Source: an uncultured cyanobacterium
GTDB taxonomy: Bacteria; Cyanobacteriota; Cyanobacteriia; Thermostichales; Thermostichaceae
Assembly (NCBI GenBank): GCA_937944885.1
Contig: CALFBB010000014.1
Location: 1-35,876, forward strand
DNA: 35,876 nucleotides
Direction: 5' to 3'
The translations under genes and the position numbers were made by a program. This document shows positions 1 through 35,876 of the stretch, one piece after another (within the stretch, counting starts at the first letter, position 1; every line of letters begins with the position of its first letter). Below the pieces are notes generated by a model. The model worked only from the letters and a program-made list of their open reading frames with translations, made no database searches and was not told where the DNA came from.

Positions 1-491
1 CCGACGCCTCCTGCAACCCAAAATTGCCACTCCAATCCCCATAGCAAGCAAGCGATACCGGCCAAAATCTGGATCCCACCTGTCATCCAGTAGGGATAAC
101 GTGGCGGATCCACCATGCCGTTAAGCCAGTGACCCAACCCCATCTGAAATAACCAAAATACCCCCAGATACCGGCTCAGGGGTGCCAGTACACCAAGACC
201 CATAAACGGTAACACCGAAAGAACCATACCCAGGGCAATCACCAGTGTCCACACCAAACCCACGAAGTAAAGATGGGCTAAGCCTGCTGTCCGAAACTCC
301 GGCAAACGGGTTTGGTGAACCATATAGCCCAACCCGATGAGGGAAATCACCAACCACAGCCAGTTGATGCCGGCCTCCTGGTGAAATTGAGTTGCCCCAA
401 ACCCAATTAACAACAAAATTGCCCAAACCAGATAAACCCGCCGACAGATGTTCCAAAAGGGGGCAGGGGGTGCCAGTGTTTCTGTTTGCAT
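1..491 (-). CDS. Integral membrane protein, C-terminus cut by window edge
   Basis: The minus strand is open from an ATG at 489-491 to the window edge with no stop, giving about 163 residues of an incomplete protein. It begins MQTETLAPPAPFWNICRRVY and then alternates hydrophobic stretches with short loops: about 19-33, 43-57, 71-94, 104-119 and 138-160, so at least four or five membrane spans. I do not recognise the family. The upstream cupredoxin gene on the same strand ends 10 bp before this start, so the two probably form one transcript. The protein may therefore be a membrane partner of the exported copper protein, which is inference from position only. Coding status is supported by the uninterrupted frame and the membrane-protein pattern. 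Confidence 0.7.
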   Translation of the reverse strand, partial: MQTETLAPPAPFWNICRRVYLVWAILLLIGFGATQFHQEAGINWLWLVISLIGLGYMVHQTRLPEFRTAGLAHLYFVGLVWTLVIALGMVLSVLPFMGLGVLAPLSRYLGVFWLFQMGLGHWLNGMVDPPRYPYWMTGGIQILAGIACLLWGLEWQFWVAGGV

Positions 492-501
492 GGCCAATCC
501 C

Positions 502-897
502 TCATTCCACAACGATAATACGGCCTACCATGCTGGGATGGATATCGCAGAAATAGTTCTGGATCCCGGCCACCCCAAACACCACCTCCTTACTCTCGTT
601 CCGCCGCAACCGCCCCGTCCCCTGAAATTGGGCTCCATCTAAAGGGGTAGCAGTGTGGGGAGTAGAGTCTTGGTTGGTAAAGGTAACGGTGCCACCTCGC
701 TTCAGGATGACCTCCGCAGGCAAGTATTGAAACCCGCGAATGATCACCTCGGCTTGCGAGACTGCCGCTGTTGCTCCGACGGGATCCCCCCCTGTCAAAG
801 AGCCGGCCTGTCGCCAGCGATCCAAGGCCAGAATTATCCCCACATTAAGGGCAGAACCCAATCCACTTAGCAGTAGCAGACGCCGCGTCATGGGCAT
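502..897 (-). CDS. Exported cupredoxin (plastocyanin/azurin-like) domain protein
   Basis: This 131-residue protein has an N-terminal MTRRLLLLSG stretch and a hydrophobic run to about residue 25, consistent with a signal peptide or membrane anchor. The cupredoxin domain spans about 48-131. The type-1 copper ligand set is intact: His81 in the TPHTATP segment, Cys117, His120 and Met123 in the C-D-I-H-P-S-M segment near the C-terminus. It should bind one copper ion outside the cytoplasmic membrane and carry single electrons. It is shorter and more divergent than plastocyanin, so it is unlikely to be petE itself. It is followed 10 bp later by a membrane-protein gene on the same strand. The redox partner is unknown. 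Confidence 0.85.
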   Translation of the reverse strand: MPMTRRLLLLSGLGSALNVGIILALDRWRQAGSLTGGDPVGATAAVSQAEVIIRGFQYLPAEVILKRGGTVTFTNQDSTPHTATPLDGAQFQGTGRLRRNESKEVVFGVAGIQNYFCDIHPSMVGRIIVVE

Positions 898-1086
898 GGT
901 CTTTTCTCCGCATCAGTCCAGAAGAGAAAAAAAGGGGTCAATGACCCTAGTCAACAGAGACGGTAACCCTCCGGATCATCGGGTTAGGGTGCCTATGGTG
1001 ACGATCCCCAATGCCCCAAAAAGTTCAAACAAGAACGTTGGGTATCCTTACCGTTCGTGCCAGCAGAACGGAGTCTTTAGCTAACC

Positions 1087-1743
1087 CTACACCTTCAAAA
1101 TCCAGCGTTCCCGAGTATCAGCACTAACAAAGGGGGAGGGCACCACCAAGATGCTGGAGTCGAGGCTGTTAAAGACGGCCCGGATCGCTGTAGCATGGGC
1201 AACTTCGTTAGGGCCAATGGTGCTGGCGGCAGCCACCAAGTCTTTGTTAGACAGTTGGGTAAAAGCATCGTTGTAGGCCAGAGCCGCATCGAACTCTAGT
1301 GCAAGGGCGAGCTTAGCGATATTGGCATCAGAGTCGAGATTGCCTTCTTGATCGTCGATATAGGTGGAAAGATCGTAACTGTCGCGGGCTGGGGAGGGTG
1401 TTCCCCCCAACTGCCGGACAGCACCCGCCAACAGATCCCGGTGTTGTTCGTGGTCCTTGAGGTTCTTGGTAGCCACATCCAATACCACCTTGCCCACATC
1501 GGTGCTGCTCAATTTGCCGGCAGCGGTTTTGTAGGCCCAAATCGCCTGTTGTTCCAGGTCAATGGCGGCGTTGAGGATGGCGATATCAGCATTGGATTGG
1601 GCGGCACCGGGCAAGCTGCTCAACCCGATCGCTCCCCCCACACCGGCCAACAAGCCGGTCAACAACAGGCTGCGGCGAGAGGTGCTGGGATCCCATTCGG
1701 CAGCAAGGCGAGGCAGAGCCAATGGGGTTTTTGAGGTTTTCAT
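1087..1743 (-). CDS. Tat-exported ferritin-like domain protein
   Basis: This 218-residue protein starts with a twin-arginine signal: S-R-R-S-L-L-L at 22-28, a hydrophobic stretch to about 45 and a likely cleavage site after G-A-A-Q near 49. The mature part is a four-helix ferritin-like domain (Ferritin_2/DUF4439-like). Carboxylate and His positions typical of a di-metal site are visible in LEQQAIWAY (about 63-71), DHEQHRDLL (about 98-106), ALEFDAALAY (about 148-157) and NEVAHATAI (about 179-187). The family is common in bacteria but poorly characterised; metal binding and an oxidative-stress role are inference. Tat export suggests that a cofactor is loaded before export. A tatA gene lies at 7324-7665. 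Confidence 0.82.
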   Translation of the reverse strand: MKTSKTPLALPRLAAEWDPSTSRRSLLLTGLLAGVGGAIGLSSLPGAAQSNADIAILNAAIDLEQQAIWAYKTAAGKLSSTDVGKVVLDVATKNLKDHEQHRDLLAGAVRQLGGTPSPARDSYDLSTYIDDQEGNLDSDANIAKLALALEFDAALAYNDAFTQLSNKDLVAAASTIGPNEVAHATAIRAVFNSLDSSILVVPSPFVSADTRERWILKV

Positions 1744-1918
1744 CGAAAGTCTCCTGTCCTGAAAAGGTATCGGAAGGACCGTCGGGGGCCACTGTCATCA
1801 CCCCTCAGCCCGGTCTGATGGGGATACGCCGTTCTTCAGGATTTGGATGCTTAAAAGCTACAGTGGGGATCCCTGTTATTTTGGGGGTTGTGTTCAAATC
1901 GCCCAGAGCAGGCCAAGG

Positions 1919-2674
1919 ATGGTAGGACCGTTAACGACCTACTCGGTTTTGGGAGTCCAGCTCCACATTCTGCAGCCGGCGGCCAATCTACAGAGCTATG
2001 CTGCTTGGATTGAGGCTCGCATCACCGCTGCTCAGGGCACGCAGGTGGTTACCTGCAACCCAGAAATGATCATGCTGGCCCAGCAGGATCCAGACTTTGC
2101 CCAGGTCCTGAAAGCCGCAGAACTGGTCATTCCCGATGGTGCCGGAGTGGTGTGGGCCTTACGACGGCAGCAGATTGGGGTAGAGCGGGTACCTGGGATT
2201 GAGCTGGCGGAAACCTTGATCCGCTCGGCGGCGCTGCGAGGGTGGCGGGTGGCTCTGGTGGGCGGCAAGCCGGAGGTGAATCAGGCGGCAGTAGAGCGCT
2301 GGCAAGCCCAGTTTCCACAATTGTGTCTCTACGGTAGCCACGGCTACTTCTCCCCTGAGGAGGAACCTGAGCTTTTACAAGCTCTGCAGAGCTTTCAGCC
2401 GCAGCTGGTGTTGGTGGGGTTGGGATCCCCCCGTCAAGAGCTTTGGATCCAAGCCCGGCGCGGTCTTTTACCGGCGGCAACTTGGATCGGCGTAGGGGGC
2501 AGTTTGGATATCTGGGCCGGCAAAAAAGAGCGTGCCCCCCGCTGGTGGCGTGACCATCAGTTGGAATGGTTGTATCGTCTCTATCAGGAACCCTGGCGCT
2601 GGCGACGGATGCTAGCCTTGCCTAGGTTTGCCTGGCAAGTGCTGCGGGATCCCTCCTCCCGAAGGGGTTCCTGA
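1919..2674 (+). CDS. WecG/TagA/CpsF family glycosyltransferase
   Basis: This 251-residue enzyme belongs to the glycosyltransferase family 26 group, which transfers N-acetylmannosamine or a related sugar to an undecaprenyl-diphosphate-linked acceptor in surface-polysaccharide synthesis at the cytoplasmic membrane face. Family marks are TCNPEM (45-50), the IPDGAG segment with the probable catalytic Asp73, VPGIEL (91-96), VGGKPE, the LGSPRQE block and a basic, aromatic C-terminus (RAPRWWRDH...WLYRLYQEP). The ATG at 1919 was chosen because the family homology begins just after it; an in-frame start at 1847 would add 24 unrelated residues. The exact donor and acceptor cannot be read from sequence. 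ftsE-ftsX follow on the same strand. Confidence 0.88.
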   Translation: MVGPLTTYSVLGVQLHILQPAANLQSYAAWIEARITAAQGTQVVTCNPEMIMLAQQDPDFAQVLKAAELVIPDGAGVVWALRRQQIGVERVPGIELAETLIRSAALRGWRVALVGGKPEVNQAAVERWQAQFPQLCLYGSHGYFSPEEEPELLQALQSFQPQLVLVGLGSPRQELWIQARRGLLPAATWIGVGGSLDIWAGKKERAPRWWRDHQLEWLYRLYQEPWRWRRMLALPRFAWQVLRDPSSRRGS

Positions 2675-2868
2675 GCAGAGCACCGAGTCCTCTCCTTCTC
2701 TAGGCTCTTTTCACCATGATCAGTCAACACCTCAGCTATAAGCCTCGCTTCCACAGTTCCTGGACCGCTATTGCCTCTCCACCAACTCTGCCTACCCAAC
2801 CGGATCCGGGGGGCAGCTTGGGGTTTTATGGCAGCTCTCAGACCCGAGCCACGCAAGCCGTGAATAGC

Positions 2869-3552
2869 ATGGTGTCGCTGCGCGGGGTGAGTAAAGTCTT
2901 TCCCAACGGCAGCCTGGTCTTGCGGGATGTGGACTTGGAGGTACGCCCCGGCGAGTTTGTGTTCGTAACAGGAGTATCCGGTGCAGGCAAGTCTACGCTG
3001 TTGCGGCTGCTCTACGGGGCGGAGCAGGCCACTCGCGGTACGGTTGTGGTAGATCAGGTCTGCCTATTCTCTTCCGAGGGCCGTCGTCCTTATCGGATCC
3101 CGCCACGGCCGCTGGCCATGCTGCGGCGGCGCTTAGGGGTGGTGTTTCAAGACTACCGCCTCCTGGCCAACCGTACCTTGGGAGAAAACGTTGCCTTTGT
3201 GTTGCGGGCACAGGGGCTATCACCGGCAGAAATTCGTCGCCGCATAGGGCCCACCCTGAAGATGGTAGGGCTAACGGAAAAACGGGATCGTTTCCCCCAC
3301 GAGCTTTCCGGAGGTGAACAACAGCGACTCAGCTTGGCCCGTGCCATTGTCAATATGCCTGTGCTGTTGCTGGCGGATGAGCCGACAGGCAACCTAGATC
3401 CAGAAAATTCCCTGCTGGTGCTGCAGATTTTGGAACGGCTCAATTCTTTCGGCGTAACGATCATTATGACCAGTCATGATCCTTACTTGGTGGAGCGGGC
3501 CGGGCATCGGGTGGTGCGTATCGAAGGAGGACACCTGTATGATATGCGCTGA
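2869..3552 (+). CDS. ftsE: Cell-division ABC transporter ATP-binding protein FtsE
   Basis: FtsE is the cytoplasmic ATPase of the FtsEX complex, which controls peptidoglycan hydrolases at the division site. Seen here are Walker A (GVSGAGKST), a Q-loop with VVFQDYRLL, the ABC signature (LSGGEQQRL), Walker B (LLLADEPTGNLD) and the switch His in MTSHD. From the ATG at 2869 the protein is 227 residues, the usual FtsE length. The frame is open back to an ATG at 2716, which would add a 51-residue Pro/Ser-rich extension; neither start has a clear Shine-Dalgarno, so the longer form is possible. ftsX follows after 71 bp, as is usual for this pair. Confidence 0.93.
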   Translation: MVSLRGVSKVFPNGSLVLRDVDLEVRPGEFVFVTGVSGAGKSTLLRLLYGAEQATRGTVVVDQVCLFSSEGRRPYRIPPRPLAMLRRRLGVVFQDYRLLANRTLGENVAFVLRAQGLSPAEIRRRIGPTLKMVGLTEKRDRFPHELSGGEQQRLSLARAIVNMPVLLLADEPTGNLDPENSLLVLQILERLNSFGVTIIMTSHDPYLVERAGHRVVRIEGGHLYDMR

Positions 3553-3623
3553 AGGCTGCTGGCATACCTACAGTCAGTTCTCAGACTTTGGGTGTTGGGC
3601 GTGTAGTGGGGCGGTGAATTCAG

Positions 3624-4535
3624 ATGTGGGCTCTTTCCCGATTTTTCAATAAAATCCTTTATCTCCTGCAAGAGACTGGTTTGGGATTACGGCGGGGTGG
3701 CTGGCTAAACTGGGCCGCTGTGAGTACCCTACTGGTGCTGCTGTTTCTGGTGGGGATTAGCATCCAACTGTCCTGGGGAGTTGATGCCACGGTGCAATCC
3801 CTAGGAGGACAATTGGAGATTTCTGTTTATCTGGAGCCGGAACGGCAAGCGGTGGATTTGCAGCCCCAAGTTACCCAGTTGCCTCACGTGGCAGAAGTGA
3901 AGGTAATCACCAAAGATCAAGCCTGGCGCACCCTGCTGCTGGAGATGGGCATTGAGGATGAAGAGGCCATTCAAACCCAGTTGGGGGATAACCCTCTTGT
4001 GGATGCAATGCGGGTGAAGGCAGATTCTACCGAGGCACTGGGGGAGGTAGCCGCCCACCTTCGCCAACTGGAAGGGGTGGACCAAGTCTACTACGGTGAC
4101 CAGGTGGTGCAACAATTAGCGCAGATCCAGGAAATGCTGCGGCTGGGATCCCTAGGCATCACTGGGGTATTGGCCCTAACGGCGGTTGCGGTGATTACTA
4201 CAACCATTCGTCTGATCGTCATGGCCCGTCGCCGCGAGATCGAGGTGATGCAACTGGTGGGGGCAACAGCAGCTTGGATTTATCTGCCCTTTATTTTGCA
4301 AGGCTGCCTATTTGGGGTGATCAGCGCCCTGGGAGCCTGGGGATTGGTGTTGGGATCCCAGCAGTTGCTGCAGGAGCTGCTGGAAAAGTTGATTGCCTTC
4401 CCGTTCTTGAAAGTGATCCAGGCGGATTCGAACCAGTTAGAGTTTTGGTTTTTGCCCCTGATGCTCTTGGGAATGGGGGTTTTCCTGGGCACCAGCAGCA
4501 GCTTGATCGCAGTACGAAAATCCACTAGCCGCTAA
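3624..4535 (+). CDS. ftsX: Cell-division ABC transporter permease FtsX
   Basis: This 303-residue protein has the FtsX layout. There is a cytoplasmic N-terminus, a first membrane span at about 30-50 (LNWAAVSTLLVLLFLVGISI), an extracytoplasmic domain at about 55-170 that in other bacteria contacts hydrolase activators, and three further spans at about 175-200, 220-245 and 275-297. The segment ARRREIEVMQLVGAT before the third span is the family's coupling region. It is paired with ftsE upstream. Together they form an ABC-type complex thought to transmit conformational signals, not to transport a substrate. Nothing in the protein looks unusual. Confidence 0.92.
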   Translation: MWALSRFFNKILYLLQETGLGLRRGGWLNWAAVSTLLVLLFLVGISIQLSWGVDATVQSLGGQLEISVYLEPERQAVDLQPQVTQLPHVAEVKVITKDQAWRTLLLEMGIEDEEAIQTQLGDNPLVDAMRVKADSTEALGEVAAHLRQLEGVDQVYYGDQVVQQLAQIQEMLRLGSLGITGVLALTAVAVITTTIRLIVMARRREIEVMQLVGATAAWIYLPFILQGCLFGVISALGAWGLVLGSQQLLQELLEKLIAFPFLKVIQADSNQLEFWFLPLMLLGMGVFLGTSSSLIAVRKSTSR

Positions 4536-4803
4536 TTTCGCTTGTATCTCTTGGTTGGTGCCCGGATTTAGCTCAAACAGCAGCAGTCCCTTACTCCACC
4601 CAATTAAGCTTTGGGAGAAACAGGGAAGAACGCAGAGGCTAGAACAGCCCTGCTATCACCGTTCCCTAGGCACCAAGTTTGTCAAGGAACTAGAACCATT
4701 TTTATTTTTAGTAGAACAGGACCATTGCCAAACCCCAAAAACCCACGGTTGACGCCTAGGGAAGAAAAAGCTAGCTTATGAGCACCCATACTGCATTAAC
4801 CCT
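4536..4803 (+). other. Intergenic stretch at the left edge of the A/T-rich patch
   Basis: No credible gene is visible. Base composition becomes A/T-richer from about 4660. The main structure is a pair of inverted 10-mers at 4662-4671 and 4754-4763, listed separately. A 65-codon open frame at 4555-4752 has no recognisable sequence and no ribosome-binding site. Confidence 0.6.
4662..4763. repeat. 10-bp inverted repeat around 82 bp
   Basis: TTCCCTAGGC at 4662-4671 and GCCTAGGGAA at 4754-4763 are perfect reverse complements. Each arm contains the self-complementary hexamer CCTAGG, so only four further bases per arm add information. The pair sits at the boundary where the A/T-rich accessory genes begin. 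It could be a relic of an insertion end or of a long stem-loop. Confidence 0.45.
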
Positions 4804-5964
4804 ATGGATGAGGTAGAGTTAAGTGCAAAGCTGGAAGAGCACCTTGCTGTTCCCAATCTAGTTGTACAAACTGTTAAAGGTGAAGAGTGGTTAGTAGTTG
4901 TATTTAACCGACCGGAACAGGAACATCTCAACTACAAAGAACTAGCTAAACGAACTATTAGTAAATTACAGTCTCTTCGTATACCACCACCCAAACAGAT
5001 TATTTTTTATTCTAGAGTATTAGGGGAAGAAGTAACAGACTGGCAGGCAACAGTTAATATCAAGGTTAAAGAAGACATACCTAAGTCAGAAGAAGTAGCA
5101 GAAGACAATCGTAAAATAACTTCAGCTTCTGAAAATCCTACATCCATTGTAGAACCGCAAACAAAAAACGAACCTGTAGAAGAAAAAGCTGCAGCGCTGA
5201 AAGTACCAGCAGATCAACCTGAGCCAATAAGTCCTTCTTCAACTACTCCACGACAACTATCCGACTTCTGTTTTACTCGCAACAAACTGCTGGTCAAGAC
5301 TGATTTACCTGCTCCAGACCGCCAGATAGCAGAAAATGTCAAGTTCTTTAATCAACTAAATGAAAGTACTCAGTTGGAGCTTGCTCCTGTATTAGAAGAA
5401 TTTTTCAAAAATCCAGACAAAACTTCTTTAATCTCTCTGCCTGTAGAATTAAGAGGTTGGCTTGAAGAACTCAAGAAATTGGAAGACACTAAATTCAGAT
5501 CCCAAGCAGTTTGGTTGAGTCGATACTGCTACGATCGGGAAAAAACAATGATGGAGGTCAATGCTGCACTGAAGAGTCTAGCAGAGATTGAAAAAGCTAA
5601 ACAAAGAGAGTTTGAGTCTAGGCCTGCTTCGGTTAAAACTCAACTGCCCCAGCGATCGACAACTTCCTCTTCCAGTCGTGCACTTAGTGACAAACCTAGA
5701 GGTTCCCAAAAATTCACCTCCGATGAACTAGTATTGATGATCGGCGTTGGTCTGTTAATCGGTGCGATCGGCTGGTTTTTGTGGGGAACAGCGGCAGCTT
5801 TCAGTGTATTCGGCTGGACCACAGCGATTGCTAGTGTTGCTTCAGGAGTTGGAACAGCTCTCGGAAATCAAGTCATTAAAACGGTTACAGGAATTATTTT
5901 GATCATTATTTACATAATTTTTTGGGGAATCGTATATTATGGATTGAGATTTTGGGTTGGTTAA
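4804..5964 (+). CDS. Unknown protein with C-terminal membrane hairpin
   Basis: This 386-residue protein is of unknown function. Residues 1-80 look like a compact alpha/beta domain (starts MDEVELSAKLEEHL, includes PNLVVQTVKG and PPPKQIIFYSR). Residues 80-150 are a charged, low-complexity linker. Residues 150-270 form a second, mainly helical region with conserved-looking aromatics (e.g. AVWLSRYCYDREKTMME). Two hydrophobic segments follow at about 311-340 and 358-384. The N-terminal part should be cytoplasmic and anchored by the tail. Codons are markedly richer in A/T than in flanking ftsX and tatA, no GGATCC occurs, and near-HIP1 words (GCGATCG) appear, suggesting transfer from another cyanobacterium. 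The next gene overlaps its 3' end by 43 bp. Confidence 0.75.
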   Translation: MDEVELSAKLEEHLAVPNLVVQTVKGEEWLVVVFNRPEQEHLNYKELAKRTISKLQSLRIPPPKQIIFYSRVLGEEVTDWQATVNIKVKEDIPKSEEVAEDNRKITSASENPTSIVEPQTKNEPVEEKAAALKVPADQPEPISPSSTTPRQLSDFCFTRNKLLVKTDLPAPDRQIAENVKFFNQLNESTQLELAPVLEEFFKNPDKTSLISLPVELRGWLEELKKLEDTKFRSQAVWLSRYCYDREKTMMEVNAALKSLAEIEKAKQREFESRPASVKTQLPQRSTTSSSSRALSDKPRGSQKFTSDELVLMIGVGLLIGAIGWFLWGTAAAFSVFGWTTAIASVASGVGTALGNQVIKTVTGIILIIIYIIFWGIVYYGLRFWVG

Positions 5965-6476
5965 CAGGTTTAATTCTTGGTGTTGCAGTTAGTTCAACAG
6001 CTAAGCATAGCGGAGCTGAGAGTATTACTGCGCCTAAGCCTTTGCGATTGTTAGTAGTATTGATGATTGTAATTTTGAGCGGTATGGGCTACGCGATCAC
6101 AACCACAACGTCTTCTTCTACGCAAGTAGCAGAAACGGTCGCCCCCGATACTACAGGTATTCCCTTGGAAACTGTTGAGGTGGTAATTACTGACCAAAAA
6201 ATTACCATGTCAAATTCGGTCTTGAAAACTTCCTTTGCCATGAAAGTAGAAAATAGATCTAGTAAAACCTGTGAACTAGACTTTGACACTCCCTCTGGAG
6301 GTTCCTATTCATATACCTACGACAAAAATCCTGTGATCCAAAAGGGGCAAATTGAAACTATTAATATTAAATTCAATTCTTTTAGCACAGAGACTTTACA
6401 GCTTAACTGCGAAGCAGATACTTTTAGTCCAGATTACTTGGATCTTCAAGGACCAATTTTTACTCTAAGGAATTAA
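5922..6476 (+). CDS. Unknown membrane-anchored protein, overlaps preceding gene
   Basis: The frame starts at a TTG (5922) inside the end of the upstream gene and runs 184 codons. Residues 10-25 and 40-62 are hydrophobic (LLVVLMIVILSGMGYAI), followed by a Thr/Ser-rich linker and a probable extracytoplasmic beta-rich domain at about 80-184 with two Cys residues (KTCELDF and LQLNCEAD) that could form a disulfide. The true start is uncertain: another in-frame TTG lies at about codon 11. The 43-bp overlap implies translational coupling with the upstream gene and a shared role. I do not recognise the family. A/T-rich codon use matches its neighbour, so the two probably arrived together. Confidence 0.65.
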   Translation: MGNRILWIEILGWLTGLILGVAVSSTAKHSGAESITAPKPLRLLVVLMIVILSGMGYAITTTTSSSTQVAETVAPDTTGIPLETVEVVITDQKITMSNSVLKTSFAMKVENRSSKTCELDFDTPSGGSYSYTYDKNPVIQKGQIETINIKFNSFSTETLQLNCEADTFSPDYLDLQGPIFTLRN

Positions 6477-6536
6477 TAGTCGGCCAGCAACTGTAACTAT
6501 TTATTTAACGAGGCTGTCTCAAGACTTTGCAGTTAG

Positions 6537-6770
6537 CTGGTAAACCAGGGTTATCTACTCAGCAACTGGATCCCCTTCCCGCAAACAGGTAGGCGACTCA
6601 TCGATGTAGTTCTCTATACTGGCGCTCAATCCAGAGCAGCCAATCTGGACTACGGATCCCGGGTTACTGAACTAACTGGGGGCAGTCCGGGTGTAGGAGT
6701 GCATTTCTACAGCGGTGCGGATCCGCAAAACCCAGTCCAGCGCTGGTTTCAGCGTCGGTTAAAGGCCTGA
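6537..6770 (+). pseudogene. 3' remnant of an unidentified gene
   Basis: After an in-frame TAG at 6534-6536 the frame is open to TGA at 6768-6770. It encodes about 77 residues that look like real protein (NQGYLLSNWIPFP, then DVVLYTGAQSRAANLDYG and VGVHFYSGADPQNP, ending WFQRRLKA). There is no start codon with a ribosome-binding site, and G/C-rich codons and GGATCC reappear here. I read it as the C-terminal stump of a resident gene whose 5' part was lost when the A/T-rich pair arrived or decayed. The family is not recognised. It could instead be a very short intact gene using a non-ATG start. Confidence 0.4.
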
Positions 6771-6794
6771 GGTTTTTGGGTGGTAACCAAGCCG

Positions 6795-6947
6795 ATGGTG
6801 AAGCGAGCCGATAGCAGCAGCAAGCCCAACTTTGATGGAGCGCTGTCGCCGGAGTTCTTCAGTCAACTAGTCAACGGGGCCGTGCGGGCCAAGGGTCCAA
6901 TTTCTCAGGCAATTTGGCGGCAATTTGTTTTCGTGCCCAGCAGATAA
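6795..6947 (+). pseudogene. 50-codon frame, possible gene fragment
   Basis: ATG at 6795 to TAA at 6945-6947 gives 50 residues (begins MVKRADSSSKPNFDGALSPE). It lies in the same reading frame as the 6537-6770 remnant, separated only by that TGA and eight codons, so the two may once have been one longer gene ended prematurely by a nonsense mutation. No ribosome-binding site is apparent and no family is recognised. Confidence 0.25.
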
Positions 6948-7323
6948 CATTGGCGTTGGGTGTAGAGATAGCTATCAAAACAGAGTCCAATAGAAAGGAT
7001 GGGGAACCAGTATTCTTGTTGGGAAAGGGTGTAGATCCAAGGCAGCCTTCTATCTTCTATTTTGCTTGCGGCTTCTGCTGTTCCCCGGCAATGATGTTGC
7101 CTAATCTGCTCCTGAGCCGTACCCCAGTTCGGTGGGAGCATCCTATCCAGCCTGTCAAGGAGGGCTTCCAGGGCAGATGTCGGTGATAAGTGAGTTGAGA
7201 GCCTATCTCTCCTGGTGATCAAGAGATGATCAAGTGCCATGAGTTGATGTTGCGCTGATTCTCAGCTTAGACTGTTGAGGACAGGTTAAAGGGATCCCCT
7301 ATAGCCGTACTCCGCCAGGGCTC
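6948..7323 (+). other. Intergenic stretch before tatA, no gene seen
   Basis: Two overlapping open frames on opposite strands (6914-7186 plus and 6905-7240 minus) cover this stretch. Neither shows a recognisable domain or ribosome-binding site, and they cannot both be real. The last 80 bp should hold the tatA promoter; I could not define its elements. Confidence 0.5.
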
Positions 7324-7665
7324 ATGAATTTTTTAGGTGTCGGACTACCGGAAATGTTGGTCATCTTCGCGGTGGCTCTCTTGGTTTTTGGGCCGCGCAA
7401 GCTGCCGGAAATCGGGCGTACACTGGCCAAGACCCTGCGTAGCTTACAGGATGCCTCCAGAGAGTTTGAGGCCCAGCTAAACAAGGAGGCGCAAGAGCTG
7501 GAAAAGGCTGCTCGGGCTGCCACTTCTGCCAAGACTGCTACAGCAGCAACCCAGGCCCAGCCCAAATCCCAGTCGATGGCTTCACCAGAGGTTCCTAACG
7601 CGCCGGCAGAACCGGTGGCTGCTGCATCTGAGGCCGATAATTCTCAAGTGGCAGATGCTGCCTGA
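7324..7665 (+). CDS. tatA: Sec-independent translocase subunit TatA/E
   Basis: This 113-residue protein has the TatA architecture: a short N-terminus, one membrane span at about 5-22, the invariant F-G-P hinge at 22-24 followed by RKLPEIGRTL, an amphipathic helix to about 70 and an Ala/Gln/Pro-rich unstructured tail. TatA multimers form the passage for folded proteins carrying twin-arginine signals, in both thylakoid and plasma membranes of cyanobacteria. The ferritin-like protein at 1087-1743 is a likely client by its signal peptide. No tatC is adjacent. A small unknown gene starts 8 bp after the stop. Confidence 0.93.
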   Translation: MNFLGVGLPEMLVIFAVALLVFGPRKLPEIGRTLAKTLRSLQDASREFEAQLNKEAQELEKAARAATSAKTATAATQAQPKSQSMASPEVPNAPAEPVAAASEADNSQVADAA

Positions 7666-7673
7666 CTACTACT

Positions 7674-7934
7674 ATGGCTCGCTTCAACCCGCTTTGCTTT
7701 GGTATGGAAATCACCCGCATGTTTGAGCAAGGGCAGTCCTACTTTGCTCCCTCGAGGGTGGAAACTTGGCTGCGGCAACACGATCAAAACCCCTCGGACT
7801 ACGAGATTTCCTTTCATCAGGAGCTGCCCCCGCCCGGTTCCTCGGCAGTGATGTGGATTCGAATTGACCTAAAACGCTTGGATGGGCAACCCGTGGATCC
7901 CTGGTTGTTGGAGGAGATTAACCGCGTGGACTGA
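7674..7934 (+). CDS. Small unknown protein in the tatA transcript
   Basis: This 86-residue soluble-looking protein starts 8 bp after tatA, so it is probably co-transcribed. It contains WLRQHDQNPSDYEISFHQEL and ends DPWLLEEINRVD; no membrane span, signal or metal motif is seen. An internal ATG at 7704 (MEITRMFEQG) could be the true start, giving 76 residues. I do not recognise the family. Composition matches the host genome, including a GGATCC near the 3' end, so it looks native. Confidence 0.6.
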   Translation: MARFNPLCFGMEITRMFEQGQSYFAPSRVETWLRQHDQNPSDYEISFHQELPPPGSSAVMWIRIDLKRLDGQPVDPWLLEEINRVD

Positions 7935-7944
7935 GGGCTGGCCA

Positions 7945-7968
7945 ATCCAGAGTTTCTCTGGCCTGTTA
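7945..7968 (+). terminator. Possible weak terminator after the tatA pair
   Basis: CCAGAG-TTT-CTCTGG forms a perfect 6-bp stem just downstream of the 7934 stop, with flanking GGCC and CC that could extend it imperfectly. Only a short T-containing tail follows, so termination strength is doubtful. Coordinates are approximate. Confidence 0.3.
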
Positions 7969-8000
7969 TTCAGGCTCTGGTGCAGTCTATTCAACTTTTA

Positions 8001-8029
8001 CAAAAAGACTGGTTTTGCAAAAAGACTGG
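8001..8029. repeat. 12-bp direct repeat
   Basis: CAAAAAGACTGG occurs at 8001-8012 and again at 8018-8029 in the gap between the tatA pair and purU. No function is evident. A replication-slippage duplication or a paired regulator site are both possible. Confidence 0.5.
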
Positions 8030-8168
8030 CAAAAGCTCATCCCTGCTGCTCCTTTTATAACCGGTGCCATTTTTTGTTTTTGAAAGTTCTACCCAGTATT
8101 GGAGTGCTTGCTCCTAACTCAATCCAGGCCGTAGGGTGAAAAAGTTGAGCACTTTCTTGCCCCTGCCT

Positions 8169-9017
8169 ATGCCCAGTGCCACCTTGTTGGTGTCTTGCCC
8201 TGATCAAAAAGGGTTGGTTGCCAAGCTCTCTGCCTTCATCTACAGCTACGATGGCAACATTATCCACGCCGATCACCACACGGATCCAGAAGCAGGGTTG
8301 TTTTTGAGCCGTATCGAGTGGGATCTAGAGGGTTTCCAACTGGAACGGGCGGAAATCATTCCTGCTTTTTCCGGTATTGCCCGTGGGATCCAAGCCAACT
8401 GGCAACTGCACTTTTCCGATGCCCGTCCTCGCATTGCCCTTTGGACCAGCAAACAAAGCCACTGCCTGTTGGATCTGATCTGGCGGCAACGGGCTGGGGA
8501 GTTACCGGCAGACATCCCCCTGATCCTCAGCAATCACCCCGATTTAGAACCCATAGCCCGCTCCTTTGGTATCGACTATTACCACATTCCCGTTTCTGCA
8601 GATGGCAAAGCGGAAGCGGAAGCCCAACAACTCGCCCTCCTGCAGCAGTATCAGATTGATCTGGTGGTGCTGGCCAAGTATATGCAGGTTTTGAGCGGAT
8701 CCCTGCTCCGCCAAGCCCCACCGGTGATTAACATTCACCATTCGACCCTACCAGCTTTTCCTGGGGCCAATCCTTACCACCGCGCCTATGAACGGGGGGT
8801 GAAAATCATCGGGGCAACGGCCCACTACGCCACCGAAGAGCTGGATGAAGGTCCGATCATTGAGCAGGATGTGATACGGGTAAGCCACCGCGACACGGTT
8901 GCCGATCTAATCCGCAAGGGCCGAGATATGGAGCGGCTGGTCCTGGCCAGAGCCGTGCGCTACCACCTAGAAAATCGAGTTTTGGTTTACCACAACAAAA
9001 CGGTGGTATTCGAGTGA
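8169..9017 (+). CDS. purU: Formyltetrahydrofolate deformylase
   Basis: PurU hydrolyses 10-formyltetrahydrofolate to tetrahydrofolate and formate, balancing the one-carbon pool and supplying formate. Residues 1-80 form an ACT-like regulatory domain (SCPDQKGLVAKLS) and about 86-282 the formyl-transferase fold. The catalytic triad is visible as Asn188, His190 (INIHHSTLPAFPGANPYHRA) and Asp226 (ELDEGPIIEQ). The ATG at 8169 gives 282 residues, the normal length, and places SCPDQ at the usual distance from the start; a GTG at 8136 would add 11 residues. Formate is also made by PflB at 25591-27864, so this window encodes two formate sources. Confidence 0.93.
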   Translation: MPSATLLVSCPDQKGLVAKLSAFIYSYDGNIIHADHHTDPEAGLFLSRIEWDLEGFQLERAEIIPAFSGIARGIQANWQLHFSDARPRIALWTSKQSHCLLDLIWRQRAGELPADIPLILSNHPDLEPIARSFGIDYYHIPVSADGKAEAEAQQLALLQQYQIDLVVLAKYMQVLSGSLLRQAPPVINIHHSTLPAFPGANPYHRAYERGVKIIGATAHYATEELDEGPIIEQDVIRVSHRDTVADLIRKGRDMERLVLARAVRYHLENRVLVYHNKTVVFE

Positions 9018-9064
9018 ACCACTAGATGCTCGTGCTTCGCATAGAACGCTGGCTTCCTGCTTAA

Positions 9065-9117
9065 GGGGGACGGCATTTAACAGAACCGAGGTTTTACCAG
9101 CTCGACTTACGTCCCCC
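9065..9117 (-). ncRNA. Hairpin just downstream of the TnpB stump, possible guide-RNA relic
   Basis: GGGGGACG at 9065-9072 pairs with CGTCCCCC at 9110-9117, and CGAG (9087-9090) with CTCG (9101-9104) inside the loop. It lies 50-100 bp beyond the 3' end of the TnpB remnant on the same strand, where IS200/IS605-family elements encode their omega RNA and right end. That identity is inference from position; the stem alone could be an unrelated terminator. Confidence 0.3.
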
Positions 9118-9173
9118 CCAGGCAGACTCACTCCTTCCCAACGAGATCACTCGCAAGGCCTCATTCGTTATTG

Positions 9174-9208
9174 TTGATCGATTGCTATTATTGATCGATT
9201 ATTGATCG
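9174..9208. repeat. Short clustered TTGATCG repeats
   Basis: TTGATCG starts at 9174, 9191 and 9202, the first two as TTGATCGATT. They lie at the very 3' end of the TnpB remnant and probably arose by slippage in decaying sequence. Confidence 0.5.
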
Positions 9209-9214
9209 CTACAT

Positions 9215-9244
9215 CTACACCACGGTCACCTACACCACGGTCAT
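9215..9244. repeat. 15-bp tandem duplication inside the TnpB remnant
   Basis: CTACACCACGGTCAC at 9215-9229 is followed directly by a copy at 9230-9244 that differs only in the last base. Because the unit is 15 bp, the reading frame is kept and five residues are duplicated. Deleting one copy restores a normal TnpB D-R-x-V-x-x-A-x-N motif. Confidence 0.8.
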
Positions 9245-9609
9245 GGTGCGTTCCGCAATGGCTACAAGTCCACGCTCTAAGCTCAAAGCCGGGGCTGTCA
9301 ACTTGATTTAAGCATAGGTGGCAAGTTTTAGAGCTAGGAAACCACCGATCGATTTCAACTAGCCCAGCAGGAGTGCCGCGCTCTACCTGTCCAAAATTTG
9401 CCGCCCAAGCTGTGAGCAAGGTTCATCACTACTTGTCTTGTGGCTGGGTGGGAGATGCTGAGGCTATGAATGCTAGACTGGGGCGGCTGGTAAACTCGCC
9501 TGCAGGTTCGGGAAAAATGTCTTGTTCTTTGCAGGAGGTTGTTCTCAGGGCTATTGACAGCCCGCTCCGTATTACCTAGCCATCACAGTCGCTTAGTTTA
9601 CTTCCAAAG

Positions 9610-10473
9610 TCACCCATTGCTGCTTGCTTTGAGAAACTGATCGAGCAATACCTCTCCCGCAATCACCAGCACAGCATATCCGGCTATCTCCACACGGGAT
9701 CCAAGCGCTCGACAAAACAACTCGCCCCCGCGGGCAGAAACTTGGCGGGCTCTGAGTTCAACTTTGCCCAACCGTTCGGCCCAGTAGGGTATCAGTAGGC
9801 AATGGGCCGATCCAGTCACCGGATCTTCCGGGATCCCCAATTGTGGGGCGAAAACCCGAGAGACAAAATCCAGCTCCTCTATATCCTCTGCAGAGGCTGT
9901 TACAATCAAGCCGCTGCCGGCAAGGGCTTTAACCTCGGCTAGATTGGGCTGCAACTGCTGCACCTGCCGGGCAGAAGCCAACACGGCCAACCCCATTCCC
10001 CCTTGATACAACTCCAGAGGTACAACCCCCAATGCTGCCGACACCCTCTCCATGGCTTCTGGCCAGGGCTGTATGGGTTGGGCAGGAAAATCCATCATCA
10101 GCTGCTCCCCTTGTCGTTGCACCCGCAACAGTCCACTGCGGGTCAGAAACTCCACTGTCTCCGCTTGCGGATCCACTTGGGTGAACAACACATGGGCACT
10201 AGCCAAGGTGGCATGACCGCAGAGATCGACTTCCGTGGTCGGAGTAAACCAACGCAATTGGTACCGGAGAGTTCTACCTTGGGATCCCTGGCGGAGCAAA
10301 AAGGCTGTTTCCGAAAGATTATTCTCAGCAGCAATCTGCTGCAGGAGTCGCTCCGCCAATCCATCTTTGGGGAGCAAACAAACCGCTGCTGGGTTGCCGG
10401 CAAAGGGCTTGCGAGTGAAGGCATCAACTTGAAAAAAGGGGATCCGCACGGCACCCATAAATCCTTGGTTCAC
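9610..10473 (-). CDS. PhzF-family isomerase/epimerase-like protein
   Basis: This 287-residue protein has the two-lobed diaminopimelate-epimerase-like fold of PhzF. Marks are the N-terminal FFQVDAFTRKPFAGNPAAVC, the catalytic Glu55 in NNLSETAF, DLCGHATLA at about 83-91 and the second-lobe DPVTGSAHC with its Gly-Ser-Ala-His turn. PhzF itself isomerises a phenazine precursor, but no other phenazine gene is present, and most members of this family have unknown substrates. The likely role is an uncharacterised metabolic isomerase. An alternative start at Met6 is possible. An 8-bp perfect hairpin lies 28-52 bp upstream of the start. Confidence 0.88.
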   Translation of the reverse strand: MNQGFMGAVRIPFFQVDAFTRKPFAGNPAAVCLLPKDGLAERLLQQIAAENNLSETAFLLRQGSQGRTLRYQLRWFTPTTEVDLCGHATLASAHVLFTQVDPQAETVEFLTRSGLLRVQRQGEQLMMDFPAQPIQPWPEAMERVSAALGVVPLELYQGGMGLAVLASARQVQQLQPNLAEVKALAGSGLIVTASAEDIEELDFVSRVFAPQLGIPEDPVTGSAHCLLIPYWAERLGKVELRARQVSARGGELFCRALGSRVEIAGYAVLVIAGEVLLDQFLKASSNG

Positions 10474-10500
10474 AGAATTAGAAAGCTACCCTCTTTTTCC

Positions 10501-10525
10501 CTCTCCGCAAGAAGCTGGCGGAGAG
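10501..10525 (-). promoter_or_regulatory. Hairpin in probable 5' leader of the phzF-like gene
   Basis: CTCTCCGC at 10501-10508 is the reverse complement of GCGGAGAG at 10518-10525, with a 9-base loop. On the minus strand it is followed by a purine run, not by T residues, so it is not a normal terminator in that direction. A leader-stability or attenuation role is a guess. Confidence 0.35.
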
Positions 10526-10615
10526 AAGCAGAGCCATAGGGGTAAGCCCGGCTCCTCCGTTGGGATGAACTCTGGCAAGGGCCAGGGAGTCCATGTCTTG
10601 CGCTGGAGCTGCGCC

Positions 10616-10641
10616 CATGGCTGATGAGCATGGCTGATGAG
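10616..10641. repeat. Perfect 13-bp tandem repeat
   Basis: CATGGCTGATGAG is present twice head-to-tail at 10616-10628 and 10629-10641, about 140 bp upstream of psbV. It may be a recent slippage duplication or a duplicated binding site. Confidence 0.75.
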
Positions 10642-10781
10642 GATGTCTGGAACAGATTGTAAAACTGGCTAGGGACCCTATCTGCAAATGATCTCTTAAT
10701 GGTCTATTCTTAATACTGTTGTCGGGTTAGTGGTTGGAGCGGAGTTGACCCCTCCCTTCTCAGACTGCTTTACGGAGAACC

Positions 10782-11324
10782 ATGTTTAGCAAATCTTTTC
10801 CTTTTCAAAGTTTGTTCACGCTGGCGCACCGTCGCTTTCTCACCTCGATTTTGGTTGCGTTGGTGGCTATGTTTGGCTGGGGGCTGGCTCCGGCACTGGC
10901 GGCCAAGGATATTCCCGCTGTTGCGCTGTCGCCAACTGAGACTATTACCTTTACCGAGAGGGAGCTGGCCAGAGGCAAGAAGCTCTTCAATGCCAACTGT
11001 GCCCAATGCCATGTTGGCGGCCAAACCTACCCCAACCCGGATGTGAGCCTGAAGCTCTCTGACCTAGAGGGGGCAACCCCACCCCGTGATAACGTGTTGG
11101 CTATTGTCGACTACATTAAGAACCCGGTCACCTATGACGGGGTAGAATCCCTACTGGAGTACCACCCCAACACCCAGCTCATTAGCGAGTACCCCCGTCT
11201 GCGTAACCTTAACGATGAGGATCTGAAGCTGATTGCCGGCTACATTTTGGTGCAGGCAAAAACCTTGCCTGGCTGGGGTGGCACCAAGAGTGAAAGCCAC
11301 AGTGACTTGGCAGGCTATCTCTAA
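10782..11324 (+). CDS. psbV: Cytochrome c-550, photosystem II extrinsic protein PsbV
   Basis: PsbV is a lumenal monohaem c-type cytochrome that stabilises the oxygen-evolving Mn cluster of photosystem II. The 180-residue precursor has a signal peptide to about residue 41 (APALA-A). The haem is attached at Cys73-x-x-Cys76-His77, and the normal sixth ligand is present as His128 in EYHPN. LATPP-like (EGATPPRDN) and the C-terminal LPGWGG segments match the family. A GGAG ribosome-binding site precedes the ATG. The stop codon shares one base with the start of psbV2 (TAATG), so the pair is translationally coupled. Confidence 0.97.
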   Translation: MFSKSFPFQSLFTLAHRRFLTSILVALVAMFGWGLAPALAAKDIPAVALSPTETITFTERELARGKKLFNANCAQCHVGGQTYPNPDVSLKLSDLEGATPPRDNVLAIVDYIKNPVTYDGVESLLEYHPNTQLISEYPRLRNLNDEDLKLIAGYILVQAKTLPGWGGTKSESHSDLAGYL

Positions 11325-11860
11325 TGCTCAATCTGCCGATCAATCTCGGTCAGAAGCGGCTTAGCTCATCAGGGATCCCTTCCTGGGCATGGTTAGGGAT
11401 CCTTCTCTTCCTGTGGTTGGGGGTATCTAGCCCGGTAGCTGCTCGTATCGATCCCTATGTGAGTCAGTACTTGCGGGTGAGTGGCCCGGTGGAGTTGCCT
11501 TTCGACGGGCAAGGGCATACCCTCACCTTTACCCCCGAGCAGCTCACAGATGGCAAAAACCGCTTCCAGTCTGCCTGTCTAAACTGTCATGTAGGGGGGG
11601 CAACTCTGCCTGCTCCCAATGTCTCTCTTTCTCTCAAGGACTTACACGGCGCGACTCCACCCCGGGATACGATTCAAGCCTTGGTGGAATACCAAAGGGA
11701 TCCCCTCAGCTACGATGGCTCTGATTTTAACTATGGTTGCCGTCCGGTGCCCCCCTCCTGGATGGATGACGAGGCCCTACAAAACTTGGCGGCCTTTATT
11801 CTTAGGGCGGCCCAAGTTGCACCCGGTTGGGGGTCGAATGATTGGATAGATGCCGGTTAA
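11324..11860 (+). CDS. psbV2: Cytochrome c-550-like protein PsbV2
   Basis: This 178-residue paralogue of PsbV starts on the last base of the psbV stop codon. The signal peptide runs to about 40 (SSPVAA), and haem is bound at Cys85-x-x-Cys88-His89. GATPPRDT and VAPGWG match psbV. The segment that carries the sixth-ligand His in PsbV is shortened to DFNYGCRPVP, with Cys139 at or near the ligand position. From the literature on the Thermosynechococcus protein, PsbV2 is associated with unusual His/Cys haem ligation, so Cys139 is the likely axial ligand here; this residue assignment is my inference. It would give a very low redox potential. It is not a substitute for PsbV in a simple sense; its role is unsettled. 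Confidence 0.93.
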   Translation: MLNLPINLGQKRLSSSGIPSWAWLGILLFLWLGVSSPVAARIDPYVSQYLRVSGPVELPFDGQGHTLTFTPEQLTDGKNRFQSACLNCHVGGATLPAPNVSLSLKDLHGATPPRDTIQALVEYQRDPLSYDGSDFNYGCRPVPPSWMDDEALQNLAAFILRAAQVAPGWGSNDWIDAG

Positions 11861-12586
11861 CGGTTTTGAAAGGAGCCTCTTTCCCTGCAGGAATGCCGGT
11901 GAGGGGAGAAGCTCAAAAGAATCAGAGGGCAATCCCCAATTGTGGTGTGGGCTAGCATCCTCTGCGCTCAAGTGAAATCAGACAATTACCACCTACCTGA
12001 AGAGCCGTCGCAGCGCTCCGCTTCTAGCCCTAGGCTGGAGGGTGATGTAGAAGGTTGTTCCTGTCCCATCAGCGTTGCGGAGCAATAGCGGCGGGCGACC
12101 CAAGGGAACAATCCCCCAATCTCTGCTTGCCGTTCAATGGATTGTTTGATGATAGGTAGGGCATACCGGAGAGCAGACAGTAGGTTCGGCTTCAAAATAT
12201 GGGCCTGATACGGGCTTGCCGCGGTCAACCTGATTCATGTGCTCAGGCAAGTCCTTGCTAATGAACCGACTTTGCAGGATGAGCGTCACCGTCAGGGGTA
12301 GGCTAGCTGCGACGCCTTAATCGGCGATCCTGTTATGATTGAGGTAACCGTTAAACCCTTTTAACTCAGCGGGCCTGGCGCCCTGCTTTGTTGAGCCTAG
12401 AGGTATAGGTCTTTACCCATTGCGCAAGGGCTGAGCCGGTGGGGTTAGTCAAGCGCAAGGGGTTTCGTATTTTTTAGGCCGAGCCGGTGCATTCAGAGTT
12501 ACCTACTGATCTCAACAAGTTCAAGGGGTGCAGGGTTCTGTGTGGGCTACTCTCCCGTTTACAGTTCCACAAGTCGGGGAAGAACT
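11861..12586 (+). other. 726-bp region between psbV2 and the Cys-rich gene
   Basis: No convincing protein gene is seen on either strand; an 80-codon minus frame at 11986-12228 has no recognisable features. An extended -10-like sequence (TG-T-TATGAT, 12331-12339) is followed by structured-looking sequence. This includes an imperfect GC-rich hairpin near 12369-12388 and repeated words (GAGCCGGTG twice, GCGCAAGGG twice) between 12420 and 12490. A 5' leader of about 245 nt for the downstream gene, or a small RNA, are both possible. Confidence 0.4.
12331..12339 (+). promoter_or_regulatory. Possible extended -10 promoter element
   Basis: TGTTATGAT matches the extended -10 pattern TGnTATAAT with one change. 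No good -35 is seen 17 bp upstream, which is tolerated for extended -10 promoters. It would drive the gene at 12587 with a long leader, or a small RNA. Confidence 0.25.
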
Positions 12587-13033
12587 ATGGCTGCCCCAAA
12601 CCAAGTCAAAGCTTATGTGGCCTGCTGGTTACAGCTGGGTAAAGCGGTACTGTGGGATCGCCCGGCTGGCCTTGAGCGCCTGCGACCGGAGCCGCTGCTA
12701 GGTTTGGGATCCCTGAGCCAGGAATTTCAACTCAGTTGGCAGCGCATGAACCTGGATCCCTGGCATTGTTATCTAGAAGGCACCCAGGAGTCCTTGGGGC
12801 AGCTGCTGAGCCCTGCTTGGGAGATCCAGTCCTGTGGACGCTGCGGTTTACCGGTACCTCTGCCGATGACCCCAGCAACCCCTGTTGGCCCTTGCCCCTG
12901 TTCTGATCTAAAGGAATGGCCAAACTCAACAACGGTACCCCCACGAGTACAAGATGAACAGTTTCTACAAAGAGCTGAATTGAGGGCTATCCACCAGCGC
13001 CTCAAAGCTCAAGATCCCGAAGCACCTTGTTGA
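12587..13033 (+). CDS. Unknown Cys-rich small protein
   Basis: This 148-residue protein has no signal peptide or membrane span. Two cysteine pairs, SCGRCGLP at about 96-103 and GPCPCS at about 116-121, suggest a small zinc-binding knuckle. The N-terminal half is a hydrophobic/aromatic helical region (VACWLQLGKAVLW; LDPWHCYLEG). The ATG at 12587 was chosen because GGGGAAGAACT directly precedes it; a GTG at 12542 would add 15 residues. Two GGATCC sites lie inside, so composition is host-like. Family not recognised. The gene is convergent with the psbM-ferredoxin pair. Confidence 0.65.
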   Translation: MAAPNQVKAYVACWLQLGKAVLWDRPAGLERLRPEPLLGLGSLSQEFQLSWQRMNLDPWHCYLEGTQESLGQLLSPAWEIQSCGRCGLPVPLPMTPATPVGPCPCSDLKEWPNSTTVPPRVQDEQFLQRAELRAIHQRLKAQDPEAPC

Positions 13034-13143
13034 ATAGGAAAGTTGAACAGCAAAACCAAAGGGAATCCTATACCTTCAGATAAGGATCCCCGTTCTGCTC
13101 CGGCTAGGTACTAGCATCAGCAGCCGGCCAAAACTGAAAAGAA

Positions 13144-13251
13144 TCAGTTGCTCGACCGGCTCGAGGTCTGCACGTACAGAATCACCAAGAAAATGGCAGG
13201 CACTAAGATTGCCAAAATCGTGGCCAGGAGGCCCAAGTAGTTTGTCTCCAT
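13144..13251 (-). CDS. psbM: Photosystem II reaction-centre protein PsbM
   Basis: A 35-codon frame on the minus strand, with ATG at 13249-13251, encodes [20 protein letters not shown] followed by [15 protein letters not shown]. This matches PsbM: a short polar N-terminus with N-x-L-G, a single membrane span containing the L-V-P-x-x-F-L core, then I-L-Y-V-Q-T and a polar tail. PsbM sits at the photosystem II dimer interface in the thylakoid membrane. GGGAAG just upstream serves as ribosome-binding site. It lies 78 bp downstream of the ferredoxin gene on the same strand, so the two are probably co-transcribed, and back to back with psbB. Confidence 0.92.
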
Positions 13252-13329
13252 AGCTTCCCGCGAACCCAACTGCCAGCCAGCATATCATCCTCAGGTGCGG
13301 CCTGTGCACAAGGAGAAAGACAAGCTGCT

Positions 13330-13626
13330 CTAAGGCTTGGTCTTAACAGAAACATCCCCTAGCACCTTGGTCTGGCAGGCAAGACGGTAGGTGTCAGGCT
13401 TGCGTTTCAGCTTGCGGTTTTCGGCCTCAGTGCGGGGGGAGAGATTTTCTAGTCCCTCCACAACCTCCACCACACAGGTGCCACATTGACCGTTGCCACC
13501 ACAGTTCATCAGCTTGGCTATCGCTTTGTAAAGATCAACCTGGTTCTCTAGTGCCTTTAAGCGCAGATTGGCACCCTCGGTAACGAAGATCTCTTTGTTT
13601 TCCTTGATGAAGCGAATCGTTGCCAT
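13330..13626 (-). CDS. [2Fe-2S] ferredoxin of the psbB-adjacent type
   Basis: This 98-residue ferredoxin coordinates its cluster through Cys42, Cys48, Cys51 ([11 protein letters not shown]) and Cys84 (RLACQT). It differs from the photosynthetic plant-type ferredoxin PetF in its basic C-terminal half ([11 protein letters not shown]) and its ending VSVKTKP. The type is commonly found next to psbB in cyanobacteria (family knowledge). Its electron partner is not known from sequence. It is transcribed away from psbB across a 361-bp shared promoter region and is followed by psbM. Confidence 0.92.
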
Positions 13627-13987
13627 AAATTTGCGGGAACCACGACACCTTTCAGACTCGGTCAGAAAAGCACTTGCTTTTGCTAAGTATTGTTACATTT
13701 TAAGTCGCAATTTTAATCTGCGTCGAGAGATCTGGCAGGATAATGCCTAAAGTGAGACGGCATCCTGCCTGAAACCGCTCAGGTCAGTTGCGTTTCGTTA
13801 TACTGTTTGATGCCCGTGATGAAGATTCTGAGAGCGATATCCTTATTGGGTGCGCTTAGGGGTTCAAGCGGGTGCGTCACCCCTCGACACTGAAGAGACT
13901 GCTCAGGTCAGGATCCCAGGTGAAGATGTCGGCTGAATTGTTTGTGGATATCGCGCAATTGTTGGAGAACGTGGAGGACCGAACTTT
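13627..13987 (+). other. Divergent promoter region between ferredoxin and psbB
   Basis: No gene is seen in these 361 bp. An A/T-rich stretch at about 13670-13715 close to the ferredoxin start is the best place for promoter elements. psbB has a GGAGG ribosome-binding site at 13973-13977, ten bases before its ATG. I could not identify operators with confidence. Confidence 0.5.
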
Positions 13988-15520
13988 ATGGGACTACCGT
14001 GGTATCGGGTCCATACAGTTGTACTGAATGACCCGGGTCGCTTGATTTCGGTGCACCTGATGCATACCGCTTTGGTGGCAGGTTGGGCCGGATCGATGGC
14101 ACTTTATGAAACTGCAATTTACGATCCTTCGGATCCTGTCCTGAACCCTATGTGGCGTCAGGGCATGTTTGTGATGCCGTTTATGGCTCGCCTCGGGGTG
14201 GAAAACTCCTGGGGCGGTTGGAATATCTACGGTGAGAGCGTGGCCAATGCAGGCTTCTGGACCTTTGAAGGGGTAGCGACTGCCCACATTGTTTTGTCGG
14301 GTCTGCTCTTTTTGGCTGCCTGCTGGCACTGGGTGTATTGGGATCTGGAGTTGTTCCGGGATCCCCGCACCGGCGAGCCAGCTTTGGATTTGCCGAAAAT
14401 GTTTGGCATTCACCTCTTGTTGGCCGGGATCCTCTGCTTTGGGTTCGGTGCTTTTCACCTGACGGGGGTATTCGGCCCTGGCATGTGGGTGAGCGATCCT
14501 TATGCAACCACAGGTCATGTACAACCGGTAGCGCCAGAGTGGGGCCCGGCTGGATTTAATCCTTACAATGCGGGCGGTGTGGTTGCCCACCATATTGCTG
14601 CCGGCATTGTCGGTATTATCGCGGGGCTTTTCCACCTGACGGTACGCCCACCCCAGCGTCTGTACCGAGCCCTGCGGATGGGGAACATTGAGACGGTGCT
14701 CTCCAGCTCTATTGCAGCGGTGTTTTTTGCCGGGTTTGTGGTAGCCGGTACGATGTGGTACGGCAGTGCCACCACACCGGTGGAGCTGTTTGGCCCCACT
14801 CGTTATCAGTGGGATTCCGGCTACTTTAACCAAGAGATTAACCGCCGTGTGAATGCGGCTATGGAAGCCGGCATGACCCGCAGTGAAGCTTATGATTCCT
14901 TACCGCGATCCCTGTTGTTCTATGACTATGTGGGCAATAGCCCGGCCAAGGGTGGTTTGTTCCGCGCCGGCCCCATGAACAAGGGAGATGGTATTGCCAT
15001 TGAGTGGTTGGGTTACCCTGTGTTCCGGGATCGAGAAGGGCGGGAGTTAACGGTGCAGCGCATGCCCAACTTTTTTGAGACCTTCCCGGTCATTTTGCGG
15101 GATGCAGATGGTGTGGTGCGAGCGGATATTCCCTTCCGACGGGCAGAATCTCGCTACAGCTTTGAGCAGGTGGGGGTAACAGTTGAGTTCTTCGGTGGCA
15201 AGTTGGATGGCCAAGTTTTCACCGATCCTGCTACTGTCAAGAAGTATGCTCGTAAAGCACAGCTAGGGCAGTTGTTTGAGTTTGATTTGGAAACTCCTAA
15301 GGCAGATGGGACGTTCCACACCAGCCCCCGCGGTTGGTTCACCTTTGCTCATGCAGTCTTTTCCTTGCTGTTCTTCTTTGGCCACATCTGGCACGGCTCT
15401 CGCACCCTGTTCCGGGATGTGTTTGCTGGTATTGACCCAGATATGAGCGAAGAAATGGTGGAATTCGGTGTCTTCCAGAAAGTAGGGGATCCCACCACTC
15501 GCAAAACCCAAGAAGCCTGA
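13988..15520 (+). CDS. psbB: Photosystem II core antenna protein CP47
   Basis: This 510-residue CP47 binds about sixteen chlorophylls and passes excitation to the photosystem II reaction centre. Seen are the N-terminus [19 protein letters not shown], paired His residues in the membrane spans (e.g. [34 protein letters not shown]), the large lumenal loop between spans 5 and 6 (about 255-450) and the last span with [20 protein letters not shown]. Length and order are normal. It is followed by psbT after a 117-bp spacer that contains a strong stem-loop. Confidence 0.98.
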
Positions 15521-15534
15521 GATTTTACTGGCGT

Positions 15535-15577
15535 CGGCACTCTGTTCTGAGCTGAGGTAGAGATGGACAGAGTGCCG
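15535..15577 (+). promoter_or_regulatory. Intercistronic stem-loop between psbB and psbT
   Basis: CGGCACTCTGT at 15535-15545 is the exact reverse complement of ACAGAGTGCCG at 15567-15577, giving an 11-bp stem with a 21-base loop, 14 bp after the psbB stop. No T-run follows, so it is more likely an mRNA processing or 3'-end protection structure, or an attenuator, than a simple terminator. Confidence 0.65.
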
Positions 15578-15637
15578 CTGCGTCCGGGTTAATCTAGAAT
15601 CAAGCCCATCTTAAAAAATTCAATTCGGAGGTTTCGT

Positions 15638-15736
15638 ATGGAAGCCATTACCTACACCTTTATCCTCTTCCTCACCATAGGTCTTCTGTTTTTTGCTGTT
15701 GCTTTTCGGGAAACTCCCAGAATCAGCAAGAAGTAA
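15638..15736 (+). CDS. psbT: Photosystem II reaction-centre protein PsbT
   Basis: The 32-residue protein begins [20 protein letters not shown] and ends [12 protein letters not shown]. This is the PsbT pattern: a single N-terminal membrane span and a short basic R-E-x-P-R-x tail on the cytoplasmic side. PsbT sits near the photosystem II dimer interface beside CP47. A CGGAGG ribosome-binding site lies 8 bp before the ATG. It follows psbB, the standard cyanobacterial order. Confidence 0.96.
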
Positions 15737-16195
15737 GGCCATCCGCTGGCCAGTCTTGAGGGTAGCCGCCGCGCATCCTAGGAATGAACGGGAAGCGTCA
15801 TTGGCTAGTTAGCGGTGGACGGGGCGGCGGAGGGGGTAGAAGTGTTCCAGTCAAGTACGGCACTATTGCCCACCAGACCAGAACTCTGGGCGTCTGGGTA
15901 GATATAAGACCTCCTTGGCAAGGTACAACTGAACCTGCAAGTCCTGGCATCACCCGATTGATAAACCCAGGGAACAGGCCAAAAGTTGGCATGAACACTT
16001 TCAACCCAAAACCCGCAGGCAGAAATGACCTGGGGTGCTGCAAAGGCAAAAGTTCCTGGCAGTAGGCGAGAGCGCCGCCTCCCTCTCTGGCAACAGGATT
16101 GGGAAGCTAAGATTTAATCACGAAGCCATAAATCGCTAGTTGCGTTCACGGAGCTAAAGCCTGTTTAGGTATAAGGTTTTACAACTTCTCCTGCT
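15737..16195 (+). other. Region between psbT and an isolated terminator, no clear gene
   Basis: Open frames exist on both strands (15784-16065 plus, 15798-16049 minus) but neither has a ribosome-binding site or a known motif. A G-rich run at about 15813-15838 (several GG to GGGGG tracts on the plus strand) could form a quadruplex. A strong terminator at 16196-16226 ends this stretch, which suggests it is transcribed as a long psbBT 3' region or a separate small RNA. Confidence 0.45.
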
Positions 16196-16226
16196 GCCGG
16201 TGGGATCCCTCCGGCTTTATTTTATT
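16196..16226 (+). terminator. Rho-independent terminator
   Basis: GCCGG (16196-16200), one base, GGGATCCC (16202-16209), one base, CCGGC (16211-16215): a self-complementary stem with a single T-T mismatch per side, followed at once by TTTATTTTATT. This is a good intrinsic terminator on the plus strand. Its core is one of the abundant GGGATCCC palindromes. Confidence 0.75.
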
Positions 16227-16318
16227 GTTGATGCTAGAACCTATGTGGAAGTCTCCAGATAGGGGGGACAGCTTTTACTTCATCACCTCATGATTGGCAT
16301 TCCGGAACGGGTTCAACA

Positions 16319-16738
16319 ATGGCGACAGTGCTGCTGGTGGAAGATGACCCCATCAATGCTCGGGTTTTTGACAAGGTATTGCGGCGACGGGGCGGCTTTG
16401 AAGTTCTCCACAGTCAAGATGTAGAGCAGATTTTGAAGTTGGCCCAGGGGCATGAGGTGGATGTGATTCTCCTAGATGTCTCCCTATCCCAGAGCACCTT
16501 CCGCGGCGAGGCGGTAGACGGGATCCGCATTGCTCAACTGCTGAAGGAGCATCCTGATAGTCGCTCTATTCCTGTTATTTTGGTAACTGCCCATGCCATG
16601 CGGGGGGATCGCGAGACATTTTTGGCCCAAAGTGGGGCAGACGGCTACATTGCCAAGCCGGTTGTGGATCACGAAGACATGGTGAACCAGGTACGCAGCG
16701 TGTTGCCCCAGTTCTTACAGAAGCCAGAGCAGGCTTGA
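16319..16738 (+). CDS. Stand-alone response-regulator receiver protein
   Basis: This 139-residue protein is a single CheY-like receiver domain. Seen are the acidic pair Asp9-Asp10 (VEDDP), the phospho-acceptor Asp53 (LLDVSL), Thr90 (LVTAH) and Lys113 (IAKPV). No output domain follows, so it should act by protein contact or as a phosphorelay intermediate. Residues 54-66 after the phosphorylation site are slightly longer than in CheY. No histidine kinase is in the window, so partner and signal are unknown. It converges on purQ with 19 bp between the stops. Confidence 0.9.
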   Translation: MATVLLVEDDPINARVFDKVLRRRGGFEVLHSQDVEQILKLAQGHEVDVILLDVSLSQSTFRGEAVDGIRIAQLLKEHPDSRSIPVILVTAHAMRGDRETFLAQSGADGYIAKPVVDHEDMVNQVRSVLPQFLQKPEQA

Positions 16739-16757
16739 GTCTGAATATATTCCCCAC

Positions 16758-17435
16758 TTAAGCGGCCAAGCCCTGGATAACTGATTGCCAAAAAGGGATC
16801 CCGTCTTGTCCGGGCAAGTCTGGATCAGCAGCCCGCTCTGGGTGGGGCATCAGCCCCAGCACCCGACCACAGGGGCTACACAAGCCGGCAATCCGATCCA
16901 GGGATCCATTGGGCGCAACTGGATCATAGCGAAAGACGATCTGCCCTTGATCCTGAAGCTGCTTAAGGGTATCTGGCTCACAGGTGTAGCGACCTTCCCC
17001 ATGGGCAATCGGCAGAGTAATCCGGGAGCCGGTGGGATAGGCAGCCGTCCAGAGTAAGTCCTGCCGTTCGATGCACAGGCCGACTCGCTCACAAATAAAA
17101 TGTAGGTTGGCGTTGCGCACCAGCGCTCCTGGCAACAGACCCGCCTCCGTCAAGATCTGGAAGCCATTGCAAATACCCAGCACGTAGCCCCCTCGTGCTA
17201 TGTGCTCCCGCAGAGATGCCATCACAGGTGCAAAGCGAGCAATAGCCCCACACCGGAGGTAATCCCCGTAGCTAAAGCCCCCCGGCAGCACCACCACATC
17301 CAACCCGGATAAATCCCGCTCCGCATGCCAGATCAGACGGGTGGGACAGCCCAGTAGCCCCTGCGTTACCCAGGCTACATCCCGGTCGCAGTTGGAGCCT
17401 GGGAAGACCACAATACCGAACTTGACAGCAGACAT
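16758..17435 (-). CDS. purQ: Phosphoribosylformylglycinamidine synthase, glutaminase subunit PurQ
   Basis: PurQ releases ammonia from glutamine for the fourth step of purine synthesis, working with PurS and PurL. The 225-residue protein has a class-I amidotransferase fold with nucleophile Cys89 (LGICNGFQ) and partners His198 and Glu200 (MPHPE). FPGSNCDRD at 11-19 is family-specific. The ATG at 17433-17435 was chosen because homology starts at once; an upstream in-frame start at 17471 would add 12 unrelated residues. purS lies 104 bp upstream on the same strand; purL is not in the window. Confidence 0.96.
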
Positions 17436-17539
17436 AGGGATCCCTTCCGAGAATCGCAGTACCCAACCCACTCAGAATCCCGGGAAAAGGGGGAAAGCAG
17501 CAAGAGCCAGCAATGTAGGGAGCTGCAGCCTCAACAGAA

Positions 17540-17797
17540 TCAAGAACGGATGGGATCCACCTGAATCTGATAGGTCTCGATGACCGGATTGGCCAGCAGT
17601 TGATCGCATAGCTCTCTCACCTGCTTTTGTGCTGTTTCAGGATCTGGGGCTTCTAGCTGCAGTTGAATGTGCTTGCCGATGCGCACCTGTTGCACCTGGG
17701 TGTGGCCTAACTGATGTAAGCTGGACTGCACCGCTACCCCAGCAGGATCTAGCACAGAGGGACGCAGGTGAATCTGGATCTGGGCCTGGAACCGCAT
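17540..17797 (-). CDS. purS: Phosphoribosylformylglycinamidine synthase subunit PurS
   Basis: This 85-residue protein is the small structural subunit that joins PurQ to PurL. Typical features are the N-terminal beta strand with LRPSVLDPAGVAVQSSLHQLG, the central VRIGKHIQL strand and the closing CDQLLANPVIETYQIQV. It lies upstream of purQ in the usual order, with a spacer of 104 bp that is longer than in tightly coupled operons. It is divergent from the ABC-2 permease gene with 62 bp between starts. Confidence 0.95.
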   Translation of the reverse strand: MRFQAQIQIHLRPSVLDPAGVAVQSSLHQLGHTQVQQVRIGKHIQLQLEAPDPETAQKQVRELCDQLLANPVIETYQIQVDPIRS

Positions 17798-17859
17798 AGA
17801 ATCAATAGTAAGTCTGCTACAAGTGTATCAGCGCAACTGTTACCTCCCTGAGTTAGATC

Positions 17860-18633
17860 ATGGATCCATCGCGAGTGCTCGCCATAGCCCAAAACGTTTT
17901 CCGGGAAACGATTCGGGATCGGATCCTCTACCTGGTGATGGTGTTTGCGGTGGCCATGGTAGGGGCGATTGTCTTGATCCCGGAAGTGGCTAACCAAGCC
18001 CACCACAAGATCATTGCGGATCTGGGGCTGGCAGCGATCCACTTTCTTAGTTTGATTGTGGCCATTTTTGTGGGCACAGGGTTGGTTAACAAGGAAATCG
18101 AAAAGCGCACCGTCTATGTCCTGATTGCCAAGCCGATGAGCCGAGCTGAGTTTATCATCGGTAAGCATCTGGGGCTGGCAGCTCTATTGTCGGTGCTGCT
18201 GGCGATCATGACGGCCATTTTCCTAATCGGTTTATTGCTGGTGCAGGCGGAGATCTCCTGGGTTGCCATTCTCTGGGCAGGAGTATTTACATTCCTGGAG
18301 CTAGCCCTCATCGTGGCAGCAGCGCTGCTATTTGGAGTGTTCACCTCCTCAATTCTGGCTACCCTTTACACCATTGCCCTACTCCTGATGGGTCATGCCA
18401 GCCGTGCTCTCCTCCAGCTAAGCAAGTTGGTAGAAGACGCCGGATTCAGCAAGGTATTTGAGGTCATCTATTTGGTTTTACCGGATCTAGAACGCCTCAA
18501 TTTGAGAGATGCTGCTGTTTATGGCCAAATTCCGCCGGTAGGAGAATTGCTAGGAGATGCTTTCTATGGCTTGGTTTATACAATCCTGTTACTGATTTTA
18601 GCGGTGTTAGTGTTTGCGCAACGTCAGTTTTGA
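17860..18633 (+). CDS. ABC-2 type transporter permease
   Basis: This 257-residue protein has six predicted membrane spans: about 22-42, 57-77, 104-128, 136-162, 168-185 and 232-253. MDPSRVLAIAQNVFRETIRDR at the N-terminus and the cytoplasmic loop EKRTVYVLIAKPMSRAEFIIG fit the ABC-2 export permease family. No ATPase gene is adjacent, so the partner must be encoded elsewhere. Substrate unknown; related cyanobacterial proteins are annotated only as ABC permeases. Confidence 0.85.
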   Translation: MDPSRVLAIAQNVFRETIRDRILYLVMVFAVAMVGAIVLIPEVANQAHHKIIADLGLAAIHFLSLIVAIFVGTGLVNKEIEKRTVYVLIAKPMSRAEFIIGKHLGLAALLSVLLAIMTAIFLIGLLLVQAEISWVAILWAGVFTFLELALIVAAALLFGVFTSSILATLYTIALLLMGHASRALLQLSKLVEDAGFSKVFEVIYLVLPDLERLNLRDAAVYGQIPPVGELLGDAFYGLVYTILLLILAVLVFAQRQF

Positions 18634-18746
18634 TTTTTTGAGTTCATTAACCGATTCTTTTTTAACCTATAAGTCCTATTGATGGATGATTGATCTTTAT
18701 GATTGGGTTTTATTGGGTACTGAACTGTCAGCACAGCTAAGCTCTT

Positions 18747-20036
18747 TTGCGACATCTTGAACAGTTGGGATCCCTTGTTTTGAGTTTGCCTCTTGCTTTG
18801 GCGGTGATTTTCCCCTGTCGGCGTTCTCTGGAGGAGCTAGATCCCCCCCTTGAGCTGCAGCGATTGTGGATGTTCTGCCTCTGTGGGGGCATGTTTGCCT
18901 TTTTTGCCCAAACCACAGCTTTTTTCCCGATTTTGCCGGTTTATTTAACCCAACGCTGGGGCTCGGAAGCACCGGTAGGGTTGGTGGTGGGAGCAATGGC
19001 AGCAGGGGTGTTGATGTGGCGACCTTTGATCGGTGTAGCCCTGGATTGGTGGGGGCGAAAACCCCTGCTGTGTCTGGGATTGGTGGTGGCCGTGTTGATT
19101 CAGCCTTTGTATCTACTGGCCCCTAGCCCGCAGTGGCTGATACCGGTACGGATCTTGCATGGTCTGGCTCAAGCAGGGGTGGCCACTGCCTCCCAAACTT
19201 TCTTGGCAGACTTGGTTGTGCCTGAAAAACGGACGGCGATGATGGGTTACTTGGCTATGGCCAATACCCTGGGGTTTGCCTTTGGGCCCTGGCTGGGCAC
19301 ACGCCTGTACCAAGCGGGAGGATTCCAAGCGTTTATTCTCGGCTTGCTCTGGCTGCTCATTTTAGGGATCCTACTTAGTGTTCCATTACCTTGGTTACCT
19401 CCTCCGCAGCCAGAACACCTTTCCCACGGTAGAATTCAGTCTTATTCCGGCGCCTGGTCGACGCTGCTATGTTTTCCCATACGGGAGGCAACCTTTTTGT
19501 TTCTGATTAGTTCCTTGCTGCATGGGGGCCTGACCACCTATTTGCCCTTACTGGTGGCTGAAACAGGAGATTTTTACAGCCTATTTGCCCTGGGAGCCGT
19601 GGTTGTGCGCTGGGGCTTGGGGCAATGGGGGCAGCGGGTTTCTTATCGGATTTTGTCTACAGCAGCTTTTTGCTGTTCCGGCATGGCGTTGATAGGCATT
19701 GTCTGGCAGCCTGCTTGGCTAAGTGGCTGGGCCATTCTCTACAGTTTCGGGTTTGGTACGCTGTTTCCAGTCTTGTCGACAATCGTATCCTTGGCCGTGC
19801 CACCGCAGCAGCGGGGGCGGGTGTACAGCCTGTTTTTGATGGGGTTTGATTCAGGGATGACCTTGGGTAGCGCCGGGATGGGATCCCTTTTGGGGCTTGT
19901 TCCCTTGAGTAGCCTTTTCCTCAGTTGGGCAGGGTTGGGCCTAGGAGCCGGTTGGTTAGCGTTTCGGCAGTTTGCCCGTCCGCTCGTACCGGCAGAAGAA
20001 AGTTCCACTGCAGCGGTGGCAGCCAAAAGTTCCTAG
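18747..20036 (+). CDS. Major facilitator superfamily transporter
   Basis: This 429-residue membrane protein has about twelve spans. The MFS motif A is clear between spans 2 and 3 (GVALDWWGRKPLL at about 91-103), followed by the span-4 arginine region VRILHGLAQAG. It most resembles drug or small-metabolite efflux carriers, but the substrate cannot be inferred. The start is uncertain: TTG at 18747 is the furthest upstream, and the first ATG (18870) falls within the first span, so a non-ATG start upstream is likely. ispD begins 40 bp after the stop on the same strand. Confidence 0.87.
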   Translation: MRHLEQLGSLVLSLPLALAVIFPCRRSLEELDPPLELQRLWMFCLCGGMFAFFAQTTAFFPILPVYLTQRWGSEAPVGLVVGAMAAGVLMWRPLIGVALDWWGRKPLLCLGLVVAVLIQPLYLLAPSPQWLIPVRILHGLAQAGVATASQTFLADLVVPEKRTAMMGYLAMANTLGFAFGPWLGTRLYQAGGFQAFILGLLWLLILGILLSVPLPWLPPPQPEHLSHGRIQSYSGAWSTLLCFPIREATFLFLISSLLHGGLTTYLPLLVAETGDFYSLFALGAVVVRWGLGQWGQRVSYRILSTAAFCCSGMALIGIVWQPAWLSGWAILYSFGFGTLFPVLSTIVSLAVPPQQRGRVYSLFLMGFDSGMTLGSAGMGSLLGLVPLSSLFLSWAGLGLGAGWLAFRQFARPLVPAEESSTAAVAAKSS

Positions 20037-20076
20037 GGGATCCTACACTGGGATCCGATTTCCTCTTTTCCACCCT

Positions 20077-20769
20077 ATGCACCTTCTGATCCCGGCAGCA
20101 GGCAGTGGCAAACGGATGGGGGCAACGGTCAACAAGCTGTTGCTACCCTTGTTGGGGCAGCCCATCCTGGCTTGGACCTTGCAGGCTGCAGATCAGGCCA
20201 GTTCCATTGAGTGGATCGGCATCCTGGCCCAACCTGCCGATTGGCCGGCCATCCAAGAGATCCTGGCAGCCTTTCCCCTGTCTACACCGGTGGAGATCGT
20301 ACAGGGGGGTTCAACCCGACAGGAGTCTGTCTTCAACGGTATCCGCTATCTTTGGCAGCGGGGAAATGTGGAGCGGGTACTGATTCACGATGGGGCCCGC
20401 TGTTTGGTTACCCCTGAGTTATTCGATCGCTGTAGCGCTGCCTTGCAGCAGGTGGATGGATTAATCGCGGCCATCCCTGTCAAGGACACCATCAAGGTTA
20501 CACAGACCGGCCCCAACGGGATGCAGGTGCAATCCACACCGGAGCGCAGCCGCCTCTGGGCTGCCCAAACACCCCAGGGGTTTCGCCTCTCCTTGCTGTG
20601 GCAAGCTCACCAGGAGGCGCAAGCCCAAGGTTGGCAAGTTACCGATGATGCAGCCCTATTCGAGAAGTTGGGTTGGAGCGTTGCCATTGTAGAAGGGGAA
20701 GAAACCAACCTCAAATTAACCACTCCCTTGGATTTACTGCTGGCAGCTCAGATTTTGGAACAGCGCTAG
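20077..20769 (+). CDS. ispD: 2-C-methyl-D-erythritol 4-phosphate cytidylyltransferase
   Basis: IspD makes CDP-methylerythritol from CTP and MEP in the plastid-type isoprenoid pathway that supplies carotenoids, quinones and the chlorophyll tail. The 230-residue protein starts MHLLIPAAGSGKRMGATVNK, the nucleotide-binding signature, with Lys20 as a contact residue. RQESVFNGI, IHDGARCLV, PVKDTIK, AQTPQGF and the TDDAALFE/EGEETNLKLTTPLD blocks are all present. The ATG at 20077 places the signature at the N-terminus as is normal. Its stop codon is immediately followed by the stop of convergent ribF with no gap. Confidence 0.97.
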   Translation: MHLLIPAAGSGKRMGATVNKLLLPLLGQPILAWTLQAADQASSIEWIGILAQPADWPAIQEILAAFPLSTPVEIVQGGSTRQESVFNGIRYLWQRGNVERVLIHDGARCLVTPELFDRCSAALQQVDGLIAAIPVKDTIKVTQTGPNGMQVQSTPERSRLWAAQTPQGFRLSLLWQAHQEAQAQGWQVTDDAALFEKLGWSVAIVEGEETNLKLTTPLDLLLAAQILEQR

Positions 20770-21702
20770 TCAAAGCATCCGCAACTGCTCAGCCAGGCCC
20801 AGTTGCACCCGTGCTGTTTGGCAATCCTGCTGAATTTGCTCAATTAACTCCGCCACACTGGGGAAGCGCCGCTCTGTGCGGATAAAGCCTTCTAGCACCA
20901 CTTGCAACTCTTGTCCGTACAAATCCCCAGCCCAATCCAGCAGATGCACCTCAACGGTATGCCGCAGTCCGGCAAAGGTGGGCCGATGGCCGATGTTCAT
21001 CACACCCGGTATCGCCTGATTAGCGCCCGGCACATCCACCCAAACGCTGTACACCCCATCCCGAGGCAAAAACTTCTCCGGAGGCAAGCTTAGGTTGGCA
21101 GTCGGAAAGCCCAGTTGCTGACCCCGTTGATCCCCCCGCACCACCTCCCCGATCAAGCGGTAGGGACGTCCCAACAAATCCGCTGCTGTTGAGATCTCAC
21201 CAGTTGCCAAGGCGGCACGAATGCGAGAGCTGCTCACCCGTTCCCCATGGAGTTGGGTTTCTGGAATCACCTCCACCGGAATGCAATGTTCAGCTCCCCA
21301 GGCTTGTAGGGTTTGGGCGCTACCAGAGCGGCGATGGGCAAAGCAGAAATCCCATCCCACACTGAGATGACGGGCTCGTAAGCCTCGCTCGAGAATGTCC
21401 TGAATGAATTCTTGAGGACTTTGGCGGGCAAAAGCAGCGGTAAAGGGAAACAAAATCACCTGTTCAAAGCCCATCTGAGCCAACAGGGCTAGCTTCTCCC
21501 TCGGGGGAGTCAGCAACAGTTGCGGACGGCCCGTCAAGACCTCCTGCGGATGAGGATGAAAGGTCAGTACCGTACGTACCCCTTGCCCAGACTCCAGAAT
21601 GGGCTGTAGCACCCTCTGATGACCAAGGTGCAACCCATCAAAATTGCCAATAGCAACAGCAGTGGGTCGCAAGGTTTGAGCCAAATCAGAGGTGATGTGC
21701 AC
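20770..21702 (-). CDS. ribF: Bifunctional riboflavin kinase / FAD synthetase
   Basis: RibF phosphorylates riboflavin to FMN and adenylates FMN to FAD. The 310-residue protein has an N-terminal nucleotidyltransferase domain with GNFDGLHLGHQ (19-29; His25 and His28 of the HxGH motif) and VSSSRIRAAL at about 155, and a C-terminal kinase domain with RPYRLIGEVVRGDQ and GFPTANL. Length and order are standard. The last base of its stop is at 20770, directly against ispD. A CGLD27-like gene lies 39 bp upstream on the same strand and may share the transcript. Confidence 0.97.
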   Translation of the reverse strand: MHITSDLAQTLRPTAVAIGNFDGLHLGHQRVLQPILESGQGVRTVLTFHPHPQEVLTGRPQLLLTPPREKLALLAQMGFEQVILFPFTAAFARQSPQEFIQDILERGLRARHLSVGWDFCFAHRRSGSAQTLQAWGAEHCIPVEVIPETQLHGERVSSSRIRAALATGEISTAADLLGRPYRLIGEVVRGDQRGQQLGFPTANLSLPPEKFLPRDGVYSVWVDVPGANQAIPGVMNIGHRPTFAGLRHTVEVHLLDWAGDLYGQELQVVLEGFIRTERRFPSVAELIEQIQQDCQTARVQLGLAEQLRML

Positions 21703-21741
21703 AGTTTGGGATCCCCATCAAAAACAGCAAGAAACCGGCTT

Positions 21742-22227
21742 TTACCCGAGCAGCCAACCCAAGGCCAGCAACCCACTCAACCCCAGTACCCACCAGAAGC
21801 TGCGTCGCAGCCGCTGCAAGATAGGTTCTATCTGGTAACTCACAATCAAACGATGCTGGGCCACTTCCGCTTCTGATTTGGCATACATGCCCCCGTCGTA
21901 CCAGCCGCTTTCTTCGTAAGGGATCCGCACCTGAGCCAAGCGGCGCCGAACATAAGCCCAGCCCAGATACAGATGCAGCAGAAGCAAATTGAGCAGGGCA
22001 TTGGCCGCCAACAAAGATCCCAAGGCAAAATGGACCCAATCTCCGGCAAAGCTGCCCCAGAGCAGAGGGGAAATCAAAAGTACCCCTCCCCCCCAAACCG
22101 CCAGGATTCTCTTAAGATAGGGGAGCCACTCCAGGAGCGGCCAAGAGAAAGGAAATGTTTCCCGCAACTCTTCGTACTGTTGCAGCGGCTGTTGCTCCAC
22201 AGGAATAGGATGGACAGGCTCCACCAT
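21742..22227 (-). CDS. CGLD27-family (DUF1230) membrane protein
   Basis: This 161-residue protein has membrane spans at about 43-60, 66-90 and 144-160. Family marks are the N-terminal PVEQQPLQQYEELRETFPFSW and the conserved block VRIPYEESGWYDGGMYAKSE followed by RLIVSYQIEPILQRLRR. The family is shared by cyanobacteria, algae and plants (conserved in the green lineage and diatoms 27; Ycf36-related). Function in cyanobacteria is not established; plant work links it to iron or chloroplast homeostasis, which I recall only in general terms. It is upstream of ribF on the same strand and divergent from the cyclase gene. Confidence 0.85.
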   Translation of the reverse strand: MVEPVHPIPVEQQPLQQYEELRETFPFSWPLLEWLPYLKRILAVWGGGVLLISPLLWGSFAGDWVHFALGSLLAANALLNLLLLHLYLGWAYVRRRLAQVRIPYEESGWYDGGMYAKSEAEVAQHRLIVSYQIEPILQRLRRSFWWVLGLSGLLALGWLLG

Positions 22228-22377
22228 ACATCCTTAATCTATCTACACAAATCATATCGGTCGGGTTAATCTGCCGCCAACCCTCTTCGCAGTCGAGGGA
22301 GTTCCCTCCAGGCAGCCGATCTGAGAGCAATCACGGTATCGTATTAGGGTGTGGTTGTGCCCACGAGTATCCCAGCC

Positions 22378-23391
22378 ATGAGCCAATCTGTCACCCCTGC
22401 TGCTCCCTATGTGCTTTTGAAAGAGCCCGACGGCAGCCAGAGGAAACATATTTTGGCCGGAGCCACCGCTTGGACCCTGGGCCGGGATGAAGACAATGCC
22501 ATTGTCCTAAAGGATCCCAGTGTTTCTCGCCAACATGCCCTGCTGCAATACCTTGATGACAAGAGCATTTATCTGATTGATCTGGGCAGCCGCAATGGAT
22601 CTTTTGTTAACCATCGTCGTGTCAGTATTCCCACCCTGCTTCAAGATGGGGATCAACTCACCCTAGGGCAATCGGAGCTGGAGTTTCACAGCGGATCCCT
22701 AGCCGCTTCTGAGCCCAACCCCTCACCTGGATCCAAGCAATCCGAGACGCTGGTTTTGCAAACCCGCTGGCTGATCTCAGTGGCAGTGGTGGATGTGCGC
22801 GGATACGGGCAACTCACCCAGCAACTGGACGAACGCCTACTTTCCCAAGTGATGGGGGATTGGTTCCGGCGCGGCGGCGATATCATTCAGCAGCATGGTG
22901 GCACCGTTGACAAGTACATTGGCGATGCCATTATGGCGGTCTGGTTCCATGCACCTCAGCCCAATGCCGCTCCACTTGTGCCTGTACAGCCGGAGATCGA
23001 TCCAGATGTCAGATCTGTATTGCGGGCTTTGGCCAAGCTTTTTCAGATGACCGACCAGCTTAATCGGGAGTTTCCCCTCCCTTCCCCCATTCGCTTAGGG
23101 GCCGGGGTCAACACCGGCTCGGCAATCCTGCGTCAGGTAGGCAACAACACCCGTCAGGAATACACTGCTCTCGGGGATACGGTTAACCTGGCCTTTCGTA
23201 TTGAAGGTTCCACCCGCATCCTTGATGCCGATTTGGCTATCAGTCAAGATAGCTACACCTGCTTGGTCAAACAATTGGGAAAACCTCCCACCTGTTTCTC
23301 ACAACAGGCGGTGGCACTGAAGGGATATACCGACCATCACCCGGTGTATCACTGCAAGATCAGCTCTTTACAGACCTTGCTGGGTGCATAG
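22378..23391 (+). CDS. FHA domain - class III adenylate cyclase fusion
   Basis: This 337-residue cytoplasmic protein joins two domains. Residues about 12-105 are an FHA phosphothreonine-binding domain (GRDEDN 35-40, S-R-Q-H 50-53, LGSRNGSFVN 69-78). Residues about 132-330 are a class III nucleotide cyclase domain. Metal ligands Asp139 and Asp183, purine-selecting Lys179 and Thr263, and transition-state Asn270 and Arg274 are all present, so it should be active and adenine-specific by family rules. Binding of a phosphorylated partner by the FHA domain would couple Ser/Thr kinase signalling to cAMP. The ATG at 22378 was chosen; a GTG at 22351 would add nine residues. Confidence 0.92.
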   Translation: MSQSVTPAAPYVLLKEPDGSQRKHILAGATAWTLGRDEDNAIVLKDPSVSRQHALLQYLDDKSIYLIDLGSRNGSFVNHRRVSIPTLLQDGDQLTLGQSELEFHSGSLAASEPNPSPGSKQSETLVLQTRWLISVAVVDVRGYGQLTQQLDERLLSQVMGDWFRRGGDIIQQHGGTVDKYIGDAIMAVWFHAPQPNAAPLVPVQPEIDPDVRSVLRALAKLFQMTDQLNREFPLPSPIRLGAGVNTGSAILRQVGNNTRQEYTALGDTVNLAFRIEGSTRILDADLAISQDSYTCLVKQLGKPPTCFSQQAVALKGYTDHHPVYHCKISSLQTLLGA

Positions 23392-23496
23392 ACTGTCTAG
23401 CCCAAAATTGGGGATCCCGCTCCGCTGTTCCCCGAGCACCTTCCCCCAAACCTTGCCCCCTGAGGCTGACGGAGTGAGATACGAAGAGTTTGACCC

Positions 23497-23891
23497 ATGT
23501 CTGGGGTAAACCGTCCTGAGAGGGTAGCAGAGTTAACGGAACTCTATCCGCAATACGAGCAGCCCCAGTCAGCAACGACCTGCCCACCCTGACCCATCTT
23601 TTTTGGGGATGGACTCTAGGCAGTGCGCTTTGGACTGGGGAAAACCTCTACGGCAGGGAGGAAATCGAGGCTTTTCACAAACAGCGCCCCACCATAAACT
23701 TGGCCCGTGAGATGCTGCGTTTGCAGGTGGTCACCTTTGAGGAAAACTGTGGTTCAGTCACCCTAGAGTTTCGCCGTCTACTGGACGGGATCCCGCGTTT
23801 GGGCCACCCAAGCCAAATGTGGTAGAGGTTTCCCAATACTGACTGAAAGATGGTTTCTGGCCGTGTTTTGTTTTTGCCAGAGGGATCCTAG
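23497..23891 (+). pseudogene. Broken NTF2-like (DUF3225/AtzH/HpxZ-type) gene
   Basis: From ATG 23497 the frame reads MSGVNRPERVAELTELYPQYEQ, then a single-base frameshift near 23565-23571 moves it to the frame NDLPTLTHLFWGWTLGSAL, with ENLYGREEIEAFHKQRP and LEFRRLLDG. An in-frame TAG at 23823 and TGA at 23844 interrupt the last strand, after which KMVSGRVLF continues. Pieced together, the order matches the NTF2-like DUF3225 family (compare Y-G-x-E-x-I-x-A-F-R-x-x-R-P in AtzH-like proteins). The family assignment is from memory of the pattern. With one frameshift and two stops it cannot make a full protein. It abuts pfkA tail to tail. Confidence 0.7.
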
Positions 23892-25007
23892 CTAGGGCAA
23901 AGGGCTGAGATTGGGGGCCAACTTACCCACCTCACCCACATAGGTATTCAGACCCATTGCTGTCGCCACCAAAGCTCCATCCACCTCCACACCTCGATAT
24001 TGAGCCACCGCCTCTGCCAAGGGGACAGCCACCACCCGCCGATTTTGCCAAGCCACCATGTGGTCAAACTGCCCACGGGCAACCAAGTCCACCGCTGCTA
24101 CCCCAAAGGTTGCCCCTAGCAACCGATCCAAGGGGGAGGGGGTCCCACCCCGCTGCAAGTGGCCTAGGATCATAACCCGAGTTTCAATGCCGGTGCGCAG
24201 GGCAATCTCATTGCCGATGTACTGACCAATACCCCCGTAAAGACACTGCCCCAGACTGTTGGTGTAGGTAACCGGTGCGCCGGACTCGGTTTTAACCGCT
24301 TCAGCCACCACCACAATGCTGAAATTATTCCCCCGTTCCTTACGGTCGATGATCTTTTTGCAGACATTTTCTAACCTGTAGGGAATCTCCGGGATTAGGA
24401 TGACATGCGCTCCACCAGCAATGCCAGCACTGATGGCAATATGACCGGCATCTCGCCCCATCACCTCCATCACCATGACCCGACTATGACTAATGGCGGT
24501 GTAAGTCAGTTGATCCAGTGCCTCCACCGCCACACTCAGGGCTGTATTAAAGCCAACCGAATACTCCGTAGCACCGACATCATTGTCGATGGTTTTGGGT
24601 ACGCCAACAAAGTTCCAGTTACCTTGTAAAGCCAATTGACGTAGGATGGCCAAGCTCCCATCTCCTCCCACCCCAATCAGAGCATCTAACCCCAACCGGT
24701 GATACCCCTCGATCACTTCTGCAGACCGATCCGCTAAGCTGCCATCGGGCATGGGGAAAGCAAAAGGATTACCCTTGTTGACGGTGCCCAGAATCGTGCC
24801 GCCGTAGCGCAAAATGCCGGATACCCGCTTGACATCCAGCAGCTCAGCTTCCACTGGACGCGCCATCAGCCCTACTGTCGCATCCTTAATACCGTAAACC
24901 TCCATGTCATAGTCTCGTGCCCGTCGCACCACTGCCCGGATCACTGCATTGAGGCCACCACAGTCGCCGCCACTGGTGAGAATCCCAATTCGCTTACGCT
25001 TCGGCAT
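23892..25007 (-). CDS. pfkA: ATP-dependent 6-phosphofructokinase
   Basis: PfkA commits fructose 6-phosphate to glycolysis. The 371-residue protein shows the ATP-binding TSGGDCGGLN (11-20), GGDGS (114-118), where the Gly after the Asp favours ATP over pyrophosphate, catalytic Asp141 in PKTIDNDV, and MEVMGRDAGHIA for sugar binding. The start at 25007 is supported by GGAG a few bases upstream on the minus strand and by homology; a start at 25034 would add nine residues. It is divergent from pflB across a shared 583-bp region, so upper glycolysis and pyruvate fermentation may be co-regulated. No GGATCC falls within it. Confidence 0.95.
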   Translation of the reverse strand: MPKRKRIGILTSGGDCGGLNAVIRAVVRRARDYDMEVYGIKDATVGLMARPVEAELLDVKRVSGILRYGGTILGTVNKGNPFAFPMPDGSLADRSAEVIEGYHRLGLDALIGVGGDGSLAILRQLALQGNWNFVGVPKTIDNDVGATEYSVGFNTALSVAVEALDQLTYTAISHSRVMVMEVMGRDAGHIAISAGIAGGAHVILIPEIPYRLENVCKKIIDRKERGNNFSIVVVAEAVKTESGAPVTYTNSLGQCLYGGIGQYIGNEIALRTGIETRVMILGHLQRGGTPSPLDRLLGATFGVAAVDLVARGQFDHMVAWQNRRVVAVPLAEAVAQYRGVEVDGALVATAMGLNTYVGEVGKLAPNLSPLP

Positions 25008-25590
25008 AGATCTCCACTGAGGAAAAGTCAACACCTAGCTCACAAAAGATGAATTAGGGAACAATTAGGGATGAGTGTCCAACCGAATAGGGGAAAATGG
25101 AGAAAACTTAAGATGATCTAAAGATTTAGAGTTGTGAGTGTCGTTGAGCTCATTCTTTAAGATTATATTAGGAAAAGTGATATCTAACCTTGCTTAAGAA
25201 CTCTTAAAAAATCTGCTTTACCAGCTGTTTTGACAGTTTGATTGTATCAAGTTGTATCAGTCTACTTTCAGGATAGAACCAGAAAAAGCCATCAGGGCTC
25301 ATTTTCTGGGTGCTTCCCAAAAAATTGAGATAAATTTCTGTAGATTTTTTTATAGACTTTGACGGCATGGGCTGACCTTGGCAACTGATTTAGAGATTTA
25401 GAAGATTTAGAATAGATGCATACAGGATAAAGCTAAGAGCAAAAAACAACACAATTGTTGAGAAATATCGGCTAGATCTCCTCAGGGCTGAAGGCAATCT
25501 CAACTGTAAACTGTAATCTCCATGCTCTCGGCTGGACAGATTCTGTCTTTGTTCTGTCTTTGCACCAATAACCTAGGAGGACAGATAGAT
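25008..25590. promoter_or_regulatory. A/T-rich divergent control region between pfkA and pflB
   Basis: No gene is seen in these 583 bp, which are much richer in A/T than the flanking genes. Elements visible are the inverted repeat TTGAT-TGT-ATCAA at 25238-25250, a nearby second GTTGTATCA word, and a short GATTTAGA(G/A) repeat run at about 25388-25412. The pflB ribosome-binding site (AGGAGG) is at about 25575-25580. The size and composition suggest regulated promoters for both genes. Confidence 0.55.
25238..25250. promoter_or_regulatory. Inverted repeat TTGAT-N3-ATCAA, possible regulator site
   Basis: The half sites are identical to those of the FNR consensus (TTGAT-N4-ATCAA), but the spacer is three bases, not four. 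A CRP/FNR-family protein would not bind this exactly as usual, so either a variant regulator or coincidence is possible. It lies about 340 bp before the pflB start and about 230 bp before pfkA. Confidence 0.3.
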
Positions 25591-27864
25591 ATGGTTGTCG
25601 ATGTACTCTCACGGCCTCAAGGATATGAAACAACTGCTCCAGAGGCTCCAAAGTCATTTGTACCCGGCCCTTGGCAAGCCACCATCGATGTCAGAGATTT
25701 CATTCAGCGCAATGTTACCCCCTATACGGGTGATGAATCCTTTCTGGCAGCAGCGACTGAGCGCACTGAGCAGCTGTGGGCCAAGGTGCAGGATTTGATG
25801 GCTCTAGAGCGGGAGCGAGGGGTTTTGGATGCCGACACCGCGGTACCGTCTAGCATCACCAGTCATGCCCCCGGCTACATTGATCCTGAGCTAGAGCAAA
25901 TTGTTGGGCTGCAAACCGACAAACCCCTAAAGCGGGCGATTATGCCCTTTGGTGGGATCCGAGTTGTGGAAACCTCCCTTAGAGCCTATGGCTACGAGTT
26001 GGATCCCCAGACGAAAACCATTTTTACCACCTACCGCAAAACCCACAACGATGGGGTTTTCGATGCCTACACCGAAGAGATGCGCCGCTGTCGCCGCTCC
26101 GGGATCATCACCGGTTTGCCGGATGCCTATGGCCGGGGGCGGATTATTGGGGATTACCGGCGGGTGGCTCTCTACGGGGTGGATCGGCTGATCGAGGACA
26201 AGCAGGTTCAAAAACAGGGCCTCGAGCTCGACACTATGGATGAAGACACCATTCGTCTGCGGGAGGAACTCTCGGAACAGATCAAGGCTTTGCAGGAGCT
26301 AAAAGAACTGGGATCCCGCTACGGGTTTGATTTGGCTCGTCCGGCAAGCAATGCCCGTGAAGCAATCCAGTGGCTGTACTTTGGCTATTTGGCAGCGGTG
26401 AAGGAGCAAAATGGGGCAGCCATGTCCTTGGGGCGGGTTTCTACCTTTTTGGATATCTACCTCGAGCGGGATCTGCAAGCTGGCCTCCTCACCGAAGCAG
26501 AAGCCCAGGAGCTGATCGACCACTTTGTTATGAAGTTGCGCATGGTTCGCTTTTTGCGCACCCCCGAATACAACGAGTTGTTCAGCGGGGATCCCACCTG
26601 GGTAACCGAGTGCATCGGCGGCATGAGCATTGACGGGCGACCTTTGGTGACCAAAACCAGCTTCCGCATGCTGCACACCCTGACTACGCTTGGCCCTGCT
26701 CCTGAACCCAACCTGACGGTACTCTGGTCGGAGCGGCTGCCGGAGAACTTCAAGCGCTACTGTGCCAAGGTTTCTATCCAAACCAGCTCGATCCAATACG
26801 AAAACGACGATCTGATGCGCCCCTACTGGGGGGATGACTACGGCATCGCCTGCTGTGTATCAGCCATGCGCATTGGCAAGCAAATGCAATTTTTCGGAGC
26901 ACGGGTGAACCTAGCCAAGTGCTTGCTCTATGCCATTAACGGTGGCAAAGATGAAATATCGGGTGAGCAAGTGGCCCCGGCCTATGCCCCGATCACAGCT
27001 GATGTACTGGATTATGCAGAAGTGTGGCCGCGCATGGTACAGATGATGGCTTGGTTGGCAAAAACCTATGTCAACACCATGAACATCATCCACTACATGC
27101 ACGACAAATACTGCTACGAGCGCCTCGAGATGGCCTTGCATGACCGGGACATCCTGCGCACCATGGCCTTTGGTATTGCCGGTTTGTCGGTGGTAGCGGA
27201 TTCTCTTTCGGCCATTAAATATGCGCGGGTGCGGGTGATCCGTGATGAACGGGGCTTGGCGGTGGATTACGTAGTGGATGGGGACTTCCCCAAATACGGC
27301 AACAACGACGACCGGGTGGATGCCATCGCCGTGCAACTGGTGCAAACCTTTATGGCGGAGCTGCGTAAGCACAAAACCTATCGCAATGCTGTGCCTACCC
27401 AGTCGATTCTCACCATCACCTCCAATGTGGTGTACGGCAAAAAGACAGGCAATACCCCCGATGGACGACGGGCAGGTCAGCCTTTTGCGCCGGGGGCCAA
27501 CCCCATGCACGGGCGGGATACCAAAGGAGCAGTAGCTTCTCTGGCTTCGGTGGCTAAGCTGCCCTACGCCGATGCCCAGGATGGCATTTCCAACACCTTC
27601 TCGATTGTGCCGGCGGCCTTAGGACGCACAGAGGAGGAGCGGGTGGAGAACTTGGTGAATCTACTGGACAGCTATATACGAGATGGGGGCTTCCATCTAA
27701 ATGTGAATGTTTTTAGCCGCGAGACCCTACTGGATGCTATGGAGCACCCGGAGCTGTACCCACAGCTCACCATTCGGGTATCGGGTTACGCCGTTAACTT
27801 CATCAAGCTCACCCGTGAGCAGCAGTTGGATGTTGTCAACCGAACCTTCCATCAACACTGTTAA
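25591..27864 (+). CDS. pflB: Pyruvate formate-lyase (glycyl-radical enzyme)
   Basis: PflB converts pyruvate and CoA to acetyl-CoA and formate without oxygen. The 757-residue protein carries the adjacent active-site cysteines Cys421-Cys422 ([10 protein letters not shown]) and the C-terminal radical site Gly732 in RVSGYAVNF. The segment [20 protein letters not shown] and the Cys-Cys pair mark true PFL, not a dehydratase or decarboxylase of the superfamily. The ATG at 25591 is chosen because AGGAGG precedes it and the length then equals the family norm; an upstream frame to 25522 adds 23 unrelated residues. The activase is encoded two genes downstream. The protein is destroyed by oxygen when active, so it should work only in dark anoxic cells. 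Confidence 0.98.
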
Positions 27865-27880
27865 GAACACATCAGAACAG

Positions 27881-27945
27881 GGGTGAGGGATTAGGGATCC
27901 CCTTCATTCTCCTCAAGCGGGAGCAAAAGTAGGGATCCCTCACCC
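27881..27945 (+). promoter_or_regulatory. Long stem-loop between pflB and the pentapeptide gene
   Basis: GGGTGAGGGAT at 27881-27891 is the exact reverse complement of ATCCCTCACCC at 27935-27945. Inside, CTCC and GGAG about 27910-27922 can form a smaller hairpin. The structure starts 16 bp after the pflB stop and has no T-run. It fits an mRNA processing or stabilising element that would let pflB message accumulate above the downstream genes. Confidence 0.65.
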
Positions 27946-27976
27946 ACACCCTCAATCCATTCATCGGGAGGGCTCT

Positions 27977-28345
27977 ATGAGCATGGCTGTCCACAGTATT
28001 GAAGACCTTGTTTGTCAATACGCAGCGGGAAAACGAGATTTTCAGGAGACTGAACTGCCATACGCCGATCTAAGCGGGATCCACTTAGCCGGAGCGGATC
28101 TCAGCTATGCCGATTTTAGTGGCGCTAACCTGACCAGGAGCAATTTGCGTGGGTGTGACCTGAGTTTTGCCGATTTTAGGGGTGCCAACCTATCAGGAGC
28201 CGATTTGCGCGGGTGTCTACTCTTTGGCAGTAACTTCCAGGGAGCCGACCTAGAAGGCGCCCTATGGGATCAATCCGATTTTGATGCTTATACCCACTTT
28301 CCTGAGAAGTTTGATCCCAGAGCCCATCACATGCGTGAGGTTTAG
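27977..28345 (+). CDS. Pentapeptide-repeat protein inside the pfl cluster
   Basis: This 122-residue protein has a short helical N-terminus (about 1-25) followed by roughly thirteen A(D/N)LXX-type pentapeptides between about 29 and 97 (e.g. GADLSYADFSGANL, GANLSGADLRG). These fold as a right-handed four-sided beta helix. A short tail follows (DAYTHFPEKFDPRAHHMREV). There is no signal or membrane span, so it is cytoplasmic. GGGAGGG precedes the ATG. Position between pflB and pflA on the same strand suggests a role with pyruvate formate-lyase, for example as scaffold or protective partner, but pentapeptide proteins are very common in cyanobacteria and function is unknown. Confidence 0.85.
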   Translation: MSMAVHSIEDLVCQYAAGKRDFQETELPYADLSGIHLAGADLSYADFSGANLTRSNLRGCDLSFADFRGANLSGADLRGCLLFGSNFQGADLEGALWDQSDFDAYTHFPEKFDPRAHHMREV

Positions 28346-28497
28346 TTGGAGCTGCCTAGGATTACCCAAATTGCTTTTCTATCTATTTTCCATCTAAAGG
28401 AAACTAAAAATTGTATTCAAATTAACACAAGTATATCAATTCGAAAGAAAACCTCAAGATTGGTTGAGATTTTCAAAAAGTAATCCAGGATAAAGGT
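28346..28497 (+). other. A/T-rich spacer before pflA
   Basis: This 152-bp spacer is distinctly A/T-rich compared with its neighbours and could hold a separate pflA promoter. CTCAA and TTGAG about 28454-28469 form a weak 5-bp hairpin. No strong promoter match was found. Confidence 0.35.
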
Positions 28498-29253
28498 ATG
28501 AACACTATAGACAGCACCCCTTCGACAGGGCAAACAACAGGACGCATTCACTCCATTGAGACCTGTGGCACAGTTGACGGGCCAGGGATCCGTTTTGTTG
28601 TTTTTATGCAAGGGTGTCCGCTGCGCTGTTTGTACTGTCACAATCCTGATTGTCGGGATCCCCATGAAGGGCAGCTGATGACGGTTGAAGAGCTGGTGGC
28701 AGAAATTGGGAAAACACGCAACTACCTGCGCAAGGGGGGAGTTACTGCTACTGGAGGGGAGCCCTTGATGCAGCCGCAGTTTGTGGCGGAGCTGTTCCGG
28801 CGCTGTCATCAGCTGGGGCTGCACACCGCCCTAGATACATCGGGTTTTGTACAGCTTGAGGCAGCAAAACCGGTGTTGGAGCATACAGATTTGGTATTGC
28901 TGGATATCAAGTCTTATTTGCCGGACTTGTACTACAAAGTTACCCATGTACCTTTAGAGCCAACCTTGAACTTTGCCCGCTATTTGGCCCAGATTCACAA
29001 GCCCACTTGGGTGCGCTTTGTGCTGGTGCCGGGGCTGACGGATCCCGAAGAAAATGTGAAGGGTTTGGCGGAATTTGTGGCCCAACTGCCCAATGTGGAA
29101 CGGGTAGAGGTGCTGCCTTTTCACAAGATGGGGGAATACAAGTGGGAGCAGTTGGGTCTGCCCTATCTCCTCAAAGATGTAGAGCCACCTTCACCCCAAC
29201 AGGTGGCCAAGGTGGTGCAGATCTTTCGGGATCAGGGTCTGAAAGCCAGTTAA
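28498..29253 (+). CDS. pflA: Pyruvate formate-lyase activating enzyme
   Basis: This radical-SAM enzyme uses a [4Fe-4S] cluster and S-adenosylmethionine to place the glycyl radical on PflB. The 251-residue protein has the cluster motif Cys40-x3-Cys44-x2-Cys47 (GCPLRCLYCHN), preceded by CGTVDGPGIR as in known PFL activases, and GVTATGGEPLMQP for SAM binding. LDTSGF and DIKSY complete the pattern. There is no extra ferredoxin-like Cys insert, so it is of the simple PflA type and not the class found with glycerol or benzylsuccinate enzymes. The next gene starts 17 bp after its stop. Confidence 0.97.
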   Translation: MNTIDSTPSTGQTTGRIHSIETCGTVDGPGIRFVVFMQGCPLRCLYCHNPDCRDPHEGQLMTVEELVAEIGKTRNYLRKGGVTATGGEPLMQPQFVAELFRRCHQLGLHTALDTSGFVQLEAAKPVLEHTDLVLLDIKSYLPDLYYKVTHVPLEPTLNFARYLAQIHKPTWVRFVLVPGLTDPEENVKGLAEFVAQLPNVERVEVLPFHKMGEYKWEQLGLPYLLKDVEPPSPQQVAKVVQIFRDQGLKAS

Positions 29254-29270
29254 GTTCTAGGAGTTTTTCT

Positions 29271-29675
29271 ATGGATGTGCACATCACCTATCAAGATGGG
29301 GTCAAATTTCAGGCTGAAAGTCGTGGCCATCGCATCTTAAGCGATCAACCTCTCGATAACCACGGCCAAGATGAGGGGATGACCCCACCGGAATGGTTCT
29401 TGGCCTCCTTAGGGGCTTGTGTCGGGTTTTATGCCCTCAAATATCTGGAGGCACGACAGTTGGATCCAAGTGGGTTGGAGGTGGTGGTGACGGCGGACAA
29501 AGTGGAGCATCCCACCCGACTTGACAACATCCGCATTCAGCTCAAGAGCGGGATCCCCTTGGAGGAGCGACATCAAAGGGGCCTGGAAAAAGCAGTGGAT
29601 GCCTGCATTATTCACAACACTCTCACTCACCCTCCCACCCTGATCACCGAGATTCAAGTTCCTGTCGGAGTCTAG
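29271..29675 (+). CDS. OsmC/Ohr-family protein
   Basis: This 134-residue protein of the OsmC superfamily uses two cysteines to reduce organic or other hydroperoxides. The pair is visible as Cys50 (LASLGACVGF) and Cys112 (VDACIIHNTL), the second within a helix as in the family; GMTPPEWFLAS is a typical start of the central helix. The ATG at 29271 follows TAGGAG by a few bases and lies 17 bp after pflA. A longer frame from 29007 overlaps pflA and is not real. Placement between pflA and adhE suggests protection of the oxygen-sensitive fermentation enzymes when oxygen returns; that is inference. The YhfA-like branch of the family has no proven activity. Confidence 0.88.
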   Translation: MDVHITYQDGVKFQAESRGHRILSDQPLDNHGQDEGMTPPEWFLASLGACVGFYALKYLEARQLDPSGLEVVVTADKVEHPTRLDNIRIQLKSGIPLEERHQRGLEKAVDACIIHNTLTHPPTLITEIQVPVGV

Positions 29676-29799
29676 CAGTTGTCTAACAGCTCAGATCACT
29701 CTTTTTCCTACATATTCTCCGGGATGAGGATTTTCTTTTTGAAGGTTATCTCTGGTGTTTCTCATTGTTGATAAGCGTTAATGAGCTTTGGAGGGATCC

Positions 29800-32436
29800 A
29801 TGCCGGTTACAAATCTAGCTGAACTCGAAGCCTTAATCCAACAGGTGAAAGCTGCCCAAGCCCAATACGCAACCTTTACTCAGGAACAGGTGGATCAGAT
29901 TTTCCACAAAGCAGCCTTGGCCGCCAATAGCGAACGGATCCCTTTGGCCAAGCTGGCCGTCCAGGAAACGGGTATGGGTGTGGTAGAAGACAAGGTCATC
30001 AAAAATCACTTTGCCTCTGAGTATATCTACAACAAATACAAACACGAAAAGACCTGTGGGGTAATCGAGCGGGATGAAGCCTTTGGCTACGAAAAAATTG
30101 CCGAACCTGTGGGCATCCTGGCCGGGATTGTGCCGGTGACCAACCCCACCTCTACCACCCTTTTCAAGGCTCTGATTACCCTAAAGACCCGTAATGCCAT
30201 TGTCTTTTCCCCACACCCGCGGGCTAAGCGCTGTACCATTGCTGCTGCCAAGATTGTCAAGGAAGCGGCAGAGGCTGCTGGTGCCCCTGTAGGCTTGATT
30301 GGCTGGATTGATGAACCGACGGTAGAGCTGTCCCAGGCGCTGATGCAGCACCCGGAGGTGAAGTTGATTTTGGCTACGGGAGGGCCCGCCATGGTAAAGG
30401 CCGCCTATTCCTCTGGGCATCCTTCTTTGGGGGTTGGGGCAGGTAACACTCCAGCCGTGATCGATGCCAGTGCCGATATTCCCATGGCGGTGAGCTCCAT
30501 TCTGCTGAGCAAGACTTTTGACAACGGCATGATCTGTGCTTCTGAACAGGCGGTGGTGGTGGTGGAGGCCATCTATGAGCAGGTGAAGGCCGAGTTTCAG
30601 AATCGCGGCGCCTACATTCTGGATGCAGAACAAACGGCAGCTGTTCGTCAAGTCCTTCTCAAAGAGGGTCGCCTGAATCCGGCGGTGGTGGGTCAATCGG
30701 TTGAGGCCATTGCAAAACTGGCTGGGATCCAGGTGCCAGAAGGGGCGAAAGTATTGATTGGGGAAGTGAACAAGGTGGGGGTGGAGGAACCCTTCTCTTA
30801 TGAAAAGTTGGCGCCGGTGTTGGCCCTCTACCGCGCCCCTGATTTTCATACTGCTGTGGAGATAGCCTCCCAACTGGTCAATTTTGGCGGGCCTGGCCAT
30901 ACTTCTGTGCTCTATACGGATCCTGCCAATCGGGATGATATTGCCTACTTTGAAAATACTTTGCAAACCGCAAGGGTACTGATCAATACACCTTCTTCGC
31001 AAGGGGCAATTGGGGATCTCTACAACTTTAGGTTGGATCCCTCCCTCACCCTCGGCTGCGGCACGTGGGGAGGCAACTCAGTTTCCGACAATGTGGGGCC
31101 ACACCACCTGCTCAACTTCAAAACCGTTACCCAACGGCGGGAAAACATGCTCTGGTTCCGGGTTCCGCCCAAGATCTATTTCAAGCCAGGCTGTCTGCCG
31201 GTGGCGCTGCGGGAGCTAGCGGGCAAACAACGGGCCTTTTTGGTTACCGATAAACCCCTCTTTGACCTGGGGATGTTACGCCCTGTTACTCAGGTGTTGG
31301 ATGAGATCAAGGTCAATTGGGATGTCTATCACGATGTGGAGCCGGATCCCACCCTTAGCAACGTCAATCGGGGTCTGGAGCAACTGCGCCACTTCCAGCC
31401 GGATGTAATCATTGCTGTGGGTGGCGGATCCCCCATGGATGCAGCCAAGGTGATGTGGTTGATGTATGAGCAGCCGCAGGTGGAGTTTGAGGGGCTGGCG
31501 ATGCGCTTTATGGACATCCGCAAGCGTGTCTATGAGCTGCCGCCTTTGGGGCGCAAGGCGCAACTGATCTGCATCCCCACTACTTCTGGCACCGGATCGG
31601 AAGTGACTCCCTTTGCGGTGGTTACGGATGACCGGGTGGGGATCAAGTATCCCCTGGCGGATTATGCCCTCACCCCCAGTATGGCGATTGTGGATCCGGA
31701 TTTAACCCTAAACATGCCCAAGCGGCTGACCGCCTATGGTGGCATTGATGCTCTCACCCATGCCCTAGAAAGCTATGTGTCAGTCATGGCCAGCGACTTT
31801 ACCGATGGGCTGGCGCTGCAGGCAATCAAACTGTTGCTCACCTACCTGCCACGGGCTTATGAGCGGGGAGCCCAGGATCCAGAAGCTCGTGAGCGGGTTC
31901 ACTACGCCGCCACCATAGCAGGGATGGCCTTTGCCAATGCTTTCTTGGGAGTATGCCACTCGCTGGCCCACAAGCTGGGATCCACTTTCCATGTGCCGCA
32001 TGGGCTGGCCAATGCCTTGATGATCAGTCATGTGATCCGCTACAACGCCACGGATGCTCCCTTCAAACAGGCCATCTTCCCGCAATATCGCTATCCCAAC
32101 GCCAAGCACCGCTATGCCGAGATTGCCGATTATCTGCAACTGGGGGGCAGCACCGATGATGAAAAAGTAATGCGGCTCATCGATGCCATCGAAGATCTCA
32201 AGCAAAAAGTTGGCATCCCCAAAACCATTCGGGAGACCCTGAGTGAAAGTGAGCAAGAGTTTTACGATCATCTGGAAACGATGGCGGAGCAAGCCTTTGA
32301 TGATCAATGTACCGGCGCCAACCCCCGCTATCCGCTGATTCGGGATATGAAGGAGTTGTACGTTTTGGCCTATCGCGGCTTTAAGGTGGATGCTGCCCTT
32401 TACCACCGAGAAGATCCTGTGTTGGCTTCAACATAG
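29800..32436 (+). CDS. adhE: Bifunctional acetaldehyde/alcohol dehydrogenase
   Basis: AdhE reduces acetyl-CoA to acetaldehyde and then ethanol with two NADH. The 878-residue protein has an N-terminal aldehyde dehydrogenase half (about 1-440; catalytic Cys246 in NGMICASEQ, Gly-rich GVGAGNTPAV) and a C-terminal iron alcohol dehydrogenase half (about 450-878; NAD site GGGSPMDAAK; metal-binding Asp and His in GGIDALTHALESY and GVCHSLAHKLGSTFHVPHG). It should assemble into spirosome filaments like its relatives. TTTGGAGGG precedes the ATG at 29800; a TTG at 29788 would overlap that site. Ethanol formation reoxidises NADH made in glycolysis, matching the pfkA/pflB context. Confidence 0.97.
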   Translation: MPVTNLAELEALIQQVKAAQAQYATFTQEQVDQIFHKAALAANSERIPLAKLAVQETGMGVVEDKVIKNHFASEYIYNKYKHEKTCGVIERDEAFGYEKIAEPVGILAGIVPVTNPTSTTLFKALITLKTRNAIVFSPHPRAKRCTIAAAKIVKEAAEAAGAPVGLIGWIDEPTVELSQALMQHPEVKLILATGGPAMVKAAYSSGHPSLGVGAGNTPAVIDASADIPMAVSSILLSKTFDNGMICASEQAVVVVEAIYEQVKAEFQNRGAYILDAEQTAAVRQVLLKEGRLNPAVVGQSVEAIAKLAGIQVPEGAKVLIGEVNKVGVEEPFSYEKLAPVLALYRAPDFHTAVEIASQLVNFGGPGHTSVLYTDPANRDDIAYFENTLQTARVLINTPSSQGAIGDLYNFRLDPSLTLGCGTWGGNSVSDNVGPHHLLNFKTVTQRRENMLWFRVPPKIYFKPGCLPVALRELAGKQRAFLVTDKPLFDLGMLRPVTQVLDEIKVNWDVYHDVEPDPTLSNVNRGLEQLRHFQPDVIIAVGGGSPMDAAKVMWLMYEQPQVEFEGLAMRFMDIRKRVYELPPLGRKAQLICIPTTSGTGSEVTPFAVVTDDRVGIKYPLADYALTPSMAIVDPDLTLNMPKRLTAYGGIDALTHALESYVSVMASDFTDGLALQAIKLLLTYLPRAYERGAQDPEARERVHYAATIAGMAFANAFLGVCHSLAHKLGSTFHVPHGLANALMISHVIRYNATDAPFKQAIFPQYRYPNAKHRYAEIADYLQLGGSTDDEKVMRLIDAIEDLKQKVGIPKTIRETLSESEQEFYDHLETMAEQAFDDQCTGANPRYPLIRDMKELYVLAYRGFKVDAALYHREDPVLAST

Positions 32437-32476
32437 GGGGCTGGTGTTGTGCAAGCTCTGAGGAGGATGTTTTTCC

Positions 32477-32560
32477 ATGCAAACTCTCCGATTGAGACTC
32501 ACAACTGAGGTGAAAACGCTCTGCCGGATTTGGATGAAAAAGGTCAGCCTTGCAGGATGA
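32477..32560 (+). CDS. Possible 27-residue small protein
   Basis: ATG at 32477 follows AGGAGG (32461-32466) with a 10-base gap and runs to TGA at 32558-32560. The product (MQTLRLRLTTEVKTLCRIWM followed by KKVSLAG) is basic and amphipathic. Support is only the good ribosome-binding site and its place 40 bp after adhE. It may well be chance. Confidence 0.2.
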   Translation: MQTLRLRLTTEVKTLCRIWMKKVSLAG

Positions 32561-32861
32561 GTCTAGAACCGGCCAAAGCAGAGGTAGGGATCCCTAGGGA
32601 TTGACCGGCCAACTTTTAGAGGATAGCGATGAGCATCCTGAGCTTGATGTTGATGTTTTGATGGGTTCTTGACCACGATAGGTTTGCCTAGGGTTTATCC
32701 CTTGATGTTATTCCTAAAGGGAGGCCTAAGTTGGATTGTCCTATCAGGAGTGTTCTAGAAAACCAGAGGGATCGCTGAGAAGGTAGGGAGGCGGTTGATT
32801 TGTCAGTTCATCTGAGCCATTTTATGAGGGTTTCCTCTCTCATTCCAAGTCCACTTCTACT

Positions 32862-32918
32862 ATGACAAACTCACCTCAAAGTCATGCTGAAAAGGGATCC
32901 CCCTTATCGAAGGAGTGA
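32862..32918 (+). CDS. Possible 18-residue leader peptide before the ACD-GNAT gene
   Basis: ATG at 32862 to TGA at 32916-32918 encodes [18 protein letters not shown]. The stop lies within the ribosome-binding region of the downstream gene, so translating it could affect initiation at 32924. No run of a regulatory amino acid is seen, and no ribosome-binding site of its own is clear. Confidence 0.2.
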
Positions 32919-32923
32919 AGGCT

Positions 32924-35638
32924 ATGTTGTACTGTCCAGACCCAGTTGTCGATGTGTGGAAAACGGGATCCCATCCTCTGGATCCCATTTTTTCTCCTGA
33001 CTCAGTGGCTGTAATTGGCGCTACTGAACGGGAGGGAAGTGTAGGGCGAACGGTTTTGTGGAACCTGATTAGCCATCCTTTTGGGGGCACAGTTTATCCG
33101 ATCAACCCCAAACGGCACAGTGTTCTAGGGATCCGAGCTTATGACCGAATTACATCCTTGCCTGAGCCAGTGGATCTGGCGGTGATTGCCATTCCTGCGG
33201 CTGGGGTGCCTGCTGTTGTGCAAGAGTGTGTTGAGGCCGGGGTTAAAGGCATAATTATTCTCTCGGCTGGCTTTAAGGAAACAGGAGCAGCAGGGATTCA
33301 GCTGGAACAGCAAATCAAGCAAATTGCCCAGGGAAAGTTGCGCCTTATTGGCCCCAACTGTCTGGGGATCCAAAACCCCCACAGAGGGTTAAATGCGACT
33401 TTTGCTAACCAAATGGCCCGTCCCGGCAATGTGGGCTTTATCAGCCAAAGTGGGGCCTTGTGTACCTCGATTTTAGATTGGAGCTGGCAAGAAAATGTAG
33501 GTTTTAGCGCCTTTATTTCCTTAGGCTCCATGCTGGATGTGGGCTGGGGAGATTTGATCGACTATCTGGGGGATGATCCCCATACCCACAGCATTGTCCT
33601 CTACATGGAATCCATCGGGGATGCCCGCTCTTTCCTTTCGGCAGCCCGCGAGGTGGCCCTGAGCAAACCGATCATCGTGATCAAGGCCGGTCGCACCCAA
33701 GCGGCGGCCCAGGCCGCGGCTTCCCACACGGGATCCCTAACCGGCAGTGATGATGTGCTGGAGGCTGCCTTCCGCCGTTGTGGTGTGCTGCGGGTCAACC
33801 ACATTGAAGATCTTTTCGACATGGCAGAGGTGCTGGCCAAGCAACCCCGCCCTAAGGGACCTCACTTGAGTATTATCACCAATGCAGGCGGGCCGGGGGT
33901 GCTGGCTACTGATGCTTTGATTCGGGCCGGGGGAGCCCTGACGGAACTCTCAGCTACCACCGTTGAGGCCCTCAACCGCTTTTTACCCCCCCACTGGAGC
34001 CACGGCAACCCCATTGACATTTTGGGAGATGCGGAGCCGGAGCGTTTTGCCCGCACCTTGCAGACGGTGCTGCAGGATCCCAACAGTCAGGGGTGTCTAA
34101 TCATTCTCACCCCGCAAGCGATGACGGATCCCACCCTCACAGCCACCCAAGTGGTGGAGACCTGGCGCAACAGCGGATCCCGGCAACCGATTTTGGCCAG
34201 TTGGATGGGAGGGAGCCAAGTGGATGCAGGGGAAGCAATTCTCAATCAAGCCGGGATCCCTACCTATCGCTACCCGGATCAGGCGGCCCGTGTATTTAGC
34301 CATCTCTGGCGGTTTAGCTACAGCCTGAAAGCCCTTTACGAAACTCCTACTCTGGCCAGCCACGAACCGACTGAGCGGGACAAGGTGGAACAGATTCTAG
34401 AACAGGCGCAGGTGGAGCAACGCACCCTCTTGACCGAAGCCGAATCCAAGGGGATCCTAGCCGCCTATGGGATCCCGGTGGTGCCCACCCTGGTGGCGGA
34501 TAGCCCTGAAGCTGCGGTACGAGCTGCCGCAGGCATGGGGTACCCGGTGGTGCTTAAGCTCTACTCCCATACCCTGACCCACAAAACCGATGTGGGTGGG
34601 GTACAGCTGAATCTACCGGATGCCGAGGCGGTGCGCCGAGCCTATCAGCAAATTCAAACCAATGTCAGCGAAAAAGCAGGGCTAAACCATTTCCAAGGGG
34701 TGACGGTGCAGCCCATGATCCGCACCGATGGTTATGAGTTAATCCTGGGCAGCAGTCAAGATCCGCAATTTGGCCCGGTGCTGGTGTTTGGCAGTGGTGG
34801 CCAACTGGTGGAGGTGTTTCAGGATCGCTCCATTGGCCTACCCCCCCTCAATACCACCCTGGCCCGACGCATGATGGAGAACACCCTCATCTACAAGGCC
34901 CTCAAAGGGGTACGGGGACGCAAAGCGGTGGATTTAGAGGCCCTAGAGCAACTTTTGGTGCGCTTCAGCCAACTGGTGGCCGAACAACCTCGCATCAAAG
35001 AAATCGACATCAACCCGCTACTGGCCTCACCCGATGGCTTATTGGCTCTCGATGCCCGCATCATTTTGCGCTCGGAGCAGGATCCGCAGGTACCGTTAGC
35101 GATTCGGCCTTACCCAACACAATACATCTGGCCCTTCCGGGATGGCATCACCATTCGTCCGATTCGCCCGGAAGATGAGCCCCTGATCATTGCCTTTCAC
35201 CGGCATGTTTCTGAAAAGAGCGTCTATCTGCGCTATTTCCATGCGATGAAATACAGCGCCCGTGTTGACCATGAGCGCCTCACCCGCATTTGCTTCAACG
35301 ACTATGACCGAGAAATTGCTCTAGTGGCGGAGCGGCTGGAGCCGGAACCTACCATCCTAGGGGTCTGCCGGCTGACCAAAAAACATGGGCTTCCGGAAGC
35401 AGAGTTTGCCATGCTGGTGCCGGATCCCTATCAAGGGCAGGGGATCGGTACCGCCCTATTGACCCGTTTGACCGAAGTGGCCCGTCAGGAAGGACTGGAG
35501 CGCCTAACCGGGGAGGTCTTGTCAGAGAACGAAGCCATGCGTCGTCTGTGCAAACGGCTTGGCTTCCGTTTAGAACCAGCAAGGGATCCCGGGATCCTCA
35601 AGGCTGCCCTGCCGCTGACCCTATCTTCCCAAACCTGA
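32924..35638 (+). CDS. ADP-forming acyl-CoA synthetase fused to GNAT acetyltransferase
   Basis: This 904-residue protein has four parts: a CoA-binding domain (about 20-135), a succinyl-CoA-synthetase-like part (about 145-455), an ATP-grasp domain (about 470-690) and a C-terminal GNAT domain (about 725-895) with the acetyl-CoA loop QGQGIGTA. This is the layout of the Pat/YfiQ protein acetyltransferases and of ADP-forming acetyl-CoA synthetases. The phospho-carrier His268 in ASHTGSL is present, and ATP-grasp signatures ([19 protein letters not shown]) look intact, so acetate plus ATP formation from acetyl-CoA is plausible. AAGGAG lies 8 bp before ATG 32924. With pflB upstream it could form acetate; the GNAT part may acetylate lysines when acetyl-CoA is high. 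Confidence 0.92.
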
Positions 35639-35812
35639 ACCCTCCTCACCCCTCATTTCCCTATCTTCTTCCGAGGAGCGCCAGCTACCTTCTCCTGCAC
35701 CATGGCCTTGCCACCCCAACCCAGGACAGAGTTTGGCAATTGACCCGGTGCGCGGCAAGCCCCGCTCTACTGCTGCGCGGGAGCAAGCTAACAGGGCGGG
35801 GAAGGATAGCGC

Positions 35813-35845
35813 GGACAGCGTAGCCGTCCTTGTCTTTGGTTTTTC
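35813..35845 (+). terminator. Possible terminator downstream of the ACD-GNAT gene
   Basis: GGACaGC-gta-GCcGTCC at 35813-35829 forms a stem with one mismatch, followed by a T-rich tail (TTGTCTTTGG then TTTTT). It lies 175 bp beyond the stop and is the only hairpin with T-rich sequence seen there. The tail is interrupted, so strength is uncertain. Confidence 0.35.
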
Positions 35846-35876
35846 AGCCTGGCGTCTGCTGGTATGGTCAAACCAT

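Follow-up and report, generated by a model that had tools for sequence, protein, structure and literature searches.

A psbV-psbV2 tandem from an uncultured cyanobacterium, and the conservation of cysteine at the sixth haem ligand position of PsbV2

Identity of the psbV-psbV2 tandem

The window analyzed here, a stretch of 35,876 nucleotides from an uncultured cyanobacterium of the family Thermostichaceae (contig CALFBB010000014.1 of assembly GCA_937944885.1), encodes two cytochromes in direct succession, the second of which carries a Cys where the first has the His that serves as sixth haem ligand. The locus raises three questions: whether the Cys is peculiar to one genome, what the abutting reading frames say about joint production of the two proteins, and what a second cytochrome of this kind would do.

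The upstream gene, psbV (10782..11324, forward strand), encodes the photosystem II cytochrome c-550, 180 residues long, with haem motif Cys73-Cys76-His77 and sixth-ligand His128. The downstream gene, psbV2 (11324..11860, forward strand), encodes a PsbV2 cytochrome of 178 residues, in which a haem-binding motif, CLNCH (Cys85, Cys88 and His89; 11576..11590, forward strand), is followed by Cys139-Arg140 at the sixth-ligand position (11738..11743, forward strand). Residue numbers for both proteins follow the precursors, and in that numbering His128 and Cys139 had been placed correctly by a sequence-only reading of this DNA. The same reading described the genes as adjacent and overlapping by one base, as indeed they are: at the TAATG junction (11322..11326, forward strand) the stop codon TAA and the start codon ATG share a single A.

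PsbV2 scores 264 bits against the NCBI equivalog model TIGR03046, for which the cut-off is 148.35, and PsbV scores 201.3 bits against TIGR03045, for which it is 177.75. The Pfam model Cytochrom_C550 matches the two proteins at 179.7 and 129.8 bits against a cut-off of 27. The best PDB match to PsbV2, and its closest solved relative by sequence, is 4lji, the crystal structure of PsbV2 from Thermosynechococcus elongatus (E 1.7e-50). These scores and the PDB match exclude the possibility that either reading frame is a chance artefact. A model of PsbV2 predicted by AlphaFold from 45 PsbV2 sequences (mean pLDDT 86.5, pTM 0.76) returned 4lji as top match both by Foldseek (E 3.1e-16) and by VIA-align (Z 23.3, rmsd 1.5 over 133 residues), the next VIA-align match having a Z of 17.2. 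The T. elongatus protein (tll1284, also a TIGR03046 member) has family, fold, ligand positions and a place behind psbV in common with the PsbV2 of the window. No second PsbV2 above the TIGR03046 cut-off was found by profile search of the window's genome, which is 95% complete.

We put the probability at roughly 0.93 that the pair is the known cyanobacterial psbV-psbV2 tandem, with His89/Cys139 haem ligation in PsbV2. PsbV would then be the usual His/His-ligated extrinsic cytochrome of photosystem II, and PsbV2 its paralogue, with the cytochrome c-550 fold, an N-terminal hydrophobic segment and one covalently bound haem c held between His89 and Cys139, with an eight-residue deletion just past the latter ligand. 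Both the tandem and the Cys-for-His haem ligand are already in databases and literature, down to the crystal structure; what is new here is the breadth of conservation over 45 psbV2 loci.

The haem ligand site

His89 and Cys139 of the window's PsbV2, fifty residues apart, align with chain positions His51 and Cys101 of 4lji, which we take to be the published axial ligands of T. elongatus PsbV2, and His128 of the window's PsbV aligns with the corresponding His of T. elongatus PsbV. That Cys replaces the sixth-ligand His is thus right in substance, with one refinement of detail: Cys139 falls one alignment column ahead of His128, and it is Arg140 that occupies the His column. The segment was also said to be shortened in PsbV2, and eight alignment columns present in PsbV are in fact missing shortly past Cys139.

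Across the psbV2 loci the site is uniform. Cys occupies the ligand column in all 45 PsbV2 sequences and Arg follows it in all 45, counts to be read with the fact that most of these loci were chosen by TIGR03046, a probe favouring Cys-bearing proteins, and that the sub-cut-off matches examined were 64 PsbV. The same eight columns are absent throughout, and both Cys and the His of the haem-binding motif are invariant (45/45). The ligand His, in turn, is kept by the 44 partner PsbV proteins from psbV2 loci (44/44) and by those from genomes with no psbV2 match over the cut-off (20/20), hence by all 64 PsbV examined. A further Arg, Arg125, is invariant in PsbV2 and specific to it; 36 of 44 PsbV have Lys there. 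A Cys private to the window's genome is excluded by its presence in 45/45 PsbV2.

The membership in TIGR03046, the alignment of both ligands with those of 4lji and the invariance of the Cys together give good support to the proposal of His/Cys ligation in PsbV2. Because the predicted model holds no haem, we infer the bond between Cys139 and iron in the window's species from the solved orthologue. Among references 12-16, given in the introduction of PMC4423706 for c-type cytochromes with cysteine-coordinated haems, is the 4lji structure; the same introduction describes natural examples of such haems as few.

Distribution of psbV2 among cyanobacteria

The sequence-only reading had proposed a survey of psbV2 in other thermophilic cyanobacteria, and we carried this out across the phylum. 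Of 386 sampled genomes, 167 had some match to TIGR03046 at E 0.001 or better, and 41, spread over 16 family groups, had a match above the cut-off; in the remaining 345, no psbV2 above the cut-off was found. Scores fall into two groups, the lowest over the cut-off being 150.8 bits and the highest under it 109.7 bits, which belongs to the window's own PsbV. All six genomes of the window's genus have a psbV2 above the cut-off. The 45 distinct loci compared here comprise the 41 of the phylum sample, three more of the genus, and one contig of a named MAG (L034); a locus scan with a single protein of the window as query had returned two relatives only. A survey limited to thermophiles looks too narrow, judging by the spread over family groups rather than by habitats.

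The Cys is not confined to one thermophile, being kept in 45 of 45 PsbV2 over 16 family groups and the named MAG. It sits mostly beside a PsbV that keeps its His, and the two genes offer a clean natural pair for studying the effect of a Cys ligand on a photosynthetic cytochrome. According to a 2025 review (PMC12661325), it is still unclear if the haem of PsbV itself plays any redox part in photosystem II.

Gene order and the overlapping junction

In 44 of the 45 psbV2 loci, psbV lies upstream on the same strand. The sole locus without an adjacent psbV in the examined stretch (L027, from genome G011) has a psbV-like match on the same contig, at a distance of about 0.77 Mb. Published comparisons describe the tandem in all Thermosynechococcus included in PMC7005997 and, in PMC8832068, a tandem in Leptodesmis but separated psbV and psbV2 genes in Thermoleptolyngbya.

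The one-base overlap is distributed far more narrowly. With the first ATG of the psbV2 frame taken as start, it occurs in 6/6 genomes of the window's genus and in 0/38 of the other pairs, where that ATG falls 11 to 423 bases past the psbV stop; in some of these loci psbV contains GTG or TTG codons in frame with psbV2, possible earlier starts. By the same count the overlap is not conserved across the tandems, and we regard it as a genus-level detail. The TAATG junction had been taken to show coupled translation, and hence that the cell makes both proteins together. An overlap of this kind permits coupling by termination-reinitiation but does not demonstrate it, and neither statement holds in the form given, the overlap being confined to one genus, where psbV2 is moreover truncated in one of six genomes (see below). 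In T. elongatus, transcripts of psbV and psbV2 both increase with irradiance (PMC5340862), a shared response that fits joint transcription in that species.

Within the window, a consensus scan of 10480-12540, run to see if a promoter separates the genes, returned no promoter-like and one terminator-like site against shuffle means of 1.1 and 2.3, which is below chance and hence uninformative, and Rfam models gave no matches anywhere in the window. Downstream, a petJ-like open reading frame lies within 1.5 kb of psbV2 in at least 19 of the 45 loci (some stretches being shorter), none of them from the window's genus. The loci whose PsbV2 is closest to 4lji (L003, L004 and L006) differ from the window on both counts: their first ATG is 29-30 nt past the psbV stop, rather than overlapping it by 1 nt, and a petJ-like frame comes next, whereas the window has none within 1.5 kb.

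A truncated psbV2 and the ancestry of the pair

One genome of the same genus, G177, carries a psbV2 (1197-1694, forward strand, of its locus L058) that is normal through the Cys-Arg site, diverges past the equivalent of Ala151, and finishes in a foreign stretch. Its new 3' end is overlapped, on the opposite strand (L058 1666-2880, reverse), by a 404-residue TnpB-type open reading frame scoring 78.2 bits to PF07282 and 36.0 bits to OrfB_IS605. A search of G177 for a remnant of the lost psbV2 end gave just one further DNA match, of 23 bases near 290 kb, where the open reading frames are unrelated by eye. In the G177 lineage psbV2 is probably dispensable, an argument against its having to act jointly with PsbV. 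That one of the six genomes in the genus has a truncated copy, and that 345 of the 386 sampled genomes have no psbV2 above the cut-off, indicates that the gene is dispensable in many lineages.

In FastTree trees PsbV2 forms one clade, separated from PsbV with support of 1.0, or 0.999 with the ligand region masked. Distances among PsbV proteins correlate with those among their PsbV2 partners (44 pairs; Mantel r 0.60, matched by 0 of 999 permutations), as predominantly joint inheritance of the pair with frequent loss of psbV2 would predict. The window's genus is the first branch within PsbV (support 0.945, masked 0.964) and also within PsbV2, the latter with support of 0.833 but only 0.128 once masked. 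The supports are those of FastTree, for trees without an outgroup, the IQ-TREE tree having been built without bootstrap. An early duplication giving rise to psbV and psbV2 is likely from these trees, a reading limited by the weak masked support and the lack of an outgroup.

Possible functions of PsbV2

The reading that we prefer, tentatively and at somewhat less than even odds, is that PsbV2, which would reside in the thylakoid lumen, would act as a soluble low-potential redox protein descended from PsbV, and not as its structural double or a second structural PsbV. The two proteins have the fold and the CxxCH site in common (VIA-align Z 16.2 and 17.2 for the cytochrome c-550 structures 1mz4 and 1e29; TIGR03045), but PsbV differs in its sixth-ligand His (64/64), in the eight extra columns past it, and usually in a W(G/A)(G/A)GK tail. 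In the slightly broader form W(G/A)(G/A)G(K/T), this C-terminal motif is present in 36 of 44 PsbV and 0 of 45 PsbV2, which is weak support for a role other than that of PsbV, since the PsbV of the window's own genus lacks the motif as well (0/6, versus 36/38 in other loci). The PsbV of the genus ends instead in HSDL(A/S)(G/A)YL (window 11268-11324).

The very low potential suggested for PsbV2 is plausible in direction by analogy with TsdA, whose active-site His/Cys haem has a potential of -134 mV, rising to +75 mV once the Cys leaves (PMC9562282); no value for PsbV2 was found in the literature searched. TsdA and SoxA resemble PsbV2, on the ligation and potential proposed for it, as c-type cytochromes with a low-potential His/Cys-ligated haem, but they are sulfur enzymes with a catalytic role for the Cys, and no SoxA or TsdA chain is among the best 50 VIA-align or the best 50 Foldseek matches of the PsbV2 model. 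A similar fold with a Cys at a Met position, according to its title, is that of 4h0j, an engineered Nostoc cytochrome c6 M58C (VIA-align Z 11.3), a laboratory mutant; Met58 is presumably the sixth ligand of that cytochrome. Counting against a soluble, non-structural PsbV2 is a far-red photosystem II preparation described as having PsbV1 and PsbV2 isoforms (PMC9843442), where the name PsbV2 may denote another family.

PsbV2 might instead be a stand-in for PsbV, attaching to photosystem II in its place as a second extrinsic subunit, with an incidental Cys. This is unlikely, in our view, despite the family fold (Z 14-17 to PSII-bound PsbV), the tandem position and the common light response, because the Cys-Arg pair is invariant in all 45 sequences, from which the PsbV C-terminal motif is absent, and because among the PDB matches listed the only PsbV2 is 4lji, an isolated protein.

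A reactive haem-thiolate center resembling that of TsdA, in which the Cys would leave the iron and react with sulfur compounds or oxidants, would make PsbV2 an enzyme or redox sensor of the lumen. The invariant Cys139, with Arg140 and Arg125 invariant and specific to PsbV2, may be compared with the TsdA pocket, which has two conserved Arg residues and a dissociating Cys (PMC9562282). SoxA and TsdA, however, do not appear among the Pfam, PDB-sequence or fold matches listed, the literature searched yielded no reaction for PsbV2, and we consider this improbable. A long shot, which we rate lower still, has PsbV2 parting from PsbV before the window's genus diverged from other cyanobacteria, as an ancient, second cytochrome in oxygenic photosynthesis. 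Its invariant Cys-Arg site would be a switchable haem-thiolate whose Cys leaves on oxidation or adduct formation, making the protein sulfur-reactive or a lumen redox reporter rather than a plain electron carrier.

We find it least credible that psbV2 in the window's genus is a degenerating duplicate, retained solely through its position in the psbV transcript. One copy among the six genomes, truncated and adjoining a TnpB gene, might suggest this, but the other five are intact, 76-86% identical to the window protein and in possession of all family-invariant residues.

Other features of the window

A TnpB-type C-terminal fragment (9168-9419, reverse strand; PF07282, 37.7 bits) is flanked by a formyltransferase/ACT gene (8136-9017) and a PhzF-like gene (9610-10473). 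Near the start of the window, a cupredoxin-like protein, which falls just under both Pfam cut-offs, is encoded beside a ferritin-like protein (75.8 bits) with a start that resembles a twin-Arg signal by eye (502-897 and 1087-1743, both reverse strand). Toward the other end, a run of genes resembling fermentation (25522-35638, forward strand throughout) encodes a pyruvate formate-lyase (25522-27864), a radical SAM protein that may be the pyruvate formate-lyase activator (28498-29253), an aldehyde/alcohol dehydrogenase (29788-32436), and an acyl-CoA synthetase-like protein with a GNAT domain (32915-35638).
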